Source: Candidatus Fermentithermobacillaceae bacterium (lineage in GTDB: Bacteria; Bacillota; Sulfobacillia; Fermentithermobacillales; Fermentithermobacillaceae). From it: 53,697 nucleotides of DNA. The translations under genes and the position numbers were made by a program. Position 1 is the stretch's first letter, and each line of letters starts with the position of its first letter. Positions 1 to 53,697 of the stretch are shown in pieces. Location: positions 1 to 53,697 of the forward strand of contig JAGPNE010000010.1 of NCBI GenBank assembly GCA_018052455.1, given 5' to 3'. The notes below the pieces were generated by a model. That model searched no databases and was not told the origin of the DNA. It saw only the letters and a list, made by a program, of their open reading frames with translations.

Positions 1-104
<104 letters not shown>

Positions 105-111
105 ATATATC

Positions 112-153
112 AAAGAGCGCGGCAATTTAGCAGAGTGCTCGTAAGACAGTAAA
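112..153 (+). repeat. Left terminal inverted repeat of the element
   Basis: Read forward, this contains AAAGAGCGCGG, a variable 11-base middle, AGTGCTCGTAA and then GACAGTAAA. The reverse complement of 4449-4489 has the same two 11-bp blocks in the same order, a 10-base middle, and AACAGTAAA. It begins about 8 bases after the 5S rRNA. Confidence 0.7.
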
Positions 154-210
154 CAATCAAAATTTACGAATTACGGCATCTGTTAGGCAAGATTGGGAAA
201 AATGGACACA

Positions 211-236
211 CGGCATTCAGCTTTGGCTGGATGCCG
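211..236 (+). terminator. Stem-loop, possible terminator
   Basis: CGGCAT (211-216) pairs with ATGCCG (231-236), and the inner TCAGC pairs with GCTGG through one G-T wobble, around a TTTG loop. A weak T-rich stretch follows (TTGTTCATTTT). It could end rRNA transcription or belong to the element end. Confidence 0.45.
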
Positions 237-274
237 TTGTTCATTTTCGGGGATAAAAATACTGTGCCTTTTAG

Positions 275-318
275 GGGGCTAGATGCGAGTTTGTAACGCA
301 TTTAGCCCCCGTTTTTTG
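275..318 (+). terminator. Strong rho-independent terminator
   Basis: A 14-bp stem (275-288 with 298-311, one wobble) built on GGGGGCTA and TAGCCCCC is followed directly by a run of six T (313-318). It would stop rRNA read-through before the element's genes. From here to 684 no convincing gene is visible; short open frames lack ribosome binding sites and recognisable products. Confidence 0.8.
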
Positions 319-684
319 GTGCGGACATGAAATCATATTACCCCACCCAAAATCGGCTGAAAAAGGCCTTGCAAATACTGGACTTTTACCCGTCTAAATG
401 CGTACAACGAGCCTCCGAAAATCGCCATCAGAGCGAGATAAATGAGAATGGTGAAAAAGTTTCATTGTCCGTGAAAAATCAGCACGAAATAGCGAAGCAC
501 GGCAGAGCGAACGCTATTCGCTGATGAGTGTGGTTGTTTGCGGTTTCGTGGAAAAGCACGCAAAGCGGTGAAGTCGATTAGCGGGTGTTTCGATGCAGGG
601 TATGTCGGACACCGCAAAATCGCTCTATTGCCCCGTGTTCATAAAAAAGATACATTTCGGCAGGGATATATTTGGACAAACCTC

Positions 685-713
685 TTGAAACTTGGTACTC
701 ACCGTTGTATAAG
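685..713 (+). promoter_or_regulatory. Sigma-A-type promoter for the element's small gene
   Basis: A -35 TTGAAA (685-690) and -10 TATAAG (708-713) are separated by exactly 17 bp. They lie 37 bp upstream of the start codon at 750, which has a strong Shine-Dalgarno (AAAGGAGGT). Confidence 0.6.
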
Positions 714-749
714 ATGTGTGTACACAATAACAAAAAGGAGGTACGGCAG

Positions 750-995
750 ATGAAAAAGTTATTGTCCTGCGAGTTCAATATGGATAGCGGTTGCGTGGAG
801 TTGAAGTTCAGCGATGGCAGCATGATTACCATTAACTGCACTGCCATTGAAAACGAGATTGCCGACAATATGTATCAGCGGTCAGAGCTTGACTACTTGA
901 TTTGCAATGACCCGCTGGGGTATGCTGACCTCATACTGAACGGCGACCCGGAGGCGTATATAAAAGCTGTCACCGAGTATAAGCCTTTGGATTGA
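750..995 (+). CDS. DUF6061-like small protein
   Basis: An 81-residue protein starting MKKLLSCEFNMDSGCVELKF. From memory it resembles the DUF6061 family, small proteins of unknown function common in mobile regions of Clostridia; the motifs YQRSELDYLI and a C-terminal VTEYKPLD agree. The ATG at 750 is chosen over a longer frame because AAAGGAGGT lies about 8 bases upstream and a promoter lies at 685-713. It is acidic, soluble, and has no signal peptide or membrane segment. It precedes the 375-aa gene by 26 bases, so the two are probably cotranscribed. The function is unknown. Confidence 0.7.
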   Translation: MKKLLSCEFNMDSGCVELKFSDGSMITINCTAIENEIADNMYQRSELDYLICNDPLGYADLILNGDPEAYIKAVTEYKPLD

Positions 996-1021
996 GTTGA
1001 GAAAAAGAGGGAGGTGTCTCT

Positions 1022-2149
1022 GTGAAGAATAGAGAGTTTGACTATTTCTTATTTGATAATTTCGATACTGCGACAGTACATATCTTTGATAACCCTCGTA
1101 ACTATTTGAATAAATCTGCCGACAAAATCTTGTCCGATGTAGTGAACGCCGGAGTTTTCGGATGTAGCTATAACGAAATGTGTGACCAATACACAAGTCA
1201 ACAAATCAACAACCTAATTCATATTGGGTTATTCCGTGTTGAGCGTGATATTCTGTTGTTGGATTCTACGGTCGTTGTGCATGAGGATATTCATAATATT
1301 GAAAGCTACCTAAAGGCTGAAATCTCACATTTGGCTGATAAACTTTGCGAAAAGAAATCTGAATTGTATGCCTGCGTTCGTTCTGTTGAGAATGGGCTTG
1401 ACGAAAAAACTAATCTCTACCACCTGCTGTGTGGAGCTGTATTTGATGGCAGTGTTTTTGATTACTTAAGTAATCATCAAGCACTTGCCACTTCCCGTTT
1501 ACATCCAGCAGGCATTGACTATATCATCACGATATACGAAAAATGCCCGGAGTTAGACAGATTCTCCAATCATTTGCTTTGTTCATACAATCGGTTTTCG
1601 GATGGTAGTCGAACATTACAATCATTCGGAGATGCCAATGGAAATCGAATTGATTTTTACCGTTTTTACTGTCAAAAAATGATGGGAGCAGTATCACCTA
1701 AATTTAAACATATCGAAAAAATGTGGGATGCTGTTGCTCCCTATAATGATAGAGTCCATATCCTAAATGCCCTCCAAGCATTTGACCAAAATGGAATCTG
1801 TGACGAAAAATATATGCGGCTATTTGAAGCATTTGGATATATCGTTGATGGCAAATATGCTGTGCCTGTATTTCGCAAAAATGCAAGCTCCATCGTTGAG
1901 GAACTAACAAAAATTGTAGTTGCCTGTATAGGAATGGATATGGAAAAAATACTAAGCGATTCTCCTATCATGTCTCAGCTTTCTTGTTGTCAGCATGGCG
2001 TATCGAAAAAAGAAGCAGCTAATGAAGTGTATCATATTCTCTTCGGTATGCTAAATGAAGAACTTGTTACAAGGGGCATTGTCCAAAACCCAAATCATAT
2101 AGATGGTGAAGGCAGATACCTAAAGTCCATTGAGCTATACACAAACTAA
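1022..2149 (+). CDS. Unrecognised 375-aa protein, element cargo
   Basis: I do not recognise this protein. It starts at a GTG with GGGAGGTG about 6 bases upstream. It has no signal peptide, no clear membrane helix and no evident nucleotide-binding or catalytic motif. It appears largely helical, with several cysteines and an acidic character. The coding frame is intact with good codon use, although the recombinase in the same element is broken. It lies 12 bases before the flavodoxin-fold reductase gene, so the two are probably cotranscribed and may act together. Base composition is more AT-rich than the housekeeping genes downstream, in line with transfer. Confidence 0.75.
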   Translation: MKNREFDYFLFDNFDTATVHIFDNPRNYLNKSADKILSDVVNAGVFGCSYNEMCDQYTSQQINNLIHIGLFRVERDILLLDSTVVVHEDIHNIESYLKAEISHLADKLCEKKSELYACVRSVENGLDEKTNLYHLLCGAVFDGSVFDYLSNHQALATSRLHPAGIDYIITIYEKCPELDRFSNHLLCSYNRFSDGSRTLQSFGDANGNRIDFYRFYCQKMMGAVSPKFKHIEKMWDAVAPYNDRVHILNALQAFDQNGICDEKYMRLFEAFGYIVDGKYAVPVFRKNASSIVEELTKIVVACIGMDMEKILSDSPIMSQLSCCQHGVSKKEAANEVYHILFGMLNEELVTRGIVQNPNHIDGEGRYLKSIELYTN

Positions 2150-2161
2150 GAGGAAGTTATT

Positions 2162-2710
2162 ATGAGAATCACAATCATTTCTTTCAGCAATAGGGAGAAC
2201 GGAAATTGCCAAAGCATAGCAAAGCTGGCGGCAGAAGCGTATGCCGGAAATGAAGTGAAAGTATTTTTCTTTTCCGACTTTGCTCTCACATCCTGCGGCA
2301 AATGTGACAACCAATGTTTTCACAATCGAACGAGCTGTCCATACATAAGTGACATGACCTACGAAATCTACGATAGCATTGCAAATAGCGATTTGGCTGT
2401 TTTTGTAGTGCCGAATTATTGTGGCTACCCTTGCTCAAATTTCTTTGTGCTCAACGAACGCAGCTTGTGCTATTTTGGTGGGCGTCAAGACCTGCTGGAT
2501 AAATACGAAAATGTTCAAAAGAAATTTATTGCGGTCAGCAATTCCGAAGCTGATAATATGGCAGCTGCTTTTAGCTATCAGACTTATGCCACGCCTGACA
2601 TTTTGTATTTAGCGTCCAAAACCTACGGAAAGAAAAGCCTTGCCGGCGATTTGATGGAGAGCGAAGAAGCAAGAAAAGATGTATTGGATTTTTTGCGGTT
2701 GTATTCTTAA
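2162..2710 (+). CDS. Flavodoxin-fold NAD(P)H-dependent oxidoreductase-like protein
   Basis: A 182-residue protein with a flavodoxin/NADPH-dependent FMN reductase pattern: an N-terminal beta strand (MRITIISFSN) followed by a phosphate-binding loop region (RENGNCQSIAK), then a cysteine-rich insertion (SCGKCDNQCF, then RTSCPY) and the strand LAVFVVPNYCGYP. The CxxCxxxC-type cluster is common in iron-sulfur flavoprotein-like reductases and may bind a metal or cluster. The ATG follows AGAGGAAG. It is likely cytosolic and likely uses FMN. Substrate unknown; its partner is probably the 375-aa protein just upstream. Confidence 0.7.
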   Translation: MRITIISFSNRENGNCQSIAKLAAEAYAGNEVKVFFFSDFALTSCGKCDNQCFHNRTSCPYISDMTYEIYDSIANSDLAVFVVPNYCGYPCSNFFVLNERSLCYFGGRQDLLDKYENVQKKFIAVSNSEADNMAAAFSYQTYATPDILYLASKTYGKKSLAGDLMESEEARKDVLDFLRLYS

Positions 2711-2751
2711 TCATTCGCATATAGCAGTAAAAAAGGTGAGGAGCAATCTTT

Positions 2752-2943
2752 ATGGCATATACACCAAATCGGCTTCGTCCGATCCAAGTGAAATTCTTTG
2801 TGACCGCCGAGGAACTGGAGAGAATCAAGCAGAGAATGGCTGAGTTCGGCACAGAAAACTTAAGTGCCCATCTGCGAAAGCTGGCTCTTGAGGGCACATA
2901 CGAAATGGAAGAAAAGAACGAAAATCCGGTCACGGAAATTTGA
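2752..2943 (+). CDS. MobC-like ribbon-helix-helix protein, probably truncated
   Basis: A 63-residue protein whose RPIQVKFFVTAEELERI and LSAHLRKLALEG segments resemble the N-terminal ribbon-helix-helix part of MobC relaxosome proteins, which help the relaxase at the transfer origin. Full-length relatives continue well beyond this length, so this may be a truncated remnant, or alternatively a small element regulator. The ATG has AGGTGAGGAG in front. In intact elements a relaxase gene would follow; here the sequence passes straight into a recombinase fragment, which supports a deletion. Confidence 0.6.
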   Translation: MAYTPNRLRPIQVKFFVTAEELERIKQRMAEFGTENLSAHLRKLALEGTYEMEEKNENPVTEI

Positions 2944-3065
2944 AAAATTTTCGCAATCAAGTTCCGCAGGAGCGCAGCCGATTTTGCAAAAAATCGTTCA
3001 GGGGCTTGGGGTGTTTCCCCAACAAGTTTGCACGGGTGTATGGCCACGAGCATTGCTTGCCAGGT

Positions 3066-4416
3066 ATGTTCATCAACTTCACCTTTGCCGACCATGGTGT
3101 CCGCTTCATTGCCATCAATGACAACTACGACACCATTGACCCGAACAGCATCGACAACGATTTTGCAGGTATAAAGAACTGGTTCAACGAGTTTTATGCG
3201 CGCGACACCAGCCGCAAAATCCGTGCTGTGCAAAAGGCAAAGGGTGAGCGTGGAGACCGTCTTACGGTCAATGTTCCCTATGGGTACAGGAAGAATCCCG
3301 ACAATCCAAAAGAATGGATCATTGATGAGGAAGCGGCACAGGTGGTTAAGAAAATTTCCGACCTCTGTATGCAAGGGCGAGGACCGAGCCAAATCGCCGC
3401 ACAGCTTGAAAGCGAGCAAGATCCTCAACCCCACCGCTTACAAACAGCGAGAGGGGCAGAACACACCGAATCCGACCCCTGAGAACGAGTATCGCTGGCA
3501 TGAAAGCTCCATCGTCAACATCCTGGAGCGACAGGAGTATATCGGTGCAACTGTGAATTTCAAGACCTATTCAAATTCTATTTGGGACAAGAAGCATAGG
3601 GCAAACCCCGTAGAGAATCAGAAGATTTTCTATGGTACACACCCCGCCATCATCACCCAAGAGGTCTATGACAAGATGCAGCAAATCCGTCAGCAGCGGC
3701 ATCGCAGAACGGCAACAGGCAAGAGCAGTATCTTCTCTGGCTTGGTCTATTGTGCCGATTGCAGGCAGAAGCTGTACTACTCCACCACCAGCACCTTTGA
3801 AAAGCGGCAGGACTTCTTTATCTGCTCCACCCACCGCTTGAACAAGGACAAGTGCAGCGGGCATTATGTCCGTGCTGTCACATTGGAGAGTATGGTCTGG
3901 AAGCACATGGAGGCTGTTATCTCGTTCGTGTCCCATCACGAAGAATATTTCCGCCGTGAGATGGGGCAAATGCTCCAATTACAGAGCGAGGAAGCGATAC
4001 GGGTGCATAAGAAGCGGCTGGCACAAGCAGAAAAGAGAATTGGGGAGTTAGACCGCCTATTCCTCAAAATTTATGAGGACAATGCCAACTCCAAACTGAG
4101 TGACGAGCGTTTCGCAATGATGAGTGCGACCTACGAAAGCGAGCAGACCGAACTCAAAGCGGAAGTCAAAAAGCTGCAAGAGGAAATTCAAGTACAGGAA
4201 CAGCAGATACAGAATCTCGAAGTGTTCATCCAACGGGTCAAGAAATACACCACCTTCAAGGAACTCACGCCCTACGCCCTCAGAGAGATTGTAAAGGGCA
4301 TCTATGTGGAGGCACCGGACAAATCCAGCGGCAAGCGGAAACAGAAGGCACACATTGAGTATGACCTTGTAGGCTATATCCCTGTGGATGAGCTGATGAA
4401 AGCAGAACAGGCATGA
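3066..4416 (+). pseudogene. Large serine recombinase, N-terminally deleted and frameshifted
   Basis: The similarity begins at HGVRFIAIND, the last part of the catalytic resolvase domain. The true N-terminus with the nucleophilic serine is missing. The recombinase domain follows (SRKIRAVQKAKG, VPYGYRKNP, IDEEAAQVVKKI). The frame breaks near 3417: an extra C in GAGCAAG moves the reading from E-S-E to K-I-L-N-P-T-A-Y-K, after which translation runs unbroken to 4416. The second part holds the zinc-ribbon region (CADCRQKLYY), a coiled coil around 3990-4260, and a basic C-terminus. Such enzymes integrate and excise conjugative elements. Without the catalytic serine and with the shift it should be inactive. 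Confidence 0.88.
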
Positions 4417-4434
4417 CCGAAATCATGCCTGTTC
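4405..4434 (+). terminator. Hairpin terminator after the recombinase remnant
   Basis: A perfect 12-bp stem (GAACAGGCATGA with TCATGCCTGTTC) around a six-base loop overlaps the recombinase stop codon. The downstream sequence is A/T-rich but lacks a strong T run. Confidence 0.6.
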
Positions 4435-4448
4435 CACCAAAATTCAAT

Positions 4449-4489
4449 TTTACTGTTTTACGAGCACTGCCCTTTAGCCCGCGCTCTTT
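4449..4489 (-). repeat. Right terminal inverted repeat of the element
   Basis: The reverse complement gives AAAGAGCGCGG, then ten variable bases, then AGTGCTCGTAA and AACAGTAAA, matching the left end at 112-153. It lies just downstream of the recombinase remnant, where large serine recombinase genes usually sit relative to an element end. Confidence 0.7.
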
Positions 4490-4535
4490 TCTTTATGCAA
4501 ACACATATCATCCGCACATGCCATAGATGTTCACC

Positions 4536-4565
4536 TGTGGATGATGTTGATAACACTGGGGATAA
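4536..4565 (-). promoter_or_regulatory. Three DnaA-box-like 9-mers
   Basis: On the minus strand three adjacent 9-mers, TTATCCCCA (4557-4565), TTATCAACA (4545-4553) and TCATCCACA (4536-4544), each differ by one base from the DnaA consensus TTATCCACA and share one orientation. They lie just outside the right end of the element and 170 bp before tmk. They may titrate DnaA or regulate tmk. No dnaA or dnaN gene is nearby to suggest a replication origin. Confidence 0.45.
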
Positions 4566-4737
4566 CTGTAAAGAGATATTTGGCTGTCCTTCCGTCAGCC
4601 CCGCAAATGAAAACAAAAGGCTATGCTGACCTCAGGTTGTCCGGCCTGTCCTCAGTGAAGCAAAAAGTGCCGTCCCTTCTGCTTCGCATGCATATGGGGT
4701 ATTATTGTGTTGACCGATGGAGGGAGGCGAGGGCGAC

Positions 4738-5394
4738 GTGTCTAAGGGTGGAGTCTTCATAACGTTTGAGGGTTGCGATTGTTCCGGTAAGTCTACCCAG
4801 ATTGTACATCTGGTTAGGAAACTTGAGGGTATGGGCCAGGATCTCGTGGTTACCAGGGAGCCGGGCGGCACTCCTTTTGGGGAAAAGATAAGGGATTTGC
4901 TGCTTAACCTGGAGAGTCCCGATAGAGATATTCTCTCGGAGGTGTTTTTGTACGCAGCTGCAAGGGCGGAAATTGTTGCCAAGGTGATACGTCCTGCGTT
5001 GGAGCAAGGACGGATTGTGATAAGCGAGAGGTATGCTGATTCTACGTGGGTTTATCAGGGTTACGCGGGAGGAGTTTCCTTGTCGGTCATCGAAAATATA
5101 AACACCATAGCGACCGGCGGCCTGGAGCCTGATTTGACTCTGATTTTTGACATAAACGGTCCTTTGGTTCTCAAAGAGAGGTTTGAGGGTAAGACCAAGG
5201 ACAAGATAGAATCTAGAAGCGAGGAGTATCATCAGAAAGTAAGGGAAGGTTATCGGGTCTTAGCAGAGCGATTTCCGCACAGAACAGTCATAATTGATGC
5301 AGACGCAGATATCTGCGAAGTACAGAACCGCGTGTGGAAAGAGGTAAGTGATGTATTGGCCAGAAAGGGTTACGATTTGAATAGAGTGATATAA
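4738..5394 (+). CDS. tmk: Thymidylate kinase
   Basis: Phosphorylates dTMP to dTDP with ATP, an essential step of dTTP synthesis in the cytosol. The P-loop GCDCSGKST is at residues 12-20, the DRY-type motif is seen as ISERYADSTW near residue 95, and the lid region SRSEEYHQKV follows. Length of 218 residues is normal. I chose the GTG at 4738 because GGAGGGAGG lies 10 bases upstream; an in-frame ATG at 4717 would place the Shine-Dalgarno inside the gene. It starts the conserved block and is followed after 21 bases by darA. It is the first gene to the right of the mobile element. Confidence 0.95.
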   Translation: MSKGGVFITFEGCDCSGKSTQIVHLVRKLEGMGQDLVVTREPGGTPFGEKIRDLLLNLESPDRDILSEVFLYAAARAEIVAKVIRPALEQGRIVISERYADSTWVYQGYAGGVSLSVIENINTIATGGLEPDLTLIFDINGPLVLKERFEGKTKDKIESRSEEYHQKVREGYRVLAERFPHRTVIIDADADICEVQNRVWKEVSDVLARKGYDLNRVI

Positions 5395-5415
5395 GAGGGA
5401 TGGGAGGTAACGTCT

Positions 5416-5742
5416 ATGAAACTCTTGATTGCGGTTGTTCAAGACAAAGATGTCCCAAGACTAATGGATGGTCTGGTCAGGTCCGGCTACAGTGCAACAA
5501 AACTTGCGTCTACAGGTGGTTTTTTGCGCGAGGGCAACTCCACGATCCTAATTGGGGTTGAAGACGAAAAGACCGACGATGTTTTGGAAATTGTGAAGAA
5601 GGCGTGTTGTGCTAGGGAGCAATTAGTTACACCTATTACTCCCATGGGTCCTGGGGAAACTTACGTTCCGTACCCTGTTCAAGTTGTGGTAGGGGGAGCT
5701 ACAATCTTCATCTTACCTGTTGAGAGATTTGTAAAGGTCTAA
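5416..5742 (+). CDS. darA: Cyclic-di-AMP receptor DarA/PstA (DUF970, YaaQ)
   Basis: A 108-residue PII-like trimeric protein that binds c-di-AMP in Bacillota; the downstream effect is still poorly known. The family pattern is clear: MKLLIAVVQDKD at the start, SGYSATKLASTGGFLREGN, the DVLEIVKKAC helix and the C-terminal VGGATIFILPVERF strand. The ATG has GGGAGGTAA upstream. It sits between tmk and holB as in B. subtilis, where yaaR lies in between; yaaR is absent here. Confidence 0.93.
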   Translation: MKLLIAVVQDKDVPRLMDGLVRSGYSATKLASTGGFLREGNSTILIGVEDEKTDDVLEIVKKACCAREQLVTPITPMGPGETYVPYPVQVVVGGATIFILPVERFVKV

Positions 5743-5862
5743 GGGAAGACCATACAGTGTGCGGATAGTATACATGTAAGCAACGTGTGGACTACAATAT
5801 GCACGGTGCAGCGATAAAGTGATCCATTAACAATAAATATTCCGGGGTGGCTTGGATAATTT

Positions 5863-6876
5863 GTGAATAGCTTACTGCATGGGCAAGAGATCGCAGTTAA
5901 GATACTGAGTTCGATAATCATATCGAAAAGAGTGGCACATGCATATCTTTTCAAGGGGCCTAAGGGTTGTGGCATGGAAGAGTCTGCGCGAGAGTTTTCA
6001 AAGGCTCTTTTGTGCATAGGAAATGATGGTGAGAATATTACAGGTTCGGGCCTAGTTGAAACAGCAGATGTTTTTGCACTCTCTTGTGGGGTATGTGAAT
6101 CTTGCCAGGCTTTTTCTAACAATAACCACCCTGATTTGTTCTATTTTGAAAAAGAAGGAACCAGCATAAAGATAAAGACTTCTCATGAGATGTTGAAAGA
6201 GTCTTTGACCAGACCGTATTTATCTAAGCGAAAAGTTTTTGTCATAAATGAAGCGGAGAATATGACTTTAGAGGCTGCAAATGCTCTACTAAAACTGCTG
6301 GAAGAACCTCCTTCGTATGTAACTTTCATATTGACTACGTCCAGCGAACTCATGATCCCGAGCACTATAGTGTCAAGGTGTCAGGTAATTCCGTTTCGTC
6401 CTCTGCCTGCAAGTGTCATTGCAGATATCTTAGAACGAGAGCACGGTGTCCCAAGGAAAGATAGTCAGGAAATTGCTATGTTCTCGTCTGGAAGTATAGA
6501 AAGAGCACTGTGGTTTCTGTCCGATGACGGGAAGGATGTTCTGTCTGGTTCTGGCATTCTCACCGAGATACGTTTGAACTCGCCTGTGGAACTAGGCCTA
6601 AAGTACTCTAAAGGCAGTCCGGACGAGAAGACGAAAGTTCTGTCAGCTCTGGAGGTATATTTTGAAAGGAACTTACTGCGGGCCGTGCAAAACAATCCCG
6701 AGTCTGAAGACGGGTTGGCGGCCGGCGAAAACGGAAAAGATGCGGTGGTTCGCAGTATCCGAGGACTAAATGCGGTAATGCGCGCTAGGCAACGACTTGC
6801 CTCAAACACAAACAATTTCTTAGCGTTTTCCGTGCTGTTTTTGAATCTCAAGGGTCTTTTAACCGGTAGGGCTTAG
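5863..6876 (+). CDS. holB: DNA polymerase III delta' subunit
   Basis: A clamp-loader subunit that works with DnaX and delta to place the beta sliding clamp. The AAA+ fold is visible: HAYLFKGPKGCG near residue 30 with a degenerate Walker A (Met in place of Lys, as expected for a delta' that does not hydrolyse ATP), a zinc-module remnant with SCGVCESC, a sensor region NEAENMTLEAANALLKLLEEPP, and the SRCQVIPF motif that supplies the arginine finger. Length 337 residues is typical. It starts at GTG 5863 with GGGGTGG upstream. A 120-base gap separates it from darA, so it may have its own promoter. Confidence 0.93.
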   Translation: MNSLLHGQEIAVKILSSIIISKRVAHAYLFKGPKGCGMEESAREFSKALLCIGNDGENITGSGLVETADVFALSCGVCESCQAFSNNNHPDLFYFEKEGTSIKIKTSHEMLKESLTRPYLSKRKVFVINEAENMTLEAANALLKLLEEPPSYVTFILTTSSELMIPSTIVSRCQVIPFRPLPASVIADILEREHGVPRKDSQEIAMFSSGSIERALWFLSDDGKDVLSGSGILTEIRLNSPVELGLKYSKGSPDEKTKVLSALEVYFERNLLRAVQNNPESEDGLAAGENGKDAVVRSIRGLNAVMRARQRLASNTNNFLAFSVLFLNLKGLLTGRA

Positions 6877-6940
6877 CAGTTCACTATACATTTATGAGTT
6901 ATCTCTGACAAATTCAAGCCTATAAGAAAGGGAAATGAAT

Positions 6941-7747
6941 ATGCCACTAGTTGTAGGAGTAAGATTCAAAGAAAAAGGCAAAGCATACTATTTTGGGTGT
7001 GACGATCTTAGCCCGAAGGTTGGGGACAAGGTAGTTGTTGAAACCGTAAAAGGTATGGAGATGGGCACAGTCTGCACAGAGCCAAGAGAGGTCTCCGAGG
7101 ACAAACTGGTCTTGCCTCTGAAAAAGGTTGTGCGGTCAGCAACCAAGGAAGACTTTATCACACAAAGGCACAACCAGGATAAGGCTCGGCAAGCACTTGA
7201 GATAGCTGACAAGAAAATACGCGAACATGGACTAGATATGCGACTAGTAGATGCGGAGTATGCATTTGACGGTTCTAGAGTAACCATATATTTCACTGCC
7301 GACGCGAGAGTCGATTTTCGCGAACTGGTCAAAGATTTGGCATCGGCGCTGAAGACCAGAGTTGAACTTAGACAGATCGGAGTAAGAGACGAGGCTAGGC
7401 TTGTCGGCGGTTTCGGCCCATGCGGTAGAGAACTCTGCTGCAGTAGTTTTCTATACGAGTTTCAGCCTGTTTCCATAAGGATGGCCAAAGAGCAGAACCT
7501 TTCTCTTAATCCGACGAAGATATCGGGAATATGCGGACGGCTCCTGTGTTGCCTTAGGTTTGAAGCAGAGGTGACTGAGGTCGCAAAGCGTCCTGAAGCT
7601 ACTGTCGACCTAGGCAGCCTTGTCATTACCCCGGAGGGAGAGGGCAAAGTGATTTCCTATGACAGACAGAAAGGGATAATCACAGTAGAACTGGATGACG
7701 GAACTGTAGATGAGTTTCCAGAGGAAGAGGTTGACGAGAAAAAATGA
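6941..7747 (+). CDS. ricT: PSP1-domain protein RicT (YaaT)
   Basis: A component of the Y-complex (RicA-RicF-RicT) that in B. subtilis helps RNase Y process mRNAs and carries 4Fe-4S clusters. The PSP1 domain and its cysteines are clear: C161 and C166-C167 (PCGRELCC) and C198 and C203-C204 (ICGRLLCC). The ATG at 6941 is preferred over one six bases earlier because the Shine-Dalgarno AAAGGGA is then 7 bases away and the protein begins like other YaaT proteins (VVGVRF). The stop overlaps the rsmI start, so the two are translationally coupled. Confidence 0.92.
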   Translation: MPLVVGVRFKEKGKAYYFGCDDLSPKVGDKVVVETVKGMEMGTVCTEPREVSEDKLVLPLKKVVRSATKEDFITQRHNQDKARQALEIADKKIREHGLDMRLVDAEYAFDGSRVTIYFTADARVDFRELVKDLASALKTRVELRQIGVRDEARLVGGFGPCGRELCCSSFLYEFQPVSIRMAKEQNLSLNPTKISGICGRLLCCLRFEAEVTEVAKRPEATVDLGSLVITPEGEGKVISYDRQKGIITVELDDGTVDEFPEEEVDEKK

Positions 7748-8529
7748 TGAAAGAAGACATTCTGGGAGGGCCTTATGATTTGACTGAGCAAGAGCATAAA
7801 TGTCAAAGAGAAGCGAACGTTGAATCCGGGACCTTGTATGTTTGTGGAACTCCTATAGGGAACCTAAAGGACGCTTCTTTCAGACTCATAGAAGTGCTAG
7901 GCGAGGTCGATGTCATAGTCTGCGAAGATACAAGGCGAACCGTGAAACTTCTTAGCTATTACAACATTAAGAAACCGCTCGTGTCTTTTGACGAGCACGT
8001 GGAAAAACAGCGGACTGAAAAAGTGTTGCAGGATCTAGCAGAAGGAAAATCTGTGGCATTGGTTTCAGATGCTGGGATGCCTTTGATCTCTGATCCAGGC
8101 GCATTTTTGGTAAGTGCTGCTAGAGAGCAAGGCTTCAATGTTGTTGCTGTTCCCGGGCCATCAGCCATTACAACTGCTCTTTCTATATCTGGCTTCTACT
8201 CATCACAGTTTGTATTTGCAGGTTTTCCGCCGAGGAAACCTCGAAAAAGGAAGGACTTTTTCCTAAAGTGGATACAGCCTCAAGTGCCGATTGTGTTTTT
8301 CGAATCGCCCTATCGCGTTCTTCAATCGCTTGAAGACTTGATGGAAGTGTTCCCTGATGTTCAGGTGAGTTTGTGTCACGAAATGACAAAAATCTACGAA
8401 AGCGTTCTGGTGGGCCCCATCAAAGAAATCCATGAAACGCTCAAGGATTCAAAGATCCAGGGCGAATGGGTGATAGTTGCATATCACGAACTCAAGGAGC
8501 GAAAAAGATTCTACGATGAGGCAGAGTAA
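7744..8529 (+). CDS. rsmI: 16S rRNA (cytidine-1402-2'-O)-methyltransferase
   Basis: Methylates the ribose of C1402 in the 16S decoding centre using S-adenosylmethionine. The tetrapyrrole-methylase-like fold shows LYVCGTPIGNLKD, VIVCEDTRRT, VSDAGMPLISDPG and VVAVPGPSAITTAL, with FAGFPPRKPRKR later. The start overlaps the ricT stop. The N-terminus has about 27 extra residues before the usual beginning, so translation might start later, although no better start with a ribosome site is obvious. In B. subtilis yabA, yabB and yazA lie between ricT and rsmI; they are missing here. Confidence 0.94.
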   Translation: MMKEDILGGPYDLTEQEHKCQREANVESGTLYVCGTPIGNLKDASFRLIEVLGEVDVIVCEDTRRTVKLLSYYNIKKPLVSFDEHVEKQRTEKVLQDLAEGKSVALVSDAGMPLISDPGAFLVSAAREQGFNVVAVPGPSAITTALSISGFYSSQFVFAGFPPRKPRKRKDFFLKWIQPQVPIVFFESPYRVLQSLEDLMEVFPDVQVSLCHEMTKIYESVLVGPIKEIHETLKDSKIQGEWVIVAYHELKERKRFYDEAE

Positions 8530-8549
8530 CTGAAGTGCCTCATCGTAGA
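8510..8549. terminator. Perfect 14-bp inverted repeat over the rsmI stop
   Basis: TCTACGATGAGGCA (8510-8523) and its exact reverse complement (8536-8549) enclose a 12-base loop containing the rsmI stop codon. The tail is only weakly T-rich. It probably ends rsmI transcription, and being symmetrical could also stop read-through on the other strand. Confidence 0.65.
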
Positions 8550-8708
8550 TGTTTATACTGAAGTTTCTCCTAAGACCCTAAGGTTACTTAGATGTTGCTT
8601 TTTGGACGGATGCGGACCTCAAAGATATATGATCTTCACAGAACAGTTCTCCTACTGACTTTCAGAACCAACAGACACTGGTACGGAAAGGCTCGGATAC
8701 TTCCCTGG

Positions 8709-8954
8709 CTACTTCAGTTCAGATAGCTCGGCAAGGCAAAGCTTGCAGACTCTTTTTCCTTTGAACATTTCTACGTCAGCCGCATTTCCACAAAATATGC
8801 AGGCGGGTTCATATTTTCTCAATATAATGTTCTCGCCATCAACGTATATCTCCAAAGAATCCTTCTCGCTGATGTCGAGAGTGCGTCTTAGCTCTATAGG
8901 AATTACAACCCTTCCAAGTTCATCGACTTTCCGTACAACTCCGGTAGATTTCAT
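8709..8954 (-). CDS. abrB: AbrB-family transition-state regulator with a double CxxC tail
   Basis: A dimeric DNA-binding regulator. The N-terminal swapped-hairpin domain is typical: STGVVRKVDELGRVVIPIELRRTLDI, with IILRKYEPA closing the fold. The C-terminal part carries two CxxC motifs (CIFC and CKLC) about 18 residues apart, which could bind zinc. The ATG at 8954 is chosen because AGGTGA lies about 9 bases upstream; an in-frame TTG three bases earlier is less likely. It is read against its neighbours, between rsmI and tatD, as in B. subtilis. metS (metG), which usually follows, is absent. 81 residues. Confidence 0.92.
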   Translation of the reverse strand: MKSTGVVRKVDELGRVVIPIELRRTLDISEKDSLEIYVDGENIILRKYEPACIFCGNAADVEMFKGKRVCKLCLAELSELK

Positions 8955-9112
8955 CAATTCTGTTCACCTCTTTTCTCACGGGGGTTCAGCAAATTTCGAC
9001 AACCCTGTCAATAAAAAGGTACCAGATGTGCCAGAAAGAGTCAAGAAGAATATTGAGCTTTTTGCATAAATCCTACAAGTGTACTTCTAGCTGTGCTCAG
9101 TGATTCCAGCGG

Positions 9113-9193
9113 CCTAGGGGCTGTAGCGACAACACGCCAGCTTCACCTGAGATAGTACTATGGCGTAGTATGTATGTGGTGAAGTCCCCTAGG
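9113..9193 (+). ncRNA. Nested inverted repeat, candidate structured RNA upstream of tatD
   Basis: Three nested pairings are visible: CCTAGGGG (9113-9120) with CCCCTAGG (9186-9193); CTTCACC (9141-9147) with GGTGAAG (9178-9184); and TACTA (9156-9160) with TAGTA (9166-9170). A competing pairing, ACGCCA (9134-9139) with TGGCGT (9161-9166), would break the inner stems. It lies in the 330-base non-coding gap between abrB and tatD, 90 bases before the tatD start. It matches no riboswitch that I know. It may equally be a DNA-level repeat. Confidence 0.35.
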
Positions 9194-9283
9194 ATGACCC
9201 AAGGATAGTTCTTAGAGCAGAATACAGGTGCAATAAGTTCCTAGGAAGCACTAGTTATGCAAGATTAGGTCAGGAGGGTCGAG

Positions 9284-10132
9284 TTGAAACTAGGCGTTTC
9301 AACGAAAATCAAGATGGAACAGATAGATTGCAAAGTAGAATCATCCAAACCCGTGATATTTGACACACATGCCCATGTATCCGCCTCGGCTTTTGATAAT
9401 GACAGAGACTCTGTGATTGAACGGGCAGAAGGGGCAGGGGTACGGTTTCTTGAGGTCGGGTTCGACGAAGAATCTTCGTCAAAGAGCATTGTCCTTGCCG
9501 AAAGCATAGGGATGTATTGTTCTCTCGGAATTCACCCCCACGACGCCGAAAGAGACGAGCCATTGCAGAGACGATGGGATAGCATAAAGGCACTCGCTCT
9601 TAGTTCGCAGCGAGTAAAAGCTATCGGCGAAATAGGGCTAGACTATTTTCGCAACCTATCGCCCAGACAATCGCAGATGGAATGCTTTGCGATGGGGTTG
9701 GAGCTGGCCCGGGAACTCAGATTACCTGTCATTTTACATCAGAGAGATGCCCACCTCGATCTTATTTCCATTGTCGAGGGTCATAGATTAGATACATCCC
9801 TGATATTTCACTGCTTCTCGCAGGACATAACCTATGCACGAAGATGTCTGGACATCGGCGGTTACATAGGGATTGGAGGACCTATTACCTACCCGGCCAA
9901 CAGCCATCTACGAGAACTCATGAAATACATCCCCAGAGACAGACTTCTTGTAGAAACTGATTGCCCTTACCTGGCGCCTCAAGGAAACAGAGGGAAGCGC
10001 AATGAGCCATCCTATATAACTGAAGTAGTAGATCTGGTTGCAGCGCTGCTAGGCTGCACGTTTTCAGAGATCGCTGAGAGAACTTCCCAAAATGGCAGAC
10101 GGGCATTTGGCATTACGGATGAAAAGTGGTAG
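9284..10132 (+). CDS. tatD: TatD-family metal-dependent DNase
   Basis: A cytosolic TIM-barrel hydrolase of the TatD/YcfH/YabD family, linked to DNA repair and degradation. Metal ligands are in place: H29 and H31 (DTHAHVS), the glutamate in IGEIGLDYF, the histidines of VILHQRDA and IFHCFS, and the aspartate of VETDCPYLAP. It starts at TTG 9284 with AGGAGG 8 bases upstream, giving 282 residues. About 20 residues precede the usual start of the domain. Function as DNase is by family; the true substrate is not certain. Confidence 0.93.
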   Translation: MKLGVSTKIKMEQIDCKVESSKPVIFDTHAHVSASAFDNDRDSVIERAEGAGVRFLEVGFDEESSSKSIVLAESIGMYCSLGIHPHDAERDEPLQRRWDSIKALALSSQRVKAIGEIGLDYFRNLSPRQSQMECFAMGLELARELRLPVILHQRDAHLDLISIVEGHRLDTSLIFHCFSQDITYARRCLDIGGYIGIGGPITYPANSHLRELMKYIPRDRLLVETDCPYLAPQGNRGKRNEPSYITEVVDLVAALLGCTFSEIAERTSQNGRRAFGITDEKW

Positions 10133-10308
10133 AGTCTATGGTTGTTGGGGAAAATCAAATGTACGTTGGAAAATATAGCATGGAATAAGGGCCTTTGCAA
10201 CGTAGGAACCGACGGCTAGAACCTGCAGCACTTGCAATGGTTGTCTTGCTGAATGAAAAAAGGGATAATCCAATTGCCGTCGAATGTCCCGAACTAGGAG
10301 GTGCCGTC

Positions 10309-11328
10309 TTGCATACCGGCTTTTATCCGCAAGGTAAAGTTGAAAAAAGCAAGCGACCACTGGTGATCTTAGTCACTCTGACTGTTTCTTTGATGGCGAC
10401 AAGTATAGGGATCTTGTTTTTTTCGGGAGCAAATAAAGTAAATGTGTACGCATGGGACCGGGAGATCTCCTTGTCAACAAGGGCGGAGACCGTTTCTGAT
10501 GTGCTCAAAGAGGCCAACTTGTTTTTAGGCCCTGGGGACATGGTAGTACCGTCGCTGGAAACAGAAGTATCGGACGACATGAGCATCACCATAGAACGAG
10601 GCAAACCCATATTCATCCACTGGAGAGGCAAAATCTTACCCATCCTCGTTGCAGAAAGAAGCATATCCAAAATCCTCTTAATGGCCAATGTCACTGTCGA
10701 TTCTGATGACGTAGTGTACCCTGGTCTAGACGCTGATGTTCCCGATGACAGGACCATAAGGGTTGTGAAAATAACCTATGGCGAGGTACGAGAGCGTCAA
10801 GAGATCCCATATGAAACCACGAAGAGGGAAGATACTTCACTGGACGCCGGACTTACTCGAGCATTCAGCTACGGTTCTCCCGGCGTTATGGAGATTTTAT
10901 ACGAGGTCAAGTACGAAGATGGAGTCGAAGTACTCCGTACTGAAAAGTCAAGAACGCTGGTCAAAGAACCAATTGCATGTGTAATGCTTGTAGGCGCAAG
11001 GTACGAGGTTTTCCGTGATGGTCAGAATATCAGGTTTAAGAGAGCTCTTGAGGCAAGTTCCACTGCTTATTGCCCTTGCAGCAAATGCTGTGGTCCTTAT
11101 GCAACTGGAAAAACTGCAACAGGAGTTACGGCTACCAAAGGGATTGTCTCCGTGGATCCTAACGTAATACCGTTAGGCACCAGATTGTACGTGGAAGGCT
11201 ACGGTTTTGCGGTAGCGGCAGATGTAGGCAGTAGAATAAAGGGCAACAGGATCGATGTGTGCTTTGACACTCATGACGAAGCTTTGGCCTGGGGACGCAA
11301 AACAGCTAAGGTGTACATACTGCCTTGA
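10309..11328 (+). CDS. yabE: YabE-like cell-wall protein with DUF348, G5 and 3D domains
   Basis: A membrane-anchored protein related to RpfB/YabE, which act on peptidoglycan. From the preferred TTG start (AGGAGG 7 bases upstream) it has 339 residues: a short basic N-terminus, one membrane helix (residues about 16-36), two DUF348 repeats (VYAWDREISLSTRAETVSDVL and IFIHWRGKILPILV), a G5 domain (YGEVRERQEIPYETTKRED), and a C-terminal 3D domain with ASSTAYCPC, GVTATKGIVSVDPNVIPLG and the aspartates of AADVGSRIKGNRIDVCF. The frame is open back to a TTG at 10195, but that start has a poor ribosome site. It sits between tatD and rsmA as in B. subtilis; rnmV is missing. Confidence 0.88.
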   Translation: MHTGFYPQGKVEKSKRPLVILVTLTVSLMATSIGILFFSGANKVNVYAWDREISLSTRAETVSDVLKEANLFLGPGDMVVPSLETEVSDDMSITIERGKPIFIHWRGKILPILVAERSISKILLMANVTVDSDDVVYPGLDADVPDDRTIRVVKITYGEVRERQEIPYETTKREDTSLDAGLTRAFSYGSPGVMEILYEVKYEDGVEVLRTEKSRTLVKEPIACVMLVGARYEVFRDGQNIRFKRALEASSTAYCPCSKCCGPYATGKTATGVTATKGIVSVDPNVIPLGTRLYVEGYGFAVAADVGSRIKGNRIDVCFDTHDEALAWGRKTAKVYILP

Positions 11329-12197
11329 TGAGAGACGTGACCTATGGGCAGATCATGAGAGAATACGAGTTGAAACTAAAGAAGCGACTAGGGCAGCATT
11401 TTATGTTGGACCCAGGGCTTCTCGCGAGTGTTTCGTCAATCATGGTGCCTGATAGTTCCTGGGTAGCTGTTGAGATTGGCGCGGGTCTCGGAACTCTCAC
11501 TAAGGAGTTGTGTCTGAGGGCGCAGTGGGTGTATGCACTTGAACTGGATAAAGACCTTGTTGAACCTGTAACTGCTGTTACAGGCTCACTTACGAACCTT
11601 ACTTGGATCTGGGGTGACGCTCTAAAATACGATCTTTCAGGCAAAAACCTTAGGCTGTCATACCCTAGGTCCCCGCTTGTACTGTGCGGGAACCTTCCGT
11701 ATTACGTCACCTCAGAGGTATTGTATTCAGCGCTTATACCTCGATCTGAGTGGAAAAGGATATCCTTCGTTGTACAAGAAGAAGTGGCAAGAAGGATGGC
11801 AGAGCCGCCGGGTTCACGTGAATTCAGCAGGCTTTCTCTATGGTGTCAATATCGGGGGAGTGTAGTGATAGAGCGAAGAATCCCGAGAGGCGCATTTGTA
11901 CCGCCGCCAGACGTGGATTCGTGCCTGGTTACCATAGATATAGCTGACGAGTTCCCGCTAACGGTCGAGGAGGAAGGTGTTCTCAATGAGATTTCCAGGG
12001 TAGCATTTTCCCAGAGGCGCAAAACCTTGTTAAACACTTTGGCGCCGCTAGTAGGCGGCAAGAAAGAGTTGCTTTCCATTGAGGATATCTCTTCCATACC
12101 TCTTAGCAAAAGACCCGAAGAACTGTCGCTTGAAGAGTACATAGCGCTGGCTAAAGGTCTTACCTCCATCGTCCCCCAGGGAACGAAACCCCAGTAA
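11328..12197 (+). CDS. rsmA: 16S rRNA dimethyladenosine transferase
   Basis: Dimethylates A1518 and A1519 in the 16S rRNA, a late step and checkpoint of 30S assembly. The family motifs are present: KKRLGQHFMLDP, the SAM-binding VEIGAGLGTLT, VYALELDKDLV, and the catalytic NLPYYVTSEV (NLPY). The C-terminal part contains AFSQRRKTLLNTL and SKRPEELSLEEY. 289 residues. The ATG overlaps the stop of the yabE-like gene by one base, which implies coupled translation; an in-frame TTG lies directly before it. Confidence 0.95.
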   Translation: MRDVTYGQIMREYELKLKKRLGQHFMLDPGLLASVSSIMVPDSSWVAVEIGAGLGTLTKELCLRAQWVYALELDKDLVEPVTAVTGSLTNLTWIWGDALKYDLSGKNLRLSYPRSPLVLCGNLPYYVTSEVLYSALIPRSEWKRISFVVQEEVARRMAEPPGSREFSRLSLWCQYRGSVVIERRIPRGAFVPPPDVDSCLVTIDIADEFPLTVEEEGVLNEISRVAFSQRRKTLLNTLAPLVGGKKELLSIEDISSIPLSKRPEELSLEEYIALAKGLTSIVPQGTKPQ

Positions 12198-12320
12198 GCT
12201 CCCTGCTTAAGGGCGGATACCACCTTGCCGACTTCAATAGTCCGAATTTACTAGACAATTGCGTAAATGGCTGAAAAATGTTACTATTGATAATGTTGAA
12301 GCCTGGAAGGGGGAATCATC

Positions 12321-12791
12321 TTGTACTTCATCAGCCCCACGAAGGGGACGATGAGTTTCTCAAAGATGTTCGAAGACATCCTCACATTTGTATCAGAAAA
12401 CCCTGAATCGCAATACAAATTGATAGTTGGAAGCGATTCCCAGGCCAGAGAGCAAGTATGTTTCGTCACCGCTGTTGTGATATACCGCATTGGTAAAGGC
12501 GCAAGATATTACTACACTCGTTCCTATGTGAACAAGATGCCCAGCATGAAGCAGCGTATTTTCTACGAAGCTCATCTTAGTTTGGACATTGCCAGCAAAC
12601 TTGCGGGCGAACTGTCCAACACTGACCATAGCGATCTTAACATCGAAATTCACCTGGATATAGGGCGCAATGGTGAGACAAAGACGCTCATAAAAGATCT
12701 TGTTGCCCAGATAGTTGGAAGCGGGTTTGCGGCGAAAATCAAACCGGATGCATATGGGGCATCCCAGGTAGCTGACAAACACTCTAAATAG
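12321..12791 (+). CDS. YkuK-like protein (DUF458, RNase H-like fold)
   Basis: A 156-residue member of the YkuK/DUF458 family, predicted to have an RNase H-like fold. Key segments are LIVGSDSQ near residue 35, VTAVVIYRIGKGARYYY, and the acidic IHLDIGRNG near residue 112, which could supply metal-binding carboxylates. It starts at TTG 12321 with GGAAGGGGG upstream. Position between rsmA and veg is where B. subtilis has yabG, a spore protease, so here an unrelated gene takes that place. Biological role unknown. Confidence 0.85.
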   Translation: MYFISPTKGTMSFSKMFEDILTFVSENPESQYKLIVGSDSQAREQVCFVTAVVIYRIGKGARYYYTRSYVNKMPSMKQRIFYEAHLSLDIASKLAGELSNTDHSDLNIEIHLDIGRNGETKTLIKDLVAQIVGSGFAAKIKPDAYGASQVADKHSK

Positions 12792-12836
12792 AGTCAGAAA
12801 AAAAGTCACATTAATTGAAAGAAGGGGGGTAAACAA

Positions 12837-13103
12837 TTGTTAGTCGGAAAGAATTCTGTGGATCATATCCGTAGGAAACTCGACGACCACCTTGGCGAGC
12901 GGATTAAAGTCAAGGCTAATGAGGGGCGCAAGCGTATTTCAATAACAGAAGGTGTGTTGGAGAAAACGTACCCTAGCATATTTACGGTCAGACTGGACGA
13001 TGAGTGTGGGCGCACAGCAACATGGAGCTATGTAGATGTGCTTACAGATGCCGTTCAGATCCAGTTTTCCGACGATATTCAAGACATGCCTGCTGATAAC
13101 TAG
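12837..13103 (+). CDS. veg: Veg protein
   Basis: An 88-residue member of the conserved Veg family, small proteins of Bacillota; in B. subtilis Veg promotes biofilm formation. Start TTG 12837 has GAAGGGGGG upstream. The family pattern is seen in VDHIRRKLDDHLGERIKVKANEGRKR and in YPSIFTVRLD, with a beta-rich C-terminal half (TATWSYVDVLTDAVQIQF). It follows rsmA as in B. subtilis, with one foreign gene between. Confidence 0.93.
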   Translation: MLVGKNSVDHIRRKLDDHLGERIKVKANEGRKRISITEGVLEKTYPSIFTVRLDDECGRTATWSYVDVLTDAVQIQFSDDIQDMPADN

Positions 13104-13446
13104 ATCAAAAATAAGTATTTGAAAAGCAAATTCCAATTAGGGGTTTTAGAGCCTTGTCCGGTTCTTCACGAGGTAGCGGGAAGAAGGGCGGTTTATTGTC
13201 CTCCGAAGCAAGTTCATCCACAATACTCAATATGCTGCAAACAACAATCATCATTAAATTCCTGCTCTGTGCAAACGATAATCAGAGACAAAAAACATGG
13301 TTCGGTCCTATGTGTTTTGAAGCATAATAAGGTTGATACTTGAATCTGAATTGGGTACGTTTTATTAGTTGGATTAATAAAATACAAACACTGTGTTTTG
13401 GTGCTAAGATCGCGCAAGAGGTTTTCGATATACGGTTGGTGATACT
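13104..13446 (+). other. Non-coding gap between veg and ispE
   Basis: No gene is supported here. B. subtilis has sspF, a spore protein gene, at this position; I find no SASP-like product. An A/T-rich inverted repeat (TTTTATTA, six bases, TTAATAAAA at about 13360-13382) could be a weak terminator. A promoter for the ispE-glmU-prs group is expected, but I cannot place it with confidence. Confidence 0.5.
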
Positions 13447-14406
13447 ATGGTAAACCACCAGGCTTATGCCAAAGTTAATCTAGGCTTGAGCATAGTAGCA
13501 AAGAGACCGGATGGTTATCATGAAATTGAGACTCTAATGGTAACCATCGATCTATTTGACATTGTGCAAGTGAAGGAACGATCTCAGGGTATTGAAATTG
13601 TCTGCCCTGAGTTGGTCCTTGTTCCTCAGACTGACAATATTGCCTACAAAGCTGCTGACTGCTTTTTATCAGAGCATGGTACCAAACCAGACAGAGGGTT
13701 TGGGATTCACATAACAAAGAACATCCCAGTAGGCGGGGGTCTGGGAGGAGGCAGTTCGGATGCTGCTGCGGTTCTTCTGGCTCTGCAAGAGTTGATGTTT
13801 GGCAGTTTTCTAGGGAGCATCGATCACCTGGTTCAGATAGGTGCAAGGGTCGGTTCTGATGTTGCATTTTTCGTAGGTGCAAACTCAAACCCACCCCAAT
13901 GGCATTCGGCGTTATGCAGTGGAAGAGGAGAGCACATCGAAAGAATAGATGGGGGAGAGTTTTGGCTTGTCACGGTTGTTCCGGAAAACCGAATTGCAAC
14001 TAAGTGGGCCTATGATCAATGGGACGCCGTGAATACCTTAAGGGTTTTTTCGTCAGAAGGTAGTGCTTGCAAGGATTATGGACTAACAGGGGGTCTGGGC
14101 GACAAAGACCGCAGAATGGATAGGCTTTTGGAAGCTTTTTCATCGGGCGATCCCGAGTTCTTGGGGAGGGCGATTTTCAACGATCTAGAAATGCCAGTGT
14201 GCAGATCTCATCCCTTGATATCGAGTATCAAAGAAGGCCTAATTTCATCTGGAGCATACGGGGCTTGTATGACCGGAAGCGGTTCCGCAGTCTATGGGGT
14301 CTGTGATTCGCTTGAGCACAGCTTAGCGGTGAAAGAAAGGTTCTTGGCGGTGTTTCCCCACGAAGCAGGTATTTGTGATGTGATCATAACAAAGACAAGG
14401 AGGTAA
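13447..14406 (+). CDS. ispE: 4-diphosphocytidyl-2-C-methyl-D-erythritol kinase
   Basis: Phosphorylates CDP-methylerythritol in the non-mevalonate isoprenoid pathway. GHMP kinase features are clear: the N-terminal AYAKVNLGLSIVAKRPDGYHEIETLM with its catalytic Lys and His, the glycine-rich ATP loop PVGGGLGGGSSDAAA near residue 95, the aspartate of VGSDVAFFV and the C-terminal GACMTGSGSAVYG. 319 residues, slightly longer than usual because of an insertion near residue 200. The ATG is preceded by GGTTGGTGAT. The stop lies within the ribosome site of the next gene, so they are coupled. Confidence 0.95.
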   Translation: MVNHQAYAKVNLGLSIVAKRPDGYHEIETLMVTIDLFDIVQVKERSQGIEIVCPELVLVPQTDNIAYKAADCFLSEHGTKPDRGFGIHITKNIPVGGGLGGGSSDAAAVLLALQELMFGSFLGSIDHLVQIGARVGSDVAFFVGANSNPPQWHSALCSGRGEHIERIDGGEFWLVTVVPENRIATKWAYDQWDAVNTLRVFSSEGSACKDYGLTGGLGDKDRRMDRLLEAFSSGDPEFLGRAIFNDLEMPVCRSHPLISSIKEGLISSGAYGACMTGSGSAVYGVCDSLEHSLAVKERFLAVFPHEAGICDVIITKTRR

Positions 14407-14412
14407 TTGACA

Positions 14413-15159
14413 TTGGAGATAGACGCTGTAGTTTTGGCTGCCAGACCCAACACAGGGAAATTGGCCTCAGAAAGTGATGAACCTTTGGAAGCCAATATTG
14501 ACATTGGTGGCAGGCCCATGATAGGTTACGTAATTTCGGCTCTGCGCGGTGTTCCCGAAATAAGGAACGTGATCTTAGTTGGTCCCCAAGACGGACTTTC
14601 AGCGTATGCGGGTGACAGGGTAAAGATTGTGGAGCCTGGTGAGGATCTAATCTCCAACGTGAAGATTGGGGTATCACATGCAGAGACTGAGTACGTTCTA
14701 GTGGCATCCTCAGATATCCCGCTCATAACAGATCAAATCGTAAGAGAATTCCTCCACGCGGCCATATCTTCAGAGGCCGACTTCGTGTATCCTGTATGCG
14801 CGAAAGAAGATTGTGATAGCAAATACCCTGGTGTGCGGCGAACATACGCAAAGATTAAGGGCACCAACTACACCGGCGGCAATCTTTTCTTTATTAAACG
14901 AAGCCATGTTGAGAAGTTGTGGCCCATGGTTGACGCAATGATAGAGAACCGCAAATCGCCAGTAAAGATGGGCATGTTTTTTGGTTTGGGATTCGTACTC
15001 AAAATAGTTTTGGGTATTGCGGGACTTCCCGAGATTGAGGATCACGTAGGCAAGATAGCAGGTATGAAGTGTAAAGCTTACGTGGCGGCTCCGGAAATAG
15101 GTATTGATGTGGACAAGCCCCAGGACTTGGAACTCGTTAGAAGTATACTGTCAAAGTGA
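14413..15159 (+). CDS. MobA-like nucleotidyltransferase family protein
   Basis: A 248-residue protein with a GT-A/nucleotidyltransferase fold. It begins with a modified nucleotide-binding signature: AVVLAARPNTGKLASE in place of the usual AGGxSxRMG, then NIDIGGRPMIGYVI. A probable metal-binding motif is SSDIPLIT, and GIDVDKPQDLEL closes the domain as in IspD- and MobA-like enzymes. Paralogues of this type lie next to glmU in several Clostridia. The substrate is unknown; a sugar- or alcohol-phosphate NTP transferase is most likely. The TTG at 14413 is chosen because AAGGAGG is then about 9 bases away. ispE lies directly upstream. Confidence 0.82.
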   Translation: MEIDAVVLAARPNTGKLASESDEPLEANIDIGGRPMIGYVISALRGVPEIRNVILVGPQDGLSAYAGDRVKIVEPGEDLISNVKIGVSHAETEYVLVASSDIPLITDQIVREFLHAAISSEADFVYPVCAKEDCDSKYPGVRRTYAKIKGTNYTGGNLFFIKRSHVEKLWPMVDAMIENRKSPVKMGMFFGLGFVLKIVLGIAGLPEIEDHVGKIAGMKCKAYVAAPEIGIDVDKPQDLELVRSILSK

Positions 15160-15183
15160 TATAATACCCTAGGAGAGATTGGC

Positions 15184-16599
15184 ATGTCGCATGGTTCAGG
15201 AATAAATGTGGTGATATTGGCTGCTGGTGAAGGTACCCGGATGAAGTCTGATACCTCTAAAGTCCTTTTCCCTGTTTGCGGACGGCCAATGATAGACTAT
15301 GTCCTCAACGCTGCTCTGGAATTGGCCCCTGAGAAAATCGTAATTGTTCTGGGGCATAAGGGGCAGGAAATACTAGACCATGTTACCAGCACGTGGGCCG
15401 AAGGCAAAGTAGATGTGTGCCCTATCGAGTTTACGTGGCAAACTCAACAGCTGGGTACGGGTCACGCAGTCAAATGTGCTCTTTGCGGCATATCCTCTGA
15501 GTGTGAAGATGTAATGATCCTTTATGGTGATACCCCTTTGATTACAGGACAGATGTTGAGAGAATTTGCGCGCAGCCACTCGGCATGCGGTTCTGACTTG
15601 TCGGTCATCACGACTACTCTTGAGGATCCAGGTTCCTACGGGCGTGTGGTGAGAGATAAAGAAGGCAATATATTACGGATTGTCGAAGCAAGTGATATTT
15701 CAGATAGAGATGAAGAAAGAAGAGAAGTCAATTCCGGTATTTATCTAGTGAAAAGACGTATCTTGTCTGAGCTTCTTCCGAGCCTACGCAACAAAAATGC
15801 CAAACAGGAATTCTACTTGACTGACATAGTTGAGATGGCTGCGAAAGACGGACTGAAAGTGTTGCCTTTTGTGTGGCAAGATAATACAGCAGTCTGCGGG
15901 GTAAACAACAGGTACGATCTTGCATACGCCGAATCACAAGTTAGACAGAGGATTCTGGAGGAACTCTGTTCTTTGGGCGTAACAATTCGCGATCCACAAA
16001 ACACATACGTGGACTATGGTGTTGAAGTCGGAAAAGATACCATAATTGAACCTAACAGCTTCTTAGTTGGCAGCACCAGGATTGGGGAACGGTGCGTAAT
16101 CGGCCCTTCTAGCTACATAGTTGACTCATGTGTAGCGGATGGCAGCAGGGTGTGGATGTCTGTTATAGAGGACTCTGAGATTGGGGAGAACGTTGAGATA
16201 GGACCATACTCGCACATTAGGCCCAAATGCGTCATTGAATCTCAGGTAACAATAGGTAACTTTGCAGAAGTGAAGAATTGTGTAATAAAACAGGGCTCCA
16301 AAGTTCACCATCATTCGTATTTAGGTGATTGTTTTGTGGGTTCTTACGTCAATATAGGCGCAGGGACTGTAACTGTAAACTATGATGGAGTGAAGAAACA
16401 CCAGACGGTGATCGATGACGGTGCATTTGTCGGGTGCAACGCCAATCTTGTTGCTCCTTTGAGAATTGGAAAGGATGCTTTTGTTGCAGCAGGGTCGACT
16501 ATTACCTCAGATGTACCCGACGGTTCTTTGGGAATTGCAAGGCAGTGGCAGACCAACAAGGATGGTTGGGTGTCAAAGCGCAAAAAACAAGAGGATTAG
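15184..16599 (+). CDS. glmU: Bifunctional UDP-GlcNAc pyrophosphorylase / glucosamine-1-phosphate acetyltransferase
   Basis: Makes UDP-GlcNAc, the precursor of peptidoglycan and teichoic acids, in two steps. The N-terminal uridyltransferase has LAAGEGTRMKSDTSKVLFP, the aspartate of ILYGDTPLIT and SGIYLVKR. From about residue 255 a left-handed beta-helix of hexapeptide repeats follows, with NFAEVKNCVIKQGSKVHHHSYLGD and INYDG-like VNYDGVKKHQT, the acetyltransferase active-site region. 471 residues is normal. The ATG follows AGGAGAGA. It precedes prs by 12 bases, the same order as B. subtilis gcaD-prs. Confidence 0.96.
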   Translation: MSHGSGINVVILAAGEGTRMKSDTSKVLFPVCGRPMIDYVLNAALELAPEKIVIVLGHKGQEILDHVTSTWAEGKVDVCPIEFTWQTQQLGTGHAVKCALCGISSECEDVMILYGDTPLITGQMLREFARSHSACGSDLSVITTTLEDPGSYGRVVRDKEGNILRIVEASDISDRDEERREVNSGIYLVKRRILSELLPSLRNKNAKQEFYLTDIVEMAAKDGLKVLPFVWQDNTAVCGVNNRYDLAYAESQVRQRILEELCSLGVTIRDPQNTYVDYGVEVGKDTIIEPNSFLVGSTRIGERCVIGPSSYIVDSCVADGSRVWMSVIEDSEIGENVEIGPYSHIRPKCVIESQVTIGNFAEVKNCVIKQGSKVHHHSYLGDCFVGSYVNIGAGTVTVNYDGVKKHQTVIDDGAFVGCNANLVAPLRIGKDAFVAAGSTITSDVPDGSLGIARQWQTNKDGWVSKRKKQED

Positions 16600-16611
16600 G
16601 GGGTAACGTAA

Positions 16612-17559
16612 TTGTCTCGGTACGGTGGTCAGGATCTCAAGGTCTTTTCCGGAAATGCCAACAAGGGGCTTGCGTCTAGCATCTGTAAGTATGTTGGAGT
16701 GCCTGAAGGCGCCATAGAAGTTGGCAGGTTTTCCAATGATGAAATCAAGGTAATAATCAACGAAAACGTAAGAGGATGCGATGTTTTTGTAGTACAGCCT
16801 ACATGCAATCCGGTAAACGACAACCTTATGGAGTTGTTGATTATCATAGATGCTCTAAGGAGAGCGTCTGCGAGCAGAATCACTGCAGTGATTCCGCATT
16901 ATGGCTACGCAAGACAAGACCGCAAAACCCGAGGTAGGGAGCCGATAACAGCAAAGCTCGTGGCAAATCTGCTTGTAACTGCCGGCGTAAACAGGGTGCT
17001 TACGATGGATCTGCACGCAGGACAAATCCAAGGGTTTTTTGACATACCTGTCGATCACCTGACCGCAGTACCTTTGCTTGCTGATTATTTCAAAGGTCAA
17101 AGCCTCAACGACACAGTAGTAGTGTCTCCCGACGCGGGCGGGATTACTAGGGTACGAGATATGGCTGAGAGGCTAGGTTCTCCCGTTGCGTTCATCGACA
17201 AGAGACGCCCTGAGCCAAATGTGGCGGAAGTAATGAACATTGTCGGAAAAGTGAACGGTAAGAACGCCATATTGCTCGACGATATAATCGATACTGGCGG
17301 TAGTATTGCTCAGGCTGCGGAGGCGCTACTAGAGAAAGGTGCGGCTTCGGTAAGGGCCTGTTCTACCCACGCAGTGTTCTCGGGTGAAGCATCGAGCATT
17401 CTTCGGGAAGCGCATTTGAGTGAATTGGTAGTAACTGATACTATACCTATTGCAGAAGACATGAAGGATATGGTAAAAGTTATTTCCGTAGCCGAGATCT
17501 TTGGAGATGCAATAGTCAGAATTCATGAGGGAAGGTCTATTTCGACCATGTTCAGGTAA
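16612..17559 (+). CDS. prs: Ribose-phosphate pyrophosphokinase
   Basis: Makes PRPP from ribose 5-phosphate and ATP, feeding purine, pyrimidine, NAD, histidine and tryptophan synthesis. Clear class I motifs: FSGNANKGLA, the flexible loop YARQDRKTRGREPITAKL, the metal-binding MDLHAGQIQGFFDIPVDHL, VSPDAGG and the PRPP-binding LLDDIIDTGGS. 315 residues. It starts at TTG 16612 with GGGGGTAA upstream. Followed by ctc after about 40 bases, and probably part of the glmU transcription unit. Confidence 0.96.
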   Translation: MSRYGGQDLKVFSGNANKGLASSICKYVGVPEGAIEVGRFSNDEIKVIINENVRGCDVFVVQPTCNPVNDNLMELLIIIDALRRASASRITAVIPHYGYARQDRKTRGREPITAKLVANLLVTAGVNRVLTMDLHAGQIQGFFDIPVDHLTAVPLLADYFKGQSLNDTVVVSPDAGGITRVRDMAERLGSPVAFIDKRRPEPNVAEVMNIVGKVNGKNAILLDDIIDTGGSIAQAAEALLEKGAASVRACSTHAVFSGEASSILREAHLSELVVTDTIPIAEDMKDMVKVISVAEIFGDAIVRIHEGRSISTMFR

Positions 17560-17602
17560 GGATTTCAAGAATGTTTTCGCAATTTGAAGGGGCGTGACGA
17601 TT

Positions 17603-18235
17603 TTGGAGCAGGAAGTAATACTTGCAAGAACAAGAGACGTTGGAACAGGGGCCGCTAAGGCGCTGAGGAGAGATGGGCAGGTGCCTGCAGTCTTATACGG
17701 CAAGGAAGTTGATTCTGTACCTATAGCCATCAATTCTAAAGAAATGAAGAAAATAATGTCTAAGAGTCTAGGGCACATTCACAAGATTATGGTCGAGGAC
17801 TTAGGTCTTGAGGGAAATGTGATGGTACAGGCCATAGACCGCAATCCAATCACCGGTGAAGTGATTCATGTAGATCTTCACAGGATTTCCTTGACAGATA
17901 AAGTTAAGGTGGAAGTTCCTGTTGTCATAGTTGGCGAAGACGAGCTAACTAAAGAAGGTTTGGTTCTTCAAAGGCAGCTTAGAGATATATCTGTCGAATG
18001 CTTGCCTGGGGACATACCCACAGAGTTTGAGGTTGACGTATCGCACCTGAACCTTGGTGACACGGTCTTGGCCGGAGAACTTGAGGTTCCGGAGGACGTA
18101 AAGATTATGACTCCCCCAGACGAGGTTGTAGTTGTGGTCGTAGCGCCTAGGACAGTTGTCGAGGAAGAAGTAGCGGAAGAAGAAGTTGAGGAAGAGATGA
18201 AGGTGGAAGAGGTTCACAAACCCGAGGAAGAATAG
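17603..18235 (+). CDS. rplY: 50S ribosomal protein L25 / general stress protein Ctc
   Basis: Binds 5S rRNA in the large subunit; in B. subtilis Ctc is a stress-induced form. The N-terminal L25 domain shows LRRDGQVPAVLYGKEVDSVPIAI, DRNPITGEVIHVDLHRI, and the C-terminal Ctc-type beta domain (EFEVDVSHLNLGDTVLAGEL). A glutamate-rich tail of about 30 residues ends the protein. I chose TTG 17603, 10 bases after GAAGGGG; a GTG nine bases earlier is too close to that site. 210 residues. The position between prs and pth is conserved. Confidence 0.94.
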   Translation: MEQEVILARTRDVGTGAAKALRRDGQVPAVLYGKEVDSVPIAINSKEMKKIMSKSLGHIHKIMVEDLGLEGNVMVQAIDRNPITGEVIHVDLHRISLTDKVKVEVPVVIVGEDELTKEGLVLQRQLRDISVECLPGDIPTEFEVDVSHLNLGDTVLAGELEVPEDVKIMTPPDEVVVVVVAPRTVVEEEVAEEEVEEEMKVEEVHKPEEE

Positions 18236-18268
18236 GTCCGTTCTTAGGCGAGACAGGTGACAGTTCAG

Positions 18269-18895
18269 ATGAAGTGTATTCTTGGTTTGGGTAATCCGGG
18301 CAAAAAGTACGCATTGACTAGGCACAACGTAGGTTTTATGGCGGTTGATCGATTAGCCCGGCGTCTAGGGATTCTCTTTTTCGATAGAGGGATGAACGAC
18401 GTAGCGTTGGGCTCGATAAATCCTTGTGATTACGGCGTCGGGATAGATCAAGGAATTGATCAAGAGCCAATTAAAGTAATTCTGGCAAAGCCCAAGACCT
18501 ATATGAACAGGAGCGGAGTAGCCGTCGCAGAGCTCCTTGGCGACTTCTCATTGTCAAATACAGATATTCTTGTGGTCCATGACGATATGGATCTTGCCTT
18601 TGGCAAGATCCGATTTAGGTATAACGGGAGCTCCGGAGGGCATAAAGGGGTACAGTCTATTATTGATGCAATGAATGACAACGGCTTTGCCCGACTTAAG
18701 ATTGGTATAGGGAGGCCTGAGCCACACGTTGACCCTGTAGAATATGTGCTCTCGCCTTTTGACGATCAGGACATGCTGTCTTTTGTCCTGGACACAGCAG
18801 TGTCTGGAGTGATTGATTCACTGGTCTTGGGATTGGGTGAAGCAATGAACCGTTATAACCGCAGTTTGGATCTTGAGGAGTATGGGAATAAGTAA
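18269..18895 (+). CDS. pth: Peptidyl-tRNA hydrolase
   Basis: Cleaves the ester bond of peptidyl-tRNA released from stalled ribosomes. The motifs ILGLGNPGKKY, TRHNVGFMAVD (catalytic His), KPKTYMNRSG, VVHDDMDLAFGKIRFR and SSGGHKGVQSI are all present. 208 residues, with a 15-residue insertion between residues 45 and 65 compared with typical forms. The ATG at 18269 has AGGTGA 8 bases upstream. Its stop overlaps the mfd start by one base. Confidence 0.95.
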   Translation: MKCILGLGNPGKKYALTRHNVGFMAVDRLARRLGILFFDRGMNDVALGSINPCDYGVGIDQGIDQEPIKVILAKPKTYMNRSGVAVAELLGDFSLSNTDILVVHDDMDLAFGKIRFRYNGSSGGHKGVQSIIDAMNDNGFARLKIGIGRPEPHVDPVEYVLSPFDDQDMLSFVLDTAVSGVIDSLVLGLGEAMNRYNRSLDLEEYGNK

Positions 18896-21800
18896 TGCCT
18901 CATCCTGGATTGTTGGATCTGTTTTCGAGCTTAGATAGCGCTTCAAAAGCTATTGATGCGATTTCTTGCAAGAGGACGCCGGTTGTTCTGACCGGCGCTC
19001 AGGGTTATGCTCGTACCTTCTACGCAGCTTCTATTTATAGTAGAGCCCGTATCTCAACAGTCTTGATCCATTCAAACCCTGAAGAAGCTGTAGTATCGTA
19101 TCGCGAACTTAGAGATCTCTTGGGTCCCGACAAGGTGTTCTTGTTTCCCGCTGCCGAGGTTATGCCATTTGAGTTACGAGACAACCGGGAATCTATTTGT
19201 ATGAGGATTTCTGCTCTGTCCAGTCTCGCATCCGTAGACACCTCTCCAGTGTTAGTGGTAATGCCTGCTTACGCCCTTATGCGAAAAGTCATGCCTAAGG
19301 AACGCTTCCGAGAAGGGTGCACCCGCCTGACTGTTGGCGAAAAAGTTGAACCTGAAACTCTAATAAGGAAACTAGTAAGATTTGGATATGAACGAGTCTA
19401 TTCGGTAGAGGCAAAGGGCGAAGCGGCTCTTCGCGGCGGGATTCTTGATGTGTTTCCTCCTACTTCCGAATATCCGTATAGGATAGAGTTCTTCGGAGAC
19501 GAGATAGACTCAATACGAGTGTTCGATTGTGAAACTCAGGTTTCAAGCGACATGGCTACTGAGGCATATTTGGTTCCTGCGCAAGATCTCGTGCTATTGG
19601 AAGAAAGCCCTGACCGCCTTGTTCGCGGGGAAGAATATACCAAGTGTGCTTCTGTATTCGACTACTTTGCGGATCCTCCGATTGTGTTAGTGGACGGATA
19701 TGATACCTGTTGCGAGAGCCTAAGAGAGTTTGAAAAGATCGGAACCGAGATTGCATCTGCTCGAATAATAGCAGGTGCGATGGAATCCCGGGAGGCGTCC
19801 GTCTATTTCCCCGCCGCTTTTATCGAGTCCAAGTTGAGAGACAGTTCATTGTTGTTCGCCTCTTTGCCAAGGACATATGAACGATTGGTACCTCGAGAGA
19901 TAGTGGAAGCAGATACTAGACTGCAGGTTACCTTCGCCGGAAGATGGCAGGACATGGTTGGCGAGATTAAGCAGCTTTTGACCGAGAACCACAGGGTAGT
20001 GCTCTTAGCGGGTAACGAAGAGAGACGCACTGCTGTAGACCGATGGCTAGCAAAAGAGGATATAGAGGTCTTGGTGAGAGATGAGATTGCCGATATTCCT
20101 CAACCTGGTATTGTTACCCTTTCCGTAGGCAGTGGACAGAACGGTTTCAACTGCCCTAGCCTAGCCCTTTGTGTTTTCACCGAAAATGAACTGTACGGGA
20201 AGCCCAAGGTGCGCAGGCCAAAGCGAAGAGCCGCGCGGATACCTTTAGACTGGCGGGAGCTCGCAGTGGGCGATTATGTTGTCCATGCTAATCATGGCGT
20301 AGGCCAGTTTATGGGCATAAAGAGCATGACCGTAAATGACGCGAAAAGAGACTATATTCACATAAGGTATGCAGAAGAAGATGCTTTGTATGTTCCTTTG
20401 GACCAGGTAGATATGATTGAGAAATACGTGGGACCTGAAGGGTCAAAGCCCAGACTGCAAAGGCTTGGTAGTGGCGAATGGCAGAGGATAAAAGCTAGAG
20501 TAAACAGATCCATACAGGACATGGCTAGAAGGCTTCTAGTTGTGGAGGCGCAGAGAAAATCCAGGCAGGGTCACGCCTATTCTCCCGACACACCCTGGCA
20601 GCGTGAATTTGAGGAGTCATTTGAGTACGAGGATACTGAAGACCAGATTATGGCTACACAAGAAATCAAAGAGGATATGCAGAGGCCTTATCCCATGGAC
20701 AGGCTACTGTGTGGAGACGTAGGCTATGGGAAGACCGAGGTGGCCATGCGAGCAACGTTTAAGGCGGTCATGGAATCGAAACAAGTTGCAGTTTTGGTTC
20801 CTACCACAATCCTTGCCGAACAGCACTATGCCACTTTTTCAAGGCGCTTCGCAGGTTATCCAGTTTCCGTAGAGGTCCTTAGTCGCTTCCGTACACCTGC
20901 AGAGCAAAAGAAAATACTGAATGATGTCGCACTAGGAGCAGTAGACGTTGTAATAGGCACTCATAGACTATTGAGCAAAGATGTCAAGTTCAAGGACTTA
21001 GGCCTTCTCATAGTCGATGAAGAACATCGATTTGGGGTAGCAGACAAAGAAAAACTAAAACAAATGTCTGTGACATGCGATGTCTTGACTCTTACAGCAA
21101 CGCCTATCCCAAGGACTTTGAACATGGCAATCACAGGAATAAGGGACGTAAGTCTCATCGAAACACCGCCCGAAGGCAGGTTCCCTGTAGAGACATATGT
21201 CATACCGTACGACCCAGCTCTTATAGCCCAGGCTATTCGAAGAGAAATGCGTCGCGGTGGGCAAGTATTTTATGTTCATAACAGGGTTCAGTCCATCGCA
21301 AGGGTGGTTCAGCGTATTCAGTCATATGTTCCTGAGGCTAGGATAGCGGTTGCTCACGGTCAAATGAGAGAGAGGGACCTTGCCATTACCATGCAGGATT
21401 TTTTGCAGGGGCAATACGACGTGCTTGTATCTACGACGATAATCGAGTCAGGGTTGGATCTTCCAAATGTAAACACTCTTGTAGTCGAAGACTCAGACAA
21501 ACTCGGGTTGGCCCAGTTATATCAGCTTAGGGGTAGAGTGGGCAGATCTAACAGGATCGCGTATGCCTTTTTTACATATCGCAGAGACAGAATGCTGACT
21601 CAAGAGGCGGAGCAAAGGCTTGTAGCTTTGAGAGATTTCGGATCCATGGGATCAGGTTTCAGACTTGCTATGCAGGATCTTGAGATACGAGGCGCAGGCA
21701 ATCTCTTAGGCCCTGAGCAACATGGATTCATGACGCTTGTAGGGTATGATATGTATGTAAGGCTTCTGGATCAAGCGGTTAGACGTATGAAAGGGGAGCC

Positions 21801-22281
21801 GGTTGAAAAACCTAAACAAATATCAGCAGCCGTAGAAATCCCGTGCGATGCCTATATCCCTGAATCGTACGTTTTGGACTCCAAAGAGCGATTCGCTTTC
21901 TACAAGAGGATTGCCGGCGCTCAGGAACTAAATGTGCTCAACTCGATTGAATCTGAATTGGAAGACAGATACGGAGACCTACCGCGTGCGACACACAATT
22001 TGCTTGATGTGGCCAGACTGAAGATAATGTGTGCTTCTACGGGTATGACTGAGGTGTCTTACTCGGTAGAAGACGTTGTCTTGGGAAAACGGCGACTCGC
22101 GTTTAAGGTTGAGGTCCCGCACCTATTTCCTTTCGAAAAGATCCAGTCGGTTTGCACAGAGTTTCCAGGCATCTGGTTTGACGCAAAGTTCTCTTCGCTG
22201 AACATGATATTATCTAATGAGACGCCTGATGGAGCTCTTAAGACGGCATTGAAATTTGCACGACGCGTTTGCTCAAATTGA
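18895..22281 (+). CDS. mfd: Transcription-repair coupling factor
   Basis: Removes RNA polymerase stalled at DNA damage and recruits UvrA. In order: the UvrB-like N-terminal domains (residues about 1-330, including GGILDVFPP), the RNA polymerase-interacting domain around residues 460-520 (GDYVVHANHGVGQFMGI), the RecG-like translocase with Walker A GDVGYGKTE near residue 605 and DEEH near residue 707, motif VI LRGRVGRSNR, the TRG motif region and the C-terminal domain. 1128 residues is normal. The ATG overlaps the pth TAA by one base. spoVT, which follows in spore formers, is missing. Confidence 0.97.
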   Translation: MPHPGLLDLFSSLDSASKAIDAISCKRTPVVLTGAQGYARTFYAASIYSRARISTVLIHSNPEEAVVSYRELRDLLGPDKVFLFPAAEVMPFELRDNRESICMRISALSSLASVDTSPVLVVMPAYALMRKVMPKERFREGCTRLTVGEKVEPETLIRKLVRFGYERVYSVEAKGEAALRGGILDVFPPTSEYPYRIEFFGDEIDSIRVFDCETQVSSDMATEAYLVPAQDLVLLEESPDRLVRGEEYTKCASVFDYFADPPIVLVDGYDTCCESLREFEKIGTEIASARIIAGAMESREASVYFPAAFIESKLRDSSLLFASLPRTYERLVPREIVEADTRLQVTFAGRWQDMVGEIKQLLTENHRVVLLAGNEERRTAVDRWLAKEDIEVLVRDEIADIPQPGIVTLSVGSGQNGFNCPSLALCVFTENELYGKPKVRRPKRRAARIPLDWRELAVGDYVVHANHGVGQFMGIKSMTVNDAKRDYIHIRYAEEDALYVPLDQVDMIEKYVGPEGSKPRLQRLGSGEWQRIKARVNRSIQDMARRLLVVEAQRKSRQGHAYSPDTPWQREFEESFEYEDTEDQIMATQEIKEDMQRPYPMDRLLCGDVGYGKTEVAMRATFKAVMESKQVAVLVPTTILAEQHYATFSRRFAGYPVSVEVLSRFRTPAEQKKILNDVALGAVDVVIGTHRLLSKDVKFKDLGLLIVDEEHRFGVADKEKLKQMSVTCDVLTLTATPIPRTLNMAITGIRDVSLIETPPEGRFPVETYVIPYDPALIAQAIRREMRRGGQVFYVHNRVQSIARVVQRIQSYVPEARIAVAHGQMRERDLAITMQDFLQGQYDVLVSTTIIESGLDLPNVNTLVVEDSDKLGLAQLYQLRGRVGRSNRIAYAFFTYRRDRMLTQEAEQRLVALRDFGSMGSGFRLAMQDLEIRGAGNLLGPEQHGFMTLVGYDMYVRLLDQAVRRMKGEPVEKPKQISAAVEIPCDAYIPESYVLDSKERFAFYKRIAGAQELNVLNSIESELEDRYGDLPRATHNLLDVARLKIMCASTGMTEVSYSVEDVVLGKRRLAFKVEVPHLFPFEKIQSVCTEFPGIWFDAKFSSLNMILSNETPDGALKTALKFARRVCSN

Positions 22282-22333
22282 TCACTTCGAAATGGGCGTT
22301 GTTATTCGACAAAATACCAAGGAGCAGGATACT

Positions 22334-23164
22334 ATGAAACGCCTAGATGACAAAAAAAACAACAGCGGATCTTGCAGCGAGGCGTGGCAGCGGTTTGTCC
22401 ACATTGTTAGAACATTGAGAGGCCCTCTTGGGTGTCCATGGGACAGAAAGCAGACTTATGAAACGCTTGTGCCTTTTGTTATAGAGGAGGCGTACGAAGT
22501 TGCGCAGGCCGCGACGGAAAATGATGTCGATAAGCTCAAGGAAGAGTTGGGCGATCTTATGCTTGAGATAGGTCTTTACGCAACTATTGCAGATGAACAA
22601 GGCGACTTCACGTTTGAGGATGTGCTCAACGGGATATCTGATAAGCTTATTAGAAGGCATCCGCATGTTTTTGGAGAAGTAAGCGTAAAGGGTCCTGAGG
22701 ATGTAGAAAAACTGTGGTCTAATATAAAGCGTAATGAACCTGGGCGATATGAAGAGGGGCACTCGCTAATGGACGAAGTCGGCAAGGGGCTCCCTGCCCT
22801 TATGAGAGCCCAAAAGCAACAGAGTCTAGCAGCGACAGTTGGATTTGACTGGCCCGACAGTCAAGGAGTTATAGATAAGATCGAGGAAGAGATCGAAGAA
22901 GTCAAAGAAGCCTGTAGCAAGGGCGATAGTCGGGACATTCACAATGAAGTAGGAGACCTTCTTTTTGCGTGTGTAAACCTGGCAAGGCATTTGGACGTCC
23001 ATGCGGAATCCGCTCTTATGGATGCGATTGAGAAATTTGGGAGGAGATTTAGACAAGTAGAATCTTACCTCAAAGACGAAAACGTATCCATTGAAGAGGC
23101 AGGGCTGGACTATCTCGATAAACTGTGGGAACGGGCAAAGATGTCCCAAAAAGAGGAATCCTGA
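22334..23164 (+). CDS. mazG: Nucleoside triphosphate pyrophosphohydrolase
   Basis: An all-alpha NTP pyrophosphatase that cleans up noncanonical nucleotides or lowers dNTP pools. There are two MazG domains: the first with CPWDRKQTYETL, EEAYEVAQAA and LGDLMLEIGLYA, the second with GFDWPDSQGVIDKIEEEIEEVKEA and EVGDLLFACVNLARHL. Both keep the EExxE and ExxD metal ligands. I chose ATG 22334 because AAGGAG lies 9 bases upstream. In B. subtilis YabN the MazG part is fused to a methylase domain; here that domain is absent. 276 residues. Confidence 0.95.
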   Translation: MKRLDDKKNNSGSCSEAWQRFVHIVRTLRGPLGCPWDRKQTYETLVPFVIEEAYEVAQAATENDVDKLKEELGDLMLEIGLYATIADEQGDFTFEDVLNGISDKLIRRHPHVFGEVSVKGPEDVEKLWSNIKRNEPGRYEEGHSLMDEVGKGLPALMRAQKQQSLAATVGFDWPDSQGVIDKIEEEIEEVKEACSKGDSRDIHNEVGDLLFACVNLARHLDVHAESALMDAIEKFGRRFRQVESYLKDENVSIEEAGLDYLDKLWERAKMSQKEES

Positions 23165-23419
23165 GATCAGCTGTTATCTCCGCCAGAGGGCACTCTTGAT
23201 ACTCTTTGTCAGAAAAACTTGTGGTACATAGGGCCGTTTGGGTAGTGTAACTTGGGTTTATTGGTGATAAACTAAGAGGCAGAATGTAAAAAGATAGGGT
23301 TTTAGTATGTCGAGGCCACAATTGCACCAAACAATGACAAACAACGATCCCCGGTGTCTTATAGTGGGCAATAGGCTCCATCTGAGTTCTAAAGAACAAT
23401 ATCAAACGGAGGGATTTAG

Positions 23420-23704
23420 ATGAACAAATCTGAACTTGTATCTAAGGTTGCCGAAAAATCGGGTTTGACAAAAAAAGACAGCGAGAAGGCAATAAACAGT
23501 TTCATCGATGTAGTTCAAGAGAGCCTTGCTCAGGGCGAGCCAGTTGTTATCCTTGGCTTCGGAACTTTTAGCGTTAGAGAGAGAGCGGCTCGCGAAGGGC
23601 GTAACCCGCGAACAGGAGAACCCATCCAGATCCCTGCTGGCAAGATGCCCGTTTTCAAACCAGGCAAGGGATTGAAAGATGCGGTGGGCGCAAAAGACGA
23701 GTAA
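23420..23704 (+). CDS. hup: HU-family DNA-binding protein
   Basis: A histone-like protein that bends and compacts DNA as a dimer. 94 residues with NKSELVSKVAEKSGLTKKDSEKAI, the GFGTFSVRERAAREGRNPRTGE hinge and arm, and the C-terminal VFKPGKGLKDAV. The ATG has GGAGG 8 bases upstream. The 255-base gap in front has no other gene and probably contains its promoter. Confidence 0.96.
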   Translation: MNKSELVSKVAEKSGLTKKDSEKAINSFIDVVQESLAQGEPVVILGFGTFSVRERAAREGRNPRTGEPIQIPAGKMPVFKPGKGLKDAVGAKDE

Positions 23705-23826
23705 GTTTCATAGGAGCCTGAACCAAAAGAGCAGCGTTTTTAGGTGTTGCCGTTCAAGCATGGTGTTCCTAAAGGGCTGTACTTAGTTGGTATCATGGAT
23801 TGAGTTTTGACGAAGGAGGGGTGGCA

Positions 23827-24111
23827 GTGCGGCTTGATAAGTATCTCAAAGTCACGCGTATTGTTAAGCGCAGGACTCTAGCACAGCAATTGTGCGATGG
23901 AGGGCATGTTACAAAGAACGGCCGGACTGCCAAACCCTCAACAAACATAGATGTTGGCGACATCCTGGAGATAAACTTTGGAGCCCGAAAAATGACTGTA
24001 CAGGTGGCCGCTTTGGCAGAGAGTGCCGACAAAAAAACATCCGAATCGCTATATATCAAGTTATCCGAGCAAGCACTGAACTCTCGAGGAGATTCTGAGC
24101 CCTTGAAATAG
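23827..24111 (+). CDS. rqcP: S4-domain RNA-binding protein RqcP (YabO)
   Basis: Acts in bacterial ribosome-associated quality control with RqcH, stabilising the P-site tRNA during alanine tailing on split 50S subunits. The S4 domain is clear: RLDKYLKVTRIVKRRTLAQQLCDGGHVTKNGR followed by VGDILEINFG. The GTG at 23827 is preferred because AAGGAGG is then 7 bases away and the protein begins like other RqcP proteins. 94 residues. In spore formers yabP and yabQ would follow; here the next gene is divIC on the other strand. Confidence 0.93.
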   Translation: MRLDKYLKVTRIVKRRTLAQQLCDGGHVTKNGRTAKPSTNIDVGDILEINFGARKMTVQVAALAESADKKTSESLYIKLSEQALNSRGDSEPLK

Positions 24112-24157
24112 CCGATTCGGCAATGCTTCGCGATATATCCTGCTCAATATGAGGATG

Positions 24158-24457
24158 CTACTTCTCTTGAGAATTTATTACCCGAATGTATTGTACTTCA
24201 CCTGGCATTACTAGACCCAGCTTCTCCCGGGCGACTTTTTCTATATACTCTTCAGTTCTCATCGTTTCGATTTGCTGTTCCAGGGCGCTATTGGATATGC
24301 GCAAATGATTGATCTCATCTTGCGCCTCCTCGATTCGTCTCCTTATTCGGACGACTTCGGTCTGCCTTATCGCGAAACTAACTACGAGGAGCACAACGAC
24401 CAACCATAGACCAGTAAGCTTAATAGTCCGTGGTTTCTTCTGTCTGTTGCTTGGCAT
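24158..24457 (-). CDS. divIC: Septum formation initiator DivIC/FtsB family
   Basis: A single-pass membrane protein of the division septum that forms a complex with FtsL and DivIB. 99 residues: a short basic cytosolic N-terminus, one membrane helix (about 16-33, LWLVVVLLVVSFAI), then an extracytoplasmic coiled coil (RRRIEEAQDEINHLR to EQQIETMRTEEYIEK) and the conserved end VAREKLGLVMPGE. The ATG has GAGGAGG upstream, inside the end of the preceding gene. It follows the HTH gene by 3 bases and is read against the surrounding block, unlike in B. subtilis. Confidence 0.93.
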   Translation of the reverse strand: MPSNRQKKPRTIKLTGLWLVVVLLVVSFAIRQTEVVRIRRRIEEAQDEINHLRISNSALEQQIETMRTEEYIEKVAREKLGLVMPGEVQYIRVINSQEK

Positions 24458-24460
24458 GGA

Positions 24461-24691
24461 CTATTCCTCCTCAACCTCATCACCGCCGAACAGATTCAGA
24501 GGATCGCCTGAAATGACAATAACTACCTCATAGCCCTTGGTTTTTGCCCTGTTGTACAAAGTGGCGACCGTAGATTGGCTCAGCCCCAGCTTGTCCGCTA
24601 TCTTTTGTGTCGAGTAGCCGGTTTCTTTCAAGACTACTACTTGTCGCTCCCTAAAACTCAGTTTTTCGGCTCCCCGGATTTCGATTTGCAC
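24461..24691 (-). CDS. Small helix-turn-helix protein (sigma-4/Tfx-like)
   Basis: A 76-residue protein. SFRERQVVVLKETGYSTQKIADKLGLSQSTVATLYNRAK is a helix-turn-helix like those of sigma region 4 or the archaeal Tfx family. An acidic tail (GGDEVEEE) follows a short beta-like VVIVISGDPL segment. It starts at GTG 24691 and lies directly upstream of divIC, 3 bases apart, so the two form an operon. A cluster of DnaA-type boxes lies just upstream of its start. Its targets are unknown; control of division genes is an inference. Confidence 0.8.
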   Translation of the reverse strand: MQIEIRGAEKLSFRERQVVVLKETGYSTQKIADKLGLSQSTVATLYNRAKTKGYEVVIVISGDPLNLFGGDEVEEE

Positions 24692-24706
24692 AGTTTTTCC
24701 CCCGGG

Positions 24707-24738
24707 TTATCCACAAGTTATGCACAGATTGTGGACAA
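24707..24738. promoter_or_regulatory. DnaA-box cluster upstream of the HTH-divIC operon
   Basis: A perfect DnaA box TTATCCACA (24707-24715) is followed by TTATGCACA (24718-24726), one mismatch, in the same orientation, and then TGTGGACAA (24730-24738), a one-mismatch box on the other strand. They begin 16 bases upstream of the GTG start at 24691. The site could let DnaA control the operon or act as a titration site. The rest of the gap to 24974 holds no gene. Confidence 0.65.
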
Positions 24739-24974
24739 AATTTGTACAAATCTATTTTACACCAGAATTCTGGTTTCTGCTAGGTAGAATTCGGCACAAT
24801 TGGACTCAAACGAGCGGTATCTCTGCGGTTTAAGTGGAATGTTATCAGGAAAAGCGATAGAATGGTAATTAGATTGTATGGTGGTAGTAAGTATTGACAT
24901 AGGCACGCGCTTGCTAATATTCTGAGAATGTAATTAGACGCCTATGAAGAATGTCACTAGGTCTGGTTTGTTTG

Positions 24975-25004
24975 TTGACGCTCAAAACCCTCATCACCTA
25001 TAAT
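24975..25004 (+). promoter_or_regulatory. Sigma-A-type promoter for yabR
   Basis: TTGACG (24975-24980) and TATAAT (24999-25004) are separated by 18 bp. Transcription would begin near 25011, about 40 bases before the ATG at 25051, which rules out an upstream in-frame TTG at 25009 as the start. A second TTGACA at 24894 has a less convincing -10. Confidence 0.65.
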
Positions 25005-25050
25005 CTAGTTGCCAGATTTATCAAAGTATCCTGGGAGGAATGTAGAAGGT

Positions 25051-25443
25051 ATGGCCCTCGAAGTGGGAGCGATTGTAGAGGGAGTTGTTACTGGAGTTAC
25101 AAATTTCGGTGCATTTGTGACCCTACCTGATGGAAGCACAGGATTGGTTCACATCTCTGAAATCGCTGACGAGTATGTAAAAGATATTAACGATTATGTA
25201 AAGAGAAATGACAGAGTCAGAGTCAAGGTTTTGTCGGTTGATCCCTCGGGCAAGATTGGTTTGAGCATCAAACAAGCTAACCCGGACTACCACAAACGTT
25301 CTGTCGTAGAGTCGCGGCGTCCGAAGTCTAATTTTGAGGAGAAGGTTGCTCGTTTCATGAAGGAAAGTGAGGAACGTCAGGCAGACCTCAAGAAGAACGT
25401 AGACGCCAAACGAGGAGGGCGTGGGTCCCGCCGGGAAATGTAG
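25051..25443 (+). CDS. yabR: S1-domain RNA-binding protein YabR
   Basis: A 130-residue protein with one S1 domain at the N-terminus: LEVGAIVEGVVTGVTNFGAFVTL, GSTGLVHISEIADEYVKDI and KVLSVDPSGKIGLSIKQ. A basic, charged tail rich in Lys, Arg and Glu follows. S1 proteins bind RNA or ribosomes; YabR's exact function is not settled. The ATG at 25051 is chosen because GGGAGGAA is 10 bases away and the promoter's start point lies downstream of the alternative start. In B. subtilis spoIIE comes next; here a tRNA gene lies 6 bases after the stop. Confidence 0.9.
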   Translation: MALEVGAIVEGVVTGVTNFGAFVTLPDGSTGLVHISEIADEYVKDINDYVKRNDRVRVKVLSVDPSGKIGLSIKQANPDYHKRSVVESRRPKSNFEEKVARFMKESEERQADLKKNVDAKRGGRGSRREM

Positions 25444-25449
25444 GGAAAA

Positions 25450-25537
25450 GCCGGGGTGTTGGAACAGGTAGACAATGGGGACTTAAAATCCCTTGGGCTT
25501 TGAGCCCGTGCGGGTTCGAATCCCGCCCCCGGCACCA
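25450..25537 (+). tRNA. tRNA-Leu (anticodon UAA), CCA encoded
   Basis: The acceptor stem GCCGGGG pairs with CCCCGGC, followed by discriminator A and an encoded CCA. The anticodon loop CTTAAAA gives UAA. There is a long variable arm (GGGCTTTGAGCCC), as expected for class II tRNA-Leu, and GGTTCGAATCC in the T arm. It begins 6 bases after yabR and may be cotranscribed with it. Confidence 0.97.
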
Positions 25538-25617
25538 TCACGTAACCCGCCCCTAACTGCGTTTATTTAAGGGGCTGTCTCAGGGTAAGCGTAAGTACCT
25601 TTACTTCGATCTGTTCT

Positions 25618-26391
25618 CTACTTGTCTAAGAATGCCCAGTCGTCGCGCACGAAGTTCCAATCAGTCCGATCCATCTCTATAAGAAACCTGCTTAAGTAAT
25701 CGGACAAGTGCTCGAGTATTTGCTCTCCTTTGTCAGATGTTGCATTTTTGGGGTCGCCTGTAGCACCAGTTTTTGATGTCTCAGGTATGGTCGTAAACAG
25801 TTTTACCTCACTAGGCGATTGAGGCCACTCTCCTCTGGCTATGTCCATATCAACCAGATCAGGTACCAGGTAAAGAGCTGTGGATGTTTCCGCTTCGCCT
25901 GCATGCCCTATGCCATAGTCTTCACCAAAGGTCCCTTGCGGGCATAGTTTGGGCCCAGAGATCCACCACGCCATAGACGCTGCGATTTTAGCCGATGGGA
26001 AAGCCTTTCTTACTTTTCGCGCCGCTACATCAATGGCAGAATTGTTTCCTCCGTGTCCGTTTACAATTAGGAAACGGTTCATTCCCTGCTCTATGCAGGA
26101 TGCCATGATCTCGAAAACAACTTGAGCCAGAGTCTGTGGCGTAACGGTTATGGTGAAGGGATATGGCATTAGTCCGTCGCTCACCCCAAAAGGAATTGGT
26201 GGTAACAAAAGAGTTCCAGGAGTTTTGGCGGCTATTCGTTCGGAGACTCCATAGGCTGCGAATGTGTCTGTTCCCATGGGTAGATGGTATGCGTGGTTTT
26301 CGGTAGCGCCGGTTACTAGTATGGCTTTGTCGAAAGACTGCTTCTCGAATCTATGCCTCGATAAGCGTTCAAGTCTGAACTCGTTCTGCAC
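25618..26391 (-). CDS. Creatininase-family amidohydrolase
   Basis: A 257-residue member of the creatininase fold, a metal-dependent family including creatinine amidohydrolase, the riboflavin-pathway formamide hydrolase ArfB, and MftE. Metal ligands are visible: E and H in TENHAYHLPMGTD, the aspartate of that segment, the histidine of IVNGHGGNNS and the glutamate of HAGEAETS. It starts at GTG 26391. It is a single gene on the minus strand, with no mycofactocin or creatine genes nearby, so its substrate cannot be named. Confidence 0.88.
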   Translation of the reverse strand: MQNEFRLERLSRHRFEKQSFDKAILVTGATENHAYHLPMGTDTFAAYGVSERIAAKTPGTLLLPPIPFGVSDGLMPYPFTITVTPQTLAQVVFEIMASCIEQGMNRFLIVNGHGGNNSAIDVAARKVRKAFPSAKIAASMAWWISGPKLCPQGTFGEDYGIGHAGEAETSTALYLVPDLVDMDIARGEWPQSPSEVKLFTTIPETSKTGATGDPKNATSDKGEQILEHLSDYLSRFLIEMDRTDWNFVRDDWAFLDK

Positions 26392-26601
26392 TTCTAAAGA
26401 CCCCCCATGTACATACAGTTGATATCATTGTACTTTAGGCTAGCGAATTAATCACGTTGCTATCATGGGGTTTTAGACTCTAGGCAAGGGAAAACCCGTA
26501 GGATTGGCGAAGTTCCTCAGCATTACCATATGAGGACATCTAGGCACTGCGAAGCGGCTCAATAGGGCTGATGTCGCCAGATAGACTAAGGAGGGAGTCA
26601 C

Positions 26602-28755
26602 ATGCCGAGAACACTTGTGCCCGAAGACATATACAGGTTTAGAAACCAAGGAGACGCTCAGATATCACCTGATGGTTCCAAGGTTCTCTTTGCGGCGTCT
26701 CAGGCTGACAAAAGTGAAGATAATGAACTCACCGATATTTGGACAGTCGACGTTTCGGGAGGAAAACCTAAGAAACTGACCACTTCCGGTAAGGATAGGT
26801 TCCCACGTTGGTCACCCGATGGGAGGAGATTTGCTTTTGTCTCTAACCGCTCGGGGAAGCCTCAGATATGGATAATGGAACCTGACGGAGGCGAGCCTTG
26901 GCTCATACGCACAGACCAATCTGTCTCAGGTCCTGCAGTATGGTCCCCAGATGGGAGGCACATTGCTTTCATATCAAGAGACTACACCAAAGCTCACACC
27001 TGGGTTCCTTATCCGGGAGCCCCTGAGTGGGACAAAAAACGTGCTGAAGACCAGGCCAAAGAGGTCCTATCAGGTGAGGACCTTTCTGAAGGCAGGCAGA
27101 AATCCGCTAGAGACATGGTCTCCGACGTAAAGGTCATTACCCGGTTTACATACCGTTTCGATGGTGTTGGTTATCCGGGCGACCTCAGAAGCCACGTTTT
27201 CATAGTTTCTGTTCCGCAGGCGCAACCCGAATCTGGGAAAACTGAGGGAAATGTGCGCAGGCTTACCTCGGGCGATTACGACCACGGTGATATTGGTTTT
27301 TCTCCGGATGGGAAGTACCTGGTCGTTACTGCCTTGAGATGCGAAGATGCAGACTACATGGAGAAACAAGATCTTTGGCTAATAGAGGTATCTACGGGAC
27401 GCATGGTCCAAATTATGGAGGGAAAGGGCTATCTCAGGTATCCAAGGTGGTCGCCTGACGGCAACAGAATCGCTTTTGTGGGGACTGATGGTTCCTATGG
27501 CAGCTCCACCACGGATAGTCTGTGGCTCCTTGAAGTGCGCGATTTCCTTGAGCGATTTGAAACGCGTGAGGTTCTTTCGGCTCCTTCTCCTTTGACTATT
27601 GGTGACGCCTGCAACTTGACCCGCGAGCTGGACAGGCCTGTAGGCGATTTTGTCAGTTGTGACATGAGCTACACTGGGGAAGACCTACCCTTTGCTTGGG
27701 AAGATGACAACTCTCTGCTCTTTCTGGTGTGCGATAGGGGTGCTACCGGCTTGTACGAAGCCTCATTGAATTCAGAATCTGAAAGATACGAGTTGACGAA
27801 ATTATGGAGCGATCCGCTGAAATGTGCTCTTAGGTTAAGTATGGGCGGTGGCAGAATTCTCTTGCAGGTGGGGTCACCATCACAGACAGATGGTTTATAC
27901 TTGCTTGACCGCGATGAAGAAGAAGGATCATGTTTGACTACGCTTTTAGAGTCTAACCTGTGGTTACAGGAAGTGTGTCTCGGCTCTTGCGAGCGCTTTA
28001 CCTACCAAGGAGACAAAGGTTGGGATATGGACGGATGGCTCATTTATCCTGCGGGGTACCAAGAAGGCAAGAAATACCCGACCGTTCTCTTCATTCACGG
28101 AGGACCACATGGGACATATGGTTCGTCGTTCATGTTTCAATGCCAGGTATTTGCTAGCAACGGATATGCCGTGATTTGTGTAAACCCCCGGGGCTCTCAA
28201 TCCTACGGACAGGATTTCGCCTATGCGTGTGTGGGGGACTGGGCTGGCAGTGACTTCCAAGACATAATGGCTGGAGTAGACCACGTGGTCACAATGGGCG
28301 TTGCGGACCCAGATAGGCTGTTTGTGACAGGTTGGTCATATGGCGGCTTCATGACAAGCTGGACTGTGACTCAAACTGCCAGGTTCAAAGCGGCTGTTGC
28401 GGGGGCCATTGTTTCTGATAGATATAGTATGTTTGGAACCACTGACATCCCTTTATTTGCAGAGCACCATTGTAGTGGTTTACCTTGGGAGATAAGGGAT
28501 AAGTACTTTGAAAGATCGCCCGTAGCGTACGTAGAGAGCGTTGAAACGCCCATCATGTTTATCCATGGTGAAGGAGACCTGCGATGTCCCATTTCCCAAT
28601 CTGAGGAGTTCTACTTGTCCCTTAAGAGGCTTCGTAAGACGGCAGTCATGGTCAGGTATCCCGGTGAGTTCCACGGGTTTGCAAAGCCAGCCCACAAATT
28701 CGATCGATTCGAGAGAATGCTGGCGTGGTTTGAGTATTATGCAGAGCAGAAATAG
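26602..28755 (+). CDS. S9-family acylaminoacyl/oligo-peptidase
   Basis: A cytosolic serine peptidase of the prolyl oligopeptidase type that cleaves short peptides. Residues 1 to about 440 form a beta-propeller with TolB/WD40-like repeats (SPDGSKVLFAAS, RFPRWSPDGRRFAFVSNR, AVWSPDGRHIAFIS). The C-terminal alpha/beta hydrolase has the catalytic Ser579 in GWSYGGF, Asp659 in HGEGDLRC and His691 in GEFHGF. 717 residues. The ATG follows AAGGAGGGA. There is no signal peptide. It lies alone between the divergent creatininase gene and two tRNA genes. Confidence 0.94.
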   Translation: MPRTLVPEDIYRFRNQGDAQISPDGSKVLFAASQADKSEDNELTDIWTVDVSGGKPKKLTTSGKDRFPRWSPDGRRFAFVSNRSGKPQIWIMEPDGGEPWLIRTDQSVSGPAVWSPDGRHIAFISRDYTKAHTWVPYPGAPEWDKKRAEDQAKEVLSGEDLSEGRQKSARDMVSDVKVITRFTYRFDGVGYPGDLRSHVFIVSVPQAQPESGKTEGNVRRLTSGDYDHGDIGFSPDGKYLVVTALRCEDADYMEKQDLWLIEVSTGRMVQIMEGKGYLRYPRWSPDGNRIAFVGTDGSYGSSTTDSLWLLEVRDFLERFETREVLSAPSPLTIGDACNLTRELDRPVGDFVSCDMSYTGEDLPFAWEDDNSLLFLVCDRGATGLYEASLNSESERYELTKLWSDPLKCALRLSMGGGRILLQVGSPSQTDGLYLLDRDEEEGSCLTTLLESNLWLQEVCLGSCERFTYQGDKGWDMDGWLIYPAGYQEGKKYPTVLFIHGGPHGTYGSSFMFQCQVFASNGYAVICVNPRGSQSYGQDFAYACVGDWAGSDFQDIMAGVDHVVTMGVADPDRLFVTGWSYGGFMTSWTVTQTARFKAAVAGAIVSDRYSMFGTTDIPLFAEHHCSGLPWEIRDKYFERSPVAYVESVETPIMFIHGEGDLRCPISQSEEFYLSLKRLRKTAVMVRYPGEFHGFAKPAHKFDRFERMLAWFEYYAEQK

Positions 28756-28756
28756 G

Positions 28757-28831
28757 TGGTGGGCCATACAGGACTCGAACCTGTAACCCCCCGATTAAGA
28801 GTCGGATGCTCTACCATTGAGCTAATGGCCC
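28757..28831 (-). tRNA. tRNA-Lys (anticodon CUU), CCA encoded
   Basis: On the minus strand GGGCCAT pairs with ATGGCCC, followed by A and CCA. The anticodon loop is CTCTTAA, giving CUU. The T arm has GGTTCGAGTCC. The encoded CCA starts two bases after the peptidase stop codon, so the two convergent genes nearly touch. Confidence 0.96.
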
Positions 28832-28839
28832 ATAAAAAT

Positions 28840-28916
28840 TGGTAGCGGCGACTGGATTCGAACCAGTGACCGTACGGGTATGAACCGTATGCTCTAGCCA
28901 ACTGAGCTACGCCGCC
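28840..28916 (-). tRNA. tRNA-Met (anticodon CAU), elongator type, CCA encoded
   Basis: On the minus strand the acceptor GGCGGCG pairs with CGCCGCT, a G-U first pair, unlike the C1-A72 mismatch of initiator tRNA. The anticodon loop TTCATAC gives CAU, and the GGTTCATACCCG context matches elongator tRNA-Met of Bacillota. It lies 8 bases upstream of tRNA-Lys in the same transcript. Confidence 0.93.
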
Positions 28917-28932
28917 ACGTATAGCAAGCCTA

Positions 28933-28961
28933 ATTATAAGCAAAGGCGAAAGAGACGTCAA
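28933..28961 (-). promoter_or_regulatory. Promoter of the tRNA-Met/tRNA-Lys operon
   Basis: Read on the minus strand, TTGACG (28961-28956) and a perfect TATAAT (28938-28933) are separated by exactly 17 bp and lie about 17 bases before the tRNA-Met 5' end. The -35 box overlaps the 3' end of the GNAT gene. Confidence 0.8.
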
Positions 28962-29524
28962 CAGTTCCTATTTGGTTTGCCGGTGGCCGTATGGGATTTC
29001 GATTCACGCGCATATTCTGCTTTCGTTAACTCATAGTCGATCGATGACTGTAGTCTGCCTAGTTGATCTCTCCATGAATCGCGATTGATGCGTACCTTTC
29101 GGAAGCCGATTTTTTCGTATACGTGTTGGGCCCGGATGTTACTTAGGTTTGTGTCAAGGACTATCTTGTCGTATCCTTGTTCCCAGAAAAGTGCGTCAAT
29201 CAGCATAAGGAGCAATCTAGTGCCATATCCTCTTCCCTGCATGGAGTTGTCGCAAATCTTGATGCCAATCTCGGCAATTCGGTTTTCTTTGTTGCGGTAA
29301 CTCATCTCGCCTATAGGTGCGCCATCTGCTTCTATTATCAACCGGCGGAAGGTATCATCGGCGTCAGTCGAAAGCTCAGACGCAATTTCCTCGTCGGTGA
29401 TGTCTAGCCCATTTGGAAAGCCTGCGTGTGCCATGATTTGGCCATTGCGCCACCAGTTGCCCAAAATAGGTGCATCCTCTTTGTTGGCATTGCGAATGAG
29501 CAGATTGTCTTCTTGAACAAACAT
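28958..29524 (-). CDS. GNAT-family N-acetyltransferase
   Basis: A 188-residue acetyltransferase of the RimJ/RimL-like type. The acetyl-CoA-binding motif is MQGRGYGTRLLLML near residue 105, followed by the strand KIVLDTNLSNIRAQHVYEKIGF, which is the classical C-terminal half of the fold. The ATG at 29524 has GGGGAGGAG 7 bases upstream. The frame is open for another 65 codons to 29719, but that part lacks a ribosome site and looks noncoding. The substrate (small molecule or protein amino group) cannot be told. Confidence 0.88.
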   Translation of the reverse strand: MFVQEDNLLIRNANKEDAPILGNWWRNGQIMAHAGFPNGLDITDEEIASELSTDADDTFRRLIIEADGAPIGEMSYRNKENRIAEIGIKICDNSMQGRGYGTRLLLMLIDALFWEQGYDKIVLDTNLSNIRAQHVYEKIGFRKVRINRDSWRDQLGRLQSSIDYELTKAEYARESKSHTATGKPNRNC

Positions 29525-29806
29525 GCGATTTCTCCTCCCCGGCCTGCGGTGTACCTCTAAAGATGGACGGCAACGCTCATAAACGGCGCTGCACGTAGTC
29601 TTGTCATAGTCGATAGTATCGTACAGCATTCTCGTATTTGCGTCCATGGGCATGCCCGAGTTCTGGGGTTTTGCTTGAGCGCTGAGCTTCAATGTGAGCC
29701 GTGCGGATAGATGCTTCACTGGACGTTTCTCTACGATTATGTGCTATGCTGAAACTGGATCCCAGTTGAAGGCAATGGCAAAATGAATCTCTAGGAGGAA
29801 CGATGA

Positions 29807-30382
29807 GTGAAGAATGTTCTAGCAGTGCTTTTGGCAGTAGTCATGTGCTTAGGAGTAACCGGCTGCGTTTGTTCGGTTGATCCCGACGATGGGACGTCAA
29901 CTGGGGAAAACGCAATCGTGGCAGTTATTGAGGCGGACTTCGAGGATACTTCATGGAAAGCTGTTAGCATTGATCCAAAGGACTACGGGATTACCGATGA
30001 TGCCCTTAAATCCGTATCATTACCTGAGTTTCATGACTATACTCTTGGGGAGCTGACTGCCTACTACCTTCATACAGACGGCGCGGGGGCAGAGGGTTCC
30101 TCAGAGGTACTGTACGAACGCTTTATGGAAGCGCCCAATACAGTTCTCACATATCTTGCGCTAATTGGGGACCAGAAGGCTAGAGGGGGGCCAAGCGGAA
30201 ACGATACAGCTGCAGACGAACTATGCCGTGCAATCGCATTGGCGGATGTTGTATGGCATGACGCCACAGAAGAATTTGACCAGATATTGGTCAAATGCAA
30301 ATCTGTGTATCCCGATGGGAGAATCGCTGGCATTCTAAAGCGCCTCGAGGACGAACGCCAGGCGGCCATTGGGCATCTATAA
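29807..30382 (+). CDS. Putative lipoprotein of unknown function
   Basis: A 191-residue protein. A lipoprotein signal peptide is clear: MKNVLAVLLAVVMCLGVTGC, with the lipobox LGVTGC and lipidated Cys20. The mature part is acidic and appears helical, with no recognised motif. It starts at GTG 29807 with AGGAGG 8 bases upstream. It is convergent with the BlaR1-like gene and the two share a hairpin terminator. It could be an envelope partner or a substrate of that sensor, but only position suggests this. Confidence 0.75.
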   Translation: MKNVLAVLLAVVMCLGVTGCVCSVDPDDGTSTGENAIVAVIEADFEDTSWKAVSIDPKDYGITDDALKSVSLPEFHDYTLGELTAYYLHTDGAGAEGSSEVLYERFMEAPNTVLTYLALIGDQKARGGPSGNDTAADELCRAIALADVVWHDATEEFDQILVKCKSVYPDGRIAGILKRLEDERQAAIGHL

Positions 30383-30405
30383 AGGGGCGCATGTCAAGTG
30401 AATAG

Positions 30406-30446
30406 AAAAAGTCAAGCTGCACCTTATCGGTGTAGCCTGACTTTTC
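30406..30446. terminator. Bidirectional terminator between convergent genes
   Basis: AAAAGTCA pairs with TGACTTTT, and the inner GCTGCACC pairs with GGTGTAGC, forming a long stem with an A run on one side and a T run on the other. An outer CAAGTGA and TCACTTG extend it. It can terminate both the lipoprotein and the BlaR1-like transcripts. Confidence 0.85.
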
Positions 30447-30477
30447 AACTTACATGTCACTTGTGTCTACTAGCATC

Positions 30478-32562
30478 TTATCTGGTGAGACTTTGTCCGA
30501 AGCAGAAAGTGCCGTCCCTGTTGCTTCCCTGAAACAGGATGACTAGTTTTCCTCCGCTGTCTAGGATGAATTCGTAGTAAAAGTCTTTGTAGTCGGGATG
30601 AGCTTCGATAAATGTTGAGTCTAGGAGATATATGTCGTATCTCCCATAGGTAACGTAATCGGGCGGCTTGAGCGGTGCTATGTTTGGAATCCAGTCTGCC
30701 GTCAAGGTTTGTGTTTCATTCAGATCTTCGAATCTGTAGCCAGATGGGCTCTGATCGTCTGGTACTTGTTCACTAAGTCTCACTTCAATAGATACCTGTC
30801 CAGAGTCTTTTACATCTACGTTTTCGATTTTTCCAAAAAGCCTCTTACCGCCTCTTTCAACGTAAATGTTGGCATTGGACATTAGGTCTATGACTGTGAA
30901 ATAACCGTCGGCCAGCTCGAATGTATCTTTGATCTTTTGCAAGGTCCCAGCGTCGGCGTAATTTCGGTCTACGATTAGGGCAATTTGGCTCAGATTTTCG
31001 CGGGCACCCAAAGTCAAAACGTTGAAATCATCCATGTTGCCATTTGTTACAGTGATTTCTGATTTGTAAGGTATCATCTTGATCTGGCCAATATTAGTTC
31101 CTCCGACTGATATATCCCACGCTACAGGATGGTCAGCGGAACGTTTGAGTTCCCAGTCTTGGGGCACCTCGAGTTTGAAAAAGGTCGTTCCTACAACTTT
31201 GAACCCTTCATTTTCGGCTGCAGGCTTTGTGTCTCCAACCAATGCTATGCTTTTCAGTACCTCGAAGATTTGTTCTTCCAGATCCTTGTATTCTTCCGCA
31301 AGCTTCCTATTGTCAGGAGGATACTGAACATCGGAAGGGAATATTGCGTAGTATGTGTAACCGTTTCCTTGAATCAATAGCTTTGCAGGGGCAGGGGATT
31401 GTGCGATATCTTCTTCATCTATCAGTTCTCCGACTTGGCGGTGTATGGTTAAGAGCCTCCCCCCCTCATGCTCCCAGGCGTCGTACACTTTTTTGCAATA
31501 TATGACGATTCCATCATCATGATCTTCTATTACATACCGATCTTTCCATTGGAACGGGAACTCCAAGGAGAACCCTAATTGTGCGTTCTCATACAATATG
31601 GGCTTTTTGGGATTGACTAGGAGCACAATACTCACCAAGATTATCGCCAAGATGCTTATGACAGTTAACCAGAACGAAGGTTTTTTGTAATCAATTACAT
31701 TCTTAATGCGACTTTTGGCACTGTTTTCCCCAAAAGCCAAGGGAGATGCGAACCTCTGATTCATGGACATGTTTAGCAGGCAGGCAGAGTAATCTGCCCT
31801 TATATCTTTTCGCCAACGGTTTATGACCATTTCATCGCAAGACATTTCCATGTCTTTGGTCATTAGAGAGAAAGAAACCCATACTACAGGGTTGAACCAG
31901 TGAATGGCGAGAGCTAAGAAGTAGAGCGCCTTTACTATATGGTCGAGCCTTTTTATGTGGCATTCTTCGTGTTTGAGAAGATATTCTCTTTCTTCGCCCT
32001 GGACTGTTGCTGGGAGGTATATCTTCGGTGAAATAAGTCCCAATACGAAGGGCGATAGTATGGTATCAACTTCGTAGATGTTTCTTGTCACCAAGGTAGC
32101 AAATGTGAGCTTCTCCTTCAAACTGAAATATGAATACACGCCATACCCCAGCACTGCGGCTAATCCTAGCATCCATATTCGGGACAGTATGTCCCAGGTA
32201 ACGGGACTAGAAGACTCGGAAGGACTTCTAACACCTGTTTGGCTTTGGTTGTCTAAGATGGGTTCAGGACTGGGCACTGCGGCGCCCTGCCCTTGAGAAA
32301 CCTTTTCCTTACCTATTTCCATAGAACTTATTGACTCTTCGATTATTTGATTAACCTGCGTGCCTACTTCTGAAATGGGTATTACTGCAATATTGCTTTC
32401 GATAGACAAGGGACATATTAGACGAAACAAGACTACTAGCCAGAGGATATACGAGAACACCTTTGGAGCTTTTCTAAGGAAAGGGCGTACAAACATGACC
32501 ACAAACGCGACCAAACTGCCAGATATGCTCATGTTTAACACCAAGGGAAATGCGTTTGTCAT
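30478..32562 (-). CDS. BlaR1/MecR1-type M56 membrane metallopeptidase with a non-PBP sensor
   Basis: A 694-residue membrane sensor. The N-terminal half is the M56 peptidase: membrane helices at about 8-28, 35-53, 125-146, 212-232 and 297-316; FVLGLISPKIYLP near residue 172; the zinc motif H198-E-E-C-H202; and DMEMSCDE near 238. In BlaR1 and MecR1 the extracellular C-terminus is a penicillin-binding domain; here the last 375 residues lack SxxK/KTG motifs and include a PsbP-like stretch (LGFSLEFPFQW) and a second similar one (FFKLEVPQDW). The ligand is therefore unlikely to be a beta-lactam. Its start overlaps the BlaI stop by 4 bases, a classic regulator pair. Confidence 0.9.
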   Translation of the reverse strand: MTNAFPLVLNMSISGSLVAFVVMFVRPFLRKAPKVFSYILWLVVLFRLICPLSIESNIAVIPISEVGTQVNQIIEESISSMEIGKEKVSQGQGAAVPSPEPILDNQSQTGVRSPSESSSPVTWDILSRIWMLGLAAVLGYGVYSYFSLKEKLTFATLVTRNIYEVDTILSPFVLGLISPKIYLPATVQGEEREYLLKHEECHIKRLDHIVKALYFLALAIHWFNPVVWVSFSLMTKDMEMSCDEMVINRWRKDIRADYSACLLNMSMNQRFASPLAFGENSAKSRIKNVIDYKKPSFWLTVISILAIILVSIVLLVNPKKPILYENAQLGFSLEFPFQWKDRYVIEDHDDGIVIYCKKVYDAWEHEGGRLLTIHRQVGELIDEEDIAQSPAPAKLLIQGNGYTYYAIFPSDVQYPPDNRKLAEEYKDLEEQIFEVLKSIALVGDTKPAAENEGFKVVGTTFFKLEVPQDWELKRSADHPVAWDISVGGTNIGQIKMIPYKSEITVTNGNMDDFNVLTLGARENLSQIALIVDRNYADAGTLQKIKDTFELADGYFTVIDLMSNANIYVERGGKRLFGKIENVDVKDSGQVSIEVRLSEQVPDDQSPSGYRFEDLNETQTLTADWIPNIAPLKPPDYVTYGRYDIYLLDSTFIEAHPDYKDFYYEFILDSGGKLVILFQGSNRDGTFCFGQSLTR

Positions 32563-32924
32563 TTCGTGGCCTCCTCAATGATCGCTTTGATCTCCTCAAA
32601 TTCTCTTGGCGATAGTCTTTTGCCGCCAAGAAAAGCTGCCACAAACGCTGGGACGGAGTTGCCGAACGATTTTTCGATGAGCGCCGCAATTTCATACTGC
32701 TGAACCTGTTCCCGTTTGACCAATGATTGCACGACTGTATCCCTGTTCTCTAAGATACCCCGATCTGAAAGTTTTCTTATCATCGTGTATGTGGTAGACT
32801 TCTTCCATCCGAGTTTGCGATTGCATATCTTAGATAGCTCGGTTGAGTTAATGGGTTCGTTATCCCAGACGATGTCCATGAACTTATGTTCCGCGTCAAA
32901 CAGCTTGTATTTTTCTTCGTCCAC
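32559..32924 (-). CDS. BlaI/MecI/CopY-family repressor
   Basis: A 121-residue winged-helix repressor. The DNA-binding part is seen as FMDIVWDNEPINSTELSK and KKSTTYTMIRKLSDRGIL, and the C-terminal helical dimerisation part carries the region that the partner peptidase would cleave. It starts at GTG 32924 with GAGGGGGG upstream. Two dyad operators lie between its promoter and start, so it probably represses its own operon until the M56 protein is triggered. Confidence 0.93.
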   Translation of the reverse strand: MDEEKYKLFDAEHKFMDIVWDNEPINSTELSKICNRKLGWKKSTTYTMIRKLSDRGILENRDTVVQSLVKREQVQQYEIAALIEKSFGNSVPAFVAAFLGGKRLSPREFEEIKAIIEEATK

Positions 32925-32940
32925 TCTAAGGCCCCCCTCG

Positions 32941-32996
32941 GTCTATTACGGTAAACCTCCTAAGGCCAGTCTATTATGATAGACCTAATATGTCAA
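32941..32996 (-). promoter_or_regulatory. Promoter and two operators of the BlaI/BlaR1-like operon
   Basis: On the minus strand TTGACA (32996-32991) and TAGACT (32973-32968) are 17 bp apart. A dyad GTCTATTATGATAGAC (32969-32984), with perfect 6-bp arms, covers the -10 and spacer. A second, looser dyad GTCTATTACGGTAAAC (32941-32956) shares the GTCTATTA half. This arrangement matches BlaI-type autoregulation. Confidence 0.8.
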
Positions 32997-33087
32997 GCAA
33001 GGAAAAGAAGTTTCCTAGTAGAAATGCGGGTTGGCTTCAAAATGGGTAGTTACAGTCTTGAACAAAGGCCTGCCGTATGAATTCGAA

Positions 33088-34362
33088 TCACAGTCTGTCC
33101 GCGGGCATTGCTCTGTTGCCCCCATGCTTTTTCGACATGTACATGGACTTGTCAGCCATGCGAATTACGTCGTAGGCTGTATCACCGTGTTCGGGCCAGG
33201 ATGCTACGCCAATGCTGAGGTTGATGTCAATTTTCGCCTCGCCTAAGGAAACGGACTCCGAGCGAGCTGCATTGAGAATTCGTTGTGCTGCCACCAATCC
33301 CCCTGAAGTATTTGTTTTCGGGCACATAACCAAGAACTCATCTCCGCCATAGCGGGCGAGTACGTCTTCAGTTCTTATGCTGGTCTTTATGACCTGGGAC
33401 AAATGACACAGGAGGCAATTGCCCATGGCATGGCCGTACTGGTCGTTTATATGCTTCAATCCATCGACATCGATAAAGATCATTGTACAAGGCTCGTTAT
33501 TGAGAGCTAGGTTGCTAAACTCTGTGTCCACCCATTCTCTTAGGTATCGTAGGTTGTAGATGCCGGTGAGAGGGTCGGTTTGGCTCTCCTTAGTCTTTTG
33601 GAGCAATTCCTTTTGGAACTCGTTCTGGCGTCGGAGCAGCATAACTCCTACGAAGATGACAACAAACGCAGTATTTCCCAAGTGCGACGAGATCACCGTG
33701 CCCACTAGCGTCAGAAATCCTCGAACTGCCATCAGAGACTTTCGATCCGTGAAAAAGTTCTTTACGAAGGCTTCTAGGAAAGATGTCTTTGATACAAACA
33801 GATCCGCGCCGGTGATGAACAGAATATTGGTTGCGTCATAGGCCAATATCATAAGAACAATTGTAACGAGGTCTCTATCGGTAGCTGCAACGCCTGCGAC
33901 CCAACCCATCCACGACCCCACCTGTTTGGCTGCGTAAAGACTAAGGGTGAACTGTCCTGCATTGAAAAGGCAGTTTGATAGCCCATGCCTTCTTGTCCAG
34001 AAGTGTAATAACATTGAAGGCACAATAACCAAGAGGGCAGGAGCAATGCCATACCTAAACAGCGCCCCCATAAGAAGCGGGAAACCGGGATTAACGTATA
34101 TGCCCGAAGGAAGCTCCACAGGAAGATGATATGATATCAGTCCGAAAAGCACCAGTAGAACTGTTGTGCTTGGCTCAGGGAAGTTACCATTTAACAAGGT
34201 TTTCGCGCAGAGAGAAAGCCCAATTGCGGCGACCGAAACAAAATACAGACCCTGGTAAAGCGCTTGGCGTCCTACAAGGCTTGTTGTAATCAGCCTATTC
34301 CGAGAGAAAGGTGAAAATACACCGGGAGTGGGCTGTGGTGACAGATCCAAACTCGACAACAC
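33088..34362 (-). CDS. Membrane-bound diguanylate cyclase
   Basis: Makes cyclic di-GMP from two GTP. Residues about 30-240 hold six or seven membrane helices of an unassigned sensor region (for example STTVLLVLFGLISYHLP, IVLMILAYDATNILFI). The GGDEF domain follows: TDPLTGIYNLRYL, FIDVDGLKHINDQYGH, the active site YGGDEF (GGDEF at 340-344), and an inhibitory RxxD site (RTED) five residues before it, so product feedback is expected. 424 residues. Start GTG 34362 is tentative; the ribosome site is poor and a later TTG is possible. It stands alone. Confidence 0.9.
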   Translation of the reverse strand: MLSSLDLSPQPTPGVFSPFSRNRLITTSLVGRQALYQGLYFVSVAAIGLSLCAKTLLNGNFPEPSTTVLLVLFGLISYHLPVELPSGIYVNPGFPLLMGALFRYGIAPALLVIVPSMLLHFWTRRHGLSNCLFNAGQFTLSLYAAKQVGSWMGWVAGVAATDRDLVTIVLMILAYDATNILFITGADLFVSKTSFLEAFVKNFFTDRKSLMAVRGFLTLVGTVISSHLGNTAFVVIFVGVMLLRRQNEFQKELLQKTKESQTDPLTGIYNLRYLREWVDTEFSNLALNNEPCTMIFIDVDGLKHINDQYGHAMGNCLLCHLSQVIKTSIRTEDVLARYGGDEFLVMCPKTNTSGGLVAAQRILNAARSESVSLGEAKIDINLSIGVASWPEHGDTAYDVIRMADKSMYMSKKHGGNRAMPADRL

Positions 34363-34493
34363 TCCAATCGTGCATATGCACTTAGTTTCTGACAGCGCTG
34401 GCAGATATCAGATTCAGTTACAGACTTACTCTATTTAGGTATCTCTTAAGATATGCTATCAGATTCTTACCAATAAAGTCCATAAATATGTAC

Positions 34494-36080
34494 TTACTCT
34501 ATCCTAATATAGATATTCCTTTCCCAACTGGGATTTTCTTCAGGGAAATCAGTCCGGAAGTGAGGACCTCTTGATTCTGCCCTGGCGCTTGCAGAGAAAG
34601 TGACTGCCGCTGCCGTATACCACAGACCTACGTTTTCTGCTGCAAGAAGCAGGTCGGTTTCAGACTCACAGTTCTGTAGATGAAGAAGCTCACTCAGCGC
34701 CTTAAGATCCTCTTTAGCTTTTGTTAGTTCTTCTCTCGAACGAACGGGTAGAAGATATTTGGCCGAGTACTGTTGAATCTCTCGGCGCATAGACCTTGCT
34801 GTCACATGCGAGTCGTCGTTTCTCAACAAGTCTCTCACGGTTGGAACTCGGAGTGCAGGTATCAAGACCTCGTTTTCGTAGGCGCTGTCCTCAAGCTTTA
34901 TTGGTGCGAGTTGCCCGCCCTTTGCGCATGAAGCAGCAGATTGCCCCGCTCTTATCCCAAATACGATGCAGTTTGTGAGGGCGTTTCCACCGACTCTATT
35001 TGCACCGTCAATACCGCCGGTTACTTCACCGCAAGCAAAAAGACCAGGGACTTCGGTCTCAGCATTTGGTCCTATTCTCACTCCGCCCGGAAAGTAATGC
35101 TGAATAGGGCTTACAGGAACGGAGGTCTCCCAAGGAGGACTAGACTTAGGGAACATATGCATGATGGTTCTCAGATACTCATCGCCTTCCCAGGATTCTT
35201 TTGGGATGTCGTCAAGGTGCAAGAGAACTTGGCTCTTTCTGTTTTGAAGTGCAATTGCTACTGAACACTTGTCTCTTGCGAAGAGATTGGCGTCTCTTCC
35301 TGAAGATATGCCTTCTTGCTTAAGTAAAGCATCCAAGAAAGGCTCCCCGTCAGCATCGGTAAGCCTTGCGAGGTCAATTATTCCTAGATCTATGAACCAG
35401 TGAGCTCCGCCTGGGATATCAATACCTATTGGATAAAACTGAACAAATTCCATGTCTAGTAGATGACACCCGGCATCAAGGGCTAGCATATATCCGTCCC
35501 CTGTGATTCTTGCAGGGTTATCAGTACGTTCATATATTGCTCCCCCACCACCGGTAGCCAAGACAACGGATTTGGCACCGAGAACTGAGATATTACCAGT
35601 TTGGCGCTGTAACCACTCTACTCCTGACATCCCTCTATCGTCAGTCAGAAGTCTGGTAGCTATTGCGTTTGGCAGGAAGTTGACGCCGCTATCAACGCAC
35701 ATTTTATGAAGCGCGTCGATCAGAGGTTTGCCGCCCAATAGCGGGAAATGAGGGTCCCTTTGGATGCCTATTCCTCCGCGGCGGATACTAAAGGGCACGC
35801 CCGAGTGACGGAGAAATGGGATGATAGAAGGGGCTTCTTGTGCGAAAACGTCCAAAAGTTCAGGGACATTCAGGTTTCTGCCTGCTCTAAGAGTCATATT
35901 CTTGTGTTCATGGGTACTAAGCCCACCTACTCCTAAAGTGAACCCTCCGCCGGAGTATATTGTAGAGGTTGCTTTGCCAGGCTGGGTCTTTGACATAGAA
36001 GTAACCTTGATTCCCTCTTTGGCTAGGACCAAGGCAGCTGTAAGCCCTGCTGCACCCTGGCCGATGACTGTGGCATCCAT
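34494..36080 (-). CDS. FAD-dependent oxidoreductase of the NadB/FrdA type
   Basis: A 528-residue flavoprotein of the succinate dehydrogenase/fumarate reductase/L-aspartate oxidase family. The FAD dinucleotide motif is GQGAAGLTAAL at residues 8-18; others are TGGGGAIYERTDNPARITGDGYMLA, MEFVQFYPIG, the active-site region GGVRIGPNAETEVPGLFACGEVTGG and DGANRVGGNALTNCIVFG. No covalent-FAD histidine motif is seen, as in NadB. No nadA, nadC or fumarate reductase iron-sulfur or membrane subunit is adjacent, so it may be a soluble reductase or oxidase of unknown partner. The ATG follows AAGGAAGTGA. Confidence 0.85.
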   Translation of the reverse strand: MDATVIGQGAAGLTAALVLAKEGIKVTSMSKTQPGKATSTIYSGGGFTLGVGGLSTHEHKNMTLRAGRNLNVPELLDVFAQEAPSIIPFLRHSGVPFSIRRGGIGIQRDPHFPLLGGKPLIDALHKMCVDSGVNFLPNAIATRLLTDDRGMSGVEWLQRQTGNISVLGAKSVVLATGGGGAIYERTDNPARITGDGYMLALDAGCHLLDMEFVQFYPIGIDIPGGAHWFIDLGIIDLARLTDADGEPFLDALLKQEGISSGRDANLFARDKCSVAIALQNRKSQVLLHLDDIPKESWEGDEYLRTIMHMFPKSSPPWETSVPVSPIQHYFPGGVRIGPNAETEVPGLFACGEVTGGIDGANRVGGNALTNCIVFGIRAGQSAASCAKGGQLAPIKLEDSAYENEVLIPALRVPTVRDLLRNDDSHVTARSMRREIQQYSAKYLLPVRSREELTKAKEDLKALSELLHLQNCESETDLLLAAENVGLWYTAAAVTFSASARAESRGPHFRTDFPEENPSWERNIYIRIE

Positions 36081-36311
36081 TGTTTCACTTCCTTAGCACG
36101 ATTAGGCTACTAATTAGGTACGGAAACGCGAAGTCTGCGTAACAGTTGCGATAAATGGTAGTGCATTTTGTTTTATTGTTGCGTTGTAAGGATTATATCA
36201 ATAAGCTTAAACCAGGATCGATTTTGTAGCAAGGTTCTCATGGCGCAGTTTGTGAGAATATTCGCTAAGAGTTGTTCTCACTGTAGTTTTTCTCAAATAA
36301 GAGGTGATGAA

Positions 36312-37445
36312 ATGCACATGCCGTCTGAGCCTTCTTTATCAGCGCCAGTTCTAGAGTGTCCCTTGGGTGACGTGTACCGTGTGGTTTTGCCACCTCCTGA
36401 CCCAAGCGGATTGGAGTCCGGGGTCTTACCGTATCTGCCGGGATTTCGGGATTTTCTTACGTCATGGGTAGTCGTTACCGAAAAATGGAGTCTGGTTGTA
36501 GATGTAGGACCTTCAAGCACAATACCATTTTTGTTAGAGAGTTTATCGGAAATAGGTGTAGATTCTGGCTGCAACAAGGGTAAAGACCTCTTTGTCCTTT
36601 TGACTCACGTTCACATAGATCACTCGGGAGGGTTGGGAGACTTTATCAGTGCCTTTCCCAATGCTAAGATTGAAGTTCATCCCAGGGGCCGACCGCATCT
36701 AATTGATCCTTCCGGTCTGTGGAGAGGAAGTGTTGAGACTCTAGGTGATCTTGCTCGAGCATACGGACCGATACGGGGAGTCCCCGAGGAGTCAATACTC
36801 AAGGCAAGCCCAGATGAAATACAGTCCGAGAGCTGCGGACCACGAGATTTGCCAGAGGAAGTGCGGATCATCCCTACTCCCGGTCACTCGTCCCACCATC
36901 AGTCCTACCTTGTGCACATGGGGAAAGAAAGGATACTATTCTTGGGAGAAGCTGCAGGGATCTATCTGGGAGAAAAAGGCAACTTCTGTGGCTCGGAAAG
37001 AGACGGGAGAGGCTCTGAGAGCCCATATTTGAGACCCGCTACTCCTCCTAGATTCTTCTACGACATCTACCTAGAGTCGCTGAAGAGCCTGGCACAATTT
37101 GAACCTTCTTTCATGTGTTACGGGCATTTTGGCTACACAGATGATAGTGGCGTTTTGTTAGGTGAAGAAAAACAACTTGGGCTGTGGAAAGACATAATAT
37201 GGGACGAAGTCTCACGTATTTCGCGCTCGGAAGCATCTTGTCTCAGAGACCAAGGTCGGTTAGATCTCAATAGTGATTCGGTAGTAGATCGGATTCTAGA
37301 AAGGCTCTTGTCTGAAGACCCGCTGTTAGAAGGATTCTGTAGCTTACCCCAGGACATATCTCTTAGAGAAGCATATTTTCTCAGAAACAGCATCAGGGGG
37401 TTTGTCGGGCATATAGAAAGTGCGGTTCAAAAAGGTAAAGTGTAA
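36312..37445 (+). CDS. Metallo-beta-lactamase-fold hydrolase
   Basis: A 377-residue member of the fold. Metal ligands: THVHIDHSGG (HxHxDH) near residue 97, the histidine of PTPGHSSHHQS, GEAAG in place of the usual GD, and the final histidine in MCYGHFGY. The Asp-to-Glu change at the bridging position is unusual, though it still offers a carboxylate. The C-terminal part is helical and not recognised. The ATG at 36312 is chosen because GAGGTGA is just upstream; the open frame back to 36168 lacks a ribosome site. It lies 46 bases before the threonine synthase start and may be cotranscribed. Substrate unknown. Confidence 0.88.
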   Translation: MHMPSEPSLSAPVLECPLGDVYRVVLPPPDPSGLESGVLPYLPGFRDFLTSWVVVTEKWSLVVDVGPSSTIPFLLESLSEIGVDSGCNKGKDLFVLLTHVHIDHSGGLGDFISAFPNAKIEVHPRGRPHLIDPSGLWRGSVETLGDLARAYGPIRGVPEESILKASPDEIQSESCGPRDLPEEVRIIPTPGHSSHHQSYLVHMGKERILFLGEAAGIYLGEKGNFCGSERDGRGSESPYLRPATPPRFFYDIYLESLKSLAQFEPSFMCYGHFGYTDDSGVLLGEEKQLGLWKDIIWDEVSRISRSEASCLRDQGRLDLNSDSVVDRILERLLSEDPLLEGFCSLPQDISLREAYFLRNSIRGFVGHIESAVQKGKV

Positions 37446-37491
37446 GGCAGTGCTTTGAATGATCAAAACACCCAAAAAGGAGATGTCATGT

Positions 37492-38730
37492 GTGAGCGAT
37501 GTATCTAGATTGTTTTCAAACTACGGGACCGTGCCTCCTAAGACGTATTTTCATGGACTAGAGTGCCCGCTATGTCACGCAACATATGATCCCACAGTGC
37601 TGCAGAATACCTGTGTATGTGGTGGGCCACTTCTTGCTAGGTATGATCTGGATTCTTTCAAAAAGGAATTCGACCCTGGACTTTGGGCAAAACGTCCTCC
37701 GGGCATATGGCGCTACTGGGAGCTCCTACCTGTAAACTCGCCACAAAACGCGGTTAGTCTTGGAGAAGGCGGGACTCCAGTACTCAAAATGTCCGAGATT
37801 GGGAATATGTACGGGCTTAGGGATTTATACCTTAAGGACGAAGGATTGAATCCTACAGGGACCTTCAAAGCAAGAGGTGCTGCGGTTGGAGTATCCAAGG
37901 CAAAGGAACTTGGGGCTCAAGTACTTGCCATGCCGACTGCGGGTAACGCCGGAGCAGCTTGGGCTGCCTATTCGACGAGGTCCAAACTGCGTATGGTAGT
38001 GGCCATGCCTCAGGATGCTCCTTTGGTCACGCAATCAGAATGCGTAGCATATGGCGCAGAGACATACCTTGTTGAGGGTCTAATATCCGATGCGGGGAGG
38101 TTCATAAACAAACTGGCCTCAGAGCACGGATGGTTTCAGGTAGCAACTCTTAAAGAACCTTATAGGATCGAAGGTAAGAAAACAATGGGTCTAGAGATTT
38201 TCCAAGACTTCCAGGGAAAGCTCCCTGCGGCTGTCATCTACCCGACTGGTGGCGGCGTAGGGCTTATAGGTATGTGGAAGGCATTTCTAGAGCTCAAACA
38301 GGCTGGGTTGATTGAAGGGGATCTTCCTAAGATGGTAGTCTGTCAGGCTGAAGGTTGTTCGCCAATTGTTAAGGCTTTTTTGGAGGGAAAAGACAGGGCG
38401 GAGTTTTTTGAAGGGGCCCACACCATCGCGGCTGGGATCAGAGTCCCCTCAGCGTTGGGAGATTTCCTAATTTTGGATGCAGTCAGGTCGTCGGGCGGTA
38501 CAGCGGTGGCCGTTAGCGACGAAGAAATACTTGAAACCTGGAAAGAAGTGTCCAAACGAGAGGGCATGCTCATATGTCCCGAAGGAGCTGCGGCAGTAAG
38601 GGCAGCCAAGATGATTCGTGAGAAAGGACTTGTAGGACCAGACGACCCTGTGCTCATCCTTAACACGGGTGCAGGTTCGAAATACACAGAGTTATTGACC
38701 GAAAAAGCCCTACGCGCTTCAGAAGTATAG
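37492..38730 (+). CDS. thrC: Threonine synthase
   Basis: PLP enzyme that converts O-phosphohomoserine to threonine. The N-terminus has a rubredoxin-like cysteine pair (CPLC and CVCG), then LGEGGTPVLKM, the PLP-binding lysine in NPTGTFKARGAAVG near residue 130, PTAGNAGAAWAAY, the glycine-rich phosphate loop YPTGGGVGLIGMWKAF, and LNTGAGSKYTEL at the end. The GTG at 37492 is preferred because AAGGAG lies 9 bases upstream. 412 residues. The other threonine genes (hom, thrB) are not here, so related activity (for example on another phosphorylated amino acid) cannot be excluded. Confidence 0.88.
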   Translation: MSDVSRLFSNYGTVPPKTYFHGLECPLCHATYDPTVLQNTCVCGGPLLARYDLDSFKKEFDPGLWAKRPPGIWRYWELLPVNSPQNAVSLGEGGTPVLKMSEIGNMYGLRDLYLKDEGLNPTGTFKARGAAVGVSKAKELGAQVLAMPTAGNAGAAWAAYSTRSKLRMVVAMPQDAPLVTQSECVAYGAETYLVEGLISDAGRFINKLASEHGWFQVATLKEPYRIEGKKTMGLEIFQDFQGKLPAAVIYPTGGGVGLIGMWKAFLELKQAGLIEGDLPKMVVCQAEGCSPIVKAFLEGKDRAEFFEGAHTIAAGIRVPSALGDFLILDAVRSSGGTAVAVSDEEILETWKEVSKREGMLICPEGAAAVRAAKMIREKGLVGPDDPVLILNTGAGSKYTELLTEKALRASEV

Positions 38731-38867
38731 GGCCGCAAGAGTTTCTTTCGGCCCAAAAGGGAGCGAAGAACGATACAGTATATTGGGTACATGGGGCTCA
38801 CAGATTGCTTCTTTCCTGAAAGTAGGAGAAGGGGCTGTGGAAGGATGCTCAGGAAAGGAAGTGCGCC

Positions 38868-39572
38868 ATGAGGATTATTATGGACATGCTGCAAAGCCTG
38901 TGGCAGGCTGCTAGAAATGTGCTGCCACTTATCGCAATGTTGGTTATATGCCAGACGATGATATTGAAGAGGCCTGTTCCCAATGTGCGATCTTTTAGCG
39001 TTGGTTTGGTGTTCGTTGTGTTGGGATTATTCTTCTTCCTTAAAGGCATTTCTCTGAGCCTTATTCCCATGGGAGAAGAAGTAGGCAGAAGCCTAGTAGT
39101 TCTCGACAATAAGGTCTACATTATTGCCATAGCTTTTGTAATAGGATATGCGTCGACGCTTGTAGAACCAGGGTTACAAGCGTTGGCGGCAGAAGTAGAA
39201 GAAGTCTCGGTTGGAGCTATTAGGGAGAAAATCTTGATTCATACTGTAGCGCTCGGCGTAGGAAGCGGTATGTCTCTCGGCCTTCTCAAGATACTAAACA
39301 GCATTCCGTCAAGAAATGTGATCATCCCAATTTTGATTGTGACAGCAGTGCTTATACTTTTTGCCCCTGAAGAATTCGTGGGTATTGCTTTCGATGCGGC
39401 TAGTGCGACCACGGGACCCGTGAATATCCCGATTAACATGGCAATTGCTATCGGTCTTGCGTATGCTCTAGGAGGCGCTGACCCGCTTCTGAACGGGTTC
39501 GGGCTTGTTGGGCTGACATCTTTGGGCACTATGGTGACGGTTTTGTTACTTGGAATACTCAGCAGGCTATGA
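38868..39572 (+). CDS. DUF1538 membrane protein (half-length form)
   Basis: A 234-residue polytopic membrane protein of the DUF1538 family. Helices lie at about 15-31, 42-64, 84-103, 121-141, 150-165, 190-205 and 212-232, with the conserved segments VLPLIAMLVICQT, GYASTLVEPGLQALA, ASATTGPVNIPINMAIAIGLA and GGADPLLNGFGLVGLTSL. Many DUF1538 systems have two such units, in tandem or fused; only one is seen here. A PII-like gene follows by 75 bases, so a PII-controlled transporter is an attractive guess. The ATG follows GGAAGTGCGCC. Confidence 0.85.
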   Translation: MRIIMDMLQSLWQAARNVLPLIAMLVICQTMILKRPVPNVRSFSVGLVFVVLGLFFFLKGISLSLIPMGEEVGRSLVVLDNKVYIIAIAFVIGYASTLVEPGLQALAAEVEEVSVGAIREKILIHTVALGVGSGMSLGLLKILNSIPSRNVIIPILIVTAVLILFAPEEFVGIAFDAASATTGPVNIPINMAIAIGLAYALGGADPLLNGFGLVGLTSLGTMVTVLLLGILSRL

Positions 39573-39647
39573 CTTCTTGGCATGGTCTGTTTTTCGATAG
39601 TTTCTATTCGAGCAAATCTGCATAGTTCCAGGGAGAGGAGATTGTAT

Positions 39648-39971
39648 ATGGGTGAAGTTCATGCAATTGTCGCCATAGTCGAACGCGGTAAGGCCGATTA
39701 TGTCGTGGAAAGGGCTAAAGAGTTCGGCGCAGGTGGAGCTACAATCCTCTTTGGCAGAGGAACCGGGCAAGAGGAGTTTCAGAGGATGTTCCACCACTTG
39801 CACGTTGAAGCATCGAAAGAGATAATAATCATTTTGTGCACCGAAACTAAGCTAGAACAGATATTAGAAGCCGTAGTAGAAGCCGGGAAACTCCGCGAGC
39901 CCGGAAGAGGAATTGCATTTACGTTTCCGATTTCCAACCTTGTCGGGCTAGAGTATAGGCGTTCGCTTTAG
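39648..39971 (+). CDS. PII-family signalling protein
   Basis: A 107-residue PII/GlnB-fold protein: VHAIVAIVERGKADYVVERAKEFGAGGATILFGRGTG at the N-terminus, matching the PII strand and B-loop region, and a C-terminal GRGIAFTFPISNLVGLEY. The T-loop is short and lacks the GlnB uridylylation tyrosine context, so it is not a canonical nitrogen sensor. The ATG at 39648 has AGGAG upstream. Pairing with the DUF1538 gene suggests it senses a small molecule and gates that membrane protein; this is an inference. Confidence 0.87.
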   Translation: MGEVHAIVAIVERGKADYVVERAKEFGAGGATILFGRGTGQEEFQRMFHHLHVEASKEIIIILCTETKLEQILEAVVEAGKLREPGRGIAFTFPISNLVGLEYRRSL

Positions 39972-40041
39972 CGTATCTTCTAACCCCAAGCGCGTGCTAT
40001 GGGCGACAATATAGAATCTGGCGGAGGTGATCTGCACGACC

Positions 40042-41502
40042 TTGGATTTTGAAGCAATGATTCTGAATAAGGTGAGGCAGGCAATCGAGAAGTACGACAT
40101 GATAAAGTCGGGTGATCTTGTTATTTGTGCTGTATCAGGCGGACCGGACTCTATGTGTCTGTTGGATAGCCTTCTTTACCTTTGTAAAGACCTCAATTTT
40201 AGAGTCTGTGTGGGACACCTCCATCACCATATGCGAGGCGAGCAGGCTGACAAAGACGCTGAGCTTGTGGCAGACTTCTCAAGGTCCAGAGGAATACCCA
40301 TAACTATTGGTCACGCTGATGTTTTCGGCTTAGCAAAAGACATGGGGGTAGGGGTTGAAGAAGCAGGTAGGATAGCCCGGTACAAGTTTCTTTTTGAACT
40401 ATGCGAGGAAATTGGAGCAGATAGAATAGCTGTAGGGCACAATATGAACGATCAGGCAGAGACAGTTATAATGAGGCTGGCTCGGGGCGCCGGTACTCAG
40501 GGTCTAGCGGGAATATCTCCTGTGAAGGATAATGTAATACGCCCAATCCTTTATCTCTCCCGAAGTGAGATCGAAGAGTATTGCAGCAAAAGGCAACTTC
40601 CTGTGATTACAGATGTATATAACTTTGATTTGAAATACACGAGGAATCTGGTGAGGCACAAAGTGATTCCTCAGATCGCGGAATTGCTTAACCCATCTAT
40701 TGTTGAGACGCTATCAAATACCGCAGAGGTCCTAAGGTGGGACGCAGAGTTTCTCGAAAACTGCGCGACTGGTGTTTTTGAAGATATTTCAACCAAAGAA
40801 GGACGAGTAACTCTTGTCGATGAAGCGAGTCTCAATACGCTCCCGGAAGCAATGAGTTCAAGGGTGCTGGAGCTTGCGTGGCGCGAGTGTAGCGGAAAAA
40901 CTGACTGTCTGAACGTAGAGCATGTGATTCGCTTGATGGACAATAAGGGGGGTACTCAAAGCCTTCCGGAAGGGGTTACCGCTGATTCGCACCGTGGATA
41001 CTTAGGTTTCTATCCGCCAGCCCCACACGATGTGGACATTGAGATAAGAGTACCTGGGGTTACGTTTGTTCCTGAATTAGGACTCACAATCACATCGAGA
41101 GTGTTCGACAAACCTAGTGGGTTTACCCCTTGTTTAGGAAATGCCAAAGGGTTAGAGGGCGAGCGGACCTCAGATTCATTATTCATGGTAGAATTAAGGG
41201 CTTTTGCAGACTACAATATATGTGGAGACGTAATAAGGGTTAGGACCAGAAAACCGGGAGATAGGTTCAAACCTCTGGGTATGCGTGGTAAAGAGAAGAA
41301 ACTTCAAGACTTTCTTGTGTCAGTGGGGGTTTCGCGATACTACAGAGACTTTGTTCCCATATTCGTGTGTGGGGATCGCATTATTTGGGTAGGTGGGTTT
41401 CGATTAAGCGAGGAGTTCAAGGTTACCGAGAATACTTCAAAGATACTTGAGATAACAGTCGAGCCTTTCTTGCGACGAAGGCAGAATTGTGCTAATATTT
41501 AG
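40042..41502 (+). CDS. tilS: tRNA(Ile)-lysidine synthetase
   Basis: Converts C34 of the CAU-anticodon tRNA-Ile into lysidine, making it read AUA. The PP-loop SGGPDS is near residue 32, followed by GHLHHHMRGEQADKDAELV, GHNMNDQAETVIMRLARGAG and RPILYLSRSEIEEYC; the C-terminal TilS domain has RVRTRKPGDRFKPLGMRGKEKKLQDF. A near-perfect GGAGGTGATC (40023-40032) lies upstream. TTG 40042 fits that site better than the overlapping GTG at 40027. 486 residues. In B. subtilis hprT lies between tilS and ftsH; it is absent here. Confidence 0.94.
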   Translation: MDFEAMILNKVRQAIEKYDMIKSGDLVICAVSGGPDSMCLLDSLLYLCKDLNFRVCVGHLHHHMRGEQADKDAELVADFSRSRGIPITIGHADVFGLAKDMGVGVEEAGRIARYKFLFELCEEIGADRIAVGHNMNDQAETVIMRLARGAGTQGLAGISPVKDNVIRPILYLSRSEIEEYCSKRQLPVITDVYNFDLKYTRNLVRHKVIPQIAELLNPSIVETLSNTAEVLRWDAEFLENCATGVFEDISTKEGRVTLVDEASLNTLPEAMSSRVLELAWRECSGKTDCLNVEHVIRLMDNKGGTQSLPEGVTADSHRGYLGFYPPAPHDVDIEIRVPGVTFVPELGLTITSRVFDKPSGFTPCLGNAKGLEGERTSDSLFMVELRAFADYNICGDVIRVRTRKPGDRFKPLGMRGKEKKLQDFLVSVGVSRYYRDFVPIFVCGDRIIWVGGFRLSEEFKVTENTSKILEITVEPFLRRRQNCANI

Positions 41503-41596
41503 CGAGTTGACTGCTTGTTCGCAGGCTGCAGAAGTTTGGAATACTAATGTTGGTTTTGTGAAACATGCACTTTTCTATTACGAAAGGGGGATTTGA

Positions 41597-43537
41597 TTGA
41601 ACAAGAAATTATGGAAGAGCCTTGTAGTCTATCTTGTGCTCATGTTTGTAGCAATTTCTATTGCTGATCTTTTTGCCCCCAAGGATCAGTACATTGAATT
41701 AGACTATAACCAGTTTCTCTCATATGTAGAGAGTTCAAGAATATCTACTGCCACCATTACCGACCAGAAGTCGCTGATCAGTACCGTTACAGGGACACTA
41801 AAAGATGGGACCAAGTTCACTACTGTTATCCCTGTAGATCCTGGGCTCTATCAGAAAATGGTAGAATCCGGAGTTGCAGTGGAGTTAAAGTTGCCTCAGG
41901 AACCATCGTGGTGGATAACTCTAATCGCTAACTTGCTTCCGGCGCTTCTTATGGTTGGGTTGTTTGTTTTCATGATGCAGCAGACACAAGGCGGTGGAAA
42001 GCAGGTTATGCAGTTTGGAAAGGCGAGGGCTAGGCTGCAATCTGATGCGCATGACAGAGTCACTTTTGACGACGTCGCAGGTTGCGATGAGGCCAAAGAG
42101 GAGCTAGAGGAAATTGTAGATTTTCTTAAGCATCCAAAGAAGTACCTTGAGATGGGTGCAAGAATTCCCAAGGGAGTCTTGCTATTTGGAGCACCGGGCA
42201 CTGGTAAGACATACATCGCAAGGGCAGTTGCCGGCGAAGCCGGAGTGCCGTTTTTGTCAATTAGCGGCTCGGATTTTGTGGAAATGTTTGTTGGAGTTGG
42301 GGCTGCTCGTGTGAGAGATCTATTTAGCGAGGCAAAGAAGAGAGCTCCCGCAATTGTTTTCATAGACGAGATAGACGCTGTAGGGCGAATGCGAGGAGCC
42401 GGAATGGGCGGGGGCCACGACGAACGAGAGCAAACGCTAAACCAGCTTCTGGTTGAGATGGACGGTTTCAGCGTTAATGAAGGCATCATAGTTATGGCCG
42501 CTACGAATAGACCTGATGTGCTAGATCCGGCCTTGTTGAGACCAGGAAGATTCGACCGCCAAATAGTGCTTGATAAGCCTGATCTAAACGCTCGAGTAGA
42601 GATCTTGAAAGTTCATACACGCAGCAAGCCTCTGGCCAAGGAAGTCGATCTTGAGGTTTTGGCCAGAGCTACGCCTGGCTTTACTCCTGCGGATCTAGAG
42701 AACGTGGTGAATGAAGCTGCTCTTTTAGCGGCACGAGGCAAGAAGAGACGGATTGGTATGCAGGAGCTCGAGGAAGCTATACACAGAGTGATTGCGGGAC
42801 CTCGAAAGAAATCGAGACTTATAAGCGAGAAGGAAAAGAAAGTCATTGCATATCACGAATCGGGTCACGCTTTGGCTGCTATAATGCTTCCGAATGCAGA
42901 TCCAGTGCATGAGGTGTCAATAATCCCGCGCGGGGCGGCGCTTGGATATACTCTACAACTGCCCATAGAAGACAGGTATCTAATAACTAGATCAGAGATT
43001 ATAGATAGGGTTACCTCAGTCCTTGCAGGCAGAGCGGCCGAAGAAATAGTGTTCAATGAAGTGTCTAGCGGTGCTGCAAATGACCTGGAGGTAGCAACTC
43101 ACTTGGTGCGTCGTATGATAATGGAGTTCGGGATGTCAGAGAATCTTGGCCCTCTTACTTTTGGAAGAAAGGAAGGCCAGGTATTTCTTGGAAGGGACTT
43201 GGCAAGAGAAAGGGATTTTTCTGAAGAAGTGGCCGCTGAAATTGACCGTGAAGAGAGAAACATCATTAATGAGTGTTACGAGCGTGCCAAGTCTATATTG
43301 GTCGAGAATAAAGATAAACTGACTCTTGTGGCAGAGACTCTTATGGAAAAAGAAACCCTAAAGGGCAAGGAGTTTGAAAGCATTGTCCAGGGTGAGCCCA
43401 TCGATCAAGTAGAGGTAGACAAAGAACCTATAGCCGCCGAGGTTTTGGATGACGTGCAAGATGTGTCGGAGAAAGGGCGCATCAGGGAGCCTAAGACGTC
43501 CGGAGGTAGACCTGCTACTGTTCCTGAGGTGCGGTAA
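41597..43537 (+). CDS. ftsH: ATP-dependent zinc metalloprotease FtsH
   Basis: A membrane-anchored AAA protease that degrades damaged membrane proteins and short-lived regulators. Two membrane helices (about 6-24 and 104-125) flank an extracytoplasmic domain. The AAA domain has Walker A GAPGTGKT near residue 200, Walker B IVFIDEIDAVG, the pore loop FVEMFVGVGAARVR and the second region of homology ATNRPDVLDPALLRPGRFDRQ. The zinc motif HESGH is near residue 420 and the third ligand lies in the SGAANDLEVAT region. It starts at TTG 41597 with AAAGGGGG upstream. 646 residues. Confidence 0.97.
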   Translation: MNKKLWKSLVVYLVLMFVAISIADLFAPKDQYIELDYNQFLSYVESSRISTATITDQKSLISTVTGTLKDGTKFTTVIPVDPGLYQKMVESGVAVELKLPQEPSWWITLIANLLPALLMVGLFVFMMQQTQGGGKQVMQFGKARARLQSDAHDRVTFDDVAGCDEAKEELEEIVDFLKHPKKYLEMGARIPKGVLLFGAPGTGKTYIARAVAGEAGVPFLSISGSDFVEMFVGVGAARVRDLFSEAKKRAPAIVFIDEIDAVGRMRGAGMGGGHDEREQTLNQLLVEMDGFSVNEGIIVMAATNRPDVLDPALLRPGRFDRQIVLDKPDLNARVEILKVHTRSKPLAKEVDLEVLARATPGFTPADLENVVNEAALLAARGKKRRIGMQELEEAIHRVIAGPRKKSRLISEKEKKVIAYHESGHALAAIMLPNADPVHEVSIIPRGAALGYTLQLPIEDRYLITRSEIIDRVTSVLAGRAAEEIVFNEVSSGAANDLEVATHLVRRMIMEFGMSENLGPLTFGRKEGQVFLGRDLARERDFSEEVAAEIDREERNIINECYERAKSILVENKDKLTLVAETLMEKETLKGKEFESIVQGEPIDQVEVDKEPIAAEVLDDVQDVSEKGRIREPKTSGGRPATVPEVR

Positions 43538-43585
43538 CAAGAAGACCGCTGGTCGAGTTTTTGCATTTTACTCAAATGTGTGCTT

Positions 43586-43609
43586 CAGCCGCTCTCAAAT
43601 GGGCGGCTG
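43586..43609 (+). terminator. Terminator after ftsH
   Basis: CAGCCGC (43586-43592) pairs with GCGGCTG (43603-43609), followed by a T-rich tail (TTTCAATTT). It lies about 50 bases after the ftsH stop and ends the conserved block. Confidence 0.7.
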
Positions 43610-43715
43610 TTTCAATTTGCGCGATACCTAGGGCCTTTGAGATATAGAAGGACTTTGCAGTTTTTGTGAAGAATTTGACCAAATCAAATACGTTCTTGTG
43701 GTGGGATAGGAGAAA

Positions 43716-44471
43716 GTGACATCCAAGCAACCGTACGTAGGCTTTGCGAAAATCTACGATGAAATAATGTGTGATGTCCCATATGACGATTGGCTGAACT
43801 ACATAAAAGCCATCTGGGACCATCACTCTTTTTGCCCCAAAACGGTGCTCGATATAGCATGTGGCACGGGGAGTATGGCTGTGAGATTTGCAAAAAGCGG
43901 TTACAAGGTAACTGGAGTTGATATTTCCAAGCATATGCTAGATATCGCAAGGGAAAAATCCGCGAGAGACGGGTTGTGTATCTCGTTCATTAACCAAGAT
44001 ATGAGGAGCCTTGAAACCCAGGAGCAGTTTGACGCAGTAGTGTGTCTTTTCGATAGCCTGAACTACCTCTTGGAGCCAGCCGATGTGAAATCCTGTTTCA
44101 GTGCTGTATACAGATCACTGAACCCTGGCGGGTACTTTGTATTTGATGTCAACACTCACCTCAGGTTGTCAACTGTGGGCAAAGATACGATTGTCTTTGA
44201 CGGTTCATGGTACTATGCTGTATGGCAAGACTTTTGGGACAGAAGAAATGACTGGTGGCAAGTAAACTTGACAGGGTTTATTAGACAGGGCGACCATTGG
44301 AACAGGTTCGACGAAATTCATCACGAGAGAGCCTTCTCTCTGGAAAACATTGCGTTGTGGCTTGAAGAAGCAGGATTCGCAATAGCGGGAACGTATGATT
44401 CCAACTCGCTGAAGGCAGCCTCCCCTGTCACCATGAGAGCATATTTTGCTTGTTACAAACCTGACATCTAG
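43716..44471 (+). CDS. Class I SAM-dependent methyltransferase
   Basis: A 251-residue methyltransferase. The SAM-binding motif I is VLDIACGTGSMAVRFA near residue 45, with VTGVDISKHMLDIAR (acidic loop), FDAVVCLFDSLNYLL and LNPGGYFVFDVNT. The C-terminal half contains aromatic-rich strands (WYYAVWQDFWD, NDWWQVNL), typical of the small YdjG/YcgJ-like methyltransferases of Bacillota with unknown substrate. GTG start with AGGAG just upstream. It is followed by the M16 peptidase pair after about 40 bases. Confidence 0.88.
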   Translation: MTSKQPYVGFAKIYDEIMCDVPYDDWLNYIKAIWDHHSFCPKTVLDIACGTGSMAVRFAKSGYKVTGVDISKHMLDIAREKSARDGLCISFINQDMRSLETQEQFDAVVCLFDSLNYLLEPADVKSCFSAVYRSLNPGGYFVFDVNTHLRLSTVGKDTIVFDGSWYYAVWQDFWDRRNDWWQVNLTGFIRQGDHWNRFDEIHHERAFSLENIALWLEEAGFAIAGTYDSNSLKAASPVTMRAYFACYKPDI

Positions 44472-44510
44472 AAAATGCAATAAAGAGGAACGAAATGGGT
44501 GGTGTAGCCT

Positions 44511-45860
44511 GTGGATTCAGTAGGTCGCTTCGGTTATGAACCGGACGAGTTTGAGCCAATTGCTGTTGCACCTGGTGTAGTTTTCGGATACTTACCGGAG
44601 TCAAAATGGAAAACACTTTCAATAAATGTGTTCTGCAAGATCCCTGTCAACGAAGAAATATTCACCTCTCTTGCTCTCGTTCCGAGACTGAATACAAACG
44701 GGACCTCTACTTTGCCTTCGATCCAACATGTAGCAAGATTCTTGGAGGGCATATACGGAGGTCGTCTGGGCTCTGATGCTTCTAAAGTCGGTCCAGTGCA
44801 AGTCATACGTTTTACTGTAGAAGTGCCATCACCTAAGTACTTGAGTTCTAAGAGATTTGGCGAGGTACCGGGTTCCATTGAATTCAAGATGTGGTCGTTT
44901 TTGTGGGATATAGTTACCAAGCCCTACTTGGAAAACCGAGCTTACCCTGCAAAGATGTTTGCGATAGAGCGTGAGGAGCATAGACGAGATATCATGGGAC
45001 TGATAAACAACCCGCCTTCTTATGCGGTGGTTCGGCTTATCGAGGAGATCTCGCGTGGCGATCATAGGGGTCTTCCTCCCTGGGGTTCTCTGGAACGGCT
45101 TGAGTCGGTTGAGCCAGCGGGCACTTGGGATGTGTGGACAGAGACTCTCTCTGAGTGTCCGATCAGCATCTACGCGATAGGAGAAGGTGCTGACGAGATA
45201 GGTAAAGTCATTTCGGAAAACGGGCTTACTTTTCCTCGAGGGAGGACTAGTGAGATAGTGGATATTTCCAAAGAACTGACGCCGCCGCTAATGCCCGAAG
45301 GAGTGGTGCGTGTTGAAGAAGGATTCCCAGGGCACCAGACCGTCCTTACTATGGGATTCGCCGCAGGTGTGACCCCAAAAGATCCAGAGTTTCCAGCTCT
45401 ACTATTCCTCGACGGGCTTTTGGGAGGATTTCCACACTCCAAGATATTTTCGGTAGTGAGAGAAAAAGAGAGCCTTGCATATTTCGCAGACACCATAGTC
45501 GACGCCTGGCGCGGCATGATTATCACCATTACAGGCATTTCGGATAACGAAAAAGATAGGGTGCAAGACTTGATCGTTTCGCAAATGGACGTTCTAAAAC
45601 GAGGCGGCATATCAGACGAAGAGATGGATAACACAAGAGCGGGACTGATAAGGAGGCTAAGGACGGAGGCAGATTATCAGGGCTCCATTGTCAACCGCAT
45701 GCTTAACCACGAGATACTTGGCGGCGCTCGCACGGGTGAAGAAATCGTTGCTGGAGTTTCCAAAGTGACCAAAGATGACGTGGTAAGACTGGCCAATCAA
45801 ACAGAACTAAAAGCGGTATATGTTCTGAGAGCGGAAGGTGATGGCCAAATTGTTGCGTAG
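44511..45860 (+). CDS. M16-family peptidase homologue lacking the zinc motif (YfmF-like)
   Basis: A 449-residue protein with the two-lobed M16 fold. The N-terminal lobe covers residues about 10-240 (SINVFCKIPVNEE, LARF-like HVARFLEGIYGGRLGSD); no HxxEH motif is present, so it is expected to be inactive, like YfmF. The C-terminal lobe has LLGGFPHSKIFSVVREKESLAY with the arginine of the conserved R-Y type pocket. Starts at GTG 44511. The downstream gene, with an intact motif, overlaps its end, so the two probably form a heterodimer as seen in other M16 pairs. Confidence 0.87.
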   Translation: MDSVGRFGYEPDEFEPIAVAPGVVFGYLPESKWKTLSINVFCKIPVNEEIFTSLALVPRLNTNGTSTLPSIQHVARFLEGIYGGRLGSDASKVGPVQVIRFTVEVPSPKYLSSKRFGEVPGSIEFKMWSFLWDIVTKPYLENRAYPAKMFAIEREEHRRDIMGLINNPPSYAVVRLIEEISRGDHRGLPPWGSLERLESVEPAGTWDVWTETLSECPISIYAIGEGADEIGKVISENGLTFPRGRTSEIVDISKELTPPLMPEGVVRVEEGFPGHQTVLTMGFAAGVTPKDPEFPALLFLDGLLGGFPHSKIFSVVREKESLAYFADTIVDAWRGMIITITGISDNEKDRVQDLIVSQMDVLKRGGISDEEMDNTRAGLIRRLRTEADYQGSIVNRMLNHEILGGARTGEEIVAGVSKVTKDDVVRLANQTELKAVYVLRAEGDGQIVA

Positions 45861-47142
45861 ACTTCCAGTTCTGAAAAATAGGTTGTTGGATGAAGAAATC
45901 CATGCAGCTGTCATCTCCGGCATGAACGTTTTTGTCTTGCCGAAGCGTGGGTTTCGCCGACAATACGCCGAAATTTGTGTTAATTACGGATCGAATGACA
46001 ATGTATTCATCCCGCATGGGGCGGAATCTCCAGTCTGTGTTCCTCCGGGTGTTGCCCATTTCTTGGAGCATAAGATGTTTGAAAAATCTTGGGGCGATGC
46101 TTTTTCAGCATTTGCATCCTTTGGAGCATCAGCAAACGCTTACACAACCAATAACTCCACCTCGTATCACTTCTGGTCCCTTGATAACTATGACAAAGGT
46201 CTCGAACTGCTTGCGGAGGTAGTGTTTGTACCATATTTTACCAAAGAGTCTGTCGAAAAGGAGAAAAACATCATCGCTCAGGAGATCAATATGTATGAAG
46301 ACCAGCCTGATTGGCGTATTTTCAGAGAAACCCTGGGCAGACTGTACAAAGAGCATCCTGTTCGCCTAGATATTGCCGGTAACTACGAATCGATTCAGCA
46401 GATTGACGAGAACATACTTCATGTGTGCCACGAGAACTTCTACTGCCCTGAAAACACAACTTTGTTCATGGCAGGTGATTTTGATCCTGACCAAGTCCTA
46501 GAATTGGCGGGTAAGGTTATTGCCAAGTACGTCCATGCCCCAAGGAAACCGCCGGTTCGGGTGAGACCCGATGAGCCTTCCAACGTCGATTGTGACGTTC
46601 GGATTAGTCTACCTGTTCCTACCCCTCTTCTTAATGTAGGCTGGAAGGACAATCATCTCTCAAATGGACGAGAAATGCTCAAGCGTGAGATTGCGTGCAC
46701 ATTCCTTCTAGACATTATGTTTGGAAAGAGCTCGGATTTCTTTGCGGAAGTACATAATCGGGGTTTGACCGATGATTTGGGTTTTTCGTATGAAGCATGG
46801 CCTGACTATGCATTCGCAATTGTAAGCGCCGAAACTGAAGACCCGGACGCTTTGAACGAAATGATCCTAGCGGAGGCAGAAAGGATCCAGGAAGAGGGTA
46901 TAGATGAGAGAGAATTTGAAAGAAAGAAGAAAGCGGCCTTAGGCCGGTTTATCACGGTCTTTAGATCATTTGAATCTGTTGCGATGAGCCAGATTCGGCT
47001 CTCTAGTTTAGGGGAAGATCTTTTTTCGTACGGTACTCTTATAGAAAGCCTTAACATATTTGACATAAATGCGAGTATGGATTGCCTGACTCAGGGCATG
47101 AAAGTAAGCGTTATTGTCGCTAACGAAGAGAAAAACATGTAG
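45841..47142 (+). CDS. M16-family zinc peptidase (YfmH-like)
   Basis: A 433-residue peptidase. The inverted zinc motif HFLEHKMFE (HxxEH) lies near residue 76, and the distal glutamate is in NIIAQEINMYEDQP, about 75 residues later. This is the active partner of the preceding zinc-less protein. The start region overlaps the upstream gene by about 20 bases: the ATG at 45841 is in frame, but GGAAGGTGA fits a TTG at 45850 better. Likely degrades small peptides in the cytosol, since there is no signal peptide. Confidence 0.92.
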   Translation: MAKLLRRLPVLKNRLLDEEIHAAVISGMNVFVLPKRGFRRQYAEICVNYGSNDNVFIPHGAESPVCVPPGVAHFLEHKMFEKSWGDAFSAFASFGASANAYTTNNSTSYHFWSLDNYDKGLELLAEVVFVPYFTKESVEKEKNIIAQEINMYEDQPDWRIFRETLGRLYKEHPVRLDIAGNYESIQQIDENILHVCHENFYCPENTTLFMAGDFDPDQVLELAGKVIAKYVHAPRKPPVRVRPDEPSNVDCDVRISLPVPTPLLNVGWKDNHLSNGREMLKREIACTFLLDIMFGKSSDFFAEVHNRGLTDDLGFSYEAWPDYAFAIVSAETEDPDALNEMILAEAERIQEEGIDEREFERKKKAALGRFITVFRSFESVAMSQIRLSSLGEDLFSYGTLIESLNIFDINASMDCLTQGMKVSVIVANEEKNM

Positions 47143-47209
47143 ATTTCTCAAACAATAAGATGATGAATTGATGTAGATACGATGTAGATACATGGAAGGT
47201 GATGAGCAG

Positions 47210-48730
47210 ATGACTGTAGTCATAAACGGCAGGAATATGACCGTAGGAGAAATAGTGAGGGTGGCAAAAGACAGGGAAGAGGTTGCGATATCCCAAGAAG
47301 CTAGGGAACAAATGCTCAAGTCTCATGCCCTTATGGGTAAGGCGGTTGAAGACGGGAAGAGAGTATACGGCATAAACACTGGATTTGGCAAATTCGCTGA
47401 CACCCCTATATCTTACGACGATCTTGCGAAACTGCAAGAAAACTTGGTGAGAAGCCACGCCGCAGGTGTAGGCCCCTTATTTTCTCAGGAAGAAGTAAGG
47501 GCAGCCATGCTCCTGAGGGCCAATGCTCTTGCGAGGGGAATGTCAGGGATAAGGGTTGAGCTAGTTGAGACTATTGTGGAGATGCTAAATAAAGGTGTCA
47601 CGCCGTGCGTACCGGAAAGAGGTTCAGTAGGCGCAAGCGGAGATCTGGCGCCTCTAGCCCACATTGCTCTGGTCATTATTGGAGAAGGCCAGGCCTTTTA
47701 CAAAGATGACGTCATGTCTGGGGAAGAGGCTCTTGACAGAGCAGGCATAAAGCCGTGTAGACTCGAGGCAAAAGAGGGCTTGGCGCTTACTAATGGTGTG
47801 CAGATGACCAACGGAGTGCTCTCGTTGGTTGTTGACGAAGGTCGAGCACTGGCTAGGGCGGCTGACATAATTGCATCTCTCACAGGGCAGGTCCTAGAGG
47901 TCATAGTTGATGCTTACGATGACCATATACTTAATTTGCGCCCTCAGGACGGGGCAAGAGAAGTAGGCGGTAATCTAAGGACTCTCCTGGAAGGTTCTAA
48001 GCTATCTACGGTGTCAGGGCAGGTTCGTGTCCAAGATTCCTACGTCTTGCGGTGCATACCGCAAGTTCATGGCGCTGTACGCCAGGGGTTGAATCATGTC
48101 GCACATATCGTTGAAATAGAGAGCGGTTCAGCTACGGACAATCCGCTGGTTCTTGAAGACGGCAGAATCCTATCTGGCGGGAATTTTCACGGGCAGCCTC
48201 TTGCTGTTGCAGCTGACTATCTCGGAATCTGTCTCTGTTCGCTAGGCAACATATCAGAGCGAAGGACGGCCAGGATGATGGATTCGGTGAAAAGCGGTCT
48301 CCCTGCTTTTCTTACAAGAGAAGGAGGCTTGAATTCAGGTTTCATGCTAGTTCAGTACACTGCGGCTTCTTTGGTATCCGAGAACAAAGTTCTTGCGCAT
48401 CCGTCAAGTGTCGACACCGTGCCTACCTCAGCAGATCAGGAAGACCATGTCAGTATGTCGACCATTGCTGCGAGGAAGGCACGCGACATTGCCAGAAATG
48501 TTTCTTACGTGCTTGCGGCAGAATATCTAAGCGCATGCCAAGGCATGGAATTTCTATCCAAAGACGCGTTATCCCCCGCTGGTCGCGCAGCCTACATGGT
48601 TTTGCGACGAGAGATACCTCCTATCGAAGAGGACCGGCCTCTGAACCCGGATTTGGAGGCTGCTAGAGATCTGATAGTGTCAGGCAAATTGGAGAAGGCG
48701 GTTTCTCAAATAAGTGGAGAACTATTGTAA
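47210..48730 (+). CDS. hutH: Histidine ammonia-lyase
   Basis: Deaminates histidine to trans-urocanate, the first step of histidine breakdown. The catalytic 4-methylideneimidazole-5-one forms from A142-S143-G144 in GSVGASGDLAPLAH; VYGINTGFGKFAD and GGNFHGQPLAVAADYL are also present, as is the end-region YLSACQGMEFL. 506 residues from the ATG at 47210, chosen because GAAGGTGA lies about 9 bases upstream. hutI follows after 29 bases. Urocanase (hutU), the middle enzyme, is not in the window. Confidence 0.96.
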   Translation: MTVVINGRNMTVGEIVRVAKDREEVAISQEAREQMLKSHALMGKAVEDGKRVYGINTGFGKFADTPISYDDLAKLQENLVRSHAAGVGPLFSQEEVRAAMLLRANALARGMSGIRVELVETIVEMLNKGVTPCVPERGSVGASGDLAPLAHIALVIIGEGQAFYKDDVMSGEEALDRAGIKPCRLEAKEGLALTNGVQMTNGVLSLVVDEGRALARAADIIASLTGQVLEVIVDAYDDHILNLRPQDGAREVGGNLRTLLEGSKLSTVSGQVRVQDSYVLRCIPQVHGAVRQGLNHVAHIVEIESGSATDNPLVLEDGRILSGGNFHGQPLAVAADYLGICLCSLGNISERRTARMMDSVKSGLPAFLTREGGLNSGFMLVQYTAASLVSENKVLAHPSSVDTVPTSADQEDHVSMSTIAARKARDIARNVSYVLAAEYLSACQGMEFLSKDALSPAGRAAYMVLRREIPPIEEDRPLNPDLEAARDLIVSGKLEKAVSQISGELL

Positions 48731-48759
48731 CGACTGTGGTGTGTAAAGGATGAGATAGG

Positions 48760-50043
48760 ATGAAGAGTATGGGAAAGTTTCGGGCCGATTTGGTACTCAA
48801 AAACATTGGACAGCTCCTCACTATGGCTCCCAGCGATGGGCCAAAAAGAGGCCGGGACGCAAGGAACTTGGGTATAGTGGAAGACGCATTTTTGGCCTCG
48901 AAGGAGGGCAAGATTGTAGCATTAGGAGCGAATTCGTCACTTGGAAACCAGGTGGATCTATTACCCAATGCAGAAGTTGTGGACGTCAAAGGGAGGGTCG
49001 TTGCCCCTGGTTTCGTGGACGCCCATACACATCTAGTTTTCGGAGGGTGGCGATACGAAGAGTATGCCCTGCGGTGCCAGGGAGCATCGTATCTCGAAAT
49101 CGCCGAAAGAGGCGGAGGCATTATGAGCACCGTTAGGGCCACAAGGAACGCAAGCAGGGAAGAACTGCTGCAGAGGTCTCTGGGCTTCTTGGATGAAATG
49201 CTTCAAAACGGCACTACCAGCTGCGAGACAAAAAGCGGATATGGATTGGATCTTCAGAATGAGTTGAAACAACTCGAGGTCATTAGGGAGTGCAACAAGC
49301 TGCACTCTGTGGATTTGGTGCCGACGTTTCTTGGCGCACATGCAATGCCCCCCGAATTCGCCAATGACCGCCAAACTTATATTGATGAGGTAGTTTCTAT
49401 GCTTGAGCCAGTGAAAAATGAAAACCTGGCCGAGTTCGTGGATGTTTTCTGTGATGTAGGGAATTTCACTATTGATGAGAGTAGGTATATTCTTGAACAG
49501 GGGATCCAGCATGGTCTCATGGCCAAGATTCACGCTGACGAACTTGAAAACACGGGCGCTACCGAACTGGGGTGTGACCTAGGGGCCATCTCGTGTGACC
49601 ATCTCATAAAGGTATCTCCTAAAGGGATCGAGAAACTAGCTTCCTCAAATACGATCGCAGTCCTCCTTCCTGCAACGTCCTGCTATCTAGGCGAGTTTCC
49701 GGGCGCACCCGGTCGGCGTATGCTCGATAGCGGAGTGTGTGTAGCGTTGGGTACGGATTTCAATCCTGGAACATCTACGGCCATGTCCATGCCTCTTTGC
49801 ATGACTTTAGCTTGCTCAATGCTAGGCTTTTCGCCTGAAGAGGCATTTATTGCTTCTACTTGGAACGCCGCGTGGGCGTCGAATCTTGGCGGAGTAGTAG
49901 GCGGAATTGATAGAGGATTTGTTATGGATGTTGTGGTATTTGATGCTTCAGATTATAGGGAGATCCCCTATAGGTTCGGTACTAATCTTGTAGACACGGT
50001 AATAAAGCGCGGGGAAATTGTAGTTGAGAAGAACAAGGGTTAA
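48760..50043 (+). CDS. hutI: Imidazolonepropionase
   Basis: Opens the imidazolone ring to give N-formimino-glutamate. Amidohydrolase features: the metal-binding DAHTHLVFGG, then ATKSGYG-like CETKSGYGLD, FLGAHAMPPEF, the metal histidine in KIHADELENTG and GTDFNPGTS. 427 residues. The ATG at 48760 follows GATAGG. It is cotranscribed with hutH. The product's formimino group would pass to tetrahydrofolate, linking it to fhs downstream. Confidence 0.96.
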   Translation: MKSMGKFRADLVLKNIGQLLTMAPSDGPKRGRDARNLGIVEDAFLASKEGKIVALGANSSLGNQVDLLPNAEVVDVKGRVVAPGFVDAHTHLVFGGWRYEEYALRCQGASYLEIAERGGGIMSTVRATRNASREELLQRSLGFLDEMLQNGTTSCETKSGYGLDLQNELKQLEVIRECNKLHSVDLVPTFLGAHAMPPEFANDRQTYIDEVVSMLEPVKNENLAEFVDVFCDVGNFTIDESRYILEQGIQHGLMAKIHADELENTGATELGCDLGAISCDHLIKVSPKGIEKLASSNTIAVLLPATSCYLGEFPGAPGRRMLDSGVCVALGTDFNPGTSTAMSMPLCMTLACSMLGFSPEEAFIASTWNAAWASNLGGVVGGIDRGFVMDVVVFDASDYREIPYRFGTNLVDTVIKRGEIVVEKNKG

Positions 50044-50064
50044 ATTGCGGGGGAAGAAGGACCC

Positions 50065-50094
50065 TTGTTAGATCTGTTATTTTCAAATTATAAT
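50065..50094 (+). promoter_or_regulatory. Sigma-A-type promoter before the small membrane protein gene
   Basis: TTGTTA (50065-50070) and TATAAT (50089-50094) are 18 bp apart. It begins 22 bases after the hutI stop and may serve both the small gene and fhs. Confidence 0.6.
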
Positions 50095-50111
50095 TGCAGG
50101 TGGTGAGCAAG

Positions 50112-50363
50112 TTGAATAAGGATAGGGATGAGCGTTTGGGAGAGCCCAGGGAAGGGGATCTGGAGAAAGCATTTCACCCTGCATTTGAGCAATATGAGGA
50201 ATGGAGAGCTTCGCAGGAGAGCCCGGAGCCACAAGCGAAGGCTAAGGGAGAAAAAAAGGCCGAAGAAGCTCAAAAGAGAAAGGGCTGCGGAAAGTTAGAC
50301 ATCGTATTTTTGATCCTAGGGTTCCTTGTAGCAATGTTGTGGCGGGGATGTCAGGCTTCCTAG
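50112..50363 (+). CDS. Small single-pass membrane protein, unknown
   Basis: An 83-residue protein: an acidic, charged N-terminal half (many Glu and Lys, KAEEAQKRKGCG), then one C-terminal membrane helix (LDIVFLILGFLVAMLW) with a short tail. TTG 50112 is chosen because AGGTGGTGA is about 7 bases upstream; the promoter at 50065-50094 would exclude an earlier start. I do not recognise a family. It lies between hutI and fhs. Confidence 0.65.
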   Translation: MNKDRDERLGEPREGDLEKAFHPAFEQYEEWRASQESPEPQAKAKGEKKAEEAQKRKGCGKLDIVFLILGFLVAMLWRGCQAS

Positions 50364-50455
50364 ATTGTTTGGCGCACTGAATTTCTGGTTTGGATCGTCT
50401 GTCTCAGTTTTGAGCCTGTTAAGGCTCGAAGAGCTAAAGAAAAGGGGGAACTTAG

Positions 50456-52156
50456 TTGAAGTCAGACATTGAAATTGCCCAAGAGGCAAAGATGTTACCT
50501 GTAATAGAGATTACGAGACGTCTCGGAATTCCTGATGACTACGTGGATAATTACGGTAAGTACAAAGCTAAGATTAGTTTGGACCTTCTAGATGACCTAA
50601 AGGATCGTCCCCAGGGGAAGTACATAGTCGTTACGGCCATAACGCCTACTCCGTTGGGGGAAGGCAAGACTACAACGGCCATAGGGATTGGTCAGGCCAT
50701 GGGTAGACTCGGGAAAAAAGTTGTGAACACGCTAAGACAACCGTCTCTGGGACCGGTTTTTGGGATAAAAGGTGGAGCAGCGGGCGGCGGTTACTCACAG
50801 TGTGTCCCCATGGAGGATTTCAACCTTCACTTTACAGGAGATACTCACGCAGTTTCTACCGCTCACAATCTTCTGGGCGCATTTCTAGACGCAAGTCTTT
50901 TGCACAAGAATCCTCTGAACATTGATCCGCTCACCATCACATGGCCCAGGGTTCTTGATATTTCCGACAGGTCTTTACGCAAGATTGTTATTGGTCTTGG
51001 AGGATCAGAAAACGGAATCCCCAGGGAAACCGGATTTGATATTGCTGTTGCTTCGGAGGTCATGGCTATCTTGGCCCTCACAACGGGTCTAAAAGATATC
51101 CGTGAAAGGCTCGGGCGCATAGTTGTCGGCTATACCTACGACAACAACCCGGTTACTGCCGAAGATCTAAGATGCGGCGGCGCCATGGCGATTCTTATGA
51201 AAGATGCCATAAAGCCAAACGTTATTCAAACTCTGGAAAATACACCCGTATTTGTGCATGCAGGACCTTTCGCCAATATAGCGCATGGAAACTCGTCAAT
51301 CTTGGCTGACATGATGGCAACAAAGCTTGCCGATTACACGATTACAGAAGCCGGTTTCGGTGCTGATATCGGAGCTGAGAAGCTGTTCAACATTAAGTGC
51401 CGCTACAGTGGAATGAAGGTTGACGCGGCAGTTCTGGTTGCGACAATTAGGGCTCTTAAGATGCACGGTGGAGCTTTGAAAGTTGTTCCAGGCAAGCCGC
51501 TGGACAGTGAGGCCCTCGCAAAAGAAAACATGGAAGCTTTGGATAAGGGCTGCGAGAACTTGGACAAGCAGATAGAAAACGTTCTGATGCACGGGGTACC
51601 CTGCATTGTAGCTATAAATCACTTCCCAACCGATAGCGAGAAGGAAATTCAGTTTGTCATGGAAAGAGCCAAGAAGGCGGGAGCCTCTGCTGCGGTTGTG
51701 TCCAACGTGTGGGCAAAAGGCGGAGAAGGTGGCTTGGATCTTGCGCAAGCCATTATAGATGTCACAGAAAATGAGCCCACCAATTTCCATTTCTTGTATC
51801 CTGTTGATGCTCCAATCAAGGAGAAGATAGAGACTATTGCAACCAAGGTCTATGGAGCCGACGGAGTGGATTACCTACCTCTTGCAGACAAACAGATACG
51901 TCGTTATACGAAGTTGGGTTATGACAAACTTCCCATATGCATGGCAAAGACACACTTGTCATTGTCACACGATCCAAACCTCAAGGGACGCCCCAGAGAC
52001 TTCCGCGTAACAGTGAGAGAAGTGAGAGCGTCAGTTGGCGCGGGGTTCTTGTATCCTCTGCTTGGCGAGATGAGGACAATGCCAGGGCTTCCTTCAAACC
52101 CTGCGGGAGCGGGTATGGATCTTGATGAGAACGGAAACATCGTAGGGTTGTTCTAA
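50456..52156 (+). CDS. fhs: Formate-tetrahydrofolate ligase
   Basis: Joins formate to tetrahydrofolate with ATP to give 10-formyl-THF, or runs in reverse to make ATP from formyl groups. 566 residues. The ATP loop TPTPLGEGKTTTAIG lies near residue 62; others are RQPSLGPVFGIKGGAAGGGYSQ, the FNLHFTGD segment, TEAGFGADIGAEKLFNIKCR and PGLPSNPAGAGMDLDENG. It starts at TTG 50456 with AAGGGGG upstream. In peptide fermenters it can gain ATP from the formimino groups released by the hut pathway; hutH and hutI lie just upstream. Confidence 0.97.
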   Translation: MKSDIEIAQEAKMLPVIEITRRLGIPDDYVDNYGKYKAKISLDLLDDLKDRPQGKYIVVTAITPTPLGEGKTTTAIGIGQAMGRLGKKVVNTLRQPSLGPVFGIKGGAAGGGYSQCVPMEDFNLHFTGDTHAVSTAHNLLGAFLDASLLHKNPLNIDPLTITWPRVLDISDRSLRKIVIGLGGSENGIPRETGFDIAVASEVMAILALTTGLKDIRERLGRIVVGYTYDNNPVTAEDLRCGGAMAILMKDAIKPNVIQTLENTPVFVHAGPFANIAHGNSSILADMMATKLADYTITEAGFGADIGAEKLFNIKCRYSGMKVDAAVLVATIRALKMHGGALKVVPGKPLDSEALAKENMEALDKGCENLDKQIENVLMHGVPCIVAINHFPTDSEKEIQFVMERAKKAGASAAVVSNVWAKGGEGGLDLAQAIIDVTENEPTNFHFLYPVDAPIKEKIETIATKVYGADGVDYLPLADKQIRRYTKLGYDKLPICMAKTHLSLSHDPNLKGRPRDFRVTVREVRASVGAGFLYPLLGEMRTMPGLPSNPAGAGMDLDENGNIVGLF

Positions 52157-52180
52157 GGTACGTAGAGACAGCGTTATTTT

Positions 52181-52218
52181 CGGGCTGCGGCTTGTGTAAA
52201 CACAAAAGACGCAGCCCG
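52181..52218 (+). terminator. Hairpin after fhs
   Basis: CGGGCTGCG (52181-52189) pairs with CGCAGCCCG (52210-52218), with an inner CTTGTG and CACAAAAG. No T run follows, so it may be a weak or reverse-strand terminator. Confidence 0.55.
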
Positions 52219-52243
52219 TCGGTTCATAATACTACCAGGGAGA

Positions 52244-53272
52244 ATGATTATCTTGGGCAGCATTGCCGATGTTTCAGGCATCAAACTTGGGCATAGCAGC
52301 GACGCTGAGAGTGTGACCGGATTTACAGTTGTCCTATGTGAAAAAGGAGCTACAGGCAGCGTTGTAGTTTTGGGCGGTGCGCCTGGTACTCGCGAGACGG
52401 ACCTACTGAAACCCTCTTTTACAGTTAGCAAAGTTCACGGTGTTTTCTTGGCCGGTGGCTCGGCATTTGGGCTAAATGCGGCTTCAGGTGTAGTCAGGTA
52501 TCTTGAAGAGAAAGGTGTCGGATTCGACACTGGAGTTGCAAAGGTGCCAATAGTTGCAGGAGCTGTGATCTTTGACCTCGACATAGGTGACCCACTAGGA
52601 CGTCCAACCCCCGATATGGCATATATTGCGTGCGTAAACTCGGAGGAGGGCACATCGGAGTCAGGGAACGTGGGAGTCGGGATGGGAGCAACCGTGGGCA
52701 AATTTCTGGGCCCTCAGTATAGGATGAAATCTGGACTAGGTAACTCATTGGTTAGCTTGCCTGAGGGGTCTAAGGTAGGGTGTGTAATGGCCGTGAACGC
52801 TCTGGGCGATGTGTTTGATTCTCGAACCGGTCGCCACATTGCAGGGGCATATGATCGCCAATCCAAAAAGTTCGTCGGTCCCTTTTCGGAACCAGCCAAC
52901 GAACCTTCCACCTGCGCGGATGGAGTAGGACTTTGCGGAAAAAACACCACAATTGGGGTGGTTGCCACAGACTTAGAGTTGACAAAAGAGGAATGCCATC
53001 GAGTAGCAATTATGGCGATGGGAGGATTGGCTAGAGTAATAAGGCCGAGTTTCACGCCTTTCGACGGAGATACTGTTTTTGTGCTTTCTACGGGTGAATA
53101 TGGTCAAGAGAGAGTCGCCCATTCCGGAGAACTGAGGGCTGCTCTAGTGGCCCAAGTAGGTATGGCGGCTCAGGAAGCTGTTGCCGCGGCGATCATAGAC
53201 GCTGTGACTTCCTGTAAAGGAGTATCAGGAGTCCCTTCCATAGCTGATCTTGGGTTAGGGTTCGACGTCTAG
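52244..53272 (+). CDS. P1 family peptidase (DmpA/S58-like)
   Basis: A 342-residue N-terminal-nucleophile peptidase related to L-aminopeptidase D-Ala-esterase DmpA. Family pattern: DVSGIKLGHSSD, VLGGAPGTRETDLL, VFLAGGSAFGLNAASGVVRYLEE, and NTTIGVVATDLELTKEE near residue 230, where self-cleavage before the Thr would produce the nucleophile. The end has RPSFTPFDGDTVFVLSTG. ATG start with CAGGGAG upstream; a TTG at 52253 is possible. Cytosolic, probably clipping N-terminal residues from peptides. Confidence 0.92.
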   Translation: MIILGSIADVSGIKLGHSSDAESVTGFTVVLCEKGATGSVVVLGGAPGTRETDLLKPSFTVSKVHGVFLAGGSAFGLNAASGVVRYLEEKGVGFDTGVAKVPIVAGAVIFDLDIGDPLGRPTPDMAYIACVNSEEGTSESGNVGVGMGATVGKFLGPQYRMKSGLGNSLVSLPEGSKVGCVMAVNALGDVFDSRTGRHIAGAYDRQSKKFVGPFSEPANEPSTCADGVGLCGKNTTIGVVATDLELTKEECHRVAIMAMGGLARVIRPSFTPFDGDTVFVLSTGEYGQERVAHSGELRAALVAQVGMAAQEAVAAAIIDAVTSCKGVSGVPSIADLGLGFDV

Positions 53273-53513
53273 TCAAATTATGCGACATCGGCATTCACCA
53301 TGGGACGAATTAGTGGTAATGTAGCAAAGGAACAATAGGATGTAACACTCGTGTAGGTGAGCAATTGGGGATGAAAGATTAGCGTCGCCATACCCCTTTT
53401 GTTGCCAAAAGAGCGGCAAGTGATTCAAGAGTTGCAGTATCAGGCAGTGCAGTGCAGACAATTCGAACGGCATCCCATAAAATATGGGAGCTGGAACGGA
53501 GGCGCATTTTGGA
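53273..53513 (+). other. Leader region of the S-component gene
   Basis: No gene is supported. Two small hairpins are seen: TTGCC/GGCAA near 53401-53419 and TCCCA/TGGGA near 53473-53489. Leaders of vitamin transporter genes often carry riboswitches, but I cannot match this sequence to a known class. Confidence 0.4.
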
Positions 53514-53697
53514 ATGAAAATGTCCACTCGACAGATCACTTTAGTAGGCTTACTTGGAGCTATCACAATCGCATTGGGGTTTATGCCTGTAGGCGGGTTT
53601 ATCCCGGTTCCTACACCGGCCGGGTCAGCAACGACCATGCATATACCTGCCATTCTGGCAGGGATCTTCGAAGGGCCGGTAGCAGGAGGAATTGTTG
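53514..53697 (+). CDS. ECF transporter S component, 3' end outside the window
   Basis: The first 61 residues of a membrane protein: a hydrophobic helix (ITLVGLLGAITIALGFMP), a loop with FIPVPTPAGSATTMHIPAILAGIFEGPVAGGI. The TxMHIPxIxxGxxEGPxxG pattern is typical of substrate-binding S components of energy-coupling factor vitamin transporters. The substrate cannot be told from this part. The ATG at 53514 has GGAGG 11 bases upstream; the gene runs off the right end. Confidence 0.82.
   Translation, partial: MKMSTRQITLVGLLGAITIALGFMPVGGFIPVPTPAGSATTMHIPAILAGIFEGPVAGGIV

Follow-up and report, generated by a model that had tools for sequence, protein, structure and literature searches.

An 11-bp-phased array containing DnaA boxes precedes a conserved HTH-divIC operon in Candidatus Fermentithermobacillaceae and related bacteria

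The DnaA boxes in front of the HTH-divIC operon of a Candidatus Fermentithermobacillaceae bacterium account for three of the four units that make up a 44-bp, 11-bp-periodic array (24706–24749). Positions refer to the window, i.e., the whole stretch of 53,697 nucleotides that was analyzed, which corresponds to contig C28 of the draft genome (1.54 Mb). The array, its 11-bp phase and its position at the promoter are conserved; it is linked to the HTH gene, and in other lineages it is independent of DnaA boxes. We consider it moderately probable that the boxes belong to a promoter-operator module in which the array acts as the HTH protein's own operator (autoregulation), with DnaA probably binding as well. 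Judged from these sequence comparisons, the array more likely serves as the site to which the HTH regulator itself binds than as a direct connection between replication and division. A nearly invariant regulator, for which we found no description, is tied here to divIC and to one distinctive operator, and, since the same operator contains DnaA boxes in some lineages and lacks them in others, the operon provides natural pairs for comparison.

The HTH-divIC operon and its genomic context

The operon is encoded on the reverse strand and starts with the gene of a small HTH regulator (24461–24691; 76 aa, GTG start, strand-HTH-strand), which is separated by 3 bp from divIC (24158–24457), a septum formation initiator gene whose product belongs to the DivIC family (Pfam PF04977, 56.9 bits; cut-off 28.9). 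This agrees with the preliminary description, which had placed a tiny HTH gene three bases from divIC with the boxes upstream of it. Its remark that the pair is inverted relative to a conserved block is likewise borne out by the window's gene order, where HTH-divIC opposes mazG-hup-rqcP; in other groups these genes are collinear. DivIC directly follows the HTH protein in 86 of 90 loci and in 78 of 80 further loci, indicating that the operon is old.

The gene order in Bacillus subtilis is mfd-yabN-yabO-yabP-yabQ-divIC-yabR. Most relatives have a similar arrangement, which differs from that of B. subtilis by an extra HTH gene in front of divIC and, in the gene order of the window, by the inversion of HTH-divIC. 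Most relatives also carry 1–2 kb between rqcP and HTH-divIC, probably yabP/yabQ; this stretch is missing in the window (24112–24157), where rqcP and divIC are convergent neighbors. The acidic tail of the HTH protein (GAGGAGGAA; 24464–24472, reverse strand) might be encoded by bases that also act as the Shine-Dalgarno sequence of divIC, an overlap that suggests translational coupling of HTH and divIC.

The HTH protein is almost invariant, with 22 invariant columns across 38 relatives, and its gene is found in one copy per genome in 119 of the 299 sampled genomes of the phylum. Profile and fold searches relate the protein to region 4 of sigma-70 factors and to LuxR/GerE HTHs (PF08281, 36.3 bits; PF00196, 31.5 bits; both above cut-off), and its AlphaFold2 model (pLDDT 84) consists of a single HTH between two strands. 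A function as a sigma factor, based on region 4 (PF08281/PF04545), was rejected: the protein lacks region 2 and comprises only a single HTH of 76 aa. Sequence and fold searches of the PDB returned generic HTH folds only (best fold E-value 0.015), and a literature search for an HTH protein linked to divIC retrieved nothing relevant.

DnaA boxes upstream of the operon

Three DnaA boxes spanning 32 bp are located 16–47 bp upstream of the HTH gene. Compared with TTATNCACA, the boxes TTATCCACA (24707–24715, forward strand) and TTATGCACA (24718–24726, forward strand) are perfect matches, and the inverted box TTGTCCACA (24730–24738, reverse strand) has one mismatch. The preliminary description had reported one perfect and two one-mismatch boxes; the cluster and its 32-bp span are as it stated, but two boxes are perfect and one carries a single mismatch, as TTATGCACA deviates only if TTATCCACA is used as a strict consensus.

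Boxes as such are enriched neither in the whole window (48 one-mismatch boxes compared to 41.5 expected) nor in the genome (43 perfect boxes compared to 52 matches of a reversed control pattern). Pairs of perfect boxes less than 20 bp apart are expected ∼0.02 times genome-wide, as estimated from box density, and two such pairs exist, one in the HTH-divIC leader and one upstream of dnaA (C5:33304/33316). An oriC or second origin at the locus was rejected, as dnaA and a separate set of boxes are found on a different contig. The distance between dnaA and the operon is 57 kb in relative G004 and 57–210 kb in four relatives with near-closed chromosomes. Conservation in close relatives, which the preliminary description had left to be checked, is indeed observed: the box at 24707 is perfect in 13 of 13 family genomes and the one at 24718 in 8 of 13. 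DnaA boxes are conserved in about half of all lineages, whereas other lineages have the array but no boxes.

The boxes are part of an 11-bp-phased array

On the gene strand, the leader reads as four consecutive 11-bp units, TTGTACAAATT, TTGTCCACAAT, CTGTGCATAAC and TTGTGGATAAC, a periodic arrangement that the preliminary description had missed. Unit −1 (24706–24716, TTGTGGATAAC) contains the perfect box at 24707, unit −2 (24717–24727, CTGTGCATAAC) the box at 24718, and unit −3 (24728–24738, TTGTCCACAAT) the inverted one-mismatch box; unit −4 (24739–24749, TTGTACAAATT) has no DnaA box and is in 11-bp phase with units −3 to −1.

The regions upstream of HTH in 90 loci display strong identity at lags of 11 and 22, whereas a control region gives no signal; the excess identity at lag 11 amounts to 0.137±0.008 upstream of HTH and to about −0.02 in the control region. 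A unit model learned from the HTH loci has the consensus TTGTNNANAA with a nearly fixed TGT. The common feature of the arrays is a TGT every 11 bp, and positions 5 and 8 of the unit, which are fixed in a DnaA box, vary. This model scores 31.0 per three units, compared to at most 7.3 upon retraining on dinucleotide shuffles and 8–10 on other regions of the same loci. A total of 87 distinct loci carry the array upstream of HTH. Among 73 held-out loci, i.e., loci not used for training, 72 lie above the 99th percentile of shuffles.

An origin of the box cluster by chance, in a leader that is AT-rich, would fit with the chance-level occurrence of single one-mismatch boxes in the window. However, conservation in 159 loci already refutes this explanation, and the 11-bp phase and the held-out validation also oppose it, leaving it virtually no probability.

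The array follows the HTH gene and not divIC

The HTH loci comprise 538,760 bases, and all above-threshold arrays in them are located no further than about 220 bp upstream of HTH. Three loci whose HTH gene has no divIC behind it (L050, L070 and L075) retain the array, and no array was detected at divIC in six genomes for which the search did not find HTH. Some of the genomes without a detected HTH are drafts of 70–85% completeness, so that its absence is less certain in these. Regulation specific to divIC was rejected based on both observations. The array is thus located at the promoter of the HTH gene and accompanies this gene, as an autoregulated operator would. A search of 61 genomes with a strict three-unit pattern yielded 14 matches, 12 of them at HTH; the other two are DnaA-box arrays in one genome. 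The corresponding two-unit pattern gave 21 matches, of which 17 belong to HTH loci and two lie near dnaA/rnpA, whereas the remaining two are unexplained. Based on these array searches, a wider regulon was rejected. In genome G037 (L137), the HTH match is split in two frames and the upstream array is present, indicating either a degenerate gene or a sequencing error.

Another regulator, such as Spo0A or an unknown factor, might also bind the array. A sigma-H-like promoter would suit a transition-state gene, and the Spo0A core TGTCGAA is matched by a small number of units. We consider this improbable since the close association of the array with the HTH gene is not accounted for by any other factor and since TGNCGAA occurs in just 4 of 603 units, which led us to reject Spo0A boxes.

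Arrays with and without DnaA boxes

Among 160 loci, 69 carry no perfect box and 23 no box even at one mismatch within 170 bp. These 23 box-free loci still show a lag-11 identity of 0.099±0.010, and 17 of them keep TGT-N8-TGT-N8-TGT, compared to 0.04 expected. The dnaA loci of nine genomes with box-free arrays all contain at least one perfect box, and seven of the nine contain two or more. Thus, the specificity of DnaA is not visibly changed in these genomes, and it is the array that has changed. Apart from two divergent clades, array units show no visible co-variation with the HTH recognition helix.

Conversely, the DnaA words TGTGNATAA (unit −1) and TTRTNCACA (unit −3) are 2–2.6-fold enriched over column shuffles in the 160 loci and in a thinned set of 34 representatives with HTH identity below 75%, although shared ancestry may still inflate this enrichment. 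None of 2000 shuffles reached the observed DnaA-word count in the thinned set. The DnaA boxes in the array hence do not look accidental.

DnaA itself could be the main ligand, with the strong box anchoring a cooperative array that represses or times HTH-divIC and thereby couples replication state to division. In line with this, the leader contains three boxes with 2-bp gaps, two of them perfect and the third nearly so, its anchor box is kept in all 13 family genomes, DnaA words exceed what column composition predicts, the only other close perfect-box pair of the genome is the dnaA-proximal one, the operon lies 57–210 kb from dnaA in the four near-closed relatives, and the ftsL promoter of B. 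subtilis is bound by DnaA (PMC8203912). Nevertheless, we regard DnaA as main ligand as rather unlikely, because 23 loci keep the array without DnaA boxes while the tested genomes have canonical boxes at dnaA, because unit positions 5 and 8 are variable, and because the array goes with HTH and not with divIC. The direct coupling of replication initiation to septum formation suggested in the preliminary description is supported in part, by the conserved boxes and the enriched DnaA words, and may be one output of the module; the array, however, is associated with HTH and persists without boxes.

The latter two observations, together with the canonical boxes in the respective dnaA regions, point to the HTH protein as main ligand. 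DnaA, in turn, is probably a second, lineage-dependent ligand, as indicated by the enriched DnaA words, the box present in all 13 family genomes and the oriC-like 2-bp gaps. As two units of the window are also perfect DnaA boxes, with 2 bp between them, DnaA can probably occupy these sites in this lineage. Counting against autoregulation by the HTH protein as the best reading, neither the DnaA-word enrichment nor the 2-bp-gap layout is predicted by a site for HTH only. The lack of visible co-variation between array units and the recognition helix outside the two divergent clades, and the poor consensus match of the window's promoter elements, likewise weaken this reading.

DnaA-regulated promoters and box clusters are known from sda, ywlC and dnaA of B. 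subtilis, and low-affinity arrays from E. coli oriC. The array resembles these in its promoter-proximal 9-bp boxes with 2-bp gaps and in the combination of a perfect anchor with weaker boxes; in contrast to them, it retains the 11-bp TGT repeat even in lineages that lack DnaA boxes, and it is tied to one HTH gene. In E. coli oriC, low-affinity DnaA 9-mer sites are likewise separated by 2 bp (PMC6727663). In the literature searched, no paper mentions both divIC and a DnaA box.

A putative sigma-H-like promoter and a model for autoregulation

Upstream of the array, most loci carry GCAGGAATT-N11-GTAGAAT or a close variant, resembling the Bacillus sigma-H consensus RNAGGAWWW / RNNGAATWW (PMC8510167). 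A promoter score of at least 17 of 21 is reached by 83% of loci compared to 16% of shuffles, and the spacer is 11 in 60 of 72 cases. Family relatives score 17–21 of 21, and in most of them the −10 element reads GTAGAAT and precedes the array by 4 bp. The window contains a position-conserved, putative sigma-H-like −10 element, GTAAAAT (24754–24760, reverse strand; one mismatch to RNNGAAT), and a putative, degenerate −35 element, GCAGAAACC (24772–24780, reverse strand), where relatives read GCAGGAATT. Most relatives share the two elements and the 11-bp spacer with sigma-H (Spo0H) promoters of Bacillus; in contrast to these promoters, the window copy GCAGAAACC-N11-GTAAAAT is degenerate and matches the consensus poorly. 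Sigma-H is encoded in the genome (358 bits; cut-off 295), and the HTH-divIC operon is probably sigma-H-driven. A perfect 12-bp palindrome, CCAGAATTCTGG, is found between the putative −35 and −10 elements (24762–24773) and is absent from the same-genus relative L004.

Based on the position of the −10 element, RNA polymerase with a sigma-H-like factor would initiate at about 24747, where the array begins. The array would then cover about +1 to +42, a position in which a protein bound to it would obstruct transcription. The 11-bp phase would place the units on one side of the helix, allowing several HTH molecules to bind there and to repress the operon that encodes them, which would keep HTH and DivIC levels low and buffered. 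In this lineage, DnaA could probably occupy the same sites and add an input from the replication state. The proposed operator resembles those of autoregulated small HTH repressors with tandem operators as a general class, whose repeats are likewise in helical phase and extend across the transcription start of the operon encoding the repressor; our system differs from this class by an uncharacterized strand-HTH-strand family, by the operon linkage to divIC and by an array found almost only at its own gene.

A further, unlikely and more speculative possibility is that HTH and DnaA recognize and compete for the same phased sites, making HTH a dedicated DnaA-box competitor. If so, one 80-bp switch would read sigma-H activity, DnaA state and the level of HTH itself to control a divisome protein, and HTH would link replication initiation, entry into sporulation and septum assembly.

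A few matches were observed away from HTH. In genome G009, tandem DnaA boxes spaced by 11 bp are present at two further loci (L122, 1500–1541, TTATCCACAGGTTACTCACAGGTTATCCACAGATTATTCACT; L127, around 1500), which are perhaps plasmid or phage origins. Two-unit matches away from HTH and dnaA are located near a GerMN-like ORF (L160, 1500–1521; genome G019) and upstream of a MATE-like transporter ORF (L161, 815–836; genome G020), and represent possible further targets.
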